A stretch of 64,000 bases of DNA, taken from positions 1 through 64,000 of IMG/VR virus record IMGVR_UViG_3300023184_000090; one strand, 5' to 3'. Positions 1 through 64,000 of this stretch are shown one piece after another. The position numbers were made by a program, and so were the translations under genes. The notes under the pieces are model-generated. The model searched no databases. It was not told where the DNA came from and saw only the letters and a program-made list of their open reading frames with translations. The stretch comes from a virus. How positions within the stretch are numbered: the stretch's first letter is position 1; each line of letters starts with the position of its first letter.

Positions 1-1
1 G

Positions 2-3000
2 TTGCAAGCAAGACTTGACAAGACATTTGAAGAACAAACCCGCGCCAAAGAAAAACTGGACGCTTTGGAAAAGCGTCAACGGGCATACGGGCAACAGCAA
101 GACGTTATTACTGGAGCGGCTCCTGGCCAACGCGAAGCCGATCGTTTGAAGGCTGGCGCGGGTTATCGTACAGTTGCCGGGAAGGTACGCACAAAGCCCA
201 CGAAAAAAGCAAGTTGGGGAATTGAGTCTGTCCCCAAAACAAAAGAAGTCAAGCCTTCGGAAGTTGCCAAAGCTGCGGCAGAAATGGCCCGTGCAGCAAA
301 CTTGGTCAAGGCGGCTGAACGGCTGGCCAAACCTACAACCGTAGAAGTTTCTGACGAAATAACCGAGTTGCGCCGACAGTATGCTGAAGCAAACAAAGTT
401 GCGGAAGGGTATTTGTTTGGGGACGTCAGAAGAGCAGGTATTGTTGTAGAGGGTGCTGTGAGAGAACGCACGCGGTTGGCAGGGCTGATTGCGGAGTCCA
501 TAAAGCGTGTGCCAGTTACTCCCAGCGTTGTGGTTGAGGCGCAAAAGAAACTGGACATGCTCAGTAGCGCTGTCAGAACGCTTGACCCTTCGGCCAACGG
601 CACGTTTGCTCCTGAAAAAACCGTTGACGTCATGCTGGAGATGGAACGGCTGCAAAACGAACTGGGGGAGTATGTCTATCGGGGCGGCAAATTAACTGAG
701 CAGCAGCTTTCGGGAGCCGCTGCGGCGGAAGCAACAGCCAATCTAATTAAACTGAAAGGCGCTGACACACCCGCTGCTTTGATTAGAACCGCTAAAAACT
801 ACGAAGCGGCGGTAAGCCAGGTTGATTACCAGCTTACACAGTTGCGCAAGTCCCTTGACAAAATTAAAGACGAATTTGATCGCGTTGCCAAAAACGAAGA
901 AACGGTTAACGGCGAACCTGCAAAAAAAGCACCAGCGGTTGTTGAAGCAAAACTTGCGGAGCTTATTGAAAAAGCCACACCAATTGATGCCGCACATACC
1001 AAAGCAGTGGCGCTATACAAAGTGGCCCGTCGTGATTTGCTCATGTTCCAGTACGAGATGGGCAAAGGCGTGCGTCAACAGTACGCAGATGCCGTGGCCG
1101 CGCTACAGGCGGAGACTGAGCGGCAGGCAAAAGACCCTGCGCTGGCAGCGGTTGCCAAACGCAACGAAGCAAACGCCGCTGTGTTGGCACAACTGCAAGA
1201 GCGGTTGGCCAAAGCTCAAGTTAACTTTGAAAAGGCACGGGCAAAAGAGCGTGCAACCCCCGAACCCGACACGCGGACTGCGGAGCAGAAAGCCGAAGAC
1301 GAGCGCCAAGATCGTTTAGAGCAGCTCCTAAAAGCCCCGTCAGCCGAATTGGCAGCGCTGCCCGGCACGCGCATCGAAGTGGATACCACCGGGCAGTTGG
1401 CACAGGCCGTGCAAAACAACGCCAAGCGCATGCTTGGTTTGTCGCAAGCGGCGTTGGAAAAAGCCGTCGCCGAGAACGACGTTGCCGCAGTACAAAAAGC
1501 AACCGCAGATGTTCAACGCTACGAGAAAGAACTGGCCCAGGCACTTCCTGCTGGTGAGCGCGTTAAGACTGTTGTGGGAGAAGAAGCGGCGGCTGGCCCG
1601 CCCGGCACGCAACCTGTCGTTGCAGGCACGCGGCTTGGCGCACGCAAAGTGGGGCCGCTTGTTCGCCAAGCCCAAAGGCCCCCAGGACAGATGCTCACAG
1701 GTTCTGGGCTGGATGTTAAGCAGGGAAGCCAGAATCCGCCAAGGCAGGCTGGAGCTGTTCGACTGCGCAGCTATGACCTGTCTCCTGAAGCGGCCAACGC
1801 AATTAGTTTGGCTACGCTGAACAAGCAAGTGAGAGCCGCAGAAGGCGACCGCAAAGCCGAGTTGCAAGCGCAATATAAATTGCAAACTGAGGGGCTTACC
1901 AAAGAGCAAATTGCAGAGCGGCTTGCAGAAGGCAAGCGGCTGATTGGTAGTGACGAGTCCATGGCGTTGATTGCACAGCGCGAGAACCTACGTCAAGCCA
2001 CTGCGGACTTGAATAAAGCCCGCACCGAACTGAATGCCGCAGAAGCGGCGGCAGAAAAGGCAGGAACTAAAAACAGCCCGGCTGTGCTGGTGGCGCAAGA
2101 TGCTTTCGATCAGGCAAGCGACACTGTGGAGATGCTTGAAAACCGTATTTCTCGCATGCGGGAAGCTGAGCAGGCCAGCAAGCAGGCACGCCGCACGGGC
2201 GCAAATGCTGAACAAGAGGCCGACAACGCCGTTGAAGAGGACGTAGATAAGAACGCGCCAGTTACACGGGCTCAAAAAGCCGTGGGCGATGTTTACTTTG
2301 ACGAAGGCGATGCGGCTCCCACCCAGTACAAGACTGCGCTGGGTACGCAGTTGTCTGACCGCGCCATTGAAGAAATCAACGATGGCAGCTTGATCTACGC
2401 GCTGAACGATGTGGCCAAGAACGGCGCAACGCCGCTGTTGCGTGAGAACGCAGCCAAAGTGGCGCAGTTTGTTCGACAGACCAAAGTTCAAGTTGTCAGC
2501 AGCATCACTATTAACGGTAAGCAGTACCCAGCCGCTTATGACCCGGCTACGAACACCGTGTTGCTGACCCAAGCTGGCATGACACAAGAAGACCTTGTGC
2601 ACGAGACAACGCACGCAGCCACCATGCGTGTGATTGAAATGCCAGAGAAAGACCTGACACCATTGCAACGCCAAGCCAAGCGCGAGTTGCAGGCTATGCT
2701 CCAGGCCATCAAGCGCGACAGTAAGTTTGAAGGCGAGTACGCAACCGCAGACTTGAAAGAGTTTGTGTCCGAAGCGCAGTCCAACGACGACTTGCGCACA
2801 AAGATGGAGCAGAAGCCCTGGTTCCGTGGCAACATGTTCACGCGGTTTATCCGCCGCATACTAAACTTGATTGGCTTTGATACGCAAGAGTTGATGACAA
2901 CCAGAGCGCAAGAACTGATTGAAACCATCTACATGCCCTCGCGTTCAATCCAGGGTGTTGGCAGAAGCGCTGCGGCTGCACGACCAACATCCGTCATTGT

Positions 3001-5533
3001 TGGCTATGACCCAACAACCACGGCCAAGATCAAGGGAAACTTCTACGGGCTGGCTGGTCGGGTACAGCTTGTTGACAGGCTTGCCGCAGCGGACGCGGCC
3101 ATTGTGGCCGCAGAAGGCGCAGACAAACTGACTTCTGTTGAAGCGTTTCAGGCGCAGTACTTCATGCGCATGGCAGACAAAGTGACCCAAGCGGCGGGGC
3201 AGTTCGTTACTAGCGGCCCGGTTCGGATTGTGGCCGACAAGCGCACTACCGGGACAGAGTACCGCTATGAGTCTGTTGAGGGGGCCAATCTGCTTCGTGT
3301 GAGCGAACACCTGGAGCAAGCCACCAAAGCCAGCGGACGCAGTGCGGACGACATAGAGCGCATGTTCACGGTGTTGAGCGCGGGCGCAAGAGCAGATGCG
3401 TTGCCCAACGGCTGGATTCGTTTGAACACTGGGGACGCTAAAGCCGCCAAGGCTGAGTACGATGCGGACAAGGCGTATCTAAACGCCAACCCCAAAGTCA
3501 AACAGTATATGGATGCGGCAGCAGCGGAGTATCGCCAATACAACGCAGGTCTTTTGGACTTTGCCGCGCAGTGCGATTTCCTGACGCCTGAAGAAGCCAC
3601 TCGTTTGAAGCGCGTGCCCTATGCTCCGTACTACCGCGTTGAAGATGGCGTGGTCAAGCTGTTCGTGGAAGACGAGCGTCCTATCAAGATTGGCAACATC
3701 AAGGACAACCCAGACTTGCAACGCATGATTGGGGACAATACCAAGATCATGCCAATTCTTACCAGTGCGGTGCAGAACACGTACATGCTGACCCGCGCTG
3801 CCCTGGACAACAAGGCCGCATACGAGACATCTAACGCCATGTACAAGGCAGGGTTTGCGTCCAAGTACGGCCCCGGTCAAGGCCCAGCCAACGCCGACAC
3901 TGTGCACTTCAAAGTCAAAGGCAAGCCATACTTTGCAACGATTGATTCGGATACGTTTGGTATCCCAGCGCACTTGATCGTCAAGGGCATGGAAGGCATT
4001 AAGACTACGCTGCCACAGCTTGTGCAGATGCTGGGCGTGCCTGCTGACATCTTGCGCAAGTTCATTACCCGTTCTCCCGCATACGCTGTGCGGCAGATTA
4101 TTCGAGACCCTATCAACGCGGCTTTGCTGTCGGGTACTGACGGCGTGCCTGTGCTCAACGCGATTCGGCAGTTGGCCAAGATGCGCAATGGGCAGAACAC
4201 GACCCAGGACGAGCTTATGCGCGGTCTGGTTGTCAGTAGCAACGTCTACACGGGCAACGAGAAAGACATGGAGAAGTTCTTGCAGGACATCCAGTCTGGC
4301 AAAGGCAAGTGGACAAAAATGATGGGGGTGATTGACAGCGCGGCTTTGCAGGCGGACGTTGCCACCAGGGCGCTGGTGTATGAGTCGGCCCTGCGGCGCG
4401 GGTTGTCCAAGGCCCAGGCGCAGTTTGTGGCAATGGAGTCTCAGAACTTTGGGCGCAGGGGGTTGTCGCCTAGCATGCAGATGCTGTCCACGATGGTTCC
4501 GTTTTTTAACGCCCAGATTCAGGGCTTGGATGTGCTGTACCGCACCCTGCGTGGCAAGATGCCGTTTGCCCAGCAGATGGAAATTCAACGCAAACTGAAG
4601 GCCCGTGCCATGATGCTAATGACAGGCGCTATGGCCTACGCCCTCATGATGCAAGACGACGAGGCCTACAAGAAGGCTACGCCAGAAGAACGCTACGGCA
4701 ACTTCTTTGTGTACATCCCTGGCGTAAAAGACCCGCTGAGAATCCCCATTCCCTACGAGATTGGCGTGTTGTTCATGGCCATTCCACAGGCCATAGTGGA
4801 TGTGGCAATCCGCGACACAAAGGCAGCGGAAGCGATCAAGGGTATCGGCAAGCTGTTGTGGCAGTCCGCGCCTGGAGTCGTGCCTGTGGGCGCAAAGCCT
4901 TGGCTGGAAGCGTACTACGGTCAGACAGCGTTTGGGCCGATAGAGAACCAACGCGAGAAGATGCTTGCGGCAGGGGAGCGCTACCGCCCAGGCACTACCG
5001 AAGTGGCCAAGGCTTTGGGGTCGTTTACTGGGGTTGTGGGTGTGTCGCCGCTGATGCTGGAACACTTTGTAAAAAGCTACACCAGCATGCTGGGGATTTC
5101 CGCGTTGCATATGCTTGACCCTGTGTTTGCAACGGGCGTTGGTGGGGAGAAGGCATCTATCCCCGCAAGCAAACAGCCGTTTGTTGGCGGCTTGTTCCAC
5201 TCAGCCGAAGGTCGGTTCTTGATTGACCGCGCCTACGAACGTATGGATGACATTGTGCAGGCGTCAAACACTTACGAAGGTTTGATGAACAAAGGGCAGA
5301 GGGCTGAAGCCAAGGCGTTTGCCCAACGCCAGAGCAATCTAATAGCCATGAAAGACGAGGCCGGGGCGTTCAGGCAAGAGATGGGAACGCTGTTCACCGA
5401 AGAACGCTCTATCCACGACAACCCCCGGTTGACTACGGCTCAGAAGGACGAGCGTTTGGATCGCTTGAAGCGCTTTGAGAATAAGAGGGCGGAACAGTTT
5501 TATAAACAATCCGAAAGAACCACACGCCAGTAA
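2..5533 (+). CDS. Giant polyvalent virion-associated protein with HExxH peptidase motif (5'-partial)
   Basis: The reading frame is open from the first bases, so the true start lies outside the window; 1843 codons are visible. The first ~800 residues are charged, Ala/Glu/Lys-rich and predicted coiled coil. A zinc-peptidase motif HETTH lies at about residues 867-871, with a possible third ligand Glu near 924 (FVSE). A segment around residues 1355-1390 (RSPAYAVRQIIRDPINAAL) resembles the LPD38-type domain of large polyvalent phage proteins. Hydrophobic stretches near 1535 and 1585-1604 could be membrane-interacting. Proteins of this family are packaged in the virion and thought to be injected with DNA; that role is inferred here. 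The gene converges on the leftward replication operon. Peptidase activity is not proven. Confidence 0.75.
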   Translation: MQARLDKTFEEQTRAKEKLDALEKRQRAYGQQQDVITGAAPGQREADRLKAGAGYRTVAGKVRTKPTKKASWGIESVPKTKEVKPSEVAKAAAEMARAANLVKAAERLAKPTTVEVSDEITELRRQYAEANKVAEGYLFGDVRRAGIVVEGAVRERTRLAGLIAESIKRVPVTPSVVVEAQKKLDMLSSAVRTLDPSANGTFAPEKTVDVMLEMERLQNELGEYVYRGGKLTEQQLSGAAAAEATANLIKLKGADTPAALIRTAKNYEAAVSQVDYQLTQLRKSLDKIKDEFDRVAKNEETVNGEPAKKAPAVVEAKLAELIEKATPIDAAHTKAVALYKVARRDLLMFQYEMGKGVRQQYADAVAALQAETERQAKDPALAAVAKRNEANAAVLAQLQERLAKAQVNFEKARAKERATPEPDTRTAEQKAEDERQDRLEQLLKAPSAELAALPGTRIEVDTTGQLAQAVQNNAKRMLGLSQAALEKAVAENDVAAVQKATADVQRYEKELAQALPAGERVKTVVGEEAAAGPPGTQPVVAGTRLGARKVGPLVRQAQRPPGQMLTGSGLDVKQGSQNPPRQAGAVRLRSYDLSPEAANAISLATLNKQVRAAEGDRKAELQAQYKLQTEGLTKEQIAERLAEGKRLIGSDESMALIAQRENLRQATADLNKARTELNAAEAAAEKAGTKNSPAVLVAQDAFDQASDTVEMLENRISRMREAEQASKQARRTGANAEQEADNAVEEDVDKNAPVTRAQKAVGDVYFDEGDAAPTQYKTALGTQLSDRAIEEINDGSLIYALNDVAKNGATPLLRENAAKVAQFVRQTKVQVVSSITINGKQYPAAYDPATNTVLLTQAGMTQEDLVHETTHAATMRVIEMPEKDLTPLQRQAKRELQAMLQAIKRDSKFEGEYATADLKEFVSEAQSNDDLRTKMEQKPWFRGNMFTRFIRRILNLIGFDTQELMTTRAQELIETIYMPSRSIQGVGRSAAAARPTSVIVGYDPTTTAKIKGNFYGLAGRVQLVDRLAAADAAIVAAEGADKLTSVEAFQAQYFMRMADKVTQAAGQFVTSGPVRIVADKRTTGTEYRYESVEGANLLRVSEHLEQATKASGRSADDIERMFTVLSAGARADALPNGWIRLNTGDAKAAKAEYDADKAYLNANPKVKQYMDAAAAEYRQYNAGLLDFAAQCDFLTPEEATRLKRVPYAPYYRVEDGVVKLFVEDERPIKIGNIKDNPDLQRMIGDNTKIMPILTSAVQNTYMLTRAALDNKAAYETSNAMYKAGFASKYGPGQGPANADTVHFKVKGKPYFATIDSDTFGIPAHLIVKGMEGIKTTLPQLVQMLGVPADILRKFITRSPAYAVRQIIRDPINAALLSGTDGVPVLNAIRQLAKMRNGQNTTQDELMRGLVVSSNVYTGNEKDMEKFLQDIQSGKGKWTKMMGVIDSAALQADVATRALVYESALRRGLSKAQAQFVAMESQNFGRRGLSPSMQMLSTMVPFFNAQIQGLDVLYRTLRGKMPFAQQMEIQRKLKARAMMLMTGAMAYALMMQDDEAYKKATPEERYGNFFVYIPGVKDPLRIPIPYEIGVLFMAIPQAIVDVAIRDTKAAEAIKGIGKLLWQSAPGVVPVGAKPWLEAYYGQTAFGPIENQREKMLAAGERYRPGTTEVAKALGSFTGVVGVSPLMLEHFVKSYTSMLGISALHMLDPVFATGVGGEKASIPASKQPFVGGLFHSAEGRFLIDRAYERMDDIVQASNTYEGLMNKGQRAEAKAFAQRQSNLIAMKDEAGAFRQEMGTLFTEERSIHDNPRLTTAQKDERLDRLKRFENKRAEQFYKQSERTTRQ

Positions 5534-5583
5534 ACCCGTCTCGAACACAGGGTTCGGCACGGGCATCGAATAGGCGGTGGTGA

Positions 5584-5650
5584 AGGGCTTTGCGCAAGCC
5601 CTCTTCGCGGGTAGTTTCTAAATCGAGGCAGGGGACAAAAAACCCCTGCC
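5584..5650. terminator. Paired hairpins between convergent genes, probable bidirectional terminator
   Basis: Two inverted repeats sit between the convergent stop codons. The first has AGGGCTT at 5584-5590 pairing with AAGCCCT at 5596-5602. The second has GGCAGGGG at 5627-5634 pairing with CCCCTGCC at 5643-5650, with an A-rich loop (U-rich on the minus strand). Neither has a long U-tract, so termination is inferred from position and stem strength. Confidence 0.6.
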
Positions 5651-5655
5651 CCTTC

Positions 5656-8556
5656 TCAAGTCGCGCCCAAGGATAGTTGATTCTTAATTTCTTCATCTAC
5701 TTCCGATATGCGGCGGCTGATGTGCATGGCGGCTACACGCAGTGGGGGGCCGCTGGTCTTGGCCAGCAAGTCTTTCTTCTTCAAGTACTGCACAGTAAAG
5801 TCCTTCTCAAGCTGGCGCTTGAGCGCGGTGTAGCTGAAGCTGCGGTTTGAACAGAACGCTTTGAGCAGACGCTCTTCAATGAAGAAGTCGATGTGGTCTG
5901 GTGTTACGCCCCACTCTACACGGCCCATGACCTCCCCCCTAGTGGTGTTCTTGTCCACCGCAGTACCGTCACCCAAATGCGCCAAGGGGCCCGCTTTCTC
6001 GCCAAACTTGACGACGACAAACTTGCCTTGGTATTCCTGCGTATAGTTGTTGAGTACGTCCTCGGCACTACGTTTGCCCCCGCTGATGCTCAAGCGCTGG
6101 TTTGTGATCTGGCGGCGGTAGCTCTCCAGTATTTCAGCCAAGGGGAACTCGGCAACCTTGGCGTGTTCGCTGTTCATAATCACACCAGCGGCAATAGCAC
6201 AGCCAACACCTGCCATCCAGAAGCGTTCGTCGTTGGGGGCTTTGTACTCGTCATACATACGCCGCACAGTCTCAGGCACTAAAGTTTTAAGCAGGCTCTC
6301 GTTATCAACCATGTACTGCACAAGCGCTTCCCCCGCCACGGCGTAGTTGTCTTGGAGCGACTTGATGATTTCAATCTCATCGGCATTCCACTCGAGCTTC
6401 TCATCCATGATGTACTCAATAAGCCTGCGCAACTCGCCCTCGGAGGAGTGCTTGCGAACGCTGGTCATGTAATCAATGGCTGGCATATTGGACGACATGA
6501 TGGCAATGGTCTGCCACGTAGACAGGTTTAAGCGCTCTTTGTTCGTGCCCGACTCCATCCTCTCTTTGCCGCGCCCCTCACTCACACTAAACAGTGTGGA
6601 AGGAAACCACTCAAAGTCCGCCCTGTTGTTGGTGGTTATCTCGTCGGTTATCAGCGGGTTGCTGTGCAGCAAACCCAGACGCTGTTGCATGGCTACTGGA
6701 GAAGTGCCTGACCCTGTGCGGTAGTGCGTGGGGTGGCCCCAGATAGATGCCGCGCCATCAAGCGCCAAGGATTTACCCGTGCCCGATTCGCTGGACGCGC
6801 AGTGCACAGTCAGTCCGTACAGGCCAGTGAATCGCATGAGTGGAGCACCAGCACCCAAGAGAATAATCGCCAAGTGATCCCACAACTTGCGGCGAACCAG
6901 CAGCATGATGACTTTGCGCCACACCTCAAGGGAGCCTGTCGGCTGGGTGTTCATCACAATGTTCTCTAGCCCCGGCATGGGCACTTCAATAGGCGGCTTG
7001 TGCGCGGCGTAGATACGTCCCGCAAACACATAGGTTCCGTCTTTCTGCCAGCCGTAGTGCGCTGGTACGTCAATGGGTTTCTTTTCACTGCTCATTTTTT
7101 CCACACAAGACCTCACGTAGTTGTATAAATTTATGTCGTTGCCTGAACCGAACGCAGCCACGACGTTCTGTGCCATCAGGTGTTTGATCGTCTCATCCTT
7201 ACCTGCCACCGCTTTTTGCGCAAAGGTTATTTCCTGTACGCGAGAAGGGCGCATGGCCAGCATGTGAACGATGTGTTCTCCCTGGTTGTTCAAGATGTCC
7301 ACTGGGAAGAAGTCATACGGGAGCAACATGACATGCCGTTTGATTACGTTGCCCTGGGCGTCTTCATCTTCTTTCTCGATGAACACACCACCGCGTTCTC
7401 CATACGCGTACCCCTTGGGGGGTTCAGGGCGCAACACTTTTTTTGCTTTGTCTCCTGTATCAGAGGCAGGTATGTCTACCAGTTTTTCAGTAGTTGTGAC
7501 TGCCGTTTCACGCCCAAGCATTAAGGGGTTGGTGATCTTGCCAAAGAACTGACACCCGTTGCACAGACCCGGATTCTCAGAATCAAACTTTGTGCAGGGA
7601 TACGGGCCTTTGATTTCTGCCATTTTCCTGTGCATGCGGTCTTCATCGTAAGGGTGCAGATTGGACAGCCACACAGCGGCTTTGTCGCCGTCATCGCACT
7701 TCTGCGCAATGCTCAACCATCCACGCCACAGCGGCTCCATGCCATCGTCCTCGGCGTTTTCGGCGTAGTGCTGGAGTTGGGCGCACCCGTTGCCTGCCTT
7801 GGTTTTGACCAAGATGTTTTTGAACTTGGTGACGCTGTTCTCAAACAGCTTCACTGTCGTTGCTGCAACGGTGGCAACTGGGCGTGCGCCGGGAATCGCC
7901 AACTCCGTCCTAGCCTTGGGGGGCAGCATGGGGGGCAACGACTTTAACTGGCTGGCAATGTGCTCGGCTAGTGTGTAAAAGTCAAACGTGTCGCCTTCAG
8001 CCAGTATGCGGACCATGCGCGGCGTGCCGTACTTTTCCTTGTGGTTGAAAGTTTCTGGTACGCGTAACACTCGCGCCGCATCGGCAGTCACGGTCATGTC
8101 GATGTTCAAAGCCTCTTGCTTGCACAAGCGTTTGAAGTTTTCCGCTACAGGTTTCCATTCCGCGACTGTTACATCGGTTGTGAAGGGCCAATAGCAGTGC
8201 AACCCACCGCCAGAACCGACAACGTAGGGCGAACCCAGTAGGTCAATCCCTGTCTTCGCCAAAAACACGTTCAGGGCGGTCGCGGCTTCTTTCTTGGAAG
8301 CGTACCCGTCCATGTCAATAAACAGGGCACGAATGAAGCGCGCGTTGTCTGCTGTGCGTTTCCCCTTGTTTTCAAAGGTGGACACTGCAAAATACACATC
8401 CTTCTGCTGGCGCACCCACTTGTCTATAGTGGCTGGCATCTCCTCTTGGTATTGCACATAAATATGCTCTTTCTTTTTTGTTGATAGCTCTGCCGCACAA
8501 TAAAGCCCGTTGTCTGGGGACGGCAAAACGACCGCTAGAAATTCAAGCGGGGTCAT
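5656..8556 (-). CDS. RepB-type primase fused to DUF927-like replicative helicase
   Basis: 966 aa, the last gene of the leftward operon. The N-terminal ~200 residues show primase-polymerase (AEP/RepB-type) motifs in order: FIDMDGY near residue 80, GSGGGLHCYW near 110 and DAARVLRVPETFNHK near 160. A Cys cluster (CTKF..LCNGC) near 330-345 may bind zinc. The C-terminal half has a Walker A motif SESGTGKS near 585-592 and resembles DUF927 superfamily 3-like ATPases. It probably lays down primers and unwinds DNA at the phage fork together with the family A polymerase encoded upstream. Start ATG is supported by GAAGGA upstream. A second, unrelated primase/helicase is encoded at 21454-23553. Confidence 0.85.
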   Translation of the reverse strand: MTPLEFLAVVLPSPDNGLYCAAELSTKKKEHIYVQYQEEMPATIDKWVRQQKDVYFAVSTFENKGKRTADNARFIRALFIDMDGYASKKEAATALNVFLAKTGIDLLGSPYVVGSGGGLHCYWPFTTDVTVAEWKPVAENFKRLCKQEALNIDMTVTADAARVLRVPETFNHKEKYGTPRMVRILAEGDTFDFYTLAEHIASQLKSLPPMLPPKARTELAIPGARPVATVAATTVKLFENSVTKFKNILVKTKAGNGCAQLQHYAENAEDDGMEPLWRGWLSIAQKCDDGDKAAVWLSNLHPYDEDRMHRKMAEIKGPYPCTKFDSENPGLCNGCQFFGKITNPLMLGRETAVTTTEKLVDIPASDTGDKAKKVLRPEPPKGYAYGERGGVFIEKEDEDAQGNVIKRHVMLLPYDFFPVDILNNQGEHIVHMLAMRPSRVQEITFAQKAVAGKDETIKHLMAQNVVAAFGSGNDINLYNYVRSCVEKMSSEKKPIDVPAHYGWQKDGTYVFAGRIYAAHKPPIEVPMPGLENIVMNTQPTGSLEVWRKVIMLLVRRKLWDHLAIILLGAGAPLMRFTGLYGLTVHCASSESGTGKSLALDGAASIWGHPTHYRTGSGTSPVAMQQRLGLLHSNPLITDEITTNNRADFEWFPSTLFSVSEGRGKERMESGTNKERLNLSTWQTIAIMSSNMPAIDYMTSVRKHSSEGELRRLIEYIMDEKLEWNADEIEIIKSLQDNYAVAGEALVQYMVDNESLLKTLVPETVRRMYDEYKAPNDERFWMAGVGCAIAAGVIMNSEHAKVAEFPLAEILESYRRQITNQRLSISGGKRSAEDVLNNYTQEYQGKFVVVKFGEKAGPLAHLGDGTAVDKNTTRGEVMGRVEWGVTPDHIDFFIEERLLKAFCSNRSFSYTALKRQLEKDFTVQYLKKKDLLAKTSGPPLRVAAMHISRRISEVDEEIKNQLSLGAT

Positions 8557-8570
8557 GGAAGTCCTTCGGT

Positions 8571-8756
8571 TTATTTGAACAGGTCGAGTTGCTGTGGGTC
8601 TTTGAACGGGTACTCGTCAGTGGGGGCTAGCGCCGTGAAGCGGCGTAGCAGTTCCACTTGCCATTGGCGGGGCATGTTGTCGTGCGCATCCAATTCGTCT
8701 GCGGCGATGCGGATAAGTTCGCTGTTACTCAAGGTTCTAGGCTGTAGTGTGCGCAT
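8571..8756 (-). CDS. Small conserved-type phage protein, unknown function
   Basis: 61 aa starting MRTLQPRTLSNSELIR. I chose the ATG at 8756 because GGAGAAAAAT lies just upstream; a longer frame would need a TTG at 8768. It overlaps the 3' end of the HTH gene (8729-9007) and lies 14 bases before the primase-helicase, so it is translated as part of the operon. It is soluble and helical with a basic N-terminus, and ends QQLDLFK. The C-terminal hydrophobic QxDLF is reminiscent of a clamp-binding (PIP-like) peptide, but this is a short match. I do not recognise the family. Confidence 0.65.
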   Translation of the reverse strand: MRTLQPRTLSNSELIRIAADELDAHDNMPRQWQVELLRRFTALAPTDEYPFKDPQQLDLFK

Positions 8757-9007
8757 ATTTTTCTCCAAGCATCGTCTGCTGAGTGTGAAGTTTGTAGGAA
8801 TTTCAACATGGTTTCAACCCGGAACTCATAGGCGGGGAAGATGTCGCCACCTTCAAACCAGTTGTAGACAGTTTGACGCGACACCCCAAGTGCTTTGGAG
8901 ATGCGCACAACCGAGAAGTTGTGGTGCGCGGCCCATCGACCTAGCTGGTTACCCAGCGTCTTGGGTGCACGCATGATCGCGTTGATTGTTTTTTCTGAGT
9001 AGGCCAT
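8729..9007 (-). CDS. Cro/CI-like HTH DNA-binding protein
   Basis: 92 aa. Residues ~30-55 form a clear helix-turn-helix (VVRISKALGVSRQTVYNWFEGG), the XRE/Cro type in which the Q-T-V-Y helix contacts DNA. It probably acts as a transcriptional regulator of phage genes; its operator is unknown, although TGTG..CACA palindromes at the 20.2-20.4 kb promoters are candidates. The start overlaps the stop region of the upstream small membrane protein (spacing 1 base), so the two are co-translated. The same arrangement, membrane protein followed by DNA-binding protein, recurs at 18639-19153. Confidence 0.8.
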   Translation of the reverse strand: MAYSEKTINAIMRAPKTLGNQLGRWAAHHNFSVVRISKALGVSRQTVYNWFEGGDIFPAYEFRVETMLKFLQTSHSADDAWRKICAHYSLEP

Positions 9008-9008
9008 G

Positions 9009-9233
9009 TTACTTGCGGTTCTGCGCCAAGATTGTGCAGATTGCCGTTTCGCCGTGGGTGTCTATCCCATGCAGGGCACAAGTAGCCACCATCGGGTCAG
9101 CGCCGTTGCTCACAGCTTTGTCCCACTTGTCGCGCTTATCAAACCCTGTCATCGTGCAGCCAATGATTACCGCCAAGAAAAACACCAAGCCCATGCCCCA
9201 CAAACAAATCCAAAATTTCTGATCTCTATCCAT
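9009..9233 (-). CDS. Small membrane protein, paralogue of 18926-19153
   Basis: 74 aa. A single hydrophobic segment at residues ~8-28 (FWICLWGMGLVFFLAVIIGC) is followed by a charged linker and a conserved tail with NGADPMV and TAICTILAQ. The tail is nearly identical in the second copy at 18926-19153. Start ATG has AGGAGA 8 bases upstream. The IIGC at the end of the hydrophobic segment resembles a lipobox, but the paralogue lacks the Cys, so lipidation is doubtful. Two conserved Cys in the tail could form a disulfide if it faces the periplasm. Function unknown. Confidence 0.75.
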   Translation of the reverse strand: MDRDQKFWICLWGMGLVFFLAVIIGCTMTGFDKRDKWDKAVSNGADPMVATCALHGIDTHGETAICTILAQNRK

Positions 9234-9248
9234 TTGATTCTCCTAAAT

Positions 9249-9268
9249 GCAGGGGCCGAAGCCCCCGC
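9249..9268 (-). terminator. GC-rich hairpin with TTCG loop, same 20-mer as at 39580
   Basis: On the minus strand this is a stem of G/C with a UUCG tetraloop directly after the SSB gene stop. The identical 20-base sequence occurs at 39580-39599 on the plus strand. Here no U-tract follows, so it may attenuate transcription or protect the 3' end of mRNA rather than terminate fully. Confidence 0.55.
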
Positions 9269-9273
9269 TAGTT

Positions 9274-10185
9274 TTACTCATCGTCCCAGTCAGACACAAT
9301 GTCGGCCAACTTGCTTTTCTTAGCAGGCACGGCAGACGGCTTGGCCGCAGTGCTACGCACTTCGGGTTCTTCGTCAGCTTCCGCCACAGGCGCAACGCTG
9401 GCTTTCTTCTCTACCACCGGGGGCTTGCCGGGGATAGCCAACACAGGCGCGGACTTCACTCCATCGCTTTGTGCCGTGGTCATAACGATTGCACGTTGCG
9501 CATCGGGGCTATCAGCCTGCGCCTTGACGACCTCGTACTCTTCTTCCGTCAACCAGCGGGTTGGCTTGAAGTGCAGCTTGGGGGCTTCGGCCTTAGTATC
9601 GAAGCGCATTTCGGTGACGATCTGCTCGGGGTTAACTGGCGGGTTCTGCACCGCCAAGAACCGGGCGTATGCCTGCAAAGGGCGCTTGTCGCCGTCTTCC
9701 TTACCAAACACCGAAGTGGCAGGCAACGTCAACTGCAACACATCCCCGGCGGGGTTGTTCTCCAGCACCACAGCCAAGCGCTGTTGGTAGCGGCAGGCGC
9801 GGCTATTGCCTTGACCAGAACCTGCCGCATTCTGCGGACAGTTCATGCAAGTCACCGATTGCTTGTGTTCAGCAGTCGGGTCGGGGCGCTCGCCGTCATT
9901 GCTCCAGCAATCAGGCCCGGTGATGTTGTCGGCATCGTATGATTTGGCGTAGAAGATGCGGCTCACCTTGGGGGCGGCTTTCACGATGATGACGTTCATG
10001 TGGCGCTCATCAATCGAGGCGATCTCTTTGCCTCCTGCTACTAAGCGAAACACACCGCCTTTGATGGAGATGCGTTTAACGCTGGATACGCCGCCGCCCG
10101 TGAGGGCTCTGGCGGTGTCTGACAACTCGTTGTTACGGGCAAATGCGGGGACGTTGCTGGGGGAAAAAAGTGTGATATTGGTCAT
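9274..10185 (-). CDS. Probable single-stranded DNA-binding protein
   Basis: 303 aa. Residues ~80-140 contain four Cys (CW..., then CMNC, then C before RYQQR) fitting a zinc site. The protein ends in a Pro/Ala/Lys linker and an acidic tip DIVSDWDDE, the signature tail by which phage and bacterial SSBs recruit partners. It would coat single-stranded DNA during replication alongside the polymerase and helicases in this operon. The start at 10185 sits 6 bases after the upstream stop, without an obvious Shine-Dalgarno, so translation is probably coupled. SSB assignment rests on architecture and context; an unrelated zinc-binding recombination mediator is possible. Confidence 0.6.
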   Translation of the reverse strand: MTNITLFSPSNVPAFARNNELSDTARALTGGGVSSVKRISIKGGVFRLVAGGKEIASIDERHMNVIIVKAAPKVSRIFYAKSYDADNITGPDCWSNDGERPDPTAEHKQSVTCMNCPQNAAGSGQGNSRACRYQQRLAVVLENNPAGDVLQLTLPATSVFGKEDGDKRPLQAYARFLAVQNPPVNPEQIVTEMRFDTKAEAPKLHFKPTRWLTEEEYEVVKAQADSPDAQRAIVMTTAQSDGVKSAPVLAIPGKPPVVEKKASVAPVAEADEEPEVRSTAAKPSAVPAKKSKLADIVSDWDDE

Positions 10186-10190
10186 GATGG

Positions 10191-10592
10191 TCAGGTGGGT
10201 TTGGTTATGACAACTTGAAACTCAGAGACTGAGTTCAAGCCCGGAGGGACTACTCCGGGATTTTCTTCAAGAAACGTGCGCATGTTGCCCTGTGCAATGC
10301 GCTTCTCTAACAAGTCAACGACACTGTGCTCAAGGATGAAGTCCTTGAACGATGCCCAGTCTTGTGTCGAGTAGCGCGTTGATGTGCGCATGCTCACAGT
10401 TCCGAAGGGGGTTTTGACCGTGGAGACGCCAAGCGCCTTCATCTGGTCTTTGATTGCAAACTTGATCTCGTCCTGTTGCGCTTTGAGTGTCTCCAACTTG
10501 GTGTCGTACTCTTGCGTCATGGTGTCGATCTCAGCTTTTATCTTACGGTAGATTTTCGTAAGCCTGTCGAGTGGTACAGCGGTTTCGCTCAA
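10191..10592 (-). CDS. Gp157/Gam-like coiled-coil protein
   Basis: 133 aa. An N-terminal coiled coil (residues ~8-45) is followed by DQMKALGVSTVKTPFGTVS, which resembles the core of siphovirus Gp157 proteins. Such proteins sit in phage recombination or replication modules, sometimes called host nuclease inhibitors. The start is TTG, supported by AGGAGA 6 bases upstream; no closer ATG fits. It lies between the SNF2 helicase and the SSB, consistent with a role in DNA metabolism. The family match is from memory of the motif and is tentative. Confidence 0.55.
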   Translation of the reverse strand: MSETAVPLDRLTKIYRKIKAEIDTMTQEYDTKLETLKAQQDEIKFAIKDQMKALGVSTVKTPFGTVSMRTSTRYSTQDWASFKDFILEHSVVDLLEKRIAQGNMRTFLEENPGVVPPGLNSVSEFQVVITKPT

Positions 10593-10659
10593 TTGCTTCT
10601 CCTGTTTTTTTGTCTAAGGTTGGACATGGTACACATTAAATTTGGTTTTGCAACTCCTT

Positions 10660-12219
10660 TCAAGAATTTATTTCTGCATCAAACATCTGGGTCAAAAGTA
10701 AGTTGTCGCTTACTTTGCCCTCCAAGGCTTTGAACATCTTTTTCTCGATGGGACTGCCCTCGATGTGGATGACTGTCACCTTGTCTGAGTTCTGCCCCTT
10801 GCGGTCAGCACGGGCTATGCACTGGATGTACTGCTCCACGCTCATCAACGGGCCGTAGAACACAACGGTGTCAGCGGCAGTCAGGGTAATCCCGTGGGCC
10901 GTAGCCTGCGGCTGCATAACCAACACGCGGGGGTCTGGTTCGTTTTGGAATCGTCGGATGATGTCTGCGCGTTTTGGTGGTGTGATTGAGCCGTGAATGC
11001 ACTCAGCGGTTATGTGGCGCTTGAGCAAGTGCGTGTGAATGGTGTCGATGGTGCTACGAAACAGCGCAAAGATAAGTACCTTGCGGTCGGTCTCTTCCAA
11101 GATTTCTTCAAGCACACCCAAGCGCGGCGCGGAATCAAACTCAACCACTTCCTTCTCGTCTGTGTAGGCCGCACCACAACTGATTTGAAGCAGCTTGCTT
11201 AACGCTGCTGCCGCGTTGACTGCGGTGATCGTCTCGCCTGCGGCTTGCACAAGCATGCGGTCTTTGAGGAGGTTGTAGTACTTGGCTTGCTGCGGAGTCA
11301 GCGGCACTTCGCGTGTGGTGGTCAGCACAGGCGGTAGGTCTAAGCACTGCGCTTTGGTATAGCGTATGGCGGGTTGCAATGCTTCGTGTACCAGATCGGG
11401 GGCGTTGGCTTTCGGTGCCCACTTGTACATGGTGACTTTGTTCATCACCATATCGCGCCATCCTGTGTACAGGCGGGGGATTCCATCGGGGTTGACAATT
11501 TTGGCCAGCCCGTATGCGTCAGCAGGAGACTGAGACGCTGGTGTGCCTGTCATCATCCACACATGTGTGTCGGCCCTGAGTATGGACTTGAGCGCCTTCC
11601 AGCGCTTAGTGGTCACGGTCTTGTACGCGTTGGCCTCGTCCACGATCACCAGATCAAAGCGCCCGTCATTGACGATCTCAGACGCAATCAGATTTAACCC
11701 ATCGTAGTTGGCAATTACGAATTCGTAATCTTGCTGAATCATCTCAATGCGGCGGCTAGCCTGCGCGTGGTGCGCGATGATGGCAGAGCGATGGATGACG
11801 CTGCTGTTCAGGTCTGCCAACCATGCGGACTGCATGATGGATAGTGGGCACAGCACCAACACCCGTCGAATGTCTCCGCGCTGCATCAAGTAGTCTGCTG
11901 CCCATAGTGCGGATAGCGTCTTGCCTGTGCCGGGTTCGGAGAACACAAACGCTTTGCGGTGCATGGTCAAAAACGCAGAGGTCTCTTTCTGGTGCGCCAT
12001 GGGTTTGTACCTACCGGGCCAAGCGTAGCGCCGCATGATGGGCGAAGGCACGTCTTTGACGCCAAGGTTCTTCAACACACGCGCTTCATCCAACCCCCAG
12101 AAGACTGCAACATCAAAGCCGCCATCAGCGCGAGGCATGATTTTGGACTTGGGGATGATGCTGTACTTCTGAGGGTTTCGTGTGCTAAACAGTAGTGCTT
12201 TGTCTTCTATGATTTGCAT
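10660..12219 (-). CDS. SNF2-type DEAD/H-box helicase
   Basis: 519 aa. Superfamily 2 motifs in order: Walker A EPGTGKT near residue 97, DEAN (VIVDEANAY) near 192, TGTP near 225 and the C-terminal lobe with ARADRKGQ near 470. Phage proteins of this type remodel or unwind duplex DNA during replication and recombination. ATG start at 12219 has GAGAAG upstream, a leader context (GAGAAGCAA) shared with several neighbours. It is full length for a stand-alone phage SNF2 helicase; no extra nuclease domain is visible. Confidence 0.88.
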   Translation of the reverse strand: MQIIEDKALLFSTRNPQKYSIIPKSKIMPRADGGFDVAVFWGLDEARVLKNLGVKDVPSPIMRRYAWPGRYKPMAHQKETSAFLTMHRKAFVFSEPGTGKTLSALWAADYLMQRGDIRRVLVLCPLSIMQSAWLADLNSSVIHRSAIIAHHAQASRRIEMIQQDYEFVIANYDGLNLIASEIVNDGRFDLVIVDEANAYKTVTTKRWKALKSILRADTHVWMMTGTPASQSPADAYGLAKIVNPDGIPRLYTGWRDMVMNKVTMYKWAPKANAPDLVHEALQPAIRYTKAQCLDLPPVLTTTREVPLTPQQAKYYNLLKDRMLVQAAGETITAVNAAAALSKLLQISCGAAYTDEKEVVEFDSAPRLGVLEEILEETDRKVLIFALFRSTIDTIHTHLLKRHITAECIHGSITPPKRADIIRRFQNEPDPRVLVMQPQATAHGITLTAADTVVFYGPLMSVEQYIQCIARADRKGQNSDKVTVIHIEGSPIEKKMFKALEGKVSDNLLLTQMFDAEINS

Positions 12220-12232
12220 TTGCTTCTCGGGT

Positions 12233-12343
12233 TTATTTTTTTCCTAACGCCAACGCTTGTTCCCAAACGAATTTGGCTACGTTGTAGCCGATGAGCTGTT
12301 GCTCTGCGACCGTTATGGTTCGCCACCATTCCTCGAATGTCAT
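12233..12343 (-). CDS. TFEEWW micro-protein
   Basis: 36 aa starting MTFEEWWRTITVAEQQLIG. I prefer this internal ATG to the longer frame starting at 12484 because GGGAGAAGCAA stands directly upstream, and because small phage proteins beginning MTFEEWW with this length are familiar to me. It follows the HNH-like gene by 13 bases and precedes the SNF2 helicase by 13 bases. Amphipathic and Trp-rich; function unknown. Confidence 0.65.
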   Translation of the reverse strand: MTFEEWWRTITVAEQQLIGYNVAKFVWEQALALGKK

Positions 12344-12356
12344 TTGCTTCTCCCGG

Positions 12357-12617
12357 TTATTTAACTGAGTGGTTTTTTGTCCTGTCAAAAGTGCGGTTTG
12401 CTGATGCGGGTTTAACTCGGAGGTTGCTACGCACCGTCTTGCCGCCTTTGTCCACAGGCTTCTTGTGATCGACATCCATGCCATCGCCCTTGTGCACTAA
12501 GCCTTCTTTCATCAGCATAGCGCGGGCTTTGTTTCGCTCGGCCCGCTTCTTGATGACATCTGGTTTCTGCGCATATGCGGGATAGGTGTCGCGGTCTTTG
12601 GGGTTTTTGTAAGGCAT
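12357..12617 (-). CDS. Small HNH-endonuclease-like protein
   Basis: 86 aa starting MPYKNPKDR, with AAAGGA 7 bases upstream; an ATG five codons earlier has no ribosome site. The core MDVDHKKPVDKGG..N matches the DH..P...GG...N part of HNH nucleases, found in a family of tiny basic phage proteins. The first Cys pairs of classical HNH zinc fingers are absent, so it may be a reduced HNH enzyme or a DNA-binding relic. It lies downstream of the PD-(D/E)XK nuclease. Confidence 0.7.
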   Translation of the reverse strand: MPYKNPKDRDTYPAYAQKPDVIKKRAERNKARAMLMKEGLVHKGDGMDVDHKKPVDKGGKTVRSNLRVKPASANRTFDRTKNHSVK

Positions 12618-12628
12618 GAATGTTCCTT

Positions 12629-13294
12629 TCAATGTTTCGGGTTGTATTCACAGGTTTTCACAGGACACCACGGGCACAAGCCAGAGGACTTGGGGTTCCA
12701 GGTATTTGAAGCGAAGCACGCTTCAAGTCTGGCTACGCGCTCACGGTAATTCCACCACTCAGCATCCGCCTCTTCCACGGCCATGCTGTGCTTGACCATA
12801 TCATTTTTCACCACAAATAACAACGCCGAACTGACCTTGCGTATGTGGGGGAAGTGCTTGAACACCATGAGGGACATGAGCTTTAGCTGGTCACGATCTG
12901 GGTATTTGTTGTTGCCTGTTTTGTAGTCAACTACCCGCGCTGTAAGGTTGTCGTCATCAATGATGAGCAAGTCCGCAATGCCCCTGACCCACCTGCCCTT
13001 GTTGTTGAAGTCACACGGTTGCAAGTCCGGGGTGATGCCCATCTCGTACTCGCACAGCTTCCTGCCCGGCATGGCCATCAACACATCAAGCGCTCCCTTG
13101 GCGTAGTCAAACTCAGGGGGCAGGGGTACGCCATCTCGAATGTAGACCTCCGCCGCTGTGTGAAAGCTTGTGCCGTAGCGTGTTGCCTCAGTCTCCTGAA
13201 ATGGGAAGTTGTTGAGCACATTTACCTCATGGTATCTGCGGGGGCATCCCTCAAAGTTTTTAAGAGCGCTGTGGCTCCACGTTACAGGTTTCAT
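12629..13294 (-). CDS. PD-(D/E)XK nuclease of Cas4/RecB type with predicted iron-sulfur cluster
   Basis: 221 aa. The core GIADLLIIDDDN..VVDYKTG near residues 105-130 carries the D...(D/E)xK catalytic set, and QLKLMS follows as the usual Q motif. One Cys near the N-terminus (FEGCPRR) and three near the C-terminus (LCPWCPVKTC) match the four-Cys iron-sulfur latch of Cas4 and AddB. It likely processes DNA ends in phage recombination or degrades DNA. No CRISPR array or other Cas gene is present. The ATG overlaps the stop of the upstream metallopeptidase. Confidence 0.85.
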   Translation of the reverse strand: MKPVTWSHSALKNFEGCPRRYHEVNVLNNFPFQETEATRYGTSFHTAAEVYIRDGVPLPPEFDYAKGALDVLMAMPGRKLCEYEMGITPDLQPCDFNNKGRWVRGIADLLIIDDDNLTARVVDYKTGNNKYPDRDQLKLMSLMVFKHFPHIRKVSSALLFVVKNDMVKHSMAVEEADAEWWNYRERVARLEACFASNTWNPKSSGLCPWCPVKTCEYNPKH

Positions 13295-13602
13295 TAGAAC
13301 TTCGCGCTTTCTATGGCTATGGCAAGTCGGGCAGCAAAACCTTCTACAAAGTCTTCTCGGCTGTTGAGTTTGTGTTCACGCATGTCCTCAAGGATGGCGT
13401 GCACCAGCTCATGCCAGAAAGTTTCTTTGACCGAATCAGATGAGAACTTACGTCCTGTTCGGTTGTTTCGCAAACCAATCTTTATTTTCTGTTCGGGGTA
13501 GTGAACGCGCCCCATGTCGTCTTTGTCCTTCATGGCCTCGACAACCTCGACGCTGTACCACTTGTCCCCCACCTTTACTTTCTTTGGTAGTGTTATTTCC
13601 AT
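13294..13602 (-). CDS. Small zinc metallopeptidase-like protein (HELVH)
   Basis: 102 aa. A single domain with HELVHAIL near residues 64-71 and downstream REDFVEGFA, in which Glu could be the third zinc ligand, as in gluzincins. The N-terminal half is a small beta-rich region. Similar small HExxH proteins occur next to replication genes in many phages, but their substrate is unknown. It starts right after the DNA polymerase stop (GGAGAAG 13 bases upstream) and its stop overlaps the start of the nuclease gene. Confidence 0.7.
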   Translation of the reverse strand: MEITLPKKVKVGDKWYSVEVVEAMKDKDDMGRVHYPEQKIKIGLRNNRTGRKFSSDSVKETFWHELVHAILEDMREHKLNSREDFVEGFAARLAIAIESAKF

Positions 13603-15570
13603 TTAGTTCTTTGCTTCTCCATATCTACGGTGAGCACCACCGTCAGCGGACAAGGGAATACCGGGCATGTAGCGCGGCTCCATAGTCATTTGCTCCAAGA
13701 CCCAAGTCTTGGCTTCTTCCACCTCACTGTCGGGCACGAGCGCAATCAACTCATCGTGCACCGTTCCAACCACGGGGTATCTTTTACCAACCCGCAGCAT
13801 TCCGTCTGTCATTACCACCCGCGCCAAAGCTTGGGTCACATTGTTCGTTATCTTTCCAGCATACAACTTGGTAGCGTCTGGCCCGTATACCCACTGGCTC
13901 CTACCTTTTTCGTCTTTGACTTCACGCAGATCGGGATAGCGCAAGCACATCCCGTTTGGCAATTCTATTTCACCCTGCCTGAATGTCAAGCACTTGTAGG
14001 TGTGTTCTTTGCCGTTGACCAAAGCCGACACCAACAGGCTGGAACACATATCCCAGAATGAGACAACAGGATACGCCGTGGCACGGTATATATCAATGAT
14101 GCGTTTGGCTGCAATGGCATGGTGCACCAACTCCGAGTAGGTGCATGTGTGCGGGATATCCCTTAGTTTGATCTCTGTTTCAGACCACTCCAAGAACCGC
14201 TCGGCCATGTCCTTGTTGACGTTCAACGCTTTAGAGAACGCCCTCTCGTAGCGAACTGGGGGAGCCCCAAGGAACCCCGTAAGAAGCTGTGACGCGAACG
14301 ATGACCAGCCCAGCCCATAGCCGCAGCCCAGTAACGCGCTCTTCGCAGATTGCCGCAGGTCAGGATGAGACTCTTTAGTAAGGCCGGGTATGTTGAACAT
14401 CTGACTTCCGAATGCCGCGTAAGGGTCACCTCCAGCCCGGAAGATGTTGAGCATATCGTCGTAGTCAGCCAGCCACGCGAGTACTCGCGGCTCAATCTGC
14501 GAGAGGTCGCCAACGACGAGTTGGTAGCCATCGGGAGCCATAATCGCTTTACGTAAGAACGACTTTCGCTTGAGGTTTTGCATGTTGATGGCGGACCCCT
14601 TAGCTGCCGTCCATCGCCCAGTCTGAGCACCGTAGTACGAAAGCGGAACCGGGAGCGCACCTCGTTGACTGATGTCAAGGAAGCGCTGCGCTCTTGTCCG
14701 TTCGGTTGTTGACTTGACCTTGAGACGTGCTTCACAAAGGAGCGCAACATCTTCGTTTGCACCATTGAGGAGGGCTTGGAAGAGCGCATCGTCTTTTGCC
14801 AGGGCAAGCGTTTGCTTACCCGTGGTCTTACTGATTTTTGTCGGGGGTGTAACGCCAAGGTTTGTAAGAATCTGCGCAAACTTAGGGTTTGACGCCAGCT
14901 CAGACTCATTGATGTTAAGACGTTGTAGTAGCGCTTCACGTATGTTTCCTTCCTCTGTTAATGCTTGTATCAACATCTTCTGGTCAAGCTGCAACACTGG
15001 GCGTGTGTACATCTTGAGCGTCATGTCAATAAGGTGTAGTTCCGATCTAGGGTAGCCCGCCGAGAGTCTTTCGAATATTTGTTCGCAGAGATATACGTCG
15101 TGCTGACAATACTCAGCAAGTTCTCTTTCTGTCTCAGGCTCAAGGACGGCCAGTCCATCGGTACTATGTACGGCTCTCCCTTTGGGGGGAAGACCAAAAT
15201 CTCCTGCCAGTTTGGCGAGGGAATTGCCAACCTCCACGCCGCGTAAAGCTCGTGCCATTGATAGGGTATCAAAGATGAAGACGGGGTGGCAGTTGTATCG
15301 CCACTCAAGAATGGAAATATCGAATTGGGCGTTATGTGCAAGCACGGCGGTTCGTCCCCAGTCGATGCCAGAAAAGTACTCAGATAAATCTGATCCTCTA
15401 ACCCATTCAATCGGCTCGTCGCTTCCGAACTCATGTGTACAGGCTCCGAAAGCCACGAACTTATTGTCACGTATGTACTCCTCGGTTGTCATCTTGGACA
15501 GCGTGTAGTCCTTGCTACTCCATCTTGTTTCAAAGTCGATGCTCAGTATTCTGTCGAATGGTTTACTCAA
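13603..15570 (-). CDS. Family A DNA polymerase with 3'-5' exonuclease domain
   Basis: 655 aa. Proofreading domain: SIDFET near residue 10 (ExoI), AHNAQFDISILEW near 80-92 (ExoII) and YCQHDV near 158 (ExoIII, DEDDy type). Polymerase domain: motif A DLSQIEPRVLAW near 352, motif B RQSAKSALLGCGYG near 405 and motif C TVHDEL near 600. All catalytic acids are visible, so the enzyme should be active. The start is TTG inside the overlap with the stop of the upstream gene (AATTGAG), with GAGG upstream. It is the main replicative polymerase candidate; there is no 5'-nuclease domain. Confidence 0.95.
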   Translation of the reverse strand: MSKPFDRILSIDFETRWSSKDYTLSKMTTEEYIRDNKFVAFGACTHEFGSDEPIEWVRGSDLSEYFSGIDWGRTAVLAHNAQFDISILEWRYNCHPVFIFDTLSMARALRGVEVGNSLAKLAGDFGLPPKGRAVHSTDGLAVLEPETERELAEYCQHDVYLCEQIFERLSAGYPRSELHLIDMTLKMYTRPVLQLDQKMLIQALTEEGNIREALLQRLNINESELASNPKFAQILTNLGVTPPTKISKTTGKQTLALAKDDALFQALLNGANEDVALLCEARLKVKSTTERTRAQRFLDISQRGALPVPLSYYGAQTGRWTAAKGSAINMQNLKRKSFLRKAIMAPDGYQLVVGDLSQIEPRVLAWLADYDDMLNIFRAGGDPYAAFGSQMFNIPGLTKESHPDLRQSAKSALLGCGYGLGWSSFASQLLTGFLGAPPVRYERAFSKALNVNKDMAERFLEWSETEIKLRDIPHTCTYSELVHHAIAAKRIIDIYRATAYPVVSFWDMCSSLLVSALVNGKEHTYKCLTFRQGEIELPNGMCLRYPDLREVKDEKGRSQWVYGPDATKLYAGKITNNVTQALARVVMTDGMLRVGKRYPVVGTVHDELIALVPDSEVEEAKTWVLEQMTMEPRYMPGIPLSADGGAHRRYGEAKN

Positions 15571-15842
15571 TTCATGGCCTCTTTGGGTGGTGCTTCACGC
15601 ATGTTGATGTAGTTAAAGAAGTTGTCCGCTGCCAGCAGCAGCGTGGCGGCATCCATCTCGTTGCAGTTGACCGTGACCACGCTGGCGCTCTCATCGGTCA
15701 GGTCGCCCAGCACAATGACAGCAGCGTGCTTGTCCTCGGCGTAGCACTGGAGCAGTGAGTACACCAGCATTTTGAAATGGTCCTTCTGGGCATCGGTCAT
15801 AGATGCCACGCGGCGTTCTATGTCCTCTTGTGTTATTCGCAT
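15567..15842 (-). CDS. Conserved-type phage protein, unknown function
   Basis: 91 aa, acidic and helical. AAAGGA lies upstream of the ATG. The first ten codons overlap the VRR-NUC gene end, and its stop overlaps the TTG start of the polymerase, implying tight translational coupling with both. The central VTVNCNEMDAATLLLAAD region is hydrophobic enough for a compact alpha/beta fold. I do not recognise a function; the position suggests an accessory to DNA replication. Confidence 0.65.
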   Translation of the reverse strand: MRITQEDIERRVASMTDAQKDHFKMLVYSLLQCYAEDKHAAVIVLGDLTDESASVVTVNCNEMDAATLLLAADNFFNYINMREAPPKEAMN

Positions 15843-16132
15843 AGCAGTTCCTTTAAAGTTTGTTTTACCAATTCAATGTTCTCCTCGTTGATAACCAGCG
15901 CCGTCCCCCCGGCCTGCTGTATCTTGGCCAACTCCATGTCTTGCAGCGCGGTGGTCTTGCCTTTGCCCGCCTTGCACTCGATGGCGATGAACGTGCCGAA
16001 GTAACAGCAGATGATGTCTGGTATGCCCGCCCTGCCCATGCCGTTTTGCACAGGCGAGAAGTGGTACACCGCGTTGTCGTCAAGCAGCCGCTTGACTGCC
16101 TTCTTCACTTTGGCTTCGGGGGTCATGGCCAT
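15833..16132 (-). CDS. VRR-NUC domain nuclease
   Basis: 99 aa, the usual size of stand-alone phage VRR-NUC proteins. Key residues of this PD-(D/E)XK subfamily are visible: GRAGIPDIIC with the catalytic Asp, then FIAIECKAGKG with E-x-K, and LQD downstream. These enzymes act on branched DNA or flaps. GAAGGAAAC precedes the ATG. It overlaps the upstream HTH gene by 53 bases, unusually long for this operon. Confidence 0.88.
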   Translation of the reverse strand: MAMTPEAKVKKAVKRLLDDNAVYHFSPVQNGMGRAGIPDIICCYFGTFIAIECKAGKGKTTALQDMELAKIQQAGGTALVINEENIELVKQTLKELLCE

Positions 16133-16298
16133 TTTGTTTCCTTCGCTTCTTAAAAAAGTATTTGACTACTTCATAGTCTACGCCGAATCGTTCGGCAATG
16201 GCCCTCATTGACATGCCCTGCTCACGCAACACCAATGCTCGGCGTGCATCAATCAGTGTGGGTTTGCGCCCACTCCCCGGTCTTGCGCCCCCTTTCAT
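16080..16298 (-). CDS. Small HTH protein with GGARPGSGRKP N-terminus
   Basis: 72 aa. It begins MKGGARPGSGRKPT, a basic leader seen in small terminase-like and phage DNA-binding proteins, then has a helix-turn-helix (MSMRAIAERFGVDYEVVKYFF). It could be a regulator or a recombination accessory. The start overlaps the stop of the 221-aa gene (ATGA), with AAGGAGAAC upstream. The last ~18 codons overlap VRR-NUC in another frame. Confidence 0.65.
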   Translation of the reverse strand: MKGGARPGSGRKPTLIDARRALVLREQGMSMRAIAERFGVDYEVVKYFFKKRRKQNGHDPRSQSEEGSQAAA

Positions 16299-16960
16299 GT
16301 GTTCTCCTTGAATTGATAATCTTTAAAGACGGTTCCCCTGCTTGCATCGCCTTTCCAGCATTCGTTTACCCATCCCCGCTTGCCTGACTTGTAAGTACGC
16401 CAATGTCCACGAACCTGATGACGGCGTGGTGTTGCGTGGGTTCCGCCTTGATAATCATTTTTTGGTTTAGGCGATTCAATTTCCACTGTATTCCAGTCAA
16501 AACTTAAAGCGGGTTTGCCTTTTGATTGACGCTTTTGATTGATAAATGTGCGCTTTGGTGTGGGGCGATAACCCTGCGATTGATGAGCAAGTTTTATCAA
16601 CACTGCAAGCACCATTCGGTGGACAGGTTTAATATCTTCAAGGGTTATTTCTTTGTCCTTCTGATAAATTCTGAAGCCTTCTCCGGTAGAAACATAAGCA
16701 TATGGAGAAAAGTATTTGCCGCCATGCCACATGGAGCAACCGCCCACAGTTATTGAATCATCGCCCCTTAAAAGCCAAAGAGCAAAGTCTTTTCCTTGCG
16801 TATCCAAGCCAACAATTCCCGTTCTTTTTGAAGGTAAATTCATCAAAAAATCTGCGGGAACTTTTGTGTCAAGTACAGGCTCCATTTGCCCAACATCAAA
16901 CCACAAAGCAGTTTCTGGCTCAGGCGCAAACTTTACGGCCTTGCAAACCAATGGAGTCAT
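16295..16960 (-). CDS. Conserved-type phage protein with RGHWR motif, unknown function
   Basis: 221 aa. N-terminal half is a mixed alpha/beta region. The C-terminal half has RRHQVRGHWRTYKSGKRG followed by W..E.W.GD, a basic aromatic module I have met in uncharacterised proteobacterial phage proteins. Basic character suggests nucleic acid binding, but this is inference. ATGA overlaps link it to the genes on both sides. Base composition is more AT-rich than the polymerase region downstream. Confidence 0.65.
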   Translation of the reverse strand: MTPLVCKAVKFAPEPETALWFDVGQMEPVLDTKVPADFLMNLPSKRTGIVGLDTQGKDFALWLLRGDDSITVGGCSMWHGGKYFSPYAYVSTGEGFRIYQKDKEITLEDIKPVHRMVLAVLIKLAHQSQGYRPTPKRTFINQKRQSKGKPALSFDWNTVEIESPKPKNDYQGGTHATPRRHQVRGHWRTYKSGKRGWVNECWKGDASRGTVFKDYQFKENT

Positions 16961-17085
16961 TGCGGATTCTCCTCGTCATCAAAAGACATTTCAGGTGGAT
17001 GTGAAATGTCATCATGGACAATAACGCCAAACTCATTTGCCAGCAAAAATCTGCCGCACACTATGCAGTAATAACCTTCTGTCAT
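16957..17085 (-). CDS. 42-aa zinc-ribbon-like micro-protein
   Basis: MTEGYYCIVCGRFLLANEFG begins this 42-residue frame. The CIVC pair resembles half a zinc ribbon. GAGGAGAAGAACAC lies right before the ATG, an excellent ribosome site, and both ends overlap neighbours by ATGA, the pattern of every real gene here. Function unknown; perhaps a small adaptor that binds host machinery. Confidence 0.7.
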   Translation of the reverse strand: MTEGYYCIVCGRFLLANEFGVIVHDDISHPPEMSFDDEENPQ

Positions 17086-17546
17086 GTGTTCTTCTCCTCG
17101 GCGTAGCCGTTCTTTTGCTTGAGTTTGGCTTCAATGGCTCTAACGCATTTCAATCCAGTTGGTGTCCAAGGGTATTCACCTGCACATTCGTGCATCTCCT
17201 CATCCGTCAGCCCTACCCATGTGCGCTGTGGTGGGTGGGTGTAGAGAGGTTCAACCCAACCTTTATGGTTTGGGTTTCTTTTATTCCAAACATCTGCGTA
17301 AGTTTCGTTGTCCTCATAAGAACAATAAAAATACAAACCCTCACCATCAAATGTGCGCCACGCCACAGGCTCTTGCTCTGCATAAGCCTCCTTGTACAAG
17401 CCCAGCCGTTCATTTTCATTGTGCAAGGCTTGAAGTGCTTTCTCTTGTGCCAATCGTGCGTTGAGTCTCGCAACCTCACCTTCCAAACCCCTTATGACAA
17501 TCTTGAATGCATTGGCTTCGCAGTGTTTTTCACAAGTGTCAGTCAT
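17082..17546 (-). CDS. EPVAW/PLYTHP-type phage protein
   Basis: 154 aa from the ATG at 17546, which has AGAGGAGAAC upstream; a longer frame to 17600 lacks one. After an N-terminal coiled coil (residues ~10-45) comes EPVAWRTFDGEG, then VEPLYTHPPQ and WVGLTDEEMHEC. This EPVA...PLYTHP pattern is common in phages of beta-proteobacteria, but no function has been assigned to my knowledge. Overlaps both neighbours by a few bases. Confidence 0.75.
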   Translation of the reverse strand: MTDTCEKHCEANAFKIVIRGLEGEVARLNARLAQEKALQALHNENERLGLYKEAYAEQEPVAWRTFDGEGLYFYCSYEDNETYADVWNKRNPNHKGWVEPLYTHPPQRTWVGLTDEEMHECAGEYPWTPTGLKCVRAIEAKLKQKNGYAEEKNT

Positions 17547-17703
17547 GCTTGTTCTCCTCTGGTTGTTGTGGAAAAGTTGATGTAACAAATCGCACAGCAC
17601 TGTCTCCGTCTTGAATCAGCACCGTTACTGTTGCCGCTTGCAAATTTTTGCCATAAACCAACCTCAAGCTTTCCCAAAGTTTTTGCATTTCATCTTTAGT
17701 CAT
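17539..17703 (-). CDS. 54-aa micro-protein, unknown
   Basis: Frame starts MTKDEMQKLWESLRLVYG. It overlaps the stop of the upstream gene (CATGACTAA) and its own stop overlaps the next start, in keeping with the coupled chain. The N-terminal half is an amphipathic helix, the rest beta-like (ATVTVLIQDGDSAVRF). No recognisable family. Confidence 0.6.
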   Translation of the reverse strand: MTKDEMQKLWESLRLVYGKNLQAATVTVLIQDGDSAVRFVTSTFPQQPEENKHD

Positions 17704-17908
17704 GCTTCACCACCCATACAGCAGTGCCGCCAGTAAATTCAAATTCATCAAATTTCAGCCTGATGTACTGTTGTCCCGGCACACCAGCAGATTGGACATA
17801 GCCTTGAATTCCAAAGCTCTTTAGCTCTGTCACCACTACCATGCAAGCACCGAACGTTTCCTTGGTTGGTGTAACCTGCACAATGTCTCCAACTTTTAAG
17901 TCTTTCAT
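17696..17908 (-). CDS. Small beta-rich phage protein
   Basis: 70 aa, MKDLKVGDIVQVTPTKETFG... The start KVGDIVQVTP and end GGTAVWVVKHD suggest a small SH3-like beta barrel of the sort that binds RNA, DNA or protein; this is inferred from the pattern only. ATG overlaps the upstream stop, so it is translated by coupling. Function unknown. Confidence 0.65.
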   Translation of the reverse strand: MKDLKVGDIVQVTPTKETFGACMVVVTELKSFGIQGYVQSAGVPGQQYIRLKFDEFEFTGGTAVWVVKHD

Positions 17909-18117
17909 GCTTGTTCCATTTCTCTAATAGCGGCGGCGCATTGGTCACGCACATCAATTTCCTGTTGCATTGGTAAGCTCTCGCACAGCTTTGCACACGC
18001 CTCACGCTCCTCGGCGGCTATAGTTCCCAACTGACCACGCAAATTGGCAACCGTAAGCAACAGGGAATCCCTTGCCATTTTCATTCGGTCAAACTCAATT
18101 TCTTCATCTTGTGTCAT
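17905..18117 (-). CDS. Small helical phage protein with EREACAKLCE motif
   Basis: 70 aa, almost entirely helical. EREACAKLCESLP is a short motif found in many small phage proteins of beta-proteobacteria, with no known role. Two Cys four residues apart are typical of the group. It overlaps both neighbours by ATGA. Confidence 0.65.
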   Translation of the reverse strand: MTQDEEIEFDRMKMARDSLLLTVANLRGQLGTIAAEEREACAKLCESLPMQQEIDVRDQCAAAIREMEQA

Positions 18118-18377
18118 CGCTTCATTCCTCTCACAAATGACGCAAAGCTTTGCACTGTGTCCCGACCGAACGGCATGGTGAACTTGGTCTCCAACTCCAC
18201 AGCCACTTCTTCCAAAGCAAAATTGCGCTTGCGGTTGTTCGCATTATCAATGTCGGCAAAGTCCTGCTCAATTCGTTGTATTTGCCTCTTACGGTTTAGT
18301 GAACGCACGATTTCTTGTCGTACTGATGACATGCGCTCGATGTCATTAAACGCTTCATCTTCTGGGTTATCTATCAT
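18114..18377 (-). CDS. Small helical protein, unknown
   Basis: 87 aa from MIDNPEDEAFNDIERM. Three starts are possible (18422, 18392, 18377); I chose 18377 because it overlaps the stop of the upstream 41-aa membrane protein, as the other genes do. It is rich in Arg/Glu/Asp and predicted helical, with VRSLNRKRQIQRIEQ as a basic patch. No family recognised. Confidence 0.6.
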   Translation of the reverse strand: MIDNPEDEAFNDIERMSSVRQEIVRSLNRKRQIQRIEQDFADIDNANNRKRNFALEEVAVELETKFTMPFGRDTVQSFASFVRGMKR

Positions 18378-18492
18378 TGCGATCTCTTTCATCCATCCAA
18401 AACCACAGTTCAGCCAATGCATACAGTATCAATCCAGCTATTGCTATGCATAGACTACCAAGCAAGAAGATTGTGACCACAGTTTCAGTCAT
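18367..18492 (-). CDS. 41-aa single-pass membrane micro-protein
   Basis: MTETVVTIFLLGSLCIAIAG opens a 41-residue frame with one transmembrane helix (about residues 5-32) and a short charged tail DERDRNDR. AAGGAGAAGAAGG lies upstream. Start and stop overlap both neighbours. Small membrane proteins of this type in early phage operons often alter host membranes or block superinfection, but nothing here shows that. Confidence 0.6.
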   Translation of the reverse strand: MTETVVTIFLLGSLCIAIAGLILYALAELWFWMDERDRNDR

Positions 18493-18649
18493 CCTTCTTC
18501 TCCTTCTTATCCTCCAACAAGTCAATCAACGTGCTCAAAGGTACATTGTTGCCGAACTTTTTTTGAATAACTGCAATCTCATGCATAATGAAATTACAGC
18601 CTGATTCAAAGCCTTTGATGTACTCATTCATCTCAGTCTCAGGATACAT
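18485..18649 (-). CDS. 54-aa micro-protein, unknown
   Basis: Begins MYPETEMNEYIKGFESGCNF and ends in a Lys/Glu/Asp-rich tail. GGGGTGAAGC precedes the ATG, and it overlaps the end of the winged-helix gene and the start of the membrane micro-protein. Soluble, helical. Function unknown. Confidence 0.55.
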   Translation of the reverse strand: MYPETEMNEYIKGFESGCNFIMHEIAVIQKKFGNNVPLSTLIDLLEDKKEKKDD

Positions 18650-18926
18650 GCTTCACCCCTAGGTACCGCTTGGCTTTTTCTGTTGGCACACACATCCGGC
18701 TACGCTCGTCTTCACGGTTCACTTGTGTCTTAACATAGCCATGCTCTTTAAGCCAGGCCAGGTTGTTGTGAACAGTCGAGTGCGATGCAATGCCTTCGCC
18801 TACTGCAATGTGTGCAAGGTCCATGACAGTCATGATCTTCTTATCAATGATCATGTCAAGCATTACCTCGGACACCGGCGTCATGCCAGCCTGTTTTCGC
18901 TTTTTGAACCAGTAAAGTGGTCGCAT
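18639..18926 (-). CDS. Winged-helix (MarR-like) regulator
   Basis: 95 aa from MRPLYWFKKRKQAG, whose ATG overlaps the stop of the upstream membrane protein (TAATG) with AAGGAAG before it. Residues ~20-80 form a winged helix: LDMIIDKKIMTVMDLAHIA, then ASHSTVHNNLAWLKEHGYV as recognition helix and wing. The basic Trp-containing N-terminus could touch DNA or membrane. Likely a transcriptional regulator of the early region. Confidence 0.75.
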   Translation of the reverse strand: MRPLYWFKKRKQAGMTPVSEVMLDMIIDKKIMTVMDLAHIAVGEGIASHSTVHNNLAWLKEHGYVKTQVNREDERSRMCVPTEKAKRYLGVKHVS

Positions 18927-19153
18927 TATTTTCTTCCTTGTGCCAAAATTGTGCAGATTGCCGTTGCTGCATGACCTTCTACACCATCTAGCGCACAAGC
19001 CACAACCATGGGATCAGCGCCATTGGACACGGCTTTCTCCCATTTATCGCGCTTGCCATGGGCATTGATGGTGAGAGACACTATCAGCGCTATGAAGAAC
19101 GCCAACACCATGCCCCAAATGCAAACCCAAAATTTTTGGACACTATCCATCAT
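18926..19153 (-). CDS. Small membrane protein, paralogue of 9009-9233
   Basis: 75 aa with one transmembrane segment (residues ~8-28) and the conserved tail KRDKWEKAVSNGADPMV ... TAICTILAQGRK. Over the tail the two copies are nearly identical while their membrane helices have diverged, which points to selection on the tail. The downstream gene is again a DNA-binding protein, whose start overlaps this stop. Function unknown; see the findings. Confidence 0.75.
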   Translation of the reverse strand: MMDSVQKFWVCIWGMVLAFFIALIVSLTINAHGKRDKWEKAVSNGADPMVVACALDGVEGHAATAICTILAQGRK

Positions 19154-19440
19154 GCTACTCCTTCTTCATACGTAATTGCTTGCAATTTGCTGATACGGTC
19201 CGCGATAGAGATCATTGTCTTTTGGTACTCGGCCATGAGTTTCTTCTTTTCTTTTTCCAAGGCGGCAATTTGCTTGAGGCGAGGATCGAAGCTGTCAGGG
19301 ATCTCTATTTCTATCTCTTGACTGCAAACGTGAACGCGATAATCGGTATCATCCATCTTGTGTGTGTACACAACGAATTCGGGCTTTTCTTCCCATTGAT
19401 ACTGTGACTGATGAATGTGAATGGTGTGTTTAGTTTTCAT
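19150..19440 (-). CDS. Coiled-coil protein, unknown
   Basis: 96 aa from MKTKHTIHIHQSQYQ; GGAGAACCTA lies upstream. The N-terminal half is beta-like and His-rich; residues ~55-90 are a coiled coil (LKQIAALEKEKKKLMAEYQ). The stop overlaps the next start (ATGATG). No family recognised. Confidence 0.65.
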   Translation of the reverse strand: MKTKHTIHIHQSQYQWEEKPEFVVYTHKMDDTDYRVHVCSQEIEIEIPDSFDPRLKQIAALEKEKKKLMAEYQKTMISIADRISKLQAITYEEGVA

Positions 19441-19580
19441 TAGGTTCTCCAAATTAAAATGTCGAGGGCTACAACAATGATACCAACAAGGCAAACTATG
19501 CGAGCAACCTTGTCGGCAACGGTTAAATTGGCAACATGTATTTCTACACTGATGCCGTCGTCTACTACTACCTTACGCAC
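19440..19580 (-). CDS. 46-aa membrane micro-protein with GTG start
   Basis: The frame starts GTG at 19580, overlapping the stop of the upstream gene, with TTGGAAG six bases before. It stops where the next ATG begins (TAATG). The first half is polar (RKVVVDDGISVEIHVANLTV), the second a membrane helix (about 26-44). Without it a ~130-base hole would interrupt an otherwise gapless operon. Tentative. Confidence 0.45.
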   Translation of the reverse strand: MRKVVVDDGISVEIHVANLTVADKVARIVCLVGIIVVALDILIWRT

Positions 19581-19830
19581 TGAAGTCTTCCAACATGGCG
19601 CGGTGGTGCTTTTTCAACTGGACCAGGATGTCGTGCTGGTCTTTTACTGACAACTCATAAGTTACATCGGTACCTGCAGGCTCGTCTTCAAAGGCCTCGG
19701 TTGTGTAAGCAAACCAGTCATACGTTTCACCAAGGCCAACGGATGCATCTTCATCGAAGTAGTCGTACTCCACCAGCAAATAGCCATAGTCAAGTGAGCT
19801 AACTTCTGTTTTGTAGGTCATGTTCTTCAT
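19573..19830 (-). CDS. Acidic small protein, unknown
   Basis: 85 aa from MKNMTYKTEVSSLDYG; CGGAACC upstream. An ATG at 19863 would add 11 residues but has no ribosome site. Rich in Asp, Glu and Tyr (YLLVEYDYFDEDASVG), so strongly acidic; it might be a DNA mimic type protein, but that is only a guess from composition. Ends with a basic helix LVQLKKHHRAMLEDF. Confidence 0.6.
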   Translation of the reverse strand: MKNMTYKTEVSSLDYGYLLVEYDYFDEDASVGLGETYDWFAYTTEAFEDEPAGTDVTYELSVKDQHDILVQLKKHHRAMLEDFSA

Positions 19831-19841
19831 GGTGGTTCCGA

Positions 19842-20201
19842 TCAGAGTGAAGTTACGCGGCATGCAAGGGAAGCGGATGTCTTGGTGTGCTTGTCAATAA
19901 TGTCTTTTTGGAGATCAATGCCAGCAGCTGCAAGTGCCTCTTTAAACTTAACCAATGCATCGAGTTCTTGGAGCACCGCCTCGTAGTTAACAAAGGGGCG
20001 TTGTGAAAGGCTGACAGAAGCTTTGTAGAACTGGCCGTTGTGCTTGCCTTCGCCTTGGTTCTTGATTTCATCCTTCAGGACTTCGACTTGGTTGTCCAAG
20101 GCTGTCTTATCTGCCAACATGAAACCGAGGCGGTCTACATTGGACAGAGTGCTAATGTTTACTTGTGTTTTCAAACCGGTTTGTGTGTTTAGTACTTCCA
20201 T
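19842..20201 (-). CDS. First gene of the leftward operon, unknown
   Basis: 119 aa. AAAGGATCTGAAA precedes the ATG. Residues ~25-50 form a short coiled coil (LADKTALDNQVEVLKDEIKN), and SLSQRPFVNYEAVLQELDALV lies near the centre. It is the promoter-proximal gene, so probably the earliest and most expressed of this arm. I do not recognise the family. Confidence 0.65.
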   Translation of the reverse strand: MEVLNTQTGLKTQVNISTLSNVDRLGFMLADKTALDNQVEVLKDEIKNQGEGKHNGQFYKASVSLSQRPFVNYEAVLQELDALVKFKEALAAAGIDLQKDIIDKHTKTSASLACRVTSL

Positions 20202-20229
20202 TTTCAGATCCTTTGAGTTTAGTAGTTAG

Positions 20230-20243
20230 TGTGCCTAAGCACA
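20230..20243. promoter_or_regulatory. Candidate operator palindrome at the leftward promoter
   Basis: TGTGC-TTAG-GCACA on the minus strand is a perfect 5-base inverted repeat just downstream of the -10, where a bound protein would block transcription. A shorter relative (TGTG-GTAA-CACA) lies at the same place in the rightward promoter. Operator role is inferred. Confidence 0.45.
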
Positions 20244-20248
20244 GTTGC

Positions 20249-20276
20249 ACTATACCATGTTTTAGCATTAGTACAA
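20249..20276 (-). promoter_or_regulatory. Leftward sigma70-type promoter
   Basis: On the minus strand, -35 TTGTAC (20271-20276), a 16-base spacer and -10 TATAGT (20249-20254). It is placed ~48 bases before the first gene of the long leftward operon. The AT-rich stretch behind it (20265-20300) could serve as an UP element. Confidence 0.65.
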
Positions 20277-20298
20277 TAAATTAAAAATATTTTATTTT

Positions 20299-20339
20299 TT
20301 GTGTTTACTTTGTAGAAACCTAGTATAGTACACACTGTG
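20299..20339 (+). promoter_or_regulatory. Rightward promoter with shared -10 block
   Basis: -10 TATAGT at 20324-20329, inside a 17-base block (20323-20339) that matches the leftward promoter block with one gap and one change. The -35 is weak: TTGTGT at 20299-20304 gives a 19-base spacer. It stands ~65 bases before the DUF932 gene. The weak -35 suggests that an activator may be needed. Confidence 0.5.
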
Positions 20340-20393
20340 GTAACACACAAACATCTTAAATTCTTAACTTCACCATTCACAAAGGAGCCTCAC

Positions 20394-21374
20394 ATGGCAC
20401 ACGATATCGACACAACCACCGGCGTCTCAGCAATTGCATACATGGGCGACACCCCTTGGCACAAACTCGGCCAGCAAATGGAAGCCAACCAATCCATCGA
20501 ACAATGGCAAAAGGCAGCAGGCATGGACTTCGTCATCAAGTCCGGCCAAGTTACTTTCAACTCCTTGGACGGCATCTCAGGCGTAGTTCCTGGCAAAAAG
20601 GCCTTGTATCGGTCCGACACGCACAAAGCCTTGGCAGTGGTTTCGAACACCTTCAAGGTGGTACAACCTAAAGAAGTCCTGGAGTTTTACCGTGACCTCA
20701 CTGAGAAGGCTGGGTTCACCTTGGAGACAGCAGGCGTGCTTCGTGAAGGCCGTAAATACTGGGCCTTGGCCAACATTGGCAAGGAGATCAAGATTGCCAA
20801 TGACGAGCTCAAAGGCTACCTGCTCTTAGGCACGGCCTGTGATGGCTCTATGGCAACAACTGCCATGTTCACCTCAGTTCGTGTGGTGTGTGCCAACACC
20901 TTGGGGTTTGCAATGCACGAGGCCGAGACAGGCAAGGCAAAGAACGTGGTCCGTGTCAACCACCGGTCAGAGTTCAATGAGGATGCTGTTAAAGCACAGC
21001 TTGGCTTGGCTAATCTTAGCTGGGCCAAGTTCATTACTCAAGTTGATCAGTGGTGCACCACTACGGTCAGTGACTCATTGGCCAAGGATTACTTTGACTC
21101 AATGGCTTCATATAGCACCGCCGAAGGCGACGTGATTGTAAGCAAGAAGACATCAGACATGCTGATGCAACTGTTCCAAGGCGGTGGCAAAGGTAGCAAC
21201 CTGGTTACGGCCAAAGGCACTGTCTGGGGATTGGTGAATGCAGTCACCGAGTATGTGGATCATCACAAAGGCCGTACGGCTGATGGCCGGATGGATCGGG
21301 CTTGGTTTGGTGATGGCCAAAACATCAAGGCACTTGCTACTGCCAAGGCCGACGAAATCGCTTTGTTGGTATGA
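20394..21374 (+). CDS. DUF932 phage/plasmid-like protein
   Basis: 326 aa from MAHDIDTTTGVSAIAYMG, with AAAGGAG 8 bases upstream; an in-frame GTG at 20337 overlaps the promoter and is rejected. The start FVxxGVxxxxWHKLG-like region (AYMGDTPWHKLG) and central NHRSEF match the DUF932/TIGR03299 family, found on phages and plasmids with no settled function. It is alone between a promoter and a terminator, so it forms its own early transcription unit and may be made in quantity. Confidence 0.85.
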   Translation: MAHDIDTTTGVSAIAYMGDTPWHKLGQQMEANQSIEQWQKAAGMDFVIKSGQVTFNSLDGISGVVPGKKALYRSDTHKALAVVSNTFKVVQPKEVLEFYRDLTEKAGFTLETAGVLREGRKYWALANIGKEIKIANDELKGYLLLGTACDGSMATTAMFTSVRVVCANTLGFAMHEAETGKAKNVVRVNHRSEFNEDAVKAQLGLANLSWAKFITQVDQWCTTTVSDSLAKDYFDSMASYSTAEGDVIVSKKTSDMLMQLFQGGGKGSNLVTAKGTVWGLVNAVTEYVDHHKGRTADGRMDRAWFGDGQNIKALATAKADEIALLV

Positions 21375-21382
21375 TCTAAAAG

Positions 21383-21411
21383 AAGCCCCTAGGCGGTGAA
21401 CCTAGGGGCTT
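21383..21411 (+). terminator. Strong hairpin after DUF932 gene
   Basis: AAGCCCCTAGG at 21383-21393 pairs with CCTAGGGGCTT at 21401-21411 (11 bp, 7-base loop). There is no long U-tract on the plus strand; the minus strand is followed by a T-rich run. Likely limits read-through into the primase/helicase gene. Confidence 0.65.
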
Positions 21412-21453
21412 AAACGTCATAATGACAACTGCGAAAACAAAAAGGACCAGATC

Positions 21454-23553
21454 ATGCCAATGGGATTTTCGTCTCATATAACACAACCAGATGAATTATA
21501 CAAAACTTTTTTAGCCAATCGCAAATACGATGATAACGACGAGTTTACCTTAGGTTTACAGCTCTTAGACAAGGAGCAAACCAAGCAGCTTTTAGGGCAC
21601 ACGTATGAATGGTCGGTTAAGATTCCGTACTTTGACGTAGACGGCAAAGATACCGGGTTTGTAAGGGTTAGGTTGTTGACCCCTAAGACTAAGATGAAAT
21701 ACTCACAGGCCAGAGCCAGTGGGTCACACATTTATTTTCCGCCTGTAGCGTCATGGCGAACTATCATCAACAATGTAGATGTGCCGATCACCATCACTGA
21801 AGGCGAGTTTAAAAGCTGGTCGATCACTAAAGCTATAGAAGCCGAGGGCCTGCTTAATTCTTGCATTGGCTTGGCAGGTGTGACAAGTTGGACAAGCAAG
21901 AACGGTGTGCACTTACATCCGGATCTTATGCAAATCATGTGGCAAAAGAAGACAAGCTTCGAGACCAAGCATCGCAAGGTGTACATAGTGTTTGACTATG
22001 ATGGTGCCAAGGAAGACGGCGAGCCAAATGAGCAGGTTGCATTTGCCGAGACAAAGCTGGCAGTGACGTTAAGAGGACTAGGTGCAGAAGTGCACCTTTG
22101 TCGCGTTGGGCGGTTCGGCCCTGGCAAAGGTAGCAAGTTTGCCATTGATGATCACCTAGATGCAGGCGGTACACTAGGTCAAGTGTTGGCTAGCACCTCG
22201 GTCATTATGAATGGGATTGACACACTTGATGTAAGGCTGCATGAATTCAGCACTAAGTATGCGTTATACAACGGTGATGTGATTCGTATCGATGACGGTC
22301 ACATCATGCCGTTCCAAAAAGCCAGGATTGACAGTGCCCAGCACATCTATTTGCAACAGGTAACAGTACCAGGCAGAGGCAACCAACCGCCCAAGATCAC
22401 AACACGCGAGATCATCCTGATCGATGAGTACAAGAAGTGGAAGCGTAGATGTGACATCAGGCGCGTTGGTGTGTTTCCGCACTACCAAGGGCTAAAGATC
22501 ACACCGGATGGCAACTACAACTACTTGAACAGTTGGCTAAATGAGCCTGTAGACGGTGATGCGCATGCGTATCTGGAGTTTTGTGACTACTTTTTTAGAG
22601 ATGAACCAGCATTTGCTGATTATTGGCATGACTGGGTCGCTAACGTGGTGCAATTTCCGCACAGGCGAAACAACACAACACCCCAGTTTGTATCGAACAT
22701 TGAAGGCATTGGTAAGTCAGCCGTTGCCGAGTTCATAGCCGAAATGCTAGGCCTTGGTGAACAAGGGCCAGCCATCATCATCGGACCTGACGAGCTCTTT
22801 GGCAACTTTAACGGTATATTTAAGAACAAAATTCTCATAGTGATTAATGAACCAAGCAGTGACCGTGAAGACCACTCAGCCCAGCTAAAGAGCATGATCA
22901 CAGGCAAGGAAATAGCTATCAACAATAAGTATGGTGCTCAATACAACATTGAGAACTACATGAACTTTATATTTACATCTAATAAGCCATACATCACTAA
23001 GATGGGCAACAATGCCAGACGCGAAGCCATCTATAAGCCAGGCAGTCTATCCAACACAGAAACGCACCCCAAAGTAGTCAACCTTATGGCATGGGCACGG
23101 CATGAACGCGGCTTTGGCAAGGTGCTCAACTGGTACTACAACCGAGACATCAGCAACTTTGATCCATCCAAGCCAGCACCTGACACCAAGTACAAGCAGG
23201 TTGCTATATCAGCAGGCCGTAGCCCGATCGAAGCATTTGCCAAAGAACTAAGTGACTGGGTGGTTGATAAGCTTGACGGCTATGCAGCCTTTACGCCGGC
23301 ACAGCTGGAGATACTGTGTGAGAAGTGGGGCCATGACAGCCGCGCCAAGTCGCAATACATCAAGAAAGCCTTGCTTAACTATGCCGATCTAGAGTCAAAA
23401 CCGGTCAATTTCCAAGGCAAAACGATCAGGCTCACGATTTGCAAAATTACAAATCCGCCAACCAAAAACAGAGATCTGATGAAGCATGGTGCCTTGAGCA
23501 AGATGGCAATTGACACAGACGTTGCTGTACGACAAGAAATAGAGCAAATGTGA
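21454..23553 (+). CDS. TOPRIM/DUF3854-type primase fused to P4/NrS-1-like helicase
   Basis: 699 aa; AAAGGACC precedes the ATG. Residues ~20-240 contain TITEGE (~113) and VFDYDG (~180), the Glu and Asp-x-Asp signature of TOPRIM folds as in DUF3854. Residues ~400-560 form a helicase: Walker A SNIEGIGKS near 416-424, Walker B LIVINE near 463 and FIFTSNKP near 506, like the DUF5906 helicases of P4 alpha and NrS-1 polymerase. No AEP catalytic motif is evident. Such proteins often bind the origin; iteron-like repeats begin in its 3' end and continue downstream. It is unrelated in sequence to the primase-helicase at 5656-8556. Confidence 0.82.
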   Translation: MPMGFSSHITQPDELYKTFLANRKYDDNDEFTLGLQLLDKEQTKQLLGHTYEWSVKIPYFDVDGKDTGFVRVRLLTPKTKMKYSQARASGSHIYFPPVASWRTIINNVDVPITITEGEFKSWSITKAIEAEGLLNSCIGLAGVTSWTSKNGVHLHPDLMQIMWQKKTSFETKHRKVYIVFDYDGAKEDGEPNEQVAFAETKLAVTLRGLGAEVHLCRVGRFGPGKGSKFAIDDHLDAGGTLGQVLASTSVIMNGIDTLDVRLHEFSTKYALYNGDVIRIDDGHIMPFQKARIDSAQHIYLQQVTVPGRGNQPPKITTREIILIDEYKKWKRRCDIRRVGVFPHYQGLKITPDGNYNYLNSWLNEPVDGDAHAYLEFCDYFFRDEPAFADYWHDWVANVVQFPHRRNNTTPQFVSNIEGIGKSAVAEFIAEMLGLGEQGPAIIIGPDELFGNFNGIFKNKILIVINEPSSDREDHSAQLKSMITGKEIAINNKYGAQYNIENYMNFIFTSNKPYITKMGNNARREAIYKPGSLSNTETHPKVVNLMAWARHERGFGKVLNWYYNRDISNFDPSKPAPDTKYKQVAISAGRSPIEAFAKELSDWVVDKLDGYAAFTPAQLEILCEKWGHDSRAKSQYIKKALLNYADLESKPVNFQGKTIRLTICKITNPPTKNRDLMKHGALSKMAIDTDVAVRQEIEQM

Positions 23554-23747
23554 TCAAAATTACACTCAAAATTACAAGAAAATTACGAGCCAAGCGCTTA
23601 GAATGTTGTTGTCGCTGTTAGTGTTTTTGTTCAATATTACAATATTACATAATTACATTAAGAAAGTATATATAAGAGAATGAAGTATATGCACTCATCG
23701 TATATAGTCTTTCTGGGGGTTTGTAATTTTGTAATGTGTAATATTGG
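23442..23747. repeat. AT-rich iteron cluster with large imperfect inverted repeat; candidate replication origin
   Basis: AAAATTAC(A/G) occurs at 23443, 23556, 23568 and 23579 (last three 11-12 bases apart). Then ATATTACA/AATTACA copies fill 23632-23658, and inverted copies (TGTAATTT, TGTAAT, TGTAATATTG) fill 23722-23746. Between the two clusters lie GAAAGTATATATA (23662-23674) and its inverted partner TATATAGTCTTTC (23701-23713). The stretch after 23554 has no credible gene. Direct iterons, inverted symmetry and a TATATA core next to a helicase gene are typical of origins; the function is inferred. Confidence 0.6.
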
Positions 23748-23763
23748 TGTAGAATAAGTGCAT

Positions 23764-23870
23764 TCCAACACGGCTGGGGATTGCTCGGTTCGATTCCGAG
23801 GGGACGGGGGAAACACAAACGGCTCAATACCGCCCTATCCTGTTCTGGTCAAGTCCCCATCCGTGTTGGT
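23764..23870 (+). ncRNA. Multi-branch structured element containing a tRNA T-arm-like hairpin
   Basis: Outer stem: CCAACACGG (23765-23773) pairs with CCGTGTTGG (23861-23869), extended inward by TGGGGA/TCCCCA and TTG/CAA. Inside are a 5-bp stem with the loop TTCGATT (23784-23800), exactly a tRNA T-arm, and a second stem GGGACGG/CCGCCCT (23801-23807 with 23830-23836, one mismatch). No acceptor or anticodon arm completes a tRNA. It lies ~160 bases upstream of the terminase small subunit, so it may be a packaging site, an RNA regulator or a processed non-coding RNA. The type 'ncRNA' is provisional. Confidence 0.4.
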
Positions 23871-23896
23871 GTAGTGCGATAGACAAAGGCCGCTTA

Positions 23897-23914
23897 CCGT
23901 TGGGTTCGCAACGG
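23897..23914 (+). promoter_or_regulatory. Hairpin in the leader of the terminase operon
   Basis: CCGTTG pairs with CAACGG around the loop GGTTCG (6 bp). It lies between the multi-branch element and the terminase small subunit start at 24027. Could be part of the same structured leader or a packaging recognition site. Confidence 0.35.
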
Positions 23915-24026
23915 CGCACGGGAGAATGGACAGCCCATGAAATCCAAACCCCACCAACAACCATCACGCATGCGTACTGGGCTAACAAAGTCAAGTGGTG
24001 GTGTACAATCCGTCAAAGAGGTGCAT

Positions 24027-24476
24027 ATGGTAGCGAAACGCGGCCCGGGGCAACCCACAAAGTACAGACCAGAATATTGCGAGCTCGTTATCGAGCTTGG
24101 TGACAAAGGCTATAGTCGTGAGATGATAGCCGTTGAGCTGAATGTGTCTTGGAACACGTTGCTGAACTGGATGGATGCGAATCCAGATTTCCTTGAGGCC
24201 TTGGAATTTGCAAAGATGCGTGAGATGGTGTATTTCGAGAAGCTAGGGCTCGCGTACATGGTCGAGCAGCCGCAGCAATCGAAGCTAAACACATCGCTCT
24301 GGTCACGGTCGATGGCCGCTCGATTCCCAACTAAATATCGCGAAAATTCTAAATTCGAAGTCACTGGTAAAGACGACAAGCCCATTCAGATCGATGTTGT
24401 TCATGACTTTGCACAAGAGCTTATGAACGACTTGCTGACTATCAGGCAAGACGGTGCCAAGTCCGACAATAGCTGA
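24027..24476 (+). CDS. terS: Terminase small subunit
   Basis: 149 aa from MVAKRGPGQPTKYRPEYCE, with AAGAGGTG just upstream; an earlier in-frame ATG at 23937 has no ribosome site and would run through the leader. RGPGQPTKY followed by an HTH (GYSREMIAVELNVSWNTLLNWM) is the common small-terminase form, which recognises the packaging site in phage DNA and presents it to the large subunit. The gene overlaps the large subunit start by 23 bases. The structured element directly upstream may be its target. Confidence 0.85.
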   Translation: MVAKRGPGQPTKYRPEYCELVIELGDKGYSREMIAVELNVSWNTLLNWMDANPDFLEALEFAKMREMVYFEKLGLAYMVEQPQQSKLNTSLWSRSMAARFPTKYRENSKFEVTGKDDKPIQIDVVHDFAQELMNDLLTIRQDGAKSDNS

Positions 24477-25881
24477 ACAGTTTGCGCAACGAATACAAGT
24501 TGCGACTAACTTAAAGCATGCCACTCCGGAATGGCAAGCCGCGATCAAAGCGCGTCTTAAGTGGCTCTCAATAGCAAGCAATCATCAAATCACGCCTAAG
24601 GGCGATTGGTGGAGCATCTGGCTCTTGCTTGCTGGTCGTGGCGCTGGCAAGACGAGGTGCGCGGCTGAATGGACGTGGTGGGAAGCGTGGACGAAGCCTA
24701 AGACTCGTTGGCTTGTATCAGCCCCTACATCCGGTGACGTTCGTGATGTGTGCTATGAAGGCGACTCAGGCTTGATGAGCGTGTTACCTTCGGTATTAAT
24801 CGACAACTACAACAAGTCACAGCATGAGATCACATTGGTCAATGGGTCGATCATCAAAGGCATTGCCGCGTCTGAGCCAGAGCGCTTTCGAGGCCCACAG
24901 TTTCACGGTGGCTGGCTTGACGAACTGGCGGCTTGGCACTACCTTGATGACGCATGGAACATGCTGCAATTCGGCATGCGACTTGGCAAGAAGCCTCGTA
25001 TACTCTGTACCACGACACCGAAGCCAAAGCCATTGATCGTCGACTTGGCGAACCGTGACGGCGATGACGTGATCTACACATCAGCATCGACGTATGACAA
25101 CATGCACAACTTGGCGCCAAGCTTCAAGGCACAGATCCTTCAGTACGAAGGCACCAAACTCGGACGCCAAGAGATCTATGCCGAGATCATCGACCCTGAG
25201 GAATCAGGCATCATCAAGCGCGACTGGTTCAAGCTGTGGTCAAATGAGAAGCCACTGCCACAGTTTGACTACGTCGTTCAGTCATATGACTGTGCCACAA
25301 GCGACAAAACAGCCAACGACCCAACCGCATGCACCGTGTGGGGCGTGTTCAAGCCTAGTGCTGACAAGTCGGCGTCTGTGATGCTGATCGATTGCTGGGA
25401 GGAGTACATACAGTACCCTGACCTACGGAAACGAGTCATCGAAGAGTCAACATCGATATACGGCGACGAGAATGAGTTTGGGCACGGTAAGAAAGTCGAC
25501 CTTATACTGATCGAGGACAAGTCGGCAGGCATCAGCTTACTGCAGGATTTGCAACGAGCCGGGCTTCCTGTTCGTGGCTACAACCCAGGGAATGCTGACA
25601 AGATGACCAGGCTCAACCTAGTCGCACCGATCATCCAGCGAGGCAAGGTCTATGTGCCTGAATCCTCGAAGAACGAGGGGTGCGCTAGAACGTGGGCCGA
25701 GGCGCTGATCAGTCAGGTTTGTGCGTTTCCTGAAGTTCGGCATGACGACCTAACCGACTCGATGTCACAAGCCTTGCGTATTTTGCGTGACATGGGGCTC
25801 ATCAACATCGATCCAGTGTATGATCCCAACGACTCGTATGACGAGGATCGTCCAGTAAGGGTGAACCCATATGCCGTTTAA
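24454..25881 (+). CDS. terL: Terminase large subunit (ATPase-nuclease)
   Basis: 475 aa. ATPase: Walker A LLAGRGAGKT near residues 58-67 and Walker B WLDELAAW near 153-160, with the TTTPKP coupling motif near 187. Nuclease (RNase H fold): first Asp in SYDCATSD near 276, second acid in LIEDKSAG near 350-357, third in HDDLTDS near 430. It pumps DNA into the procapsid and cuts concatemers. All catalytic residues appear intact. Resembles the Terminase_6 group. Confidence 0.95.
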   Translation: MPSPTIAEQFAQRIQVATNLKHATPEWQAAIKARLKWLSIASNHQITPKGDWWSIWLLLAGRGAGKTRCAAEWTWWEAWTKPKTRWLVSAPTSGDVRDVCYEGDSGLMSVLPSVLIDNYNKSQHEITLVNGSIIKGIAASEPERFRGPQFHGGWLDELAAWHYLDDAWNMLQFGMRLGKKPRILCTTTPKPKPLIVDLANRDGDDVIYTSASTYDNMHNLAPSFKAQILQYEGTKLGRQEIYAEIIDPEESGIIKRDWFKLWSNEKPLPQFDYVVQSYDCATSDKTANDPTACTVWGVFKPSADKSASVMLIDCWEEYIQYPDLRKRVIEESTSIYGDENEFGHGKKVDLILIEDKSAGISLLQDLQRAGLPVRGYNPGNADKMTRLNLVAPIIQRGKVYVPESSKNEGCARTWAEALISQVCAFPEVRHDDLTDSMSQALRILRDMGLINIDPVYDPNDSYDEDRPVRVNPYAV

Positions 25882-25884
25882 ACT

Positions 25885-28800
25885 ATGACAGCCGTTTACA
25901 GCCCTGAAGGCGTCTTCTTGTATGATGACGGTGAATCAGACACCGATCAGTCGCAATTCGAGCTCAACAAACGGGCTGAAACAAAGCAAAGCCCTCTTGC
26001 AAGCGTAACGGAAACGTTTAAGAACATCGCAACACAGTTCAACCCACTGCTGGTTGGAAAGGCAGGGCAAGATGCGGCTAAAACACTTCTTATCTCACCA
26101 CTTGCGGCACCTGCATCAATCGTTAGTTCAGGTCTCCAACATCTCAATGCTATGCCTGGCGTTGCACTTAGACGAGCCCAAGGCGACGAAGAAGGCGCTA
26201 AACGCATAGAGCAGTCATTGCCGTCGCCGGATGATGTCAACATAAGCTACCAAAAAGCGTTGGCACCACAAACTCAAGCCGGTGAGTCATTCAATGAAGG
26301 GCTGTCCAAAGTCATGGAAGCATCTAAGCTTCCGCATGTGTGGCCTATGGGACCAAAAGGCATGATGTCAAACATGGTCGGCCTCGAAGAGCGTCGTCCT
26401 TTGATGTCACCGAACGATGTGCGTGTTCTTGGTGCCCAAGGCGTAAACACAGCACGTGAGATTAGCGCTATACCGACCGACTTTGCTAACTGGCGCGACG
26501 CCCACATAGTACGCGAAAGCCCGGTTCGTGGTGAAGGCTCAACAACGTTTGGCGGGCAACTAGGTCAAGCAGCTGAATCACTTGGCGACACAATGGCAAG
26601 GCGTGAGATGCAAGGGCTTACGCCTATTCCAGGCTTGCCAGCTGCTTTACAACCTGACACTAAGATGTATGCGGTTAGACCTGAAGGCTCGAGACTGAAT
26701 ACATTCTTTCCGACTGTTCCGCCTGAAGCAGGCAACTACCAGCCTCGCGTTAATCCGGTAGCCGACATCATAGCAACAGCAGCTTACATACCCACAGTCG
26801 ATCCTGTTTTAGATCCGACGCAAGTTTTTGACACGGCGAGAAGACAGCTTGAAGGGCCTGCTGTTGATAGCTGGCAGGAATTTGAAGCAAAGAAAGCGGA
26901 AGAGCTGTACCCCGATCTCGACCCTAGAGACAGACTAAATGCGGTGAAGGTTGCAAACTACGGTGATGGCACAGGCAACGACTATGCTAAGCTTGAAGCA
27001 CAATGGTTTGATGAGTGGCGCAACTCGCCTGAAGGCATTGCTGCTGGTGCACAACGACTTAATAGCACCGAAGACGTGTCTAATATGCACAAGTCGGCTA
27101 TAAAGTGGCTTGATACAGTGTTCACCAACTTTATCGATAAGCAGTGGGGCACCGCAAACAACGAAGTTGTTAAGCTTGCAGAGAAAGGGCTTACAGTAAC
27201 GCCTGCAGAAGAGCTAATTAACGGAAGTACTACAAGGCCCACTAATGCGACGCAAACCGAGCGAATTGCAATGGGGTTGGATCCTCAAGGGTCATATGCA
27301 AAGACACTTCGTGCCGCATCACAAAAAGTAGAAGACTTAAACCGGCAGCTTACAGAGTTAGAGCAGGAAAAGACTCGAGCAGGATTAGCCGCTCAAGCAC
27401 GAGGCATTAGACCTGCCGAAGATGAAGCATTTGTAGCTGCTAGTCGTGAAGTAGATAGGGTTTCAGCTGCGCATGACAAAGCCATGACTGCTTGGCAAAA
27501 CCAGCAGTTGGCATATAAACTTGAGACAATGGCTGACAACTCGGTTGTTAAGCGGCTAGCATCCGGCGCTAGAGAAGACTTAGTGCAGCATGAGCGACAG
27601 TTCTACCCTACGCTTGAAAAGACACCAGGCGATGAGTCAGTGTATTTGCTTATGTCTACTCAACCTGCATTAAGCACTATTGCTAGTGAGTTTTACCAAG
27701 ACGTAATGTCAGGCAAGATCAAACGAGACAAGATGCCAAATAGCGTTGGCCAATTCGTTAAGAAGAATGCTCAAGCTAGAATCATGCTGGAGAACCAAGC
27801 TAAAACCGCTGAAAAAGAGCGCAAAGAACAGTTTGTTGCGGCGCTAATGACAAGAATGGAAGCTATACCTGAATCAAACAAGGTAGGCAGCATTGGGGTA
27901 AGCGTGATCACAAAGGATCTAGGCTTACAAAACGTTAAGCACGAGTTCTCAATTGCAACAGCTGTTTGTGACTTCTGTCTTGGCGAAGGCGGCTCAGCCA
28001 AAGATGGCACAAGGAACTTATTCTCAGGCAAGAAGCAGAACTATGAGCCGCAAGTAAACCCCATTACAGGCGAGCCCAACCCGCTTGCTAGGTCGCCTCG
28101 CATGACGTACATAAATGACGTCATGAAGGACGGAGGCGTAATGTGGATCATCAATGAAGCTAATACGGGATTGCCAGAAGGCGCCATACATCTAAAAAAT
28201 CTAGGCAATGGCACATACAATATTGCAGGTGTTTATGGTCACAATAACGGGCCGATTGCACCAACACACTCATCCTCAATTGCTGCATTCATGAACAAAA
28301 ATGCTGACCAAATTAACCAAGTCAGCGAAACGCTAAGAAATCATGCGCATGTTAGGGACATGCTTAATAAGTCTGATCGGCAAGCAATGAAAGCCGACTA
28401 TAGACTAACGGAGGACGAAGCAAGAATAATGTCTGAAGAAGGCACTCGGTTTGTGTCGATCTCAGATGCGAAAAAAGTCATTGAAGACTTTAGACAAGCA
28501 AGCGGTGTTTATCAACGCCCTGAAGCAACAGCGCCTGCACTGCAAGCGCCTCCGGCGCCTGCGCCTCGAGAGGTGTTTCAACTGCAACCGTTCTTCGACT
28601 CAGTTCGTAGAGATGTAAGTGCTCAAGTAGGGGATCGTGTAGAGACAATCGCGTATCGAATTTCAGAGTTCTTTAACCCTAACCGAGACCCCGAAGGCTA
28701 TGCAAACGCTCTTCGTGAGGCGGCACAACGAGAGCCAGTTGGGCTTGTTGAAATTAGTCTAAATGAGCTTGCTGAAGAAATCGATATGCACTTTCAACGA

Positions 28801-31083
28801 CAGCAGATCGGTGAGTGGGAACCTGATGATCAGCCCGGCGATCGTGCCTTGGCCTTGCAACGATCAACTTTGGCTGACGTAATTCAGCAAGGCGACGTTA
28901 ATAATTTACGAGCAATGGCATTTGCAATGAGAGGCGACAACCCTAATGAGTTTTGGTCTTACTTGCCTCGTGTCGAGCGCGATGCTGCAGTAGAAGCAAT
29001 TAACGAACGAATACAAGCAGTCGAAGCTCTTGCAGCAGACTTCGGCATAAGAGCGGTTACAGAAGACTTGTACGAGACTGAACGTCAGCCAGGTGGTGAT
29101 GTTAATTTGCCTGGCTTAGAAGACACTTTAACTGCTTTGCGTAATGGCACTATAGATCATCCGGCATTTCAAGAGCTTCCGGTGGCATTGCGTCGAGTGG
29201 CAATGAACCAAGTTGCTGAGATGCTGGATGAGAGAATACTTCCTCTTCGAGAGCCTGTAGTCGATGTAGACGAAGAAGCAGCTTTGGCGGCATTCGACAA
29301 TGCCGACCAAGTATATGACGATGCCGACTTTAGACCAGCCGACTTAGCGCAAGAGATCTTTGACGATGCCGACGGAGATCGCGGGGAGTTGGAAGGGCGG
29401 ATTGAACAGCTAAGAGAAGGGGCTGGAGATTATGCAGCAATTAATCGCCTTCCTGACGAATACCGAGAGCTTGCAATGGACAGAGTCGCTGCTCAGCTTA
29501 GCCGGCTGTTAATAGACGACGAAGCTCGTCTAATGGGTCAAGCAGATGAAATTGCAGATTCAATTGTTAATATTTTCCAAGGGCAAGTTGACGAAGGCGA
29601 TCACCTTACAACACGCGACGTCAATAATTTGCTTGATGAATTCATACAAGATGAACAAGGGTTTCTGGATTCGATAGGCATTGACATTGACGAATACAGA
29701 GCGCTGTTTAACACGGATTTCGGCACGGATGAAGTAGCTCGACGAGTTCGTCGATGGGCAAATGACAACTTGCCTCAACCAAATAGACGAGGCCCATTCC
29801 AGCCGGGTGGCGCATCCGCTGTTCGTGGCATGCCGCTAGGCAATTTAAATATCACCCCTTCAATCACTGCTCAATCACTTAAAGGTCCTGACACACAGCC
29901 CGTAAGCAACTTCTTGCAGCAGGTAAAGAGTCTGACTGGCACCACCAAAGAAGGATTGGCGACAGGTTTAATGGCATTTGAGAACATGGAGCCTAGTCGA
30001 CGAATGACCAAAGCCGAGTTTGTTCGTGAGTTGCTACCTTCAAGCTACGACATTGTAAGTTTGCAAGGTTCTGCTGACGACAACGCACACTATCGAGACA
30101 TGGCAGAAGAGCATGTAGCAGATGAACCTGAATCTGTGCTGGATCAAATGGATATATCTGATCAATACCACGATGAAATACTAGATGTCGTTGTATATGA
30201 TACTCTAGCATTTGAAGATTTGTCTTCAGGCGCAAAGAAAGCGCTCAAGAAGAAAAACATCACCGACTATGATTCGTTATACGTCGCGCATGCTGAAGCG
30301 TTTAAAGCCGTAGTAGAAGCAGGCATGGAATATCTTGCTGATATGGATGGCACACAAGTTGCAGATGAAAAAGGTTTTACATATGCAAGGACTCAACGTT
30401 TGGCGCTAGATAGTATGGGAGACGAGTACAGTGAGTTTGGCGTTACTCACCCAGATCAACAAGGCACTTATCATCACTTTACTAAAGCGCCTGAGGGCCT
30501 GATCGGCCATGTCAGGGGCACATACAATCCTGATGGGCTTGAAGTAAAGACTACAGATGCTGATATATTCACAACAAAGCCCAATAGCTATGTTATTGAA
30601 GAAATTCAGTCAGATGCACAAAAGAATTCTCAGCAAGTTGCTCATTTGCATCAGGTTCACGGGGTGTTATTTAAAGCTGCAATTCAAAAAGCGTTAGAGT
30701 CTGGCGCAGACGTAGTCTATTTGCCGACAGCTAAAATCATTGCAGCTGAAAGACCTGATGTGCAAGGTTGGGAAGCTAGACCAGATGACCGAGGCTTAAC
30801 TATGCAAGTGCCAATACGTAAAGACACAACAAGCAAGTTTAAGCCAATTTATGACCAAGCAATCGTTAAAGAAGGCTTAAAGCCTTTGCTTAAAATACCA
30901 GGCGTCACATCTAAGCTTGTAAGCGACGGTGACTACCACGAGATCAGCTTCACACCAGAAGCGAAAGAGCACATCCTTAATGGACCAGGGCAAACGATCC
31001 CCGGGTATGCAAAAGGTGGTACAGTCCAAAGACCAGCTACATTGGACGATATGAAGTTTGCACTTATGATGCGGAGAGCATAA
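25885..31083 (+). CDS. Giant polyvalent virion protein between terminase and portal
   Basis: 1732 aa; no clear ribosome site, so probably coupled to terL (4-base gap). Long charged helical stretches alternate with small domains. Near residue 694 AVCDFCLG with following KQNY resembles the Cys-rich core of PcfJ-like modules in such proteins. Around 1567-1580 YVIEEIQSDAQ followed by an all-helical segment matches a recurrent domain of large polyvalent phage proteins (EExQSD type). The C-terminus ends with YAKGGTV near 1708-1714, a motif shared with several virion proteins. Likely packaged and injected, or a capsid-associated enzyme platform. Exact activity unknown. Confidence 0.7.
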   Translation: MTAVYSPEGVFLYDDGESDTDQSQFELNKRAETKQSPLASVTETFKNIATQFNPLLVGKAGQDAAKTLLISPLAAPASIVSSGLQHLNAMPGVALRRAQGDEEGAKRIEQSLPSPDDVNISYQKALAPQTQAGESFNEGLSKVMEASKLPHVWPMGPKGMMSNMVGLEERRPLMSPNDVRVLGAQGVNTAREISAIPTDFANWRDAHIVRESPVRGEGSTTFGGQLGQAAESLGDTMARREMQGLTPIPGLPAALQPDTKMYAVRPEGSRLNTFFPTVPPEAGNYQPRVNPVADIIATAAYIPTVDPVLDPTQVFDTARRQLEGPAVDSWQEFEAKKAEELYPDLDPRDRLNAVKVANYGDGTGNDYAKLEAQWFDEWRNSPEGIAAGAQRLNSTEDVSNMHKSAIKWLDTVFTNFIDKQWGTANNEVVKLAEKGLTVTPAEELINGSTTRPTNATQTERIAMGLDPQGSYAKTLRAASQKVEDLNRQLTELEQEKTRAGLAAQARGIRPAEDEAFVAASREVDRVSAAHDKAMTAWQNQQLAYKLETMADNSVVKRLASGAREDLVQHERQFYPTLEKTPGDESVYLLMSTQPALSTIASEFYQDVMSGKIKRDKMPNSVGQFVKKNAQARIMLENQAKTAEKERKEQFVAALMTRMEAIPESNKVGSIGVSVITKDLGLQNVKHEFSIATAVCDFCLGEGGSAKDGTRNLFSGKKQNYEPQVNPITGEPNPLARSPRMTYINDVMKDGGVMWIINEANTGLPEGAIHLKNLGNGTYNIAGVYGHNNGPIAPTHSSSIAAFMNKNADQINQVSETLRNHAHVRDMLNKSDRQAMKADYRLTEDEARIMSEEGTRFVSISDAKKVIEDFRQASGVYQRPEATAPALQAPPAPAPREVFQLQPFFDSVRRDVSAQVGDRVETIAYRISEFFNPNRDPEGYANALREAAQREPVGLVEISLNELAEEIDMHFQRQQIGEWEPDDQPGDRALALQRSTLADVIQQGDVNNLRAMAFAMRGDNPNEFWSYLPRVERDAAVEAINERIQAVEALAADFGIRAVTEDLYETERQPGGDVNLPGLEDTLTALRNGTIDHPAFQELPVALRRVAMNQVAEMLDERILPLREPVVDVDEEAALAAFDNADQVYDDADFRPADLAQEIFDDADGDRGELEGRIEQLREGAGDYAAINRLPDEYRELAMDRVAAQLSRLLIDDEARLMGQADEIADSIVNIFQGQVDEGDHLTTRDVNNLLDEFIQDEQGFLDSIGIDIDEYRALFNTDFGTDEVARRVRRWANDNLPQPNRRGPFQPGGASAVRGMPLGNLNITPSITAQSLKGPDTQPVSNFLQQVKSLTGTTKEGLATGLMAFENMEPSRRMTKAEFVRELLPSSYDIVSLQGSADDNAHYRDMAEEHVADEPESVLDQMDISDQYHDEILDVVVYDTLAFEDLSSGAKKALKKKNITDYDSLYVAHAEAFKAVVEAGMEYLADMDGTQVADEKGFTYARTQRLALDSMGDEYSEFGVTHPDQQGTYHHFTKAPEGLIGHVRGTYNPDGLEVKTTDADIFTTKPNSYVIEEIQSDAQKNSQQVAHLHQVHGVLFKAAIQKALESGADVVYLPTAKIIAAERPDVQGWEARPDDRGLTMQVPIRKDTTSKFKPIYDQAIVKEGLKPLLKIPGVTSKLVSDGDYHEISFTPEAKEHILNGPGQTIPGYAKGGTVQRPATLDDMKFALMMRRA

Positions 31084-31084
31084 C

Positions 31085-33610
31085 ATGGCTACAGAAATGC
31101 CGATCCCACAAGACTACAACCGCTTTGTAGGTCCAGTTTCAGAGGAAGAGGAAGACGATGACGTTTCCGTCTTTGACATGTTCGACAAAGCCGAAGATGA
31201 TGTTGAAGAACTGGAAGATGGGTCGGCAATCTTTAAGCTAGGCGATAAAACCCTAGGCCCAGATGAAGATGCTGATTTCTACGCCAACATGGCAGAAACA
31301 TATGACACCGTTGAGCTCGGTCGTCTTGCAATCCGATACTTGGACCTCATCGACAAAGACAAAGAGGCACGCGAGGAGCGTGACAAGCAGTACGAAGAAG
31401 GACTACGAAGGACGGGGCTAGGAAACGATGCACCCGGTGGTGCAACATTTAATGGCGCATCGAAAGTGGTCCATCCGATCATGGCAGAGGCCTGCGTTGA
31501 CTTCTCTGCAAGGGCGATCAAGGAACTATTTCCACCTGACGGCCCAGTTCGCACAAAGATCATAGGCGAAGTGACCGAAGAAAAGACTGCACGTGCAGAG
31601 CGTAAGCGCGACTACATGAATTGGCAGTTGACCGAGCAGATTGAGGAATATCGGGACGAGCTTGAACAGCTGCTAACTCAACAGCCTCTTGGTGGCTCAC
31701 AGTACCTCAAGATGTGGTACGACGAGAACAAACGACGACCCTGTGCTGAATTTATACCTATAGATAACATTTATCTACCTTACGCATCGGCTAACTTCTA
31801 TACTGCAAGCCGCGTTACCGAAGTCAATGACATTACGCAAGACGAGTTTGAGGTGCGGATCGATAGTGGGTTGTACATTGATGTAGACTTCTATACGTCA
31901 AGCCAAGAGCCTGAAGAATCAAAGGCTAAGAAGGCAAATGACCGGATCGAGGGTAAGAAAAGCCAGTCGATGAACGTTGACGGTGTGCGTCGTGTGTTCC
32001 ACATCTACACGTGGTTGGAGATGGATGACGACAGCAAGTCGCAAGGCGTGCGTGCCCCTTACATCCTCATGATCGATGAGCTGACACGTGAAGTGGTTGG
32101 TTTGTATCGCAACTGGGAAGAAGGCGATGAGGACTACATCAAACTTGACTGGTTAGTTGAGTTTAAGTTCATTCCTTGGCGCGGCGCTTATGCAATTGGC
32201 TTGCCACACTTGATTGGCGGACTTAGTGCTGCATTGACCGGTTCATTGAGGGCGCTGCTTGATAGTGCGCACATCAACAATGCGCCTACGATGCTGAAGC
32301 TGAAAGGCGCTAAGATCTCCGGCCAATCGCTTACAATTGAGCCTACACAAGTTGCTGAAATTGAAGGTGCACCAGGCGTTGATGACATTCGCAAAGTTGC
32401 AATGCCGATGCCATTTAACCCACCTTCGCAAGTGTTGTTTGAATTGCTCGGCTGGTTGTCAAATGCGGCAAAAGGTGTAGTTACTACATCGGAAGAGAAG
32501 ATTGCAGACATCGGGTCCAATGCACCTGTTGGAACTACGCAAGCATTGATTGAGCAAGGCGCTGCGGTGTTCAGTGCAATTCATGCGCGTATTCACAACA
32601 GTCAAGCACGTGTTTTGAAGATTCTCGGTCGTCTAAACCGCTGGTACTTGGATGAGCAACGAAAAGGCGAGGTCGTTGAAGATCTTAAGATCACCAAAGA
32701 AGACTTTGATCGCAATTCGGACATCATTCCAGTTTCGGACCCGCACATCTTTGCTGAAACGCAGCGATATGCACAAATCCAAACGCTTGCAGCACGTGCA
32801 CAGGCAAACCCTGATTTGTACAACCGCTTAGCTGTTGAGAAGCGTATTCTTAAGCAAATCAAGTTGCCTGACGTCAATGAGGTCTTACCGGACCCGCAAG
32901 ATGTGAAGGAGATGAACCCTGCTCTGGAGAACGTTGCAATGACGTTAGGCAAACCAGTTGGTGCATTCCCGCCACAAGATCACTTGGCTCACTTACAAAT
33001 TCACCTGGATTATTTACGTGATCCTGTATATGGCAGTAACCCGATTATTGCGCCTACATTCGTTCCTCATTGTTTAGAACACGTGAAGCAGCATTTGACG
33101 CTATGGTACCTAAACCAAGTTGACGGGTACGCATCTGTTGCGCTAGATAGGCCGTTCAACGTGCTTAAAGAACAGAAGTTGCCACATGAGGCTGACAAGT
33201 TGCTCGGTGCGGTTGTGCAACATGTGCACCAAGACATTCAGGAAACTTTAAGCGGTGTTACACCTATCATTCAACAAGCGATGGACATGCTTAAGAAACT
33301 GCAAGGTCAGCCACCGATGGATCCTGCAACACAAGCATTTGTCCAAACCAGCATGGCAGAGACGCAACGTAGGGCACAGAAAGACCAGGGCGATTTGCAA
33401 CTAAACGTTGCCAAGCTTCAGCAGCAAGACAGCCAGCAGGCAATTAAAGTGCAAGCTGACATGATACAAAACACTGAGAATAATCTCACGCAGGAAAGAA
33501 TCAAGTCGGCAGAGCTTACGCGTGATGCAGCCAGCTTGCAACATGAGCAGTTACAAACTGCTATTAACGCGCAAAATGAACTTCAACAAACTTTAGGAGG
33601 TCCACAATGA
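31085..33610 (+). CDS. Portal protein, P22-like
   Basis: 841 aa. A very acidic N-terminus (SEEEEDDDV) precedes the portal body: DFSARAIKELFPPDGPV near 145, GGSQYLKMWYD near 200, and the wing and crown with IGLPHLIGGL near 360 and TTSEEKIADIGSNAPVGTTQALIEQG near 460. The last ~150 residues are a Gln-rich coiled coil, like the barrel of P22-type portals. Forms the dodecameric ring at the capsid vertex through which DNA passes. Starts one base after the giant protein's stop. Confidence 0.9.
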   Translation: MATEMPIPQDYNRFVGPVSEEEEDDDVSVFDMFDKAEDDVEELEDGSAIFKLGDKTLGPDEDADFYANMAETYDTVELGRLAIRYLDLIDKDKEAREERDKQYEEGLRRTGLGNDAPGGATFNGASKVVHPIMAEACVDFSARAIKELFPPDGPVRTKIIGEVTEEKTARAERKRDYMNWQLTEQIEEYRDELEQLLTQQPLGGSQYLKMWYDENKRRPCAEFIPIDNIYLPYASANFYTASRVTEVNDITQDEFEVRIDSGLYIDVDFYTSSQEPEESKAKKANDRIEGKKSQSMNVDGVRRVFHIYTWLEMDDDSKSQGVRAPYILMIDELTREVVGLYRNWEEGDEDYIKLDWLVEFKFIPWRGAYAIGLPHLIGGLSAALTGSLRALLDSAHINNAPTMLKLKGAKISGQSLTIEPTQVAEIEGAPGVDDIRKVAMPMPFNPPSQVLFELLGWLSNAAKGVVTTSEEKIADIGSNAPVGTTQALIEQGAAVFSAIHARIHNSQARVLKILGRLNRWYLDEQRKGEVVEDLKITKEDFDRNSDIIPVSDPHIFAETQRYAQIQTLAARAQANPDLYNRLAVEKRILKQIKLPDVNEVLPDPQDVKEMNPALENVAMTLGKPVGAFPPQDHLAHLQIHLDYLRDPVYGSNPIIAPTFVPHCLEHVKQHLTLWYLNQVDGYASVALDRPFNVLKEQKLPHEADKLLGAVVQHVHQDIQETLSGVTPIIQQAMDMLKKLQGQPPMDPATQAFVQTSMAETQRRAQKDQGDLQLNVAKLQQQDSQQAIKVQADMIQNTENNLTQERIKSAELTRDAASLQHEQLQTAINAQNELQQTLGGPQ

Positions 33611-33888
33611 CTGAAGCAATTCCCGCCCACAAAAAGATGGCCATGGGCATCACAGACGGTAATGTGATGAAAAAAGGCGGCAAAGTTCGTAGATACGCCA
33701 ACGGCGGTAGCGTTATGCCTGAAAAGGGTGTTGATAAGCTCATCAACAAGAACGGACCCATTAAGCCTATGAAAGCGACAGGCGAGAAACTTGCAACCTT
33801 GAAAAAAGGTGGTCCTGCCAAAAAAGGCATGGGTCTCACTATCATGGTTGGCGTCCCCATGAAGCGTTCGGCAGGTCGAGGCAAGTAA
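33607..33888 (+). CDS. Small basic KGG-motif protein
   Basis: 93 aa; AGGAGGTCCACA before the ATG is the strongest ribosome site in the window. Contains KKGGKVRRYANGGSV near residues 20-34 and LKKGGPAKKGMG near 63-74. Basic, with no recognised fold, ending KRSAGRGK. It sits between portal and GroES genes, so is probably a virion or head-assembly protein. The KGG motif recurs in five other proteins here. Confidence 0.7.
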   Translation: MTEAIPAHKKMAMGITDGNVMKKGGKVRRYANGGSVMPEKGVDKLINKNGPIKPMKATGEKLATLKKGGPAKKGMGLTIMVGVPMKRSAGRGK

Positions 33889-34077
33889 TTGACTTCGATC
33901 TCCGACTTCATTGGTCGTATTAAGGCGCAGCAAGCCAAGATTGGTGATTCCCTTGTACAAGGGTTCGTCACTAACTTTGAGACTTACCAGCGGTTAGTCG
34001 GCCAGCACCAGGGCTTGGAAGAAGCCTTGAATATCATCAACCAACTCTTAGAAGAGGACAAAAAAGATGTCGAATGA
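33889..34077 (+). CDS. Small helical protein with TTG start
   Basis: 62 aa. TTG immediately follows the upstream stop, with GAGG 7 bases before. Predicted helical throughout (FIGRIKAQQAKIGDSLVQGF, then ALNIINQLLEEDKKD). Its stop lies inside the GroES gene, 10 bases after that start. Similar tiny proteins stand between portal and chaperonin in related phages, but I know no function. Confidence 0.65.
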   Translation: MTSISDFIGRIKAQQAKIGDSLVQGFVTNFETYQRLVGQHQGLEEALNIINQLLEEDKKDVE

Positions 34078-34489
34078 CATTATTGAACAAACGCTTGAAG
34101 AGGCGTTTCCTATCGTTGAACCTTTGATGGCACCGTATGGTGCTCGAGTCCTCGTGCAATTGAGGGCTGTGAAAGAAAAGGTCACGAACTCCGGTATCGT
34201 ATTGGTCGAAGAGACCAAAGAGACGGAAAAGTGGAATACTATGATCGGAAAGGTCATCGCGATCGGTCCGCTAGCATTCCGCAAGCGAGAAAGCATGGAA
34301 CCATGGCCAGAAGGTGCTTGGGCACAGGTCGGCGACTTCGTTCGTGTCCCGAAATGGGGCGGCGACCGTTGGGAGGTTGATTTTGATCAAGATGGAAGCA
34401 AAGGGAAGGCCCTTTTCACCTTTTTCAATGATCACGAGCTGATTGGCAAGGTAACGGGTGATCCGCTTGCAATTAAGGCATTTATTTAA
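34067..34489 (+). CDS. Phage GroES-like co-chaperonin
   Basis: 140 aa. Cpn10 features: APYGARVLVQ at residues ~22-31, the mobile-loop region TNSGIVLVEE near 42-52, GKVIAIGP near 65, then VGDFVRVPKWGG and the closing strand. Longer than host GroES by ~40 residues, mainly in loops. It would cap host GroEL and help fold the capsid protein, as T4 gp31 does. No GroEL gene is present. It lies among head genes, which agrees with that role. Confidence 0.85.
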   Translation: MSNDIIEQTLEEAFPIVEPLMAPYGARVLVQLRAVKEKVTNSGIVLVEETKETEKWNTMIGKVIAIGPLAFRKRESMEPWPEGAWAQVGDFVRVPKWGGDRWEVDFDQDGSKGKALFTFFNDHELIGKVTGDPLAIKAFI

Positions 34490-34510
34490 GGTTTTCGAAA
34501 GGAGAACTGT

Positions 34511-35488
34511 ATGACGCCAACAGATAAGTTAGAAATGCAGGTCGCTGAGGAATCAGATGGCTCTGCAGTGGTAAAACTACCCCCGAGTGAGGTATCTGAA
34601 CCTATAGAACCACAAGAAAAGGTTCAAAACGAGGCCTCAGATGACCTAGATGATGATGACAGAAGTGGTTCTGATGATGACGATCCTGAACGAGAAGCCA
34701 TACGGGCGGCTCGCAGAGAGGAAAGAAAGCTTAAAAAGCAATTGCATCGTGAGAAAGCACGCGAGTCGAACCATCTGATCACGGCTCTTCGTAAGCAGAA
34801 CTCGGAACTTGCCGGTCGAGTGGCGGCTTTGGAAACAAAGACCACCGGTGCTGAGCTGGCAAGGATCGACAAAGCCATCGACGATGCAGGTACTCGAGTC
34901 GAGTATGCAAAGATGAAGATGCAAGAGGCTGTTAACTCACGTCAAGGCGACGAGTTGACAAAGGCTCAACAGCTCTGGTATGACAACCAGCGGCAGCTTG
35001 AGTCACTACAGGCGCTGAAGGCAAATGCCAATAAGGTCATGTCTCAGCCGAAACAGAACAACATCAAGGTTCCGGATCCTAGCGTTCAGGCAAATGCATC
35101 TGAATGGATGAAACGGAACAACTGGTATGACCCACATCTTAAAGATGCGGATTCAAAAGTTGCGCAATCTATTGACCAGGTTCTGACCGAAGAAGGTTAT
35201 GACCCCACATCCTCTGATTATTGGGAAGAACTGGACGACAGGTTGCAAAAATATTTGCCACACAGATATAAAGCGGGGTATAGTACCGATACACGTAACT
35301 CTAGACCAAGGTCTGTTGTGGGAAGTTCAGGGCGCGAATCGGTGAGTACACCACGTCAAGGTGAGTTTAGACTCACTCCTGACCGCGTTAACGCTATTAA
35401 AGAAGCTGGCATGTGGGATGACGTAAAGCTTCGCAACAAGATGGCTCAGCGATTTGCTGAATATGATAAACAACAGAAACGAGGCTAA
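34511..35488 (+). CDS. Scaffolding protein
   Basis: 325 aa; AAAGGAGAAC before ATG. Very acidic N-terminus (LDDDDRSGSDDDDPEREA), long coiled coil at ~75-175, then a helical C-terminus ending in EYDKQQKRG. This layout and the place before the decoration and capsid genes fit head scaffolds, which shape the procapsid and leave it. No protease for scaffold removal is seen next to it. Confidence 0.7.
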   Translation: MTPTDKLEMQVAEESDGSAVVKLPPSEVSEPIEPQEKVQNEASDDLDDDDRSGSDDDDPEREAIRAARREERKLKKQLHREKARESNHLITALRKQNSELAGRVAALETKTTGAELARIDKAIDDAGTRVEYAKMKMQEAVNSRQGDELTKAQQLWYDNQRQLESLQALKANANKVMSQPKQNNIKVPDPSVQANASEWMKRNNWYDPHLKDADSKVAQSIDQVLTEEGYDPTSSDYWEELDDRLQKYLPHRYKAGYSTDTRNSRPRSVVGSSGRESVSTPRQGEFRLTPDRVNAIKEAGMWDDVKLRNKMAQRFAEYDKQQKRG

Positions 35489-35489
35489 C

Positions 35490-36032
35490 ATGGACGACCG
35501 AATTAAAAAGAACACACGCGTAGACAGAAGCAATCGTTCGCAAGACGATTCTTCACGCGCAGCGCCTGAAGATGCAAACTTTGTATCTTCCGAGGAACGT
35601 CGTAGGATGTTCCGCTCGGAGTGGCTTCAAGAAGCTCTTCCGACCCCGCCCGAAATTTCCGGGTATCACTTATGCTGGTTATCAACGACAAATCAGTATG
35701 ACCCTATTCACAAGCGTATGCGAATGGGCTATGAGCCCGTGAAAGCCGATGAATTACCAGGCTTTGAGCATTTGAAAGTGAAAGCAGGAGAGCATGTTGG
35801 TTTCGTAGCTTGCAATGAGATGGTGTTGTATAAGTTGCCTAACGCAATTTATCAAGACTTGATGATGGAACTTCACTATCATGCGCCTCAAGAGGAGCAA
35901 GAGAAGATCAAGATTCAGCAAGAACAACTGCTAAGCCAACGTGACAGCAATGGGAAACCGTTGGTTACGATCGAAGGTGACGGCATGTACTTTGATGCCC
36001 AAAAACAACGTCCTGTCCCTGTCTTCGAATGA
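35490..36032 (+). CDS. Conserved-type head-region protein, unknown
   Basis: 180 aa from MDDRIKKNTRVDRSNRS; GAGG precedes it and the scaffold stop is one base upstream. A basic N-terminal 40 residues, then a compact region with GYHLCWLSTTNQYDPIHKRM and KAGEHVGFVACNEMVLYKLP, then a coiled coil. This GYHLxWLSTTNxxDPIxxRxRxGYEPV pattern is common beside capsid genes in aquatic phages. Possibly a head completion or scaffold partner. Confidence 0.7.
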   Translation: MDDRIKKNTRVDRSNRSQDDSSRAAPEDANFVSSEERRRMFRSEWLQEALPTPPEISGYHLCWLSTTNQYDPIHKRMRMGYEPVKADELPGFEHLKVKAGEHVGFVACNEMVLYKLPNAIYQDLMMELHYHAPQEEQEKIKIQQEQLLSQRDSNGKPLVTIEGDGMYFDAQKQRPVPVFE

Positions 36033-36069
36033 TGACAAGCAGGCTTTTATTAATTGAAAGGATACTCTA

Positions 36070-36684
36070 ATGAGTGCAACTTCAGCATCGTTTGGTTTGC
36101 GCCCTGCATTCCATCCTTCGGGATTGGATCGTGCACAGGCGCTCGCCGGCGGTATTGTTAGCGGCTTGGCTGCTGACTTACTGAAAGGCTCCCCTATCCG
36201 ATATAACAGCACTGCAGGTACTTCTGTAGCCGCTGGTACTATCGCACAAGCCGCCGCTTCTGGCGCTTGGACGGGTGCTTTCGCCGGCTGTGAATGGACT
36301 GACACCACTGGTCGTCGTCGTGTTAGCAACTACTGGCCTTCTGGTACTACCTACCAGACCGGTTCGTGTGTTGCGTATTTCTATAACGATCCCAATATCG
36401 TTTACGAAATTCAAACCGATGCAACCATGGCTCAGACCGCGCTGGGTGGTGAATACAACTTTAGCGCTAACACCGGCTTTACTGTTACTTCGGGTTCTAA
36501 CACCACTGGCTTGTCTGCGACGGCTCTTGGCGTTTCAACCGCCGTTGCTAACGGTTCACAAGGCGCAATGCGCGTGGTTGATCTTGCCGCTTATCCCGGC
36601 AATGCGTGGGGCGATCCTTATGTGATCGTTCGTGTTGTTAACGCTCAGTCTCAGTACTTCGGTTCTGTGACCGCCATTGTTTAA
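36070..36684 (+). CDS. Probable head decoration / minor virion protein
   Basis: 204 aa; AAAGGA before ATG. Starts ATSASFGLRPAFHPSGLDRA, a motif typical of structural proteins encoded just before the major capsid gene. Rich in Gly, Ala, Thr and predicted beta throughout. Likely binds the capsid surface. Assigned by position and composition, not by a catalytic motif. Confidence 0.65.
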   Translation: MSATSASFGLRPAFHPSGLDRAQALAGGIVSGLAADLLKGSPIRYNSTAGTSVAAGTIAQAAASGAWTGAFAGCEWTDTTGRRRVSNYWPSGTTYQTGSCVAYFYNDPNIVYEIQTDATMAQTALGGEYNFSANTGFTVTSGSNTTGLSATALGVSTAVANGSQGAMRVVDLAAYPGNAWGDPYVIVRVVNAQSQYFGSVTAIV

Positions 36685-36697
36685 GGGGGACTAAAAA

Positions 36698-37612
36698 ATG
36701 GCCGCACCAATGCGCAGTACAGACTTTAGAAGTATCGTTGAGCCTATTCTCAATGAATGCTTCGATGGAGTCTATGACCAACGTGCCGATGAGTGGTCCA
36801 CGGTTTTCCGTGAACAACAAGGCATTCCACGTAACTACCATGAAGAGCCCGTCCTGTACGGATTCGGCGCTGCACCTCAGTTGCCTGACGGCCAACCCGT
36901 CACGTATCAACAGGGTGGCGTTCTCTTCCTGAAGCGCTATGTGTACAACGTGTATGGCTTGGCCTTCGCGTTGACCAAAGTGCTTGTGGAAGACGGTGAT
37001 CACATCCGTATCGGTCAAGTGTATGCAAAACACCTGGCACAGTCTTTGGTGGAAACCAAAGAAACCCTGTGCGCTAACGTGTTGAACACTGCATTCACTT
37101 CAACCGCTATCGGTGGTGACGGCGTGTCCTTGAGCAACTCGGCTCACCCAATTGTTAGCGGTACCTTCAGCAACTTGCTGAACACCTCTGCTAACTTGAG
37201 CCAGACCTCACTGGAACAGATGCTGATTCAGGTTCGCCAAGCCGTTGACAACAACGGTAAGAAGATCCGTCTCCAGCCTCTGAAACTGGTGGTTGCCCCT
37301 GGTAACGTGTTCCAAGCTGAAGTGTTGCTGAAGAGCGTATTGCGTACCGGTACCGCTAACAACGACATCAACCCGATCAAGTCGATTGGTTTGATGCCCG
37401 AAGGCGCATCGGTTCTCTCTCGTTTGACCAGCGCTACTGCTTGGTGGGTCCAAACTGATGCACCTGAAGGCATGAAGCTGATGATGCGTCGTGGTTTGGA
37501 GAAGACCATGGAAGGTGACTTTGAAACCGACTCCATGCGTTACAAAGCCACCGAGCGTTACGATGTCGGTTATACCGATCCTCGTGCAATGTACGGCACG
37601 CCTGGCGTGTAA
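36698..37612 (+). CDS. Major capsid protein
   Basis: 304 aa; AAGGGGG before the ATG and a strong terminator after the stop, as expected for the most abundant virion protein. HK97-fold Mu gpT-like features: QGGVLFLKRYVYNVYGLAFALTK near 70-95 (E-loop and spine region), VETKETLCANVLNTAF near 118, LVVAPGNVFQAEVLLKS near 207 and the C-terminal YKATERYDVGYTDPRAMYG. No cleavage of an N-terminal delta domain is indicated. Good codon bias (GGT, AAC, CTG) fits high expression. Confidence 0.88.
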   Translation: MAAPMRSTDFRSIVEPILNECFDGVYDQRADEWSTVFREQQGIPRNYHEEPVLYGFGAAPQLPDGQPVTYQQGGVLFLKRYVYNVYGLAFALTKVLVEDGDHIRIGQVYAKHLAQSLVETKETLCANVLNTAFTSTAIGGDGVSLSNSAHPIVSGTFSNLLNTSANLSQTSLEQMLIQVRQAVDNNGKKIRLQPLKLVVAPGNVFQAEVLLKSVLRTGTANNDINPIKSIGLMPEGASVLSRLTSATAWWVQTDAPEGMKLMMRRGLEKTMEGDFETDSMRYKATERYDVGYTDPRAMYGTPGV

Positions 37613-37618
37613 GTAGAT

Positions 37619-37648
37619 GGGGCTGGTTTAAACACCAGCCCCTTTTTT
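37619..37648 (+). terminator. Intrinsic terminator after the capsid gene
   Basis: GGGGCTGGT (37619-37627) pairs with ACCAGCCCC (37634-37642) around a 6-base loop, followed by six T. The best factor-independent terminator in the window. Confidence 0.9.
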
Positions 37649-37685
37649 AGTTTTTATTTGTCAAGCTTTTCAAGGAGAAGACAAA

Positions 37686-38663
37686 ATGCCTCAATTTTCC
37701 GATGATCTTTTCTTGGGTGGTTCGCAAACCTTTATGGGTTATGCAAAGACTCAAAACGTTGCTGTTGTTACAGCATCACAAGCAACTACTGTACTGACAG
37801 TTACCGCACTGCTTAACGGTGTGCCACTTCAAGTTGGCATGATGATTGGCGGTTCTGGTGTGACGGCTGGTACGTATATCACTTCTTTCGGTACCGGCAC
37901 TGGCGGCACAGGTACTTATAACGTGAACAACTCGGTTACTGTGTCTTCCACTACAATCGTAGCTGGTGTTGAAGACAACTTGCCTGATCCGTCACTGATG
38001 CCATTGGGTGTTGGCCCCTTGGGTCGTCTTTACATATGGGATACGGTTCCGGTGGTTTTGAACGGTGCGAACATTTGTGCATCGCAAACTCCTGCAACCG
38101 CCGGCGCACTGACCTTGCTGACAACCAGCACGCTAGGAGGTCGCTACGTTCAACGTGCTGATAGCACTAACGTTGTTCAGTTGGACGTGCCTCGTGCAGT
38201 TTCGATCTTCTTGACCGCAGGCGGTACTGCTCGTACCTACACCGTGGCTGGTTTCGACATCTACGGCACTGCAATGTCGGAGAACATCCTTACTGTTGCT
38301 AATGCCACTACGTCAGGCAAGAAGGCATTCTTCCAAATTGCCTCGGTGACCGGATTGGTCGGCGGATCAACCACTGCTGTAACGGTTGGCACAACCGATA
38401 TTCTAGGTATTCCGATTCGTATCACTGACCTTGGCTACATTCAGCACATCGGGTACAACAACACTCTGGCAGACGCTGCAGGTACTCCTCTTGTTGCTGA
38501 TCAAGCCACTGCAACCACCACCACTGGCGATGTTCGTGGTACGTACCTTCCGGCTTCTGCCACGGATGGCATTAAGCGTCTGGTTATGAGCATTGCGGTT
38601 CCTGCCATTGCATGCGGCCCTAATGCCACCCGTCTGGGCGCATTGGGTGTCACTCAAGCTTAA
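37686..38663 (+). CDS. Beta-rich virion structural protein
   Basis: 325 aa; CAAGGAGAAG before ATG. Residues ~35-95 form a beta module ([23 protein letters not shown] then [21 protein letters not shown]) that also appears in other phage tail or head proteins. The rest has [21 protein letters not shown] and ends LGVTQA. Probably a head fibre or decoration protein. Lies between the capsid terminator and the KGG-repeat protein. Confidence 0.65.
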
Positions 38664-38674
38664 GGAGACACAAC

Positions 38675-39577
38675 ATGTCTGAGTTTAAACGTCTACCGAA
38701 GATGTGCACAACTGAGCCATCTGCCATTCTCACCTTCAAAAAAGGTGGGACTGTGAAGATGGCGATGGGCGGCGCACTTCCGATGAGTTCGCCGAAGGCA
38801 CCGATGGCACCACGGCGACCTTCTCCTGATGCATCCATGGGGAAACCCATGATGGATGAGAACATTGCTCAGAGGGCCATGAAGCAGCGGATGGCGAAGA
38901 AAGTTCGCCCTGGTCAGCCTGAAATGGGAGGTGCAATGCCTGCCATGAAGGAAGGCGGTAGTGCTGACATGGCGCAAGACAAGGCCATGATCAAGAAAGC
39001 TTTCAAACAGCATGACAAGCAAGAGCACAAAGGCGGCAAAGGCACTGACTTATCCTTGAAAAAGGGTGGCCAAGTCCCAATTGAGAAGCCTGCAAAGGGC
39101 ATTAGCAATCAAACCACTAAAATGACGCCTGCAAAGATGCACAGTGGTAATGCTGCTATGTCCGCTTACAAAGATGGTGGAATGGCGGTTAGTCCGAAAA
39201 AGCCTGCTGCAGGCATTAGTGATGAAACCACTAAAATGGTCACCACATCTGGACGTGCCGCTGTAGGCAAGTTTAAGAGCGGTGGCAGCGTGTCCTCAAA
39301 AAAGTCGCCTAGTCCCTTCACAGGGAACATCTCAGTGATGAAGTTTGCAAACACTAGTATGAAGTCTGCAGCTAGTAGTCCTAACAAGCTAGGTCATACA
39401 GGTGGCATTTCGGTGACAAAACCTGCAGGCTACAAAGAAGGTGGACAAGTGGCAATCGCCAAGCCTGCCAACGGGATCACTGACAAGACCACTGACATGG
39501 TATCTGCAAAGATGCACAGTGGTAATGCAGCAACATCTGCGTACAAAGCCGGCGGTAAAGCTAAAATTGAGTGTTAA
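38675..39577 (+). CDS. KGG-repeat protein
   Basis: 300 aa; TTAAGGAGA before ATG. Low-complexity, Lys/Gly/Met-rich. At least six (K/Y)(K/x)xGG(x)(V/A) elements, for example FKKGGTV, LKKGGQV, YKDGGMA, FKSGGSV, YKEGGQV, YKAGGKA. Between them longer repeats occur: KPA.GI(S/T)..TT.M and KMHSGNAA.SAYK..GG. Probably disordered and DNA- or capsid-binding. No known family. The repeats at DNA level (near 39130 and 39510) share long stretches, pointing to recent internal duplication. Confidence 0.7.
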   Translation: MSEFKRLPKMCTTEPSAILTFKKGGTVKMAMGGALPMSSPKAPMAPRRPSPDASMGKPMMDENIAQRAMKQRMAKKVRPGQPEMGGAMPAMKEGGSADMAQDKAMIKKAFKQHDKQEHKGGKGTDLSLKKGGQVPIEKPAKGISNQTTKMTPAKMHSGNAAMSAYKDGGMAVSPKKPAAGISDETTKMVTTSGRAAVGKFKSGGSVSSKKSPSPFTGNISVMKFANTSMKSAASSPNKLGHTGGISVTKPAGYKEGGQVAIAKPANGITDKTTDMVSAKMHSGNAATSAYKAGGKAKIEC

Positions 39578-39579
39578 AG

Positions 39580-39605
39580 GCGGGGGCTTCGGCCCCTGCT
39601 TTTGT
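39580..39605 (+). terminator. Terminator hairpin with TTCG loop
   Basis: GC-rich stem with UUCG tetraloop at 39580-39599 followed by TTTTGT. The 20-base stem-loop is identical to the one at 9249-9268 in the other arm. Confidence 0.8.
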
Positions 39606-39617
39606 AAAGGATAAAAG

Positions 39618-42272
39618 ATGGCACAAATCATTGTCTCGACTGGACCTGGCTCATTCGGGGATACTCAGCTACAGACACAGCTTTCAACTCGTTCGGCTGC
39701 ATACGACCCTGTTGATAAGTTGCGAGTATCTCAACCCCAAGCGCTAATTGACACCGACTTTGAGTACGGCACTCAACCGACCAAGTGGGAATCAATTTCA
39801 CTTCAGCAATCTCGTCAGAGTTGCTATTACACTGCTCAATTGCCTTTGAGCATCACAGGTATTACAGGTCTTAACACATTGAACGGCGGTTTCACTCTTG
39901 CAGGTACTTTCGTACTTGCAACAGGTGCTATCATTTACGTTCAAAATTCATTGAACACTGATTGTAATGGCTGGTTGTATGTGTCTACAGGCGGTACGAA
40001 CAGCGCTGTTGTGCAAACAGCCAATGGGACAACTATTCCTGCGACTAACTACTACAATCCTTCAAATACATATGTGTACGCAGGCGTCTTCTATTCTGCT
40101 TGCGGTATTGCATTAGCTGCAACAAGTGCGTTTACGTTTTCGTCGACTACTGTTACTGTAACTACTTCAACCCCACACGGGTTAAGCAAAGGTAGCTTTA
40201 TTTATGTCACAGGGTTAACAGGCGGAACTCCTGCGCCTAACGGTGCATGGGTTGTTGCAACTGTGCCGACTCAACTTACTTTTACGTACATTTGCAACAC
40301 TGCGCCCACTGTGGCGATTGTAAATGCGACCGGCCAGACTAACTTGTATGCACGACCTTCAGGTTATGTTGAGACTCGACCTTACGACGGTGGCGTGGCA
40401 TTTTCTGCCAACTCAAATGCACCTGATCAGCAGTTGATTCGCCAAACTCGCCGATACTTCCGCTATCAGTCAGGCAAAGGCATTCAGTTCTCTACTGGGT
40501 CAGCACTAAAGCCTTATTTGTTCAACCCGTCATTGGCATCAAGCGGCACAGCGATTGGTTCAACGATCACCGTAACAACCCCAACGCCTCACAACTTAAC
40601 TACGAACTGTACTATTCGAGTTGCAGGTGTTGATCAAGTTGGCTACAACGGCGATTTTCAGATTGCAAGTGTGCCTTCAGTGACGACATTTACGTACACA
40701 GCAACTGTTGCACCTGCGGCAACAACTGCAACAGGTATCAACATTCGAATTAGCCCATTGACATGGTATGGTTCTTCAAATCGTATTGGGTTTTTTGATC
40801 AGCAAAACGGTTTCTTCTTTGAGTTTGATGGGCAAACTTTGTACACTGTATTGCGCAGTTCTACTACGCAATTGGCAGGTCGTGCACAAGTTACGCAAGG
40901 TAGTGCAACTGTGACAGGTGTTGCTAGCACCGGTTGTAACTGGTCTTCTACACTAAAGCCCAATGACTACATTGTGATTCGCGGTCAGTCATACAAAGTG
41001 ATCACTATTGCAAGTGACACCTCAATGACGATCTCACCTGAGTATCGCGGTGCAACTCTAGCCACGGGTATACAAGGTTACATCATCTCAAAGACGATTG
41101 AAACGCGAACTCCGCAATCATCATGGTTTGACGTGTGTGATGGTTCAAATTCTATGAACAACCCGTCAGGCTACAACCTTGATTTGACCCGCATGCAAAT
41201 GTGGTACATAGACTATTCATGGTATGGTGCAGGCGCAGTTCGATTCGGGTTTCGAGGTAAAGACGGTGCCGTGACTTATGTGAATCAGATTCAGAACAAC
41301 AACCTTAAGTATGAAGCATACATGCGCTCTGGCAACATGTCTGCACACTATGAGTCAAACGGTCAGAATGCTTCAACATACATTACTTCTACGCTGGCAG
41401 CTGCTGCAGTAGACGCTATAGCTGTTGCAGATACTTCATTGTTCCCCAACGCGGGCACTGTACAAGTTAAGGGCAATGCTGCAACAACCCCAACTGCAAG
41501 CGCTATTGAGTACATTGCTTACACTGGCAAGACTTCAACGACACTAACCGGGTTGACTCGTATTCAAACAGGCGGAAACGGTACTGCACAGACATTCACG
41601 TATGCAGCAACTGCACCGATTTCTGTAGTGTATGCAACGCCTGATACTGCGCCTTCATTATCGCACTGGGGTTCTTCAGTTATCATGGATGGCAACTTCA
41701 ACGATGACAAATCGTTGCTGTTCAACTACGGTATGACGACTGCCATCACCACGACAACCTTAGGCCAAGTAACTGCAGTGATGGCAATTCGTTTAGCACC
41801 TTCTGCTGATAGCGGCACAATCGGTACTCTTGGAAACAAAGAAATTATCAATCGTGCACAGTTGCAACCAGTTGAACTTGGGTTGTTCACCACTGGTGCA
41901 GGCTACTTCATTCAGTTGTTCTTAAACGGGTTTGCAAGCGCTGCATTTACCGGCTCATTTTCTACAATTGGCGCCGGCACTTCATCATTGGCACAAGTTG
42001 CACTGAACACTACGCTCGGCACAACTATCACTAACGGTGAATCAGTAGCTGCTGCATACACGAACCAAACAGGTTCGACGACTCTTGATCTTAATAGTGT
42101 TCGTGACTTAGGCAACTCGATCTTAGGCGGTGGCACAAGTAATACTGTTCCAACATCTCAAGCAGGTTACTACCCCGACGGCCCTGATATTTTGTATGTT
42201 GTCGCAACGGCATTGTCTGCAACCTCATCCACGTTGGTGGCTCGGTTGACATGGAAAGAAGCTCAGGCATAA
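39618..42272 (+). CDS. Large virion structural (tail/baseplate-like) protein
   Basis: 884 aa; AAAGGATAAAAG before ATG. Beta-rich. Residues ~390-420 carry GFFDQQNGFFFEFDGQTLY and a later region WYIDYSWYGAGAVRFGF, both typical of a family of phage structural proteins found in cyanophages and other aquatic phages. Two 'TPHGLSKG / TPHNLTTN' segments with following 'TFTYxxxxAP' are Ig-like modules. Likely a surface-exposed tail or head-fibre protein; exact place in the particle unknown. Confidence 0.7.
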   Translation: MAQIIVSTGPGSFGDTQLQTQLSTRSAAYDPVDKLRVSQPQALIDTDFEYGTQPTKWESISLQQSRQSCYYTAQLPLSITGITGLNTLNGGFTLAGTFVLATGAIIYVQNSLNTDCNGWLYVSTGGTNSAVVQTANGTTIPATNYYNPSNTYVYAGVFYSACGIALAATSAFTFSSTTVTVTTSTPHGLSKGSFIYVTGLTGGTPAPNGAWVVATVPTQLTFTYICNTAPTVAIVNATGQTNLYARPSGYVETRPYDGGVAFSANSNAPDQQLIRQTRRYFRYQSGKGIQFSTGSALKPYLFNPSLASSGTAIGSTITVTTPTPHNLTTNCTIRVAGVDQVGYNGDFQIASVPSVTTFTYTATVAPAATTATGINIRISPLTWYGSSNRIGFFDQQNGFFFEFDGQTLYTVLRSSTTQLAGRAQVTQGSATVTGVASTGCNWSSTLKPNDYIVIRGQSYKVITIASDTSMTISPEYRGATLATGIQGYIISKTIETRTPQSSWFDVCDGSNSMNNPSGYNLDLTRMQMWYIDYSWYGAGAVRFGFRGKDGAVTYVNQIQNNNLKYEAYMRSGNMSAHYESNGQNASTYITSTLAAAAVDAIAVADTSLFPNAGTVQVKGNAATTPTASAIEYIAYTGKTSTTLTGLTRIQTGGNGTAQTFTYAATAPISVVYATPDTAPSLSHWGSSVIMDGNFNDDKSLLFNYGMTTAITTTTLGQVTAVMAIRLAPSADSGTIGTLGNKEIINRAQLQPVELGLFTTGAGYFIQLFLNGFASAAFTGSFSTIGAGTSSLAQVALNTTLGTTITNGESVAAAYTNQTGSTTLDLNSVRDLGNSILGGGTSNTVPTSQAGYYPDGPDILYVVATALSATSSTLVARLTWKEAQA

Positions 42273-42281
42273 GGAGGTTGT

Positions 42282-43022
42282 ATGCCACTTGTGAAAAGCA
42301 AATCGGCTGAAGCATTCAAGAAGAATGTTTCAGCCGAAGTAAAAGCAGGTAAGCCTGTGAAGCAAGCTGTTGCAATTGCTTATTCGACAAAAAACTCTGT
42401 CGGTAAGAAAGAAGGCGGCTTGTGGGACAACATCCATGCCAAGCAAGAACGCATTAAAAACGGATCTGGAGAGCGTATGAGAAAACCAGGCAGTAAAGGC
42501 GCACCTACAGCTGAAGACTTTAAAGTTTCAGCAAAGAAAGACGGCGGCACGATCATTGAGCCGTTTCAGATGAAAAAAGTAGGGACGGGTGGCAAAGTTA
42601 AGAAGCACAAAGGCTATGCTTCTGGCGGCGCAATCACAGGCCAACAGTTTCAAGCAATGCAAGGCACTGTGAACCGCTACTCTGCTCCGGCATCTCGTTC
42701 GACTTCAAGTAACACAGTATCTCGTCCTTCACCTGCGCAAGAGCCAAGTCTGTACGGCAGGTCTTTTCAAGCCGCTTATGATGCTGCAAAGCCTATAGCT
42801 AAGCCGATGGAAAGACAAGCTGCGCCTGTCTATAGGCCTGCACCTAGGCCTGTAGAGCCAACTCCAACGATGGGAAGAGAGCCACCGCCAAAAGTAGCGC
42901 CTGTGAACAGACCTGATTTTACGAACCCGCCAACAGAAAGCGTCTTGCCAGGCAGAGGCCAGATGAGCTATAAAAAAGGCGGAAAAGCAAACAAAGCTTC
43001 TAAGAAGAAACCAAACTACTAA
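42282..43022 (+). CDS. LWDNIH/KGG-motif protein
   Basis: 246 aa; TAAGGAGG before ATG. N-terminus SAEAFKKNVSAEVKAGKPVKQAVAIAYS resembles the DUF6496-like helix-turn-helix piece, then GLWDNIHAKQERIKNGSGER, a strongly conserved phage motif of unknown role, then KKDGG, GYASGGAI, a Pro-rich disordered segment and a final YKKGGKANKASKKKP. Basic and largely disordered; may bind DNA in the virion. Confidence 0.7.
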   Translation: MPLVKSKSAEAFKKNVSAEVKAGKPVKQAVAIAYSTKNSVGKKEGGLWDNIHAKQERIKNGSGERMRKPGSKGAPTAEDFKVSAKKDGGTIIEPFQMKKVGTGGKVKKHKGYASGGAITGQQFQAMQGTVNRYSAPASRSTSSNTVSRPSPAQEPSLYGRSFQAAYDAAKPIAKPMERQAAPVYRPAPRPVEPTPTMGREPPPKVAPVNRPDFTNPPTESVLPGRGQMSYKKGGKANKASKKKPNY

Positions 43023-43031
43023 AGGGGTGGC

Positions 43032-44084
43032 ATGTCTACTTCAGGTACAGTCGGTCAAACTGTAATTTCTGTTCAAAAGTTAATTGACCACGGTGCTCGT
43101 AGGTCGGGAAAACTAGCTGAAGAGCTTACAGTTGAACAAGTAGACGCATCTAAAGATAGTCTGTTCTATCTTTTGTCAAATCTTGCTAACTACGGCGTTC
43201 ACTATTGGTGCATTGACAAAACTATTCTTGGTCTGACCCCTGAGAAGTACATCTACACGCTTCCAGTAGGCACTATTGATGTGCTGAACACCAACTACCG
43301 CACAGTAAATGCAAATACGACTGGCGGATATAGCACTTCAGGCACTTCTGCATATGCTTTTGATGGTGTATACACTAACATTTGCCAGCTAACGACCAAC
43401 ACTGGGAAGATCGGCGTGGTTTTAAGTGCCGACACTTACATCGGCACAGTCGGCATTTTGCCTGCAGTCTCAGGGTCGGTCACTCTTACCATCCAGAGTT
43501 CAACAGATGGGATCACGTGGACCACTGTCTACAGTCCAGGTGCTATTACATGGGTTGCAGGAACGTGGCTGTACTATGATCTAGACCCTTCGGCTAGCAC
43601 TACTTACTGGCGTATCAGCCAGTCGGCTGGTGTGAACATGGGGGTTTACCAAGTTGTGTTTGGTTCGAACGCCAATGAGATACCTTTGGCAAGGTTGAAC
43701 CGTGACGACTACACCAACCTGCCAAACAAGAACTTTGTCAGCAATAGGCCTTTGCAATTCTGGTTTGATAGAACAATCCCACAGCCTACAATGTATGTGT
43801 GGCCATCGTCAAACACGTATTCTCCGCAGATCATAGTTTGGCGGTATCGTCAAATTCAAGATGTGGGCGATCTGTCAGGTGAATTGGAGATCCCACAGCG
43901 GTGGTATCTTGCAATTCAGAACATGCTTGCCCATCAGATGTCGATGGAATTGCCTGCCGTTGATCCCGGTCGAGTTACGTATTTAGAGCAGCAAGCAGAC
44001 AAGTACTGGCAGCAAGCCGAACAAGAAGAAAGAGATAAATCTCCGATTTATTTTGCACCCAACATAAGTTACTATACAAGGTAA
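43032..44084 (+). CDS. Head-tail connector-like protein with inserted F5/8C (discoidin) domain
   Basis: 350 aa; AAAGGGGTGG before ATG. Residues 1-90 (LIDHGARRSGKLAEELTVEQ ... ILGLTPEKYIYTLPVGTIDVL) and 220-350 (IPLARLNRDDYTNLPNKNF ... WYLAIQNMLAHQMSMEL) look like halves of a P22 gp4-like tail accessory protein. Residues ~95-215 form an inserted F5/8C-type beta sandwich (AYAFDG near 112, STDGITWTTVY near 158, YWRISQSAG near 195), a fold that usually binds sugars. So the connector may display a glycan-binding domain. Confidence 0.7.
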   Translation: MSTSGTVGQTVISVQKLIDHGARRSGKLAEELTVEQVDASKDSLFYLLSNLANYGVHYWCIDKTILGLTPEKYIYTLPVGTIDVLNTNYRTVNANTTGGYSTSGTSAYAFDGVYTNICQLTTNTGKIGVVLSADTYIGTVGILPAVSGSVTLTIQSSTDGITWTTVYSPGAITWVAGTWLYYDLDPSASTTYWRISQSAGVNMGVYQVVFGSNANEIPLARLNRDDYTNLPNKNFVSNRPLQFWFDRTIPQPTMYVWPSSNTYSPQIIVWRYRQIQDVGDLSGELEIPQRWYLAIQNMLAHQMSMELPAVDPGRVTYLEQQADKYWQQAEQEERDKSPIYFAPNISYYTR

Positions 44085-44085
44085 C

Positions 44086-44361
44086 ATGCCACGAGTTCTT
44101 GACACACACGGTAATGCGATACTTAGTATTGCGATTTGCGACCGTTGCAAGATGAAACGTGCATATGTCAACTTGGGTTCTGATCCGAACTTCCCCGGTT
44201 TACGTGTTTGTGACCAAGGTTGTAGAGATCAGTTTGACCCATACAGACTTCCGGCTAGGCAACCTGAAAAGATTGCCATTCGTTTCCCTCGTCCTGATGA
44301 TGATCTCACAGGTCAAGACAATCAGTCGCCTGCGTACCAAGGTAAGTACGGGCCGCCTTAA
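44086..44361 (+). CDS. Small zinc-binding protein
   Basis: 91 aa. CDRCKMKRAYVNLG near residues 18-31 and VCDQGCRDQFDPYRLPARQP near 41-60 give four Cys for one zinc. Such proteins occur widely between structural genes of aquatic phages. The ATG follows the connector stop by one base. Role unknown; perhaps tail assembly. Confidence 0.7.
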   Translation: MPRVLDTHGNAILSIAICDRCKMKRAYVNLGSDPNFPGLRVCDQGCRDQFDPYRLPARQPEKIAIRFPRPDDDLTGQDNQSPAYQGKYGPP

Positions 44362-44370
44362 AGGATCGAA

Positions 44371-46683
44371 ATGGCACAAGCAGGCTACACGCCCATACAA
44401 CTCTACTACTCGAACACCACAACCAATGCGCCGGCTGCGCTGGCTAACGGTGAGTTGGCAATTAATCAAGCAGACGGTAAACTTTTCTATAGAAACAGCT
44501 CAGGTGCCGTAACACAATTTAGTCTTACTTCAGTTACGACAATTAGTTTTGGTTCTACCGGCCTTACACCATCTACCGCAACATCAGGCGTTGTTAGCGT
44601 TGCAGGCACGTTAGCTGCTGGCTATGGCGGTACGAGCTTTAGCACGTATGCAGCTGGCGATCTTATTTACGCATCTGCAATAAATACGCTTGCTAAGTTA
44701 GCTGCAGGCACGAACGGGCACGTGCTTACACTCGCAGCAGGCGTGCCTACATGGGCGGCAGGTAGTGCCAGTGGCGTTACGACAATTAGTTTTGGTTCTA
44801 CCGGTCTTACTCCGTCTACTGCAACATCAGGCGCTGTTAGCGTTGCAGGCACGTTAGCGTTGGGCTATGGCGGAACAGGCTTTAGCACGTATGCAGCTGG
44901 CGATCTTATTTACGCATCTGCCGCAAACACTCTTGCTAAGCTGGCCGCAGGCACAAACGGATACGTGCTTACACTTGCAGCAGGTCTGCCTACATGGGCA
45001 GCAAGTACAGGCGGCGTAACTTCATTTAGCGCAGGCTCAACTGGTCTTACGCCAAATACTGCAACGACAGGAGCTATTTCTCTTGGGGGTACTCTAGGCT
45101 CTGCCTACGGAGGTACTGGGTTTACGGCATATGCAACTGGCGATCTTATTTATGCATCTGCAACAAACACACTTGCTAAGCTGGCTGCAGGCACAAATGG
45201 ATACGTGCTTACGCTTGCAGCAGGCGTGCCTACATGGGCCGCAGGCGGTAGTGGTGGCGTTACGACAATTAGTTTCGGCTCAACAGGACTTACGCCGAAC
45301 GTTGCAACAAGCGGCGCAGTCTCTGTTGCAGGCACATTGGCTGCCGGTTTTGGCGGCACAGGGCTAAGTGCATTTGCAATTGGCGACACCATGTATGCTT
45401 CGGCTACAACGCCTACGATTTCAAAGCTTGCAATTGGCACAGCCGGTCAAGTGATGACAGTAAACACGGGCGGTACTGCGCCTCAGTGGTCTGCGCAATC
45501 TACGCTTACAGCAGGCAAAGCTACTAATATTGCAGGCGGTGTTGCAGGCACGATGTTCTATAACACTGCTGCTGACACTACTACTAATCTTGCAATTGGG
45601 TCTGCATACAATATTTTAGGCGTTAACACAGGCGCCACTGCGCCTTCGTGGCAGACTTTGTCATCGCTTATTGACAATGCATTGTCAGCCAGCGCGCAAG
45701 GCTCGATACTTTATAGGGATACGTCGACATGGGTTGCATTAGCGCCTGGAACCAGCGGCTTATTTCTTAAGACAAACGGTGCATCAGCAAACCCTGCATG
45801 GGCAACGGCGTCTATCGCAGGCTGGACGTACGCTCAAAATACAGCAGTGCCGAATGCAACGAACAATGTTAGCTCACTAACTGTAAGCGCAACTTCAACG
45901 AATGCATTTGCAGCAATTGTGCCTAAAGGCACAGGTGGTCTTATTGGCGCGATTCCTGACTCAACAGCAGCAGGTGGCGATGTTAGAGGAACATATTCTG
46001 TTGACTTGCAATTCACAAGATCTGCATCAACAATGGTTGCAAGTGGCACTGATGCATCGCTTATCGGAGGTGCATCAAATACAGCATCAGCAACTGATTC
46101 AGCTGTCGTAGGCGGTAACAACAATAATGCAGGCGCGGCACAATCAGGTATCTTTGCAGGTGCTAGTAATAAAACAACAGGTGCTTATTCTGTTGTACTC
46201 GGTGGTAAGTTTGGTGATGATCGTGGGTTATCAGGTGCGATGGTTCAAAGTGCGGTTGCATCCGCTACTGTAGGGCAGTATCAAGCCCGAAGAACTCAGT
46301 TAGCTGCTGCAACTACTGATGCAACAGCCACTAGAATGACCACAGACATTACAGCTGCTTCAAGTACAAATCAGCTTAACTTGGCTGCAAATACTGCGTT
46401 TGCTTTTGCAGGAATAGTCGTTGCAGGTGTTACCACAGCTGGTAATGCTAAGGCATGGAATTTCAGAGGTCTTATTAAGCGAGGCGCAGGTGTTGGAACA
46501 ACGGCAATTGTGGGCACAGTGGCTGTTAATATTGACGCCGCTGACACAGGCGCATCAACATGGACAATTGCAGTAACTGCGGATACGACAAACGGAACTC
46601 TTGCAGTAACTGCAACAGGTCAAGCCGCTACTAGTATTAAGTGGACTTGCGTTATTACATCATCTGAAGTAGTGACGACATAA
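44371..46683 (+). CDS. Tail fibre protein 1 with tandem repeats
   Basis: 770 aa; AAAGGATCGAA before ATG. N-terminal ~55 residues (QLYYSNTTTNAPAALANGEL) are the usual fibre attachment segment. Four ~80-residue repeats follow (about 54-376), each with ISFGSTGLTP, GTLAxGYGGTGFS, GDLIYASAxNTLAKL and YVLTLAAGxPTW. Then comes a trimeric-adhesin-like head (SASTMVASGTDASLIGG, NAGAAQSGIFAGASN) and a C-terminal domain (AKAWNFRGLIKRG) shared with the next three genes. Binds the host surface. Confidence 0.85.
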   Translation: MAQAGYTPIQLYYSNTTTNAPAALANGELAINQADGKLFYRNSSGAVTQFSLTSVTTISFGSTGLTPSTATSGVVSVAGTLAAGYGGTSFSTYAAGDLIYASAINTLAKLAAGTNGHVLTLAAGVPTWAAGSASGVTTISFGSTGLTPSTATSGAVSVAGTLALGYGGTGFSTYAAGDLIYASAANTLAKLAAGTNGYVLTLAAGLPTWAASTGGVTSFSAGSTGLTPNTATTGAISLGGTLGSAYGGTGFTAYATGDLIYASATNTLAKLAAGTNGYVLTLAAGVPTWAAGGSGGVTTISFGSTGLTPNVATSGAVSVAGTLAAGFGGTGLSAFAIGDTMYASATTPTISKLAIGTAGQVMTVNTGGTAPQWSAQSTLTAGKATNIAGGVAGTMFYNTAADTTTNLAIGSAYNILGVNTGATAPSWQTLSSLIDNALSASAQGSILYRDTSTWVALAPGTSGLFLKTNGASANPAWATASIAGWTYAQNTAVPNATNNVSSLTVSATSTNAFAAIVPKGTGGLIGAIPDSTAAGGDVRGTYSVDLQFTRSASTMVASGTDASLIGGASNTASATDSAVVGGNNNNAGAAQSGIFAGASNKTTGAYSVVLGGKFGDDRGLSGAMVQSAVASATVGQYQARRTQLAAATTDATATRMTTDITAASSTNQLNLAANTAFAFAGIVVAGVTTAGNAKAWNFRGLIKRGAGVGTTAIVGTVAVNIDAADTGASTWTIAVTADTTNGTLAVTATGQAATSIKWTCVITSSEVVTT
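44533..45500 (+). repeat. Four ~240-bp tandem repeats within tail fibre gene
   Basis: Units start at 44533, 44776, 45016 and 45259 (period 240-243, always a multiple of three). Copies 1 and 2 are very close; copy 3 diverges at its start; copy 4 diverges in its second half. The period preserves the reading frame, so copy number can change by recombination to alter fibre length. Confidence 0.85.
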
Positions 46684-46684
46684 C

Positions 46685-47818
46685 ATGCCAATCACACTAC
46701 AAAACCCAGGGGCTGCAGCATCTGTTGGTAAGTTTACGATGTCGCCTGCAACAACAGGCTCATACACGCTTACGTTTCCTGCGTCTGACGGAACTGCAAA
46801 TCAAGCACTTACGTTTAACACAAGCGGCGTAGGCGCATGGACGACGATAACGCCGCCTACGACAACAGGGTGGACATTTTCATTGTCTTCAACAGGCACT
46901 AATGCTACTGTTAACGTCATGTCTATGACGCCATCTGGCGGAACTGCAAGCCAAGCCTGGTGCGTTGTGCAAAAGGGCGGTAGTAGCTCTATGCTTGCTT
47001 TATCAGTCCCGGATGGGACTGCAGCAGGCGGCAATGCCAGAGGGTATGGTTCATTAGATCTTCAGATGGGTAGAGCATCGGCAACCCAAGTTGCGTCGGG
47101 TGGTTTTTCTTATATCTTAGGCGGCTACGGTAATACTGCAGGAAATAATGCCTACATTCTAGGCGGGTATCTTAACTCATGTGGCATAACCCAAGGCAAT
47201 AACGGTGTTGTCGCAGGTGGGTCAAACAACAATGTTAATAATACCAATACTGCAATTTTGTGTGGTGACAATAATCTTACAGGTGGAACAGCAGGAACCA
47301 CAGCCGCCCAAGCCTTCTCTGTTATTGTGAACGGTAGATATGCGACCACTAGATCGCAGGCTTGTACAACTGTATGGGGCTCTTGCAACTTTAATGGCAC
47401 CACTCAGGGTGCTGCACAAATAGTTTCGCACAGGCTGTATCAGAACTTCGTGGGCGCAACCTCTGGTATTATGCGAGGTGGCGTACAAGCAACGTCTGTA
47501 TACACTAACAACAATTGCATAGTTGTTGCGCCTAGCATGACATATGCCTTCTATGGTGACGTAACTTGTACCACAACAGCAGGTGCTGATTGCAAAACGT
47601 GGAAAGTCACTGGCTTAATTAGACGACCGACAGCAGGCGTGCCAACATTCGTAGGTACGCCTACAGTAACTGACATGTATTCTTCGGCAGGACTTACGGG
47701 GACAACAGTCATAACTGTTGTGACAAATAGCACAGATCAGTTCACGATTAATGCAACATCAGGGACTGCAACTGAAACTCGCTGGTTTGCCCATATCTGG
47801 ACAGTAGAGGTGTACTAA
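46685..47818 (+). CDS. Tail fibre protein 2
   Basis: 377 aa. N-terminus (ITLQNPGAAASVGKFTMSPA, then TYxLTFPASDGTANQALTF) is a short attachment region. A left-handed adhesin head follows (QVASGGFSYILGGYGNTAGN, NGVVAGGSNNNVNNTNTAIL), then the shared C-terminal beta domain (DCKTWKVTGLIRR). One base separates it from fibre 1. No tandem repeats. It could be an alternative receptor binder or part of a heteromeric fibre. Confidence 0.8.
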   Translation: MPITLQNPGAAASVGKFTMSPATTGSYTLTFPASDGTANQALTFNTSGVGAWTTITPPTTTGWTFSLSSTGTNATVNVMSMTPSGGTASQAWCVVQKGGSSSMLALSVPDGTAAGGNARGYGSLDLQMGRASATQVASGGFSYILGGYGNTAGNNAYILGGYLNSCGITQGNNGVVAGGSNNNVNNTNTAILCGDNNLTGGTAGTTAAQAFSVIVNGRYATTRSQACTTVWGSCNFNGTTQGAAQIVSHRLYQNFVGATSGIMRGGVQATSVYTNNNCIVVAPSMTYAFYGDVTCTTTAGADCKTWKVTGLIRRPTAGVPTFVGTPTVTDMYSSAGLTGTTVITVVTNSTDQFTINATSGTATETRWFAHIWTVEVY

Positions 47819-48996
47819 TGGCAATACAGTTTGACCAAACAGGAACAGGCACATTAGTGCTTAAACCGCCTGCATCAAGCACTTATACTGTTACGTGGAC
47901 ATTTCCTAGCGCTGTGTCTGCAGTTGCAGCAGGCGCCATGGTGAGCAGTGGGTCGACGTCAAACACTTTCACTTTTGCAACAGCGACGCCGGACGCAGGC
48001 TGGACGTACGCTTTAAACGCCAATGCCACTAACACAACCGTTAATGTTAGCGCAATCACTGCATCAGGCGGGACCACAAGTCAGTCTCCTATTATAGCGC
48101 CTAGAGGCGCAAACGGCTATCTTGTATTTGGGTATGTGCCTGATGGGACAACCACAGGTGGCAATGCGCGTGGTGCAGGGTCTGTTGAAATGTGCCCAGG
48201 GGGTACTCTGAATAGTGCAGATTCAGTTGCGTCTGGTGCGTACTCTGTAATGATTGCATCAAAAGCCGCTGGCGGAACAGGTGCATACAGTGTTAGCATA
48301 TCAAACACTAACCTGACCGGAACTAGTGGTCAGTACAGTGTTTCAATATGCAATGACGGAACTACAAGCTTTGAAGGCGGAAACGGCTATAACTATGGTC
48401 TTTCTATCGGTGTGACAGCAGGCGGTCCGGCAGGTAATTACTCAACTCAGTTTATGGGTGGGTTTATGTCATGGGGCGCTGCTAAAGATCACACATATGG
48501 GCAAAGCTGTAACACAAGCACTGCTGCAGGTCAGTATGACGGGTATGGGTTCTTTAGAATGCATCCGTTGGTAAGTCAGACGACAGGCGCTGTGTCTTCC
48601 ATTATGAGCTCTACTAACGACAACTTAACAACAGCTGGCGACACTAACGTAATTAATATTGCATCAACGAACGCTTTTTCTACAAGGTCGTCTGCACAAA
48701 TAGATGCTATTGTAGTCGCCACTGAACAAGGCACAGGCGCTATTGCAAAGTCATGGTCTGTGACTGCATATGCGTACCTTAACGCCAGTAGAAATACAGT
48801 GCTTGTAGGCAGCACGTGGACTACATTGTACAATGATACTTCTGCATCAACATGGCCGACGCCAACAATAACTGCCGTTGCTCAGTCAGGTAGCGTAACT
48901 TGGTCAGGCGTTACTATTACTGTCACAGGAGTTGCAAGCGTTTCAATTGACTGGTTATGTAAGTTTGACATAGTTGTCGGAAGGTCTCAAGCATAA
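47818..48996 (+). CDS. Tail fibre protein 3
   Basis: 392 aa. Start overlaps the stop of fibre 2 (TAATG). Same layout: short lead (IQFDQTGTGTLVLKPPASST), PDGTTTGGNARGAGSVEMCP as link, adhesin-like head with GAYSV repeats and the C-terminal domain (IAKSWSVTAYAYLNASRNTV). The head differs most among the four genes, as expected where receptors are contacted. Confidence 0.8.
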   Translation: MAIQFDQTGTGTLVLKPPASSTYTVTWTFPSAVSAVAAGAMVSSGSTSNTFTFATATPDAGWTYALNANATNTTVNVSAITASGGTTSQSPIIAPRGANGYLVFGYVPDGTTTGGNARGAGSVEMCPGGTLNSADSVASGAYSVMIASKAAGGTGAYSVSISNTNLTGTSGQYSVSICNDGTTSFEGGNGYNYGLSIGVTAGGPAGNYSTQFMGGFMSWGAAKDHTYGQSCNTSTAAGQYDGYGFFRMHPLVSQTTGAVSSIMSSTNDNLTTAGDTNVINIASTNAFSTRSSAQIDAIVVATEQGTGAIAKSWSVTAYAYLNASRNTVLVGSTWTTLYNDTSASTWPTPTITAVAQSGSVTWSGVTITVTGVASVSIDWLCKFDIVVGRSQA

Positions 48997-50138
48997 TGGC
49001 AATTCAGATCGACAACACAAATTCAGGCGTACTAACGTTAACAACAGACTCAAGCGCAGGCGCTACGCTTACTCTGCCTACTGTATTTGGTGAAGTAAAC
49101 CAATGGGTAAAGACAGACGGGTCTGGCACTTTGTATTTTGGTGGGTCTTTGTCTGGTGCAGGTACATACTTAGCCACTGCAGCGCCTAATGCTACGATTA
49201 ATGCGTCTGTCATACAAGCAGGCGGGATTAGCCCTAGCGTTGCAATTAACTGGGCTACAAAAGGAACTGACGGCTATTACACATGGGTTATCCCAGATAG
49301 CACTTCGTCTACTGCAGGAAATGCCAGAGGCCCGTATTGCGTAGACTTTTCTACAGCGTCAGGAAATGCTAGAACAGGCACTGCATATGTTGCAAGTGGC
49401 TATCAAAACGTACTTCTTGGTTATCTAACAGGCATTCTTAACACTGGTACAACATGTAAGCTAAATTTCGTTTCAGGTAATGCCGCAGTTATAAGTTCAT
49501 CGACCGGGGCAATGACAAATTCTGCCATACTGGGCGGAAATACTATAACAGCGGTTATCGGTGCATTAAGCACTCCGCCTTCGTTTACGGCAGTTATTGC
49601 TTGCGACACCGTGGCAAATGTCAGTAACTCTTATAGTGTTTTACTGGGCGTTACTGCAGGAGGATCTCAAGGCACGTACAGTGAGTCATACACGCTTTTT
49701 CTAGGCGCTTACTCTTTTAGCAGTGGTTTTCATTGCGCAAGAAGAAAGACGATGGTTACATTTACAACAAACGCAACAGCTAAACCACTAACGTCTGACG
49801 GATCAAGTGCTACAACTGCAACTAATTGTGTAAGAATAGGGCTTAACAGTGGCGCCGGTTACACAGTTACAGTAGTTGCATCTTGCAACACAGGCACAAA
49901 CTTTAAATCATGGTCAATTACAGGAAATGTAAGATGCGGTGCAACGGCTGGAACTGCTGTGTCTGTAGGCTCTACTGTCACAGTAAACAATCAAACGGGC
50001 ACTAATGCTGCATCATGGGTTGTAGCAGCTGCAATAGACACGACACTGCCTGCTCTTCTTATTAACGTGACTGGAACGGCTTCAACAAACGTTTGCTGGA
50101 GCGCCATGGTTGAGATGGACGAAGCTAGGTTTAACTAA
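48996..50138 (+). CDS. Tail fibre protein 4
   Basis: 380 aa. Overlaps fibre 3 by one base. Opens IQIDNTNSGVLTLTTDSSAG, has the PDSTSSTAGNARGPYCVDFS link, then a beta-helical head and the same C-terminal domain (NFKSWSITGNVRCGATAGTA). Last of the four paralogues; followed by the lysis region. Confidence 0.8.
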   Translation: MAIQIDNTNSGVLTLTTDSSAGATLTLPTVFGEVNQWVKTDGSGTLYFGGSLSGAGTYLATAAPNATINASVIQAGGISPSVAINWATKGTDGYYTWVIPDSTSSTAGNARGPYCVDFSTASGNARTGTAYVASGYQNVLLGYLTGILNTGTTCKLNFVSGNAAVISSSTGAMTNSAILGGNTITAVIGALSTPPSFTAVIACDTVANVSNSYSVLLGVTAGGSQGTYSESYTLFLGAYSFSSGFHCARRKTMVTFTTNATAKPLTSDGSSATTATNCVRIGLNSGAGYTVTVVASCNTGTNFKSWSITGNVRCGATAGTAVSVGSTVTVNNQTGTNAASWVVAAAIDTTLPALLINVTGTASTNVCWSAMVEMDEARFN

Positions 50139-50158
50139 TTTTTAACAAGGAGTGAAAG

Positions 50159-50338
50159 ATGGACAAAGTAACAATTTCAATGAGCTTGGCAAATGAATTG
50201 CTTGGGTACTTAGGCAAAAAGCCTTACGAGGAAGTGTTTCAGATCATTGACAAGTTTCAGAAAGAACATCAATCAGCAGTGCAAGAAGCAAATTCGCCTG
50301 TGTCTGATGCTGTCATTGTAGATCAGCCGCAAGAGTAA
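50159..50338 (+). CDS. 59-aa helical protein before the lysis cassette
   Basis: Starts MDKVTISMSLANELLGYLGK, with AAGGAGTG before the ATG. Helical first half, Asp/Gln/Glu-rich tail. It ends 4 bases before the AUU start of the next gene and so may drive that gene's translation by coupling. No family recognised. Confidence 0.65.
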   Translation: MDKVTISMSLANELLGYLGKKPYEEVFQIIDKFQKEHQSAVQEANSPVSDAVIVDQPQE

Positions 50339-50342
50339 CCGT

Positions 50343-50912
50343 ATTGATCCAGTAACGGCATTTGCCCTGTGTAAAGGGGCATATGAAGGCATAAAAGGTT
50401 GCGTTGCCATCTACCAAGACCTGAAGAAAACCGGGTCTGATCTATCAAAGATCACGGGTGAAGTTGGCGGAGCATTATCGGGGTTTTTCAAGGGTCAGGC
50501 AGAACTTGAGGCAGGCCATGAAAAAACAGAAGTTCAGCGGGAAGAAAACAAGCGCAAAGGAATCAAAGACGATCTAGCCAGTCAAGCCATAGACAATGTA
50601 ATGTATCTGCGGCAGACCAAACAGTTTTACGCCGACTTAGAGAGAATGGTGCGCTGGGAGATGGGACAACCCGATCTTTGGCGTGAATTCGTGAATGAGT
50701 ATCAGCGGCTGTTGGATCAAAAATCCGAAGATGCGGCAAGAGAATTGCACAAGAAAAGAGTGGCTGAATGGCGGCGACGAAGATTAAAAAGCAAAATCCT
50801 GGGCAGGACGCTGGAAACGATAGGGGTGGTATTCGTGGTCGTGTATTTGATATGCCTAATGTGGATGATCAGTCTTCATCGTCAGGATCGTTTGGATACC
50901 TTCTTGTCCTAG
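50343..50912 (+). CDS. DPVTAF-type membrane-anchored protein with apparent AUU start
   Basis: 189 aa. The frame is open only from 50322, and contains no ATG, GTG or TTG until 50601, yet residues DPVTAFALCKGAYEGIKGC right after an ATT at 50343 look like the N-terminus of a known phage family that begins MDPVTAF. I therefore take ATT as start. Central helical region; C-terminal basic segment RRRRLKSKILG, then a membrane helix (residues ~165-183). Located at the head of the lysis cassette; role unknown. Confidence 0.6.
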   Translation: MDPVTAFALCKGAYEGIKGCVAIYQDLKKTGSDLSKITGEVGGALSGFFKGQAELEAGHEKTEVQREENKRKGIKDDLASQAIDNVMYLRQTKQFYADLERMVRWEMGQPDLWREFVNEYQRLLDQKSEDAARELHKKRVAEWRRRRLKSKILGRTLETIGVVFVVVYLICLMWMISLHRQDRLDTFLS

Positions 50913-51082
50913 TGCTATTTGCGCTAGTGTTTGTGCTAATGTTGCCGTTGATTGGGTTGATGTATGTAGACACCATGGTGGTGAAACGTGAGGCAAAAGC
51001 ACAAATGGAGAAAACAGAAAAACTCCAAAAGCAAATTGAAGCTGAAAGGAAAAAAGATGGAAACCTTACTCAATCTCCTTAA
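50768..51082 (+). CDS. Nested membrane/coiled-coil protein, possible spanin-like lysis protein
   Basis: 104 aa if started at 50768, or 76 aa from the ATG at 50852 (MPNVDDQSSSSGSFGYLLVL). It overlaps the upstream gene in another frame. One strong membrane helix (FGYLLVLVLFALVFVLMLPL) is followed by a charged coiled coil (KREAKAQMEKTEKLQKQIEA). That layout resembles inner-membrane spanins, but no lipoprotein partner is visible, so it may instead be a holin partner. The shorter start is closer to the topology of relatives I remember. Confidence 0.55.
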   Translation: MAATKIKKQNPGQDAGNDRGGIRGRVFDMPNVDDQSSSSGSFGYLLVLVLFALVFVLMLPLIGLMYVDTMVVKREAKAQMEKTEKLQKQIEAERKKDGNLTQSP

Positions 51083-51551
51083 AGGCGCAGCGCCAGGACT
51101 GGCAACCATTGTGGCTGGCCCGTTGGGTGGCATGGCTGTCAAAGCCATTGCTGACAAGCTGGGCGTTTCTGACAGCGTAGAGGCCATTACCCAAGCCATG
51201 CAAGCAGACCCAGAGGCGGCACAAAAGCTGGCAGAGATTGACCTAAAACAATTTCAGTTAGAAAACGATGATCGCGCCAGCGCCCGGCATATGCAAGAAA
51301 CGGCACTCCAACAAGAATCTTGGTTTGCCAAAAATTTTCTTTATTTGTTTACCGCCACTTGGTCAATCTTTGCAATGGTTTTTTTTGCTATGGCATCGTT
51401 CTACTCTATACCAGAGGCCAACACCCGCATTGTCGATACCATCATTGGTGTGCTAATTGGCACAGTTTTGACTGGATTCTTTAACTTCTTTTTTGGTTCA
51501 TCCAAGGGAAGCAAAGATAAAACCGATGCGCTTGTAAAGGGTTTGAAATGA
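51057..51551 (+). CDS. Holin-like 3-TM protein
   Basis: 164 aa from METLLNLLKGAAPGLATIVAG; GAAAGGAAAAAAG lies upstream. A hydrophobic amphipathic N-terminal stretch (residues ~8-32), then a helical linker, then two strong membrane helices (~95-118 and ~128-150), ending in GSSKGSKDKTDALVKG. This resembles the 3TM holin group of gene transfer agents and phages, which open the inner membrane for the endolysin. The endolysin start overlaps its stop. Confidence 0.75.
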   Translation: METLLNLLKGAAPGLATIVAGPLGGMAVKAIADKLGVSDSVEAITQAMQADPEAAQKLAEIDLKQFQLENDDRASARHMQETALQQESWFAKNFLYLFTATWSIFAMVFFAMASFYSIPEANTRIVDTIIGVLIGTVLTGFFNFFFGSSKGSKDKTDALVKGLK

Positions 51552-51976
51552 ACCTATCAACCCATTTCACTTTGGAAGAACTGACAATCACAGATCATCG
51601 GGAACTGGAGAACACACCAAATGAAACTGAACTTGCAAACCTTAAAAGATTGGCTGAATTCCTTGAAACAGTCAAAACTGTACTTGGCGGCAAGCCGATC
51701 ATGGTTAACAGTGCGTTCCGCTCTAAAGCGGTCAACGACGCGGTAGGTTCCAAGGATACCAGTCAACACAGAACAGGGTGTGCTGCCGACATTCGTGTCC
51801 CAGGCATGACCCCGGATGAAGTGGTTAAAGCCATCATTTCAGCCGAGCTGTACTACGACCAGGTGATTCGAGAGTTTGATCGCTGGACTCATGTGTCAAT
51901 ACCTAACACAAGCGGCTTGCAGTCTAGAAAACAAGCCTTAATTATTGACAGATCCGGTACACGAATGTATGCTTAG
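51548..51976 (+). CDS. Peptidase M15 endolysin
   Basis: 142 aa. M15_3-type L-Ala-D-Glu / D-Ala endopeptidase: SAFRSKAVNDAVGSKDTSQH near residues 57-76, HRTGCAADI with His and Asp ligands near 76-84, and WTHVSI with the last His near 116. Cuts the peptide crosslinks of peptidoglycan at the end of infection. No signal peptide, so it needs the holin encoded just before. Overlaps the holin stop by ATGA. Confidence 0.9.
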   Translation: MNLSTHFTLEELTITDHRELENTPNETELANLKRLAEFLETVKTVLGGKPIMVNSAFRSKAVNDAVGSKDTSQHRTGCAADIRVPGMTPDEVVKAIISAELYYDQVIREFDRWTHVSIPNTSGLQSRKQALIIDRSGTRMYA

Positions 51977-51979
51977 TCA

Positions 51980-51985
51980 TATAAT
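51980..51985 (+). promoter_or_regulatory. Possible internal late promoter (-10 TATAAT)
   Basis: A perfect TATAAT just after the endolysin stop and ~37 bases before the adaptor gene. No good -35 at the right distance (GTACAC at 51957), so it is only a candidate for a separate tail-gene transcript. Confidence 0.3.
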
Positions 51986-52021
51986 GGCGGACAGGACTAG
52001 ACCCTAAAGGAGACACTGTCG

Positions 52022-52657
52022 ATGGCCACAGCATCAGTGATGACTTATGATAGTCTAGTCGAGAACATTCAGTCATACCTAGAGCGCACTGATACAGCAA
52101 CTATTGAAAAGATACCGCTGTTCATTATGCTAGCCGAGCAAGTGATTGCTTCGCAAATCAAGTTTCTAGGCAATCTTACAGTCAATACAAGTACCATGGT
52201 CATAGGTACGTCGATTGTTCAAAAGCCTGCCAGGTGGCATAAAACCGTATCGATGAACATCACTGTTGCAGGTGTTCGTCAGCCTGTGCTTCTTCGTAAG
52301 TATGAATACATCAGGAACTACTGGCCTAACCCTGCATTAACCGGGACGCCTTTGTATTATTGCGACTACGATTACACGAACTGGCTGATCTGCCCCACAC
52401 CTGACGCGGCTTACAATTTTGAAGTGCTTTACTATGATAGATCACAACCGTTAGATTCTAGTAATCAGACAAACTGGTTTACGATTTATGCACCACAAGC
52501 ATTGTTGTACGGTTCACTTTTGCAAGCAATGCCATTCTTAAAGAATGATCAACGACTTGCATTCTTTCAGCAACAATACGATCTTGTCATGTCAACGCTT
52601 ACTACTGAAGATAAGCTGCGCATTGCTGATCGTCAAGCCATAGCGGTGGATTCATGA
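52022..52657 (+). CDS. SU10-type adaptor (head-tail connector) protein
   Basis: 211 aa; AAAGGAGACACTGTCG before ATG. Opens MTYDSLVENIQSYLERTDT and IPLFIMLAEQVIASQIKFLG, features of adaptor proteins of phage SU10 and relatives, which sit below the portal and join it to the short tail. Ends in DKLRIADRQAIAVDS. Overlaps the next gene by ATGA. Confidence 0.75.
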   Translation: MATASVMTYDSLVENIQSYLERTDTATIEKIPLFIMLAEQVIASQIKFLGNLTVNTSTMVIGTSIVQKPARWHKTVSMNITVAGVRQPVLLRKYEYIRNYWPNPALTGTPLYYCDYDYTNWLICPTPDAAYNFEVLYYDRSQPLDSSNQTNWFTIYAPQALLYGSLLQAMPFLKNDQRLAFFQQQYDLVMSTLTTEDKLRIADRQAIAVDS

Positions 52658-53883
52658 GTTACGTTTCTCCATTCACAGGCGATGTTATTCAGCCGACTGA
52701 CGTCTCTTTTAGAGCCGTTACTCTATCTGCTAACACACAATTGCAATGGCCTATCAACGGCAATGCAACAGATGACTATGTAGCAAGAATTATGCAGGTT
52801 ACTGCAACGACAACAAGTTTGTCGTTGTATATGCCGCCGGCTAATCAAGCTTCTGTGGGCAATGACGTACTTGTTCGTAACGTAGGTGCCAACTCATTCA
52901 CTGTTAAAGACTACGCCGGAACGAACACAATCATCACGATTGCTGCAGGTGAAGCAAAATACATTTACATTACAGCAAACCCTAATGAGCAAGGCACATG
53001 GGGCATCATTGCATTTGGTGTAGGCTCATCTACTGCTGACGCTGCAACATTGGCGGGCTATGGGTTGTTGGCAATCACAACCACGCTAAACCAAAGCCAC
53101 CCTGTTACACAGTTTTCATCGCCATACACTGCTATTGACACTGATCGTGCACAAATGTATGCATGGACAGGTGGTGCAGGGACGCTTACTCTTACGCTGG
53201 CTACGACTCTTGGCAACAACTGGTTTATGTTTTTGCGAAATGCAGGAACAGGCACGCTAACTGTTGCAGGGCAAAGTGGAAACACGATCGACGGCTCAAC
53301 TACGATTGCAATGCAGCCGAACGATTCTTGTATTCTTGTTTGTACAGGCACAACGTTTTACACTGTAGGCTTAGGCAAATCTACACAGTTTGCGTTTACA
53401 CAGCTTACGAAAGCAGTTACATCAGGCTCATACACACTAACTGCAGCTGAAGCATCTAACGTTGTCCAAAAATACACAGGTGCACTGACAGGCAATGTGA
53501 CGATTGTTGTACCACCAACCGTTCAAGTGTACTATGTGGTGAATGCAACCACTGGTGCATACACAGTAACACTTACAACAGGTAGTGGAGCAACGGCAGT
53601 TCTAACGACGGCAACACAAGCAACTCTAGTTTGTGATTCTGTTAACTTGTATAACGCCAACACAATTCTTGCCGGGTCAAGTACGATTAGTTTGCAAAAT
53701 GGCTCAGTAGGCGCGCCTTCACTTGCATTTGCATCAGAAGCGACAACAGGCGTGTATCGAGCAGGCACCGGTCAGCTTAATATTGCCGTGCTTGGCGTAC
53801 TTGTGGCAACAGTAAATGCAACCGGGCTAACTATTGTCGGAACAGGCACATTTACGAGCGGCATATCAGGAGGCTCGTTTTAA
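52654..53883 (+). CDS. Beta-rich tail structural protein
   Basis: 409 aa. Starts with FRAVTLSANTQLQWPINGNA, a module common in tail fibres, then several beta units with NVGANSFTVKDYAGTNTIITI and NAGTGTLTVAGQSGNTIDGS. The C-terminus (GSVGAPSLAFASEATTGVYR, ATVNATGLTIVGTGTF) is the typical 'attachment to fibre or knob' segment. Possibly a short tail-fibre or collar protein tied to the adaptor and nozzle genes at its sides. Confidence 0.7.
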   Translation: MSYVSPFTGDVIQPTDVSFRAVTLSANTQLQWPINGNATDDYVARIMQVTATTTSLSLYMPPANQASVGNDVLVRNVGANSFTVKDYAGTNTIITIAAGEAKYIYITANPNEQGTWGIIAFGVGSSTADAATLAGYGLLAITTTLNQSHPVTQFSSPYTAIDTDRAQMYAWTGGAGTLTLTLATTLGNNWFMFLRNAGTGTLTVAGQSGNTIDGSTTIAMQPNDSCILVCTGTTFYTVGLGKSTQFAFTQLTKAVTSGSYTLTAAEASNVVQKYTGALTGNVTIVVPPTVQVYYVVNATTGAYTVTLTTGSGATAVLTTATQATLVCDSVNLYNANTILAGSSTISLQNGSVGAPSLAFASEATTGVYRAGTGQLNIAVLGVLVATVNATGLTIVGTGTFTSGISGGSF

Positions 53884-55874
53884 TGACGCTTAAAGTCTTT
53901 TCACTGGATACTTTGCCTGGTGTTCAGCGTGACGGCACTGTGCTTGATGCAAATGCTTACAATGCAGGTCGATGGATAAGATTTCAGCGCAGTCGCCCTA
54001 GAAAAATAGGTGGCTATCGGTCAGTAACTAATCTAGCTACTGGGTATTCTCGTGGCATCTATGTAAATTCATCTAACGGCACCAACCAGATTTTTAATGG
54101 CACATCTGGCGCGCTTGAAGTGCTTGCTATTGACAACAGTGGCATTGGGTCAGGTGTGAACCAGTTTACGCTGTCTGACTTCACGTCATCAGTGCTTAAT
54201 CTTTGGCAGTTTGATTCTTTATTTGATGCAGGCGGTTCTGGTGATCAGCTGCTTCTTGCACACCCAGGTCAAAACCTTGCGCAAGTTGATGCAATTGCAA
54301 ACACGCCTGTTCTACAAGGTGACATCAACAGCACTACAATGTCTAAAATTGGTGTGTTTAGCATTGCAGGTTGCACTAAAGCCAGCGGTTCAAGTTTCTT
54401 CACGTTGCCTGCGGCAGACACGCGCGTTGGCGCAGGTCAGTCAGTGAGCGGGACAGGTATTGCAGCAAACACTGTAGTAACGTCCGTTGCAGGAACTCAA
54501 GTTAATATTTCAATTAACACAACTAACGCCACTACTGCAACAATCACGTTTGACAACAATGTTTCGGTGTCAGGCGGTGTTGTTGTATTGCACCCCTATG
54601 TGTTTGTTTACGGGAACAGCGGGTTGCTTAAGAACTGTGCGGCAGGTGACCCAACTGACTGGATAAGTGCAGACTCTAACGAAACCAACGTGGCATCAAC
54701 AAAGATCGTCAAAGGCTTGCCTGTTCGCGGCGGTTCTAACTCGCCTTCTGGGTTGTTTTGGGCTACTGATTCGCTAATTCGTGTGTCGTATGCGCCAACA
54801 ACTGTAGGTTCAGGCACGATCTATTGGCGCTATGATGTAATTTCAAGTCAGTCATCTATCTTGTCATCTTCATCCGTGATTGAGTATGACGGTGTGTATT
54901 ACTGGTGTGGCGTCGACAGATTTTTGATGTACAACGGTGTGGTCAAGGAAATTAAGAACGACTTTAACCAAAACTACTTCTTTGACAATTTGAACTATGC
55001 CCAAAGACAAAAAGTCTGGGCTACTAAAGTGCCTCGGTTTGGCGAAATCTGGTGGTTCTTTCCGTCTGGTGACAGTACTGAATGCAATGATGCAGTAATC
55101 TACAACATTCGTGAAGGCGTATGGTATGACGCCGGCGAATCACCCGGCGCATATAGATCTGCAGGGTACTTTTCTCAAGTGTTCAGCTATCCAATTAATG
55201 CAGGAACTACGCTTTCCACGTCTCAGACACTGTTTAGTGCATCTATCATTACGCAGTCGACAGCAGTAATTAAAGTTCCATTGCCTTCTTCATCTAACCC
55301 GTACACTAACCTAATTGCAGTAGGCCAGCTTGTCACTGCCGTAGGCATCCCATCGAATTCTTACATATCTGCAATTGCGCCAAGTGCAACTCTTAACTAT
55401 TGGGATGTGACAATTACTGTTGCGGCAACTACATCATCAACAGTGGATGCAACATTTAGTAGCGTTGCAGGCTTTGTGACGCTTTGGCAGCATGAGATTG
55501 GTACGGATGAAGTGAATGGTGTTCAGCAGAATGCGATTGAAAGCTACTTTGAAACTTGTGATCTAGGCTGGATGCGTGGCGGTCCTGCACAAGCAGCGCC
55601 AATGGGCGACAATGTCTGGCTGCACCTAGAACGGGTTGAGCCAGATTTCATTCAATCAGGCGCGATGTCACTTGAAGTCACAGGTCGACCATATGCTCAA
55701 GCAGAAGACTCAACTACAGGCCCTTATACGTTCGACCCTGATACACATAAGATCGACTTACGTGAACAGCGTAGAGAACTACGTCTAAAGTTTACAAGCA
55801 ATGTGCAAGGCGGTACATACCAACTAGGCAAGCTAATTGTGTCGGTTGATGCCGGTGATGTGAGAGGCTACTAA
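53883..55874 (+). CDS. Tail nozzle / DNA stabilisation-like protein
   Basis: 663 aa. Starts at the overlap with the previous stop (TAATG). N-terminal DTLPGVQRDGTVLDANAYNA and RWIRFQRSRPRKIGGYRS, later SSVIEYDGVYYWCGVDRFLM and VWATKVPRFGEIWWFFPSGD. This pattern resembles the beta-propeller tail hub/nozzle proteins of P22 (gp10) and SU10-like phages. Two inserted Ig-like modules (near 170-225 and 440-520) resemble surface decorations. It closes the tail channel after packaging. Confidence 0.72.
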   Translation: MTLKVFSLDTLPGVQRDGTVLDANAYNAGRWIRFQRSRPRKIGGYRSVTNLATGYSRGIYVNSSNGTNQIFNGTSGALEVLAIDNSGIGSGVNQFTLSDFTSSVLNLWQFDSLFDAGGSGDQLLLAHPGQNLAQVDAIANTPVLQGDINSTTMSKIGVFSIAGCTKASGSSFFTLPAADTRVGAGQSVSGTGIAANTVVTSVAGTQVNISINTTNATTATITFDNNVSVSGGVVVLHPYVFVYGNSGLLKNCAAGDPTDWISADSNETNVASTKIVKGLPVRGGSNSPSGLFWATDSLIRVSYAPTTVGSGTIYWRYDVISSQSSILSSSSVIEYDGVYYWCGVDRFLMYNGVVKEIKNDFNQNYFFDNLNYAQRQKVWATKVPRFGEIWWFFPSGDSTECNDAVIYNIREGVWYDAGESPGAYRSAGYFSQVFSYPINAGTTLSTSQTLFSASIITQSTAVIKVPLPSSSNPYTNLIAVGQLVTAVGIPSNSYISAIAPSATLNYWDVTITVAATTSSTVDATFSSVAGFVTLWQHEIGTDEVNGVQQNAIESYFETCDLGWMRGGPAQAAPMGDNVWLHLERVEPDFIQSGAMSLEVTGRPYAQAEDSTTGPYTFDPDTHKIDLREQRRELRLKFTSNVQGGTYQLGKLIVSVDAGDVRGY

Positions 55875-56122
55875 TGGCACTTGCGCTTGTTTACGATCCT
55901 AGATACCACACATGGGACTCATGGACAAGCCTAATGTGTGAGGCGTATGCCGGTCAACAATTGCAGATGAACCCGAGTGAGGAGAACTGGAAGTCGTGGG
56001 CAGAAGGTCTTAATGCTATCGATATCTTCACGAATGAAGCAATCCCTAGCCCTTCAAGATTTGAAACTTGGCAAGAATGGGCACAAAGTCTTGTGAATGC
56101 TGTGAACCAGAAAGTCAGCTAA
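55874..56122 (+). CDS. Small Trp-rich tail-region protein
   Basis: 82 aa. Starts where the nozzle gene stops (TAATG). Two similar halves each contain W..W......A: YHTWDSWTSLMCEAYAG and FETWQEWAQSLVNAVNQ. So it may be an internal duplication of a small helical unit. Its neighbour is the long protein at 56123; likely a virion or assembly protein. Confidence 0.7.
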   Translation: MALALVYDPRYHTWDSWTSLMCEAYAGQQLQMNPSEENWKSWAEGLNAIDIFTNEAIPSPSRFETWQEWAQSLVNAVNQKVS

Positions 56123-59100
56123 ATGAATAGACAAGCATGGGCTCTCTTAGGCGTTCCAGATCTACCTGTCGATGCGTTTAAGCACGTAGGCGATAGGAAG
56201 ATTAAGCCGCATATCTTAGGTATTGACAACCCATTCCATGGGGACAGCAATAGCAATGGCAGTAGTGGCGGCGGTGGCGGCTGGGACCCATTTAACGGGT
56301 CAATCATTCCAGGGGTTAACAACCCATTCCAAGGCGGAAGTTCAACATGGCTTCCTGGCGCAGGCGATCTTAATCCGTTTAACCCCAATTCAGCTGTAGG
56401 TCAAGCCACTCGTGGGGTTGGCGAGTTAAATGTATGGAACCCTGACTCTGAAGCAGGGAAAATTGCAAACAAGCTTGCTAAAGACATAGGCTCTACAGTA
56501 GAAGCCATTGCTAAAGACCCTAAGAAATTAGCTGCTGTTGCAGTCATGATTGCATTTCCGGCGGCTGCATCTTCAGTTGCTAGCTACTTATTGCCTGCCG
56601 AATTTGTTGCAGCATATCCAACCATTGCAACAATCATTGGTCAGACTGCAGTCAACACAGCCACTAACGGCGGTGATGTTAAAGCAGCAGTTACGTCAGC
56701 AGCTCTGCAGTATGGCGCCCCTAAAGCGGCAGACTGGCTTGCAAAATCATACGCAAGCGATGCAGTTAGTCGCGCTTTAACAGACTGGGCTGCAAAAGCG
56801 ACTGTTGATGTAGGACTTTCAGCTGCTATGGGTAAAGACCCCATGACTGCACTGATATTTAGTGGTCAACAAGCAGCTGTTGACGCTGTTCTTAAATACA
56901 CCGGCATTGGCGATCAAGTATCTAAATTGCCTGATACAGCCGCCAAAGCGCTTAAAGCCGCTGTTACTGCAAAATTTAATGGTGTTGACCCATCTAAAGC
57001 AGCGGCAAATGCAATGGTGCAAGATGCCATCGCGTCCGCTCAGAACATGGTCAAGGCGCAAGCTAAGCTTGCAGCTGCAGGTGTTAAGACACTGACTGAG
57101 AAGCAACTTGCCGGCATACCACACATCCTTACGCCTGCAGCTGCTGAGTCGCTTGTCAAAGTGCAACAAGCCGCAGATAAAGCAGGGCATGCGCTAACTG
57201 CTAAAGACATCAATGAAGCATCTTGGTCTTTTAAAGACAATGGCGGTGATGCAGATACTTGGCAAGAACTTACAACAGTAGACCAAGATGCAATCAATAA
57301 GATCATTGGTAGTTGGGATAATGCCGATGACAAGACCGACTCATCTAGCACTTCCAATCCGACTAACATTAATGCTAATCAAAAATTCTATGAGTCATTG
57401 GCTGACGACTTCATTGTGGCAGTTGATCAAAATGGAAACCAGTACACAAAAGCTCAGTATGAAGACTGGTTAGATAGCCAAGACGACACAGCGACTGAGC
57501 CAACTTCACAGCCGCTTAAGCCGACACCACCTCCTCCGACAGCAGTTACGCTTGTGACGCCGGACATGCCGGATGTTGATAGCTACTCTGACAGAGAAGT
57601 CAGTAATGCAACTCGACTGTGGGTTGAGAATCATGGTCGTCAACCGACAGAAGATGAACTGCAAAATGTCTTATCGGGTGGGTGGGGCAAATATGATGCA
57701 CCGGCAGTACAACAGCCTGGTCAACCGACAGGTTCATTGCCTGTTGCCAGTGAAGACACAAGCGAGCCTGGAAATATCTTTGCATTTGGGCGAAGCTGGA
57801 CAAAGTCAGAGTACGATAATTATGTAGAAGAACAACGTGCAGCTGCAGAAGCTAAATATGCTGCAGATCTACAAGCTGCACAAGCTGCACAACGCGCAAA
57901 GACTGAGGCAGAAAGTAATGCAGCACACTTAAAATGGGAGCAAGAACAATTAGCTTTAGGCAGGCATGTTTATAAGCCAAGTGAACCTGCACAACCGCCT
58001 GCTGCATTGCCTGTTGCGCCACCTCCGCCGATAGAGCCTGCTGCGTTGCCTGTTACTCAGCCGACAGAGCCTGTCCAAACTGCATTGCCTGTTACACTAC
58101 CTCCGCCAACCGGTACACAGTTGGCATCAGCTGATCGCAATTTTAGTGCTGAAGCCGGCCCAATTACAGTAACAGGCACTCCTATCTTTGCAGGTGATTC
58201 ACGGTCGAATGATGTTGATCCGCCTCCTGGGTTTAGACTGCTTGACAAATCAGAAGGCACGCCTAAGTTTAATGAAGAACTGGATGGCTATGTAGACACG
58301 CAAAAAGGCACGTTTTACGACCCTGTTCAAAATGCGTGGTTCACAAAAGATGTCAATAGCACTGCTGAAATAGCAGAATTGCGTGATTGGCTGTTGAATT
58401 CCGGCTTGCCTGCAGGATTTGGTAATGTAGTTGCAGACTTAGCAGAAGACGGTGGCGTAGGGCCGAACACTGAGTTGGAATTGTCTGATGAAGACATAGC
58501 GCTTTATCAGTCAATTGCGCAAAATGACGGGTTCTTATCGCTTACTCCCAATGGCTCATACAAGTGGGTCAAAACAAACGACCCTAGCGCTTTTGATGAT
58601 GAAGAAGGCTACTATGTTGTCGGAGACAGTGGTGAGTCACAGTGGGTCGACAAAGAAACGTTGCAAACCATAGATGACATTCTTGAAGAGCATAAAACGC
58701 CTGATAAGCCAGACGGTGCTCTTCCTGTCATAGACGGCCGTGAGACGACAGGCCCGCTAACTAATCCTACGACAGGCCCTAGCACAGATGGGCCAACAGG
58801 CCCTAGCACAGATGGGCCAACAGGCCCTAGCACAGACGGGCCAACAGGCCCGTTGACTGACCCTGTAACTGACCCTGTAACTGACCCTGTAACTGATCCT
58901 GTAACTGACCCTGTAACTGACCCTGTTGAAGAAGAGCCTGTTGAAGAAGAGCCTGTAACTGACCCTGTAACTGACCCTGTTGAAGAAGAGCCTGATGGCG
59001 GATGTGGCGAAGGATGGCACTGGGATGGAAGCAAGTGCGTCTTAGATGACGACCCTGTGCCTGTCACTAAAGAAGATGACATTCCAACTGATGACCCGAA

Positions 59101-59863
59101 CATCAACTATAAGCCGCCTAAGCTACCTGTAACGACAACGCCGCCGGTTACAACCACGCCTCCGACAACACCGACCCCTGGCATCCCAACAGCAGCGTCA
59201 AGTAGCGGTTCAACCGGAGGTGCTTTGCCTGTTGCGCCATCTCCGACAATGCTAGGTGCGGCACCTGTTGCCGGTGAACAATCTGGACTTCAAGAGCTTA
59301 TGCAAATGTACCCACAACTTACAAATGTTCGACCTGACATTATGAAGCTTTTGTCAGCAAAGTCGCCCACTAAGCAGTCATCTTCAAGCTCAGGCATGGG
59401 CACACCACTGATGAATGCAAGCATTTCAGGCGCACCATCGCCGCTATCGCCATTGCGGTCAATAGGCGGCACAAGCAGTGGTGGTCTTGGTGATGCATCA
59501 ACGTCAAATTCGCCTACCGGATTGATGAACCAAGGTATAAAATTGCTTGGGTATGCAAAAGGCGGGTCTGTAGAAGACCACGTGCCTGAATTCATCACTG
59601 GAAAAACAGGTAACTATGTTCGAGGTGAAGGTGACGGCCAAAGCGATGACATCCCTGCAATGCTTGCAGACGGTGAATACGTGTTTGATGCGGATGTTGT
59701 TGCGGCACTAGGCAATGGCTCTAACGAGGCAGGTGCCGAAGTTCTTGATAAGTTGCGTGAGGCAATTAGGAAGCATAAGCGATCTGCGCCTGATGACAAG
59801 ATCCCACCAAAAGCAAAATCGCCTCTTGAATATCTAAAGGACGCATATCATGCCATTGACTGA
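56123..59863 (+). CDS. Long virion protein with repeat region and SDxIPAxLxxGE C-terminus
   Basis: 1246 aa. Residues ~130-330 are Ala-rich helices with hydrophobic segments (AVMIAFPAAASSVASYLLPA near 141). ~400-700 is disordered, Pro/Gln rich. ~884-958 is a tandem repeat zone (TGPSTDGP, then VTDP and EEEP units). A CGEGWHWDGSKC mini-module lies near 962. The C-terminus has YAKGGSV (~1144) and SDDIPAMLADGEYVFDADVV (~1174), a domain common at the ends of tape-measure and internal phage proteins. Probably ejected or tail-lumen protein. Confidence 0.7.
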   Translation: MNRQAWALLGVPDLPVDAFKHVGDRKIKPHILGIDNPFHGDSNSNGSSGGGGGWDPFNGSIIPGVNNPFQGGSSTWLPGAGDLNPFNPNSAVGQATRGVGELNVWNPDSEAGKIANKLAKDIGSTVEAIAKDPKKLAAVAVMIAFPAAASSVASYLLPAEFVAAYPTIATIIGQTAVNTATNGGDVKAAVTSAALQYGAPKAADWLAKSYASDAVSRALTDWAAKATVDVGLSAAMGKDPMTALIFSGQQAAVDAVLKYTGIGDQVSKLPDTAAKALKAAVTAKFNGVDPSKAAANAMVQDAIASAQNMVKAQAKLAAAGVKTLTEKQLAGIPHILTPAAAESLVKVQQAADKAGHALTAKDINEASWSFKDNGGDADTWQELTTVDQDAINKIIGSWDNADDKTDSSSTSNPTNINANQKFYESLADDFIVAVDQNGNQYTKAQYEDWLDSQDDTATEPTSQPLKPTPPPPTAVTLVTPDMPDVDSYSDREVSNATRLWVENHGRQPTEDELQNVLSGGWGKYDAPAVQQPGQPTGSLPVASEDTSEPGNIFAFGRSWTKSEYDNYVEEQRAAAEAKYAADLQAAQAAQRAKTEAESNAAHLKWEQEQLALGRHVYKPSEPAQPPAALPVAPPPPIEPAALPVTQPTEPVQTALPVTLPPPTGTQLASADRNFSAEAGPITVTGTPIFAGDSRSNDVDPPPGFRLLDKSEGTPKFNEELDGYVDTQKGTFYDPVQNAWFTKDVNSTAEIAELRDWLLNSGLPAGFGNVVADLAEDGGVGPNTELELSDEDIALYQSIAQNDGFLSLTPNGSYKWVKTNDPSAFDDEEGYYVVGDSGESQWVDKETLQTIDDILEEHKTPDKPDGALPVIDGRETTGPLTNPTTGPSTDGPTGPSTDGPTGPSTDGPTGPLTDPVTDPVTDPVTDPVTDPVTDPVEEEPVEEEPVTDPVTDPVEEEPDGGCGEGWHWDGSKCVLDDDPVPVTKEDDIPTDDPNINYKPPKLPVTTTPPVTTTPPTTPTPGIPTAASSSGSTGGALPVAPSPTMLGAAPVAGEQSGLQELMQMYPQLTNVRPDIMKLLSAKSPTKQSSSSSGMGTPLMNASISGAPSPLSPLRSIGGTSSGGLGDASTSNSPTGLMNQGIKLLGYAKGGSVEDHVPEFITGKTGNYVRGEGDGQSDDIPAMLADGEYVFDADVVAALGNGSNEAGAEVLDKLREAIRKHKRSAPDDKIPPKAKSPLEYLKDAYHAID
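58772..58852 (+). repeat. Three 27-bp tandem repeats (coding)
   Basis: Unit ACAGGCCCTAGCACAGATGG plus 7 bases, three near-identical copies (one T/C change), encoding TGPSTDGP units. In frame with the 1246-aa gene. Confidence 0.8.
58855..58991 (+). repeat. 12-bp tandem repeats (coding)
   Basis: CTGACCCTGTAA repeated, interrupted by GTTGAAGAAGAGCC units, coding VTDP and VEEEP. Near-identity at silent positions implies recent slippage expansion. Confidence 0.8.
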
Positions 59864-60938
59864 AGGCGCACCACTCGCAAACATTACAACCACGCAAGGG
59901 CAGACAACCACTGCCCCAACGTGGTACACCGACTATCTTAGCGATGCAGCTAAGAACGTTACAGCACAAACCACAGGCCCTAATGCTGCACAGTACGTAG
60001 GTGCTCAGCCGCTACAAGAACAGGCGTATACTGCAGCAGGTGCACTACCTGGCACATATCAGCCATCACTTCAGTCTGGCTTGGCTTTAACCAACACGGT
60101 CGGCTCTACTGATGTAGCAAAACGTGCCGGCGAGTTCATGAACCCCTACACACAGAACGTAGTGGATGCAATGGGCACTCTAGGCCAACGGAATATTCAA
60201 CAGTTCTTGGCGCCACAAGCCACTTCAGCTGCTGTAGGATCAGGTCAGTTTGGTTCTAAACGAGGAGCTGAGGTACTAGGCCAGGCGATTAACACAGGCC
60301 TCCAGAACATCAACTACAATCAAGGACAGGCCTTGCAGACTGGGTATACCCAGGCACTTCAAGCCGCCCAAGCAGATCAGCAAAACAAGCTGGCTGCAGG
60401 TGCTCAAATGGGTAGTCTTGCCACGGCAGGCCAGAACTTGGATCTTGCAGACATCAATGCACTGTCTACGATGGGTGCTCAGCAACAGACCATCAAGCAA
60501 AACAAAGAGATGTTCCCGCTGGAGACAATTAACAAGGGTGCACAAGCACTTCGTGGTTACAGCATTCCGACGTCTGTTAGTTCTACGTACACAGGGCCTA
60601 TCCCAGGTGCATACTCTGCATCGCCATTACAGCAAATTGCAGGTCTCGGTGCAGTGGTTGCAGGTGCAAGTGGGACAGACTTTGGCAAAGCAGTCGGCAA
60701 TACGCTAAAGACGTCATGGGATCAAGCATTTAACCCAACTAAGATTGACAGCACTAAAGTCCCGCCTGGTTATACGCTTGACAAGAGCGGTAACTTTATG
60801 ACTGATGCAAATGGGAATCGATACACCGTTGATGAAAAAGGCAATATCAGCGGCTTTAACCCAGTCACATCTTGGGAAAGTGAGCCTACTGTAGGCGACA
60901 ACACAGGTGACGACGGCACAGACACCACAGGCGACTAA
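59850..60938 (+). CDS. Internal virion (ejection) protein A
   Basis: 362 aa. Residues ~90-150 contain MNPYTQNVVDAMGTLGQRNI and QATSAAVGSGQFGSKRGAEV, the hallmark of a family of internal virion proteins of aquatic podoviruses. Helical Gln/Ala-rich centre; C-terminal GYTLDKSGNFMTDANGNRYT is a small beta piece; ends in an acidic D/G/T tail. It starts 14 bases before the stop of the 1246-aa gene. Likely enters the cell with DNA. Confidence 0.7.
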   Translation: MPLTEGAPLANITTTQGQTTTAPTWYTDYLSDAAKNVTAQTTGPNAAQYVGAQPLQEQAYTAAGALPGTYQPSLQSGLALTNTVGSTDVAKRAGEFMNPYTQNVVDAMGTLGQRNIQQFLAPQATSAAVGSGQFGSKRGAEVLGQAINTGLQNINYNQGQALQTGYTQALQAAQADQQNKLAAGAQMGSLATAGQNLDLADINALSTMGAQQQTIKQNKEMFPLETINKGAQALRGYSIPTSVSSTYTGPIPGAYSASPLQQIAGLGAVVAGASGTDFGKAVGNTLKTSWDQAFNPTKIDSTKVPPGYTLDKSGNFMTDANGNRYTVDEKGNISGFNPVTSWESEPTVGDNTGDDGTDTTGD

Positions 60939-60951
60939 TCGGAGCAACTAA

Positions 60952-62613
60952 ATGGCACTACCTGTAAGCAATCCTGTTCCGTCATCCATTCCTACGATGC
61001 TTGGGTCGGATGATCAAGCAAAGACTGAGTACTTTGATGCACTTCAAAAGACGCTAACTGCACTTGAAGCTCGTGCAAACCAAGGCACCAACTGGTGGCA
61101 AATTGCAGCGGCTGCACTAAACCCAGGCAGAACCGGCACGTTTGGTGAAGCCGTTGGCAACATTGCAGGCGCCATGGGTGCACAGCAAGACAAACAGCTT
61201 GAGATGCAAATACCTATTGCACAAGCAAGGGCACAGATTTCAGGGCAGAAATACGAAGTTGAGAATCAGTCCAAGGCAATTAAGATGTTGTCTGCGGCAA
61301 TAGGCATGCCGCCAGAACAAGTTTCGCAACAGCTTGCTAACGGCTCTCTACCTCCTGCTGCAGTGGCTAACATCTCGCCTCAAGCATACGCTGCAATTGC
61401 AACCTTGTCGCCTAAAGTCGGTGACATTGTAAAGAACATTGCCGAAATGAGCAATAAAAATGCAACCTTAAACCTGGAAACTGATAAGTTTAAAGAAGTA
61501 AAGACACAGAACCAAGTTACTAATGCAAGAGAAGATCTAAAGTCTGGCATGGGCATTGCTGAGTTGGTTGCAAAGTATGGCCAAGCCATTGTTAGCATGA
61601 TCAACACTAATAAACCTTCGGCACCTGCGCCTGCACCGATACCTGGCAGCCCTGGAACTGGCGGCCCTGGGATGCCTGCACCTCCTCCTATGCAAGTAGG
61701 CGTACCTGGGCCACAGCCTACAGCACCTCCAATGGTTGGTCCCCCACAAATGAGCATGCCTGCAGTCCAAGGGCCGCCAGCTGCACCTCCGATGGCACCT
61801 CGTCCTGCGCCGGCTCCTGCAGGTGGTATGCCACCGCTTTCATCAGGTCCGACAATTGCACCAAGACCAAGCCCAATGTCAGGCATTCGGCCTGACTTGC
61901 AAGTACCTCCTGATGTTACACAAACAGCAAACGACTTGGCAGGATTGCCATTGGCAGGTCAAATTGAAGTTCAGAAGAAGCGAATAGAAGATGCTGACAA
62001 GATATGGCAGACCAAGCGTGATGAGATCATTAACTACACGCCACAGCTTGTACAAGGATCCAATACGAATCTTCGTAAGCTAGATTTCTACGCAACTAAG
62101 TACCCTGAGGTCTTTGGGCTAATGCAAAAGCAAGGCACAATTGCAGCATTGCAACAAGCAGCACAAGATGGCGTTAATCTGTCAGCAGGTCAGTTCAATG
62201 CTCGGATCGGGTTAAACGTTAAAGGGTTCTTAGAGAAAGTCAGGCTAGACACTGATCAGCAACAAGCAGTGCGTGATGTCACTCGTGTCTTAGGCGAAGA
62301 GTTTTTGTCTAACGTTAAAGCCAATAAAGGCTTGTTGGGTGTGAACCCCACGGATAACGATGCTCGTTTGTTGCAGGCACCTATGGTGAACACGGATGAT
62401 TCATCCAAGGCGGTTCAAATGTGGGCACGGAATCAACTGTTATTGAACAAGCAGCGTGAAGCTTTGTACAACGGTTACCAACAGCATGCTGAAAAAGCAG
62501 GGCCTAGTGCATCGCCTGGTAGCTTCTTCCGTCCTGGCAGCATCTACGAGAAAATCAACGATGACTATGCCAAGTATCGCATGCAGCTGTTCAATCAATT
62601 CAATCCCAAGTGA
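60952..62613 (+). CDS. Internal virion protein B with Pro-rich linker
   Basis: 553 aa. N-terminal helical part (NPGRTGTFGEAVGNIAGAMG near 62, a motif of this phage family), then coiled coil to ~220. A Pro/Gly/Met linker runs ~222-330, followed by a C-terminal helical domain with QFNARIGLNVKGFLEKVRLD near 405 and FRPGSIYEKINDDYAKYRMQ at the end. Probably a structural or ejected protein working with its neighbours. No enzyme motif seen. Confidence 0.68.
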   Translation: MALPVSNPVPSSIPTMLGSDDQAKTEYFDALQKTLTALEARANQGTNWWQIAAAALNPGRTGTFGEAVGNIAGAMGAQQDKQLEMQIPIAQARAQISGQKYEVENQSKAIKMLSAAIGMPPEQVSQQLANGSLPPAAVANISPQAYAAIATLSPKVGDIVKNIAEMSNKNATLNLETDKFKEVKTQNQVTNAREDLKSGMGIAELVAKYGQAIVSMINTNKPSAPAPAPIPGSPGTGGPGMPAPPPMQVGVPGPQPTAPPMVGPPQMSMPAVQGPPAAPPMAPRPAPAPAGGMPPLSSGPTIAPRPSPMSGIRPDLQVPPDVTQTANDLAGLPLAGQIEVQKKRIEDADKIWQTKRDEIINYTPQLVQGSNTNLRKLDFYATKYPEVFGLMQKQGTIAALQQAAQDGVNLSAGQFNARIGLNVKGFLEKVRLDTDQQQAVRDVTRVLGEEFLSNVKANKGLLGVNPTDNDARLLQAPMVNTDDSSKAVQMWARNQLLLNKQREALYNGYQQHAEKAGPSASPGSFFRPGSIYEKINDDYAKYRMQLFNQFNPK

Positions 62614-62621
62614 GGTAGTGC

Positions 62622-63803
62622 ATGACTGATGTCGATAAGATCTTAAACACACCTCCTGGTCAAGCCTTGGCCAATGAAGATCAAGACATGGGCAACCCAC
62701 TTGCCGAACTTGACCCTATCTTTGCAGCGCCTATCGGCGCCAGTCCTGGTGCCGGCAAGCCGACAACAACTAAGCAACCGTACGACTACACACCTGAGCT
62801 TGTAGGCGGTGTGACAGGTGCAGTTGTAGGAAATAGAGCACCCAAGTATGAAAACCCAAAGTTGCTTGGGGCAAAAGCAGATCTTGCCAGTGCACAAGCC
62901 GTCGAAGGTGGTGTTAATAGCGATCTGATTAAAAAGCAAGGCGCTCGTTTAGATGCCATGGACACTGCACGTCTTGCAGCACAAGATGCACAAGCCGAAG
63001 TAAACGCTACACGTCAGGCACTGTCACAAGCTGAAGCAAATGCATCCAAGTTTTCAGTGCCAGAAAAAACAGCTCTTCCTGCTGCACAAGTAGCCGAAGA
63101 TGTTGCCAAAGGCACATCAGAAGTCAAAGGTGCATTGACCCAAGGTGCTCTTCGACACTCTGAGAAGATGGGTGAAGTCCGAGAAGCCAACCAAGTCAGG
63201 AAAGGCATTGCCGGGTATCAGCAAGGTCTGCCTGCTTCCGAACGTATGCCCTTAACCGGATATTCACAGTCAAGCCGCTTGATCGTGCCGAATGAGCTGG
63301 CTAATGCGCCCGTTAAAACCGCTGCACAGATCGAAGCTGAAAATGCGCTTAATAAAGCAAAAGAAGCCCATGACGCAGCTATTAAACGTGCTGCTGACTT
63401 GAAAGTCCAACAAGAGCGATTGGCAAAACCGTCAGGCAGTGAAGCAAGAAATCTTGAAAATCTTGACAAAGCCAAGAATGCAAGGTTGGGCGCCCAAGCC
63501 ACTGTGGATGAACTTACCAAAGCAAGAAGCTTGCTGTCTAAGATCCCAGGGCTCAATATGATCATGGGCGGATTGTCAGGCGCAGAGCTTGTCTATGCAT
63601 ACCGACAGCTAGAAGCTGGCAACACTGTTGATGCCGTGATAGCAGGGTTAAGCGGCGTCGGTGGGTTGGTCAGCCTTGCACCACATCCTGCAGCAAAGCT
63701 GGTTGGGACTGCTATGACGATCCCTGGGTTGGCATACCAAGGCTACAAGGAAGCCAAAGAGCAAGGCTTTGAAATGCCAACCGTCAACTCAATGGGCAAT
63801 TAA
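62622..63803 (+). CDS. Internal virion protein C with hydrophobic C-terminus
   Basis: 393 aa. Mostly Ala-rich coiled coil (residues ~85-170 and ~235-305). The C-terminal ~90 residues are hydrophobic and Gly-rich (LSKIPGLNMIMGGLSGAELV, then AVIAGLSGVGGLVSLAPHPA), so they could insert into the host membrane during ejection. Last rightward gene of the window. Its stop codon overlaps the stop of the leftward gene beyond. Confidence 0.65.
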   Translation: MTDVDKILNTPPGQALANEDQDMGNPLAELDPIFAAPIGASPGAGKPTTTKQPYDYTPELVGGVTGAVVGNRAPKYENPKLLGAKADLASAQAVEGGVNSDLIKKQGARLDAMDTARLAAQDAQAEVNATRQALSQAEANASKFSVPEKTALPAAQVAEDVAKGTSEVKGALTQGALRHSEKMGEVREANQVRKGIAGYQQGLPASERMPLTGYSQSSRLIVPNELANAPVKTAAQIEAENALNKAKEAHDAAIKRAADLKVQQERLAKPSGSEARNLENLDKAKNARLGAQATVDELTKARSLLSKIPGLNMIMGGLSGAELVYAYRQLEAGNTVDAVIAGLSGVGGLVSLAPHPAAKLVGTAMTIPGLAYQGYKEAKEQGFEMPTVNSMGN

Positions 63804-64000
63804 GCCGAGTCAATCGCCGACTTTGCTTTTTCGATCATTTGGTTCTGGATGTTCTTGACATCCGTAACAGACAAATGAACCACATTGTCATGCTCTTCAT
63901 TAGATGCCACAACCAATGCTGACTCAATGGCGTGCTTACAGCGTTGCCGCATCAGTATGCCGCCTACTGTAAAAGCTTCAAGCCAAACACTGTAAGGGTC
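63800..64000 (-). CDS. Leftward partial gene, unknown
   Basis: 66 codons of a frame that enters from beyond the window, so its start is not seen. Visible part: DPYSVWLEAFTVGGILMRQR near the beginning and a helical end DVKNIQNQMIEKAKSAIDSA. No stop interrupts it. It converges on the ejection gene with overlapping stop codons (TTAA at 63800-63803). It shows that another leftward gene block follows. Confidence 0.55.
   Translation of the reverse strand, partial: DPYSVWLEAFTVGGILMRQRCKHAIESALVVASNEEHDNVVHLSVTDVKNIQNQMIEKAKSAIDSA

Follow-up and report, generated by a model that had tools for sequence, protein, structure and literature searches.

The alpha protein of phage P4 is a primase-helicase that recognizes its own origin repeats (ori/crr). 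The origins of SaPI/PICI satellites immediately follow the initiator gene and have two iteron sets with an AT-rich region between them (PMC6092414, which also mentions P4 alpha and its cognate ori), and the SaPI Rep protein recognizes its downstream iterons via its C-terminal domain (PMC7581432). Likewise, the SCCmec helicase Cch2 has a C-terminal domain that binds in vitro to direct repeats located beyond the end of the helicase gene (PMC7581432). The NrS-1 polymerase of a deep-sea phage carries a prim-pol domain at its N-terminus (PMC7102993).

The locus described here lies within a 64,000-nucleotide stretch of viral DNA (the window), which covers positions 1 to 64,000 of the 74,995-base IMG/VR record IMGVR_UViG_3300023184_000090. 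Based on sequence comparison, the repeat cluster at 23442–23746 is very probably the replication origin of this phage, and its probable reader is the C-terminal domain of the primase-helicase whose gene lies immediately upstream. A candidate replication origin had been proposed here in an earlier note on the same DNA, a reading that the comparison supports well. The note had also been aware of no described origin with such a layout for this phage type. For this phage group, a literature search of partial coverage returned no report; however, SaPI/PICI origins share the arrangement, so the layout is already known from satellites. The new part is the occurrence of a satellite-type layout in this group of tailed phages, together with repeated switches of specificity. 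For these uncultured tailed phages the cluster provides a concrete candidate origin, and it places the satellite-type rep-ori layout in phages that have their own terminase genes.

The present module shares with the SaPI/PICI rep-ori an origin that immediately follows the initiator helicase gene and two iteron sets that flank an AT-rich region, and the likeness extends to the fold of the initiator (SaPI5 primase-helicase, Z score of 16.4). By the layout features tested, the two would work alike. Unlike SaPI/PICI modules, this one is found in a 75-kb tailed-phage record beside terminase genes, and it has three intergenic iteron sets plus one in-gene copy. The DnaG/TOPRIM-like primase half of the initiator may be a further difference. 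As far as searched, the phage is not a PICI satellite: its record is 75 kb long, encodes its own terminase pair and is without a PF00589 match. Cch2 is similar in combining a C-terminal domain with direct repeats downstream of the helicase gene, the binding being a prediction in the case of this phage, but it differs in its three AAGTG iterons and its separately encoded primase. P4 alpha, compared by protein type and not by repeat sequence or layout, is alike as a primase-helicase with its own origin repeats. The NrS-1 polymerase differs at the N-terminus, which is a prim-pol there whereas the phage protein matches the DnaG polymerase domain.

The repeat cluster and its layout

A pattern search for CAAWATTACA identified seven copies in the 74,995-base record, every one within 23442–23746, and the reversed control pattern gave 0 matches in the same record. 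Five copies are forward (starting at 23442, 23555, 23567, 23632 and 23640) and two are reverse (23722–23731 and 23737–23746), in agreement with the repeats in both directions described by the earlier note. Near-copies at 23579–23587, 23648–23657 and ~ 23730–23735 bring the total to ten iterons: one in the helicase gene, three in a left outer set, three in a left inner set and three in a right inverted set. The in-gene iteron occupies 23442–23451 (plus strand) within the helicase coding sequence, and most relatives also carry an in-gene copy of their own class. The left outer set (23555–23587, plus strand) comprises 23555–23564, 23567–23576 and the diverged 23579–23587. Their 11–12 bp spacing, reported previously for three direct copies, is correct for 23555/23567/23579, and the iterons of the left inner set (23632–23657, plus strand; 23632–23641, 23640–23649 and 23648–23657) are spaced by 8 bp. 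The right inverted set (23722–23746, minus strand) comprises 23722–23731, ~ 23730–23735 and 23737–23746. The earlier note had overlooked the middle copy of this right set, the arrangement in three sets and the fact that the in-gene copy is conserved.

Equal density of AATTACA elsewhere in the genome had been named in the earlier note as evidence against an origin. The full 10-mer is absent outside the cluster, but the loose 7-mer is not rare genome-wide: AATTACA was seen 10 times in the window against 8.5 expected, 5 of the 10 falling in the cluster. Because AATTACA alone occurs at chance frequency, the signal comes from the longer motif and from its clustering. The commonest 6- to 10-mers of the region exceeded chance with p values of 0.001–0.0085 (0.1–0.85% of draws) in first-order simulations modelled on the cluster region itself.

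An AT-rich stretch sits between the left inner and the right inverted sets. The proposed duplex-unwinding element at 23615–23714 (no strand assigned) overlaps the left inner set. No other 100-bp segment in the 75-kb record is less stable as a duplex, and the record's stability minima at 40 and 60 bp also fall within this element. A conserved box, TATATAGTCTTTCTGG, with the pattern TATAG..TTT, is located at 23701–23716 (plus strand), ~ 20 bp before the right iterons. The inverted repeat GAAAGTATATATA / TATATAGTCTTTC, previously taken as the centre of the symmetry, is present with 82% over 17 bp, but among relatives it is its right half, the TATAG..TTT box, that was seen recurring.

The intergenic position just upstream of the terminase operon would also suit an operator that controls transcription of the late (terminase) genes, with the helicase or another phage protein binding to it. 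Such a role is improbable, since the sole promoter-like match lies outside the iterons (23982–24009) and is at chance frequency, and since an operator would need neither the lowest duplex stability in the genome nor a copy in the upstream gene. Repeats that flank a central segment resemble in outline both an attachment site with integrase arm-type repeats and a partition centromere. These two readings are the least probable of those considered: the 75-kb record, which is possibly incomplete, contains no match to Phage_integrase (PF00589), a search that serine recombinases fall outside, and none to ParB_N (PF02195), a search that other partition proteins fall outside.

Cumulative GC skew, proposed by the earlier note as a check, proved uninformative. 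Its minimum is near 20 kb, 3–4 kb from the cluster, at a point where the genes change direction too, so it cannot place an origin. The phage encodes a second helicase-like gene, with a DUF927 domain, at 5656–8556 (minus strand); DUF927 has been linked to SaPIbov1 Rep (PMC7581432). A second origin behind this gene was considered and rejected, as its 3′ end is without an iteron-like cluster.

The primase-helicase and its C-terminal domain

The proposed initiator is a 699-residue primase-helicase (21454–23553, plus strand) with matches to Pfam DUF3854 and DUF5906. It comprises a DnaG/TOPRIM-like N-terminal half, an NrS-1/D5-type helicase and a C-terminal winged-helix-like domain. In a fold search with the AF2 model (mean pLDDT of 75.6), residues 9–255 match the DnaG polymerase domain with a Z score of 14.6, and the best match of residues 258–664 is the C-terminal region of NrS-1, with a Z score of 19.8. 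The helicase part also matches ASFV PrimPol and poxvirus D5/E5. NrS-1 is the only sequence match in the PDB (E value of 9e-11). PHROG primase families are matched as well, and DUF5906, PHROG and the fold matches all indicate a P4-type helicase domain. The description of the upstream gene in the earlier note, a P4/NrS-1-like TOPRIM-helicase, agrees with DUF5906 and with the fold matches to NrS-1 and DnaG. No confirmed relative of the primase-helicase was found among the host genomes of the genome_contigs set.

The proposed iteron reader is the C-terminal domain, residues 591–699, encoded by 23224–23550 (plus strand), which covaries with iteron class. In the AF2 models its elements follow the order helix-strand-helix-helix-hairpin-helix, as in winged-helix domains. 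The isolated domain was modelled with a mean pLDDT of 84.7, and its fold search yielded weak winged-helix matches only (best Z score of 5.9), with no single family named.

The best model is a self-loading initiator helicase that would read its own origin, as described for the SaPI/PICI rep-ori modules. Protomers would bind the left and the right inverted iteron sets, and two helicase rings would assemble face to face over the intervening AT-rich stretch, which would then open. The N-terminal TOPRIM part would make primers, to be extended by the phage family-A DNA polymerase (13603–15570, minus strand), and replication would start at the cluster.

Conservation and concerted switching among relatives

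Two scans of IMG/VR viral contigs yielded 96 loci, counting the window, whose sequence extends far enough past the 3′ end of the helicase gene. The earlier note had held that repeats not conserved in close relatives would speak against an origin; the cluster is found immediately after the same primase-helicase gene in 96 of the 96 loci, with letters that switch by lineage. Both this condition and the one on repeats elsewhere in the genome were thus decided in favour of the origin, the latter by the full 10-mer. The commonest iteron core of a locus is ATTACA, GTTACA or GTAACA, a class assigned from 300 intergenic bases only. GTTAC and GTAAC are reverse complements and inseparable as 5-mers, and in-gene copies were therefore counted as 6-mers. 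The assigned core is present in 4–9 intergenic copies in all loci except L073 and L075, each of which mixes three ATTACA with three GTTACA. The left outer set is present in relatives in an orientation that varies between lineages, and the distance from the last left to the first right iteron is 69–72 bp in 32 of 46 measurable loci, orientations and spacings both resting on 5-mer cores. In 47 of 49 distinct loci the locus-wide minimum of duplex stability over 60 bp falls at the putative origin, and the TATAG..TTT box is found in the same number. An IHF site was rejected as a constituent: about one third of the 49 distinct loci have a match to its consensus between the left sets (reverse strand), and the window has none.

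One clade, comprising L025, L029, L031 and their relatives, differs from the others in the C-terminal sequence of the helicase, beginning at about residue 621, with the cluster still at the same place. In two known phages with distant homologues of the helicase, AXL_3 and ctUtU524, the stretch examined just after the gene contains no iteron cluster; the top window of AXL_3 is a CTTCCTC repeat and the top windows of ctUtU524 are GC-rich repeats.

On a helicase tree built from residues 60–595, that is, without the C-terminal domain, iteron class changes at least 10 times. All iterons of a locus switch together, the in-gene copy included: a copy of the locus's own class is found within the gene in 15 of 17 ATTACA, 14 of 14 GTTACA and 15 of 17 GTAACA distinct loci. 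The in-gene segment holds no GTTACA in GTAACA loci and no GTAACA in GTTACA loci, and control coding segments contain nearly no matching 6-mers for the two G classes. Where the in-gene copy encodes Val, the synonymous choice between GTT and GTA follows the iteron class. The concerted switching and this codon choice point to selection acting on the DNA, and hence to a shared binding protein. The natural switches, three classes with at least 10 changes, form a series for learning how a winged-helix-like initiator domain reads iterons.

Association of iteron class with protein distance was evaluated by partial Mantel correlation controlled for the distance over helicase residues 60–560, in which the permutation models phylogeny incompletely. 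Helicase residues 630–690 are associated with class (r = 0.278, permutation p = 0.0002) and residues 560–630 weakly so (r = 0.104, p = 0.002). The covariation control was the terminase small subunit TerS (23937–24476, plus strand; phrog_309, E value of 1.6e-18), for which the distances cover the 135 alignment positions that the window TerS fills from KYRPEYCEL on, excluding the protein ends and relatives' residues opposite gaps in the window TerS; it shows no association (r = 0.0, p = 0.48). That iterons and C-terminal domain of the 699-residue protein covary supports the earlier suggestion that the helicase may bind its own origin. Since across relatives all the repeats switch in step with the far end of the helicase, the origin is most likely here.

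The near-identical loci L064 and L067 illustrate the change: the iterons are GTTACA in L064 and GTAACA in L067, and 10 of the 15 helicase differences between them fall within residues 649–674. The corresponding distances are 0.169 for the helicase C-terminal part, 0.006 for residues 60–560 and 0.000 for TerS over its 135 compared positions. The pair also bears on whether the cluster is a packaging (cos/pac) recognition site bound by TerS, a reading prompted by the TerS/TerL terminase pair encoded directly downstream. A packaging role is improbable, since iterons differ between L064 and L067 while TerS is identical over the compared segment, iteron class is not associated with TerS distance across the loci, and one iteron copy lies inside the helicase gene.

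DNA identity between L064 and L067 is 63–84% from about − 200 to + 200 around the helicase stop codon and mostly 90–98% elsewhere. The drop spans the end of the C-terminal coding region and the intergenic region, so both may have been exchanged together, as one recombination block instead of by stepwise coevolution. More tentatively, returning to the origin reading, the reader domain and the origin could form a linked cassette that is repeatedly exchanged or co-evolved and changes origin specificity. The pressure might come from satellites or co-infecting relatives, to which the same initiator would otherwise be open.

A neighbouring element downstream of the cluster

At 23765–23869 of the window, a long inverted repeat, CCAACACGGCTGGGGA / TCCCCATCCGTGTTGG, surrounds a hairpin that resembles a tRNA T-arm. 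This element is not part of the origin, and it is a candidate structured RNA. ARAGORN and Rfam at gathering thresholds detected nothing in the window, and the element itself gave only a chance-level match to RAGATH-36 in Rfam. A near-invariant core recurs in two of the IMG/VR loci, L105 and L106; alignment of these with the window contains 33 predicted pairs, two of which are changed on both sides. In L105 the element precedes a likely terminase pair. The ACGGGGG..TACCGCCC part is also found in L109, where the parts are reordered (120–480): the long-stem arms come first, followed by the GGTTCGATTCC hairpin and the TACCGCCC part. Further downstream, at ~ 23970–24000 of the window, GCGTACTGGGCTAACAAAGTCAAGTGG is a remnant that corresponds to the 3′ end of a small ORF located between the putative origin and the terminase in L008; in the window, most of this ORF thus seems to have been replaced.

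Follow-up and report, generated by a model that had tools for sequence, protein, structure and literature searches.

The element between the primase and terminase genes

The window, by which we mean the whole stretch of DNA analysed (64,000 nucleotides, part of a 75-kb virus record), contains a structured element flanked upstream by a DNA primase gene and downstream by genes for the small and large terminase subunits. Its parts and immediate neighbours are listed here, with B denoting the first hairpin, and A the second module, of a frame that recurs in other viral contigs.

~23764-23972: whole element (B hairpin, A unit and the stump of a second B)
23765..23869, + strand: B hairpin, outer stem CCAACACGGCTGGGGATTG / CAAGTCCCCATCCGTGTTGG around the T-arm CTCGGTTCGATTCCGAG and a GGGACGGGGGAAACACAAACGG...CCGCCCTATCC domain
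23784..23800, + strand: perfect T-arm CTCGG-TTCGATT-CCGAG, kept in L125, L260 and L293 and shortened in L107
23861..23871, + strand: segment common to B and A, CCGTGTTGGTG, which can close B or pair with CACCAAC, both fully being impossible
23865..23958, + strand: tRNA-like A unit, closed by GTTGGTG (23865-23871) / CACCAAC (23952-23958)
23959..23972, + strand: AACCATCACGCATG, the opening 14 nt of the 5' arm of the B that would follow, matching the A-to-B junctions of intact arrays
23972..23998, + strand: remnant AYWANKVKW of an 83-aa open reading frame (tblastn; L003 sequence)
24027..24476, + strand: terminase small subunit (TerS), start chosen by homology to relatives, a longer ATG start at 23937 lying inside the array
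24454..25881, + strand: terminase large subunit (TerL)

The original prediction had placed a compact, multi-branched element at 23764-23914, and every stem it named (closing stem, T-arm, second stem and 6-bp hairpin) is present at the position claimed. The closing stem of B is composed of CCAACACGG/CCGTGTTGG (9 bp), TGGGGA/TCCCCA (6 bp) and TTG/CAA (3 bp), interrupted by one C.T mismatch and one bulged G, and its arms were recovered independently as 23765-23780 / 23854-23869 at 94%. The second stem inside B, GGGACGG/CCGCCCT, includes one A.C mismatch, and RNAfold favours a shifted pairing. The folding check attached to the prediction also came out in its favour, in that the 113 nt from 23764 to 23876 fold with better energy than 199 of 200 dinucleotide shuffles (z -3.18), with a smaller excess when flanking sequence is included (z -1.5 and -1.3); because these wider stretches fold less exceptionally, the case made here rests on comparison with relatives and not on energy.

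The predicted extent was too short, and took in only half of the element, as a second unit runs to 23958. The 6-bp hairpin at 23897 is present (23897-23914), but instead of being a separate follower it forms the interior of this A unit, as the inner hairpin CCGTTG-GGTTCG-CAACGG within a D-arm-like stem, GTGCG/CGCAC. An acceptor arm had been said to be missing; the A closing stem is acceptor-like, with a 3' strand that lies beyond the coordinates first considered. The A unit has no anticodon arm, does not encode CCA, and is not called by ARAGORN. A reading of the element as a tRNA was rejected, since neither ARAGORN nor the Rfam tRNA model called a cloverleaf with an anticodon arm, and no tRNA, tmRNA or other family was assigned to the element by ARAGORN or Rfam, bearing out the earlier view that this is not an ordinary tRNA.

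The B hairpin of the window is unusual in its 5' arm, CACGGCTGGGG, which exactly matches the 3' arm as usually found, read in reverse complement, whereas the usual 5' arm is CACGCATGGGG. Because of this substitution the window B stem is longer, and GTTGG is contested between it and the closing stem of A; in the minimum-free-energy fold of the whole element B is closed and the A closing stem is open.

Behind the A unit a second B hairpin begins, of which recombination has removed all but the first 14 nt. Directly after this junction persist the last nine codons of an open reading frame that in six relatives (L001, L002, L003, L005, L006 and L007) occupies the place of the element, just upstream of TerS (in L003 at 3297-3545, MIKRGSETFSGYNVPKRTPG...AYWANKVKW, an 83-aa conserved product). 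Relatives without the element have a TerS more than 75% identical to that of the window, and L020, a more distant relative, has at this site an element with other contents, the only examined terminase relative with an array there. By these comparisons the window element is an insertion that replaced the 83-aa open reading frame of close relatives.

The nearest terminase relatives also have in common, at ~78-83% identity, an intergenic palindrome at 23605-23746. It is long and imperfect, is built of TTAC-type repeats, lies behind the primase gene, and has been retained by most of the terminase relatives that were seen. Its repeat is ATTACAATATTACA in the window and GTAACAGAGTAACAGTAGGTAAC or TTACAAAGTTACATAATTAC elsewhere, both arms changing together, which makes the palindrome a candidate replication origin with co-evolving binding sites.

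Arrays of B and A units in viral contigs

In viral contigs, at least 120 stretches contain CCCCANCCGTGTTGGTG, the 3' arm of the outer stem, and nearly all of the viral matches listed present one frame, in which ACACGCATGGGGATTG is followed by an interior that varies, then by CAGTCCCCAGCCGTGTTGGTG, by another module of variable sequence and by CACCAACAAC, often continuing into the next ACACGCATGGGG. The partner arm accompanies 114 of the 125 viral arm matches listed, and in 104 the following CACCAAC is found as well. As a control, a 17-mer of the 3' arm was sought in 84,980 bacterial and archaeal genomes (257 billion bases), where it occurs in 31 stretches, approximately the number expected by chance, and the partner arm was present in none of 32 matches. 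Mechanical parsing of the arrays returns the order B-A-B-A, with four as the largest number of B units; the arms of B and the closing stem of A together recur as arrays in more than 100 viral contigs, usually between replication and terminase genes, and the frame is much better conserved than the interiors of the units.

The window has the B arms ...CACG..TGGGGATTG / CA.TCCCCA.CCGTGTTGG in the correct order, the GTTGGTG/CACCAAC unit immediately behind them, the beginning of a new B after that, and stems in its A unit that covary among relatives. An exact pattern for its own form of B had no matches, looser patterns found relatives of the B interior, and blastn of the whole element against phages and plasmids returned nothing beyond tRNA fragments and chance matches. 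We regard it as very nearly certain that the window element is one B-A pair, with the stump of the next B, from a family of modular phage RNA arrays.

Units of this family pass between viruses like cassettes. When the interiors of 153 distinct units were grouped at 80% identity, 99 B and 116 A clusters resulted, and nearly every cluster seen more than once is joined to at least two clusters of the other kind (37 of 38 for B, 18 of 21 for A). The window provides a direct instance: 98 nt of its A unit (23865-23962) are identical to L247:4000-4097(-), in an otherwise different viral contig of 55 kb in which both of the B hairpins beside the identical unit differ from the B of the window. In turn, the T-arm domain of the window B recurs with standard arms in L107, L125 and L260.

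Two further loci touch on the limits of the units. At L293 5165-5255 the interior of the window B is closed by quite another stem and lies apart from the arrays seen, and from this copy it may be a self-contained RNA domain. At L172 1186-1322 a B hairpin begins directly at the encoded ACCA end of a tRNA-Thr gene, and therefore a real tRNA can stand in for an A unit.

The family extends to enterobacterial phages and prophages. One further A type, situated behind a shared enterobacterial B hairpin, is identified here as STnc100 (RF02076), the gammaproteobacterial prophage sRNA; its matches to the model are sub-threshold, 34-41 bits where the cut-off is 47. The STnc100-like unit has matches in 4,676 of 5,426 E. 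coli genomes. A second A type, whose B hairpin differs in sequence and follows the same plan, is matched by itself or by this B neighbour in 168 phage records and in 1,034 of the 5,426 E. coli genomes, and in the cases examined lies between the antiterminator gene Q and holin in coliphages, or among tRNA genes. Coliphage Bas77 of the BASEL collection also gave a match. In two E. coli prophage sequences (L296 and L297, 1128-1331) an STnc100-type unit lies directly between the DicF sRNA and dicB, and may take part in their processing.

Covariation and genomic setting

Covariation in the A type of the window was measured over 12 distinct sequences, in which 95.3% of pair cells are paired and 28 cells have changed on both sides, against 10.3 in shuffles; the covariation score is 0.275, compared with 0.127 for shuffled alignments and at most 0.086 for slid structures. 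The support lies in the D-like stem and its inner hairpin (helices 2 and 3 only), the 3' hairpins being weakly supported and the closing stem hardly varying within the type. The second A type (26 distinct sequences, AATGCGCAGGCTGATGCGC...GCCGGAGATCAGCACCGGC) covaries in both its D-stem and its T-stem. A D-loop base and a T-loop base of this type combine as G-C in 16 cases, G-U in five, A-U in five and A-C in none, and the probability of all five A falling on U by chance is 0.004, relatedness ignored; covariation between the two loops is thus of the kind expected if they kiss. G-U pairs are tolerated throughout the stems of A units, and a DNA site would not select for such pairs. Since the stems covary with G-U pairs, selection acts on RNA, and the outcome that had been named as fatal to the original prediction, no covariation among homologues, was not observed. 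Its suggestion of a tRNA-mimic RNA came close; it is the whole element that belongs to a family of tRNA-shaped units with covarying stems.

About half of 40 sampled flanking genes (a sample in which long open reading frames were favoured) encode terminase subunits of several unrelated families, and the remainder include primase, RusA, head proteins, helicase and ParB. In 60 of 78 loci the array shares its strand with the nearest downstream open reading frame of at least 150 aa, and most arrays are situated near where the late genes begin, often beside tRNA genes. Behind two of them, at L110 8490-8670 and L247 3720-3900 (-), there is a similar, separate, gene-like stretch with a promoter-like TTGACA...ATAGAAT and a strong AAGCCGTTAAGTCAGA...TCTGTCTTAACGGCTTTTTTG terminator, which looks like an independent sRNA gene.

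Several functions could be considered for such arrays, and those other than the one we prefer are taken here from the best surviving to the weakest. The tRNA-like frame might be no more than a site of cleavage by which the late mRNA, the tRNAs and the small RNAs of one long transcript are parted, the interiors being filler. Units located between dicF and dicB, between Q and holin, and among tRNA genes speak for it, as does a frame far more conserved than its interiors. Filler, however, would not be expected to covary or to stay intact across viruses over as many as 98 identical nt, and arrays of three or four units exceed what punctuation needs; we consider this the strongest of the alternatives and nonetheless unlikely.

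The arrays might instead act in cis as a leader of the late operon, either by controlling how terminase is translated or as an RNA antiterminator, of which the put RNAs of phage HK022 are an example. The original prediction included a leader regulating terminase, and here the position in the window fits, as do arrays that precede TerS or that follow either primase or Q with a terminator; the other positions of the family, behind TerL and head genes and inside tRNA clusters, do not, nor do hypervariable interiors that are completely different between phages. Close relatives of the window virus also manage without the element, and a cis-acting leader seems to us improbable.

More doubtful again is that the units are selfish cassettes for insertion or recombination, folded to the benefit of their own propagation and not of the phage, in the manner of folded integron attC sites. 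Strong shuffling, patchy presence and the junction with unrelated sequence in the window speak for such cassettes, but no integrase gene was found among the neighbouring genes tested, and ordinary homologous recombination at the conserved arms can explain the exchange.

A packaging signal, whether a DNA or RNA cos/pac site or a pRNA-like motor RNA, had been suggested on the basis of position, and many arrays do adjoin terminase genes of several families, but we think it very improbable given that close relatives with a TerS more than 75% identical lack the element at the same place, that units also occur away from terminase or behind it, between Q and holin and among tRNA genes, and that G-U pairs and loop kissing indicate an RNA and not a DNA site.

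Proposed function and relation to known RNAs

Starting from what the comparisons establish (the frame, the B-A alternation, the exchange, the constraint at the RNA level and the viral specificity) and from the transcription of one relative, STnc100, we propose as a whole explanation, to be held tentatively even though we prefer it to the alternatives above, that these are arrays of tRNA-shaped RNAs that are processed and whose variable cores act in trans on the host or on rivals. The array would be transcribed together with late genes or tRNAs and cut at its tRNA-like units by host tRNA-processing enzymes, releasing small, stable, tRNA-shaped RNAs in which a hypervariable core takes the place of the anticodon domain. 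Such cores could act on targets of the host or of rival phages, for example by diverting tRNA-directed defences as decoys or by working as pairing RNAs, while homologous recombination at the short conserved junctions would shuffle the cassettes. Some observations sit poorly with this trans-acting explanation: no target or partner protein was found, CCA is not encoded by the units, a late-gene position is unexpected for an anti-defence RNA needed early, the window A closing stem competes with that of B and is left open in the minimum-free-energy fold, and covariation in the A type of the window is confined to helices 2 and 3.

More broadly, and somewhat more guardedly, the arrays could represent an unrecognised phage system of exchangeable, tRNA-framed RNA cassettes with hypervariable cores, found in phages of many bacteria, from environmental viruses to coliphages, and forming a rapidly evolving arsenal of RNAs directed at rival phages or the defences of the host, in which STnc100 is the one known cassette. 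A fixed frame around a hypervariable, freely swapped core is what would be expected of an arms race or of target switching, here in RNA. Phage genomes are annotated for proteins and tRNAs, and this family sits unannotated in the gaps; we found no description of B-A arrays in the open-access literature, and the units of the window are in no Rfam family. STnc100 (in Rfam) and tRNA-like phage RNAs are already known, and an array with exchangeable cassettes may merit a class of its own.

Several known RNAs resemble parts of the element. The best Rfam match, a weak one, was RAGATH-36 (RF03104), in which a T-arm precedes ggggcgg...ccgccu, an arrangement seen within the B hairpin too; the element scores 15 bits (E = 1.2) where the cut-off is 70, and is not a member. 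The B hairpin is also reminiscent of a permuted (two-piece) tmRNA in having the T-arm first, an acceptor-like stem and a D-like strand, all closed by a long P2-like stem, and permuted tmRNA is present in aquatic phages too (PMC9004378). We rejected a permuted tRNA or tmRNA for the window, where there is no tmRNA match, no recognised tag frame and no G3-U70, and where the same outer stem encloses unrelated interiors elsewhere. Separately, an E. coli plasmid (L238 1626-1731) has a weak permuted tmRNA match of 22.8 bits (cut-off 47) near a region of tRNA genes and an array.

GOLLD and ROOL are large, ornate phage RNAs. The arrays resemble them as large structured phage RNAs near tRNA genes, but gave no match to them in Rfam among the arrays scanned, and are built from repeated, interchangeable units. 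To tRNAs and the tRNA clusters of phages (RF00005) the units are linked by an acceptor-like stem, a T-arm and D-arm features, and by the frequent proximity of arrays to real tRNA genes. Some A units of other arrays even reach the Rfam tRNA cut-off (35-41 bits), none being called by ARAGORN, whereas the unit of the window differs from a tRNA in the features given above.

The closest known system is STnc100. No match to RF02076 was obtained in the window stretch at E <= 10, and of the STnc100 fold the A unit of the window has the closing stem and the D-like arm, with a T-like hairpin that lacks covariation support. STnc100 follows the A-unit plan, with a 7-bp closing stem with GGUG/CACC, a D-arm-like hairpin and a T-arm-like hairpin right before the 3' strand, and in enterobacterial arrays the B hairpin that precedes it also precedes other A types. 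Its transcripts were detected by RNA-seq and in one Northern blot (PMC5331693), and also in vesicles (PMC12370729), and PasD is related to it (PMC13192938). In the accessible text of these three reports (PMC13192938, PMC12370729, PMC5331693) STnc100 is described as a single sRNA, and the B hairpin, the array and the shuffling were not found there. Placed among the arrays, this much-listed RNA can be assigned to a family, with a fold and a genomic logic of its own, and its function becomes testable in prophages of laboratory E. coli.
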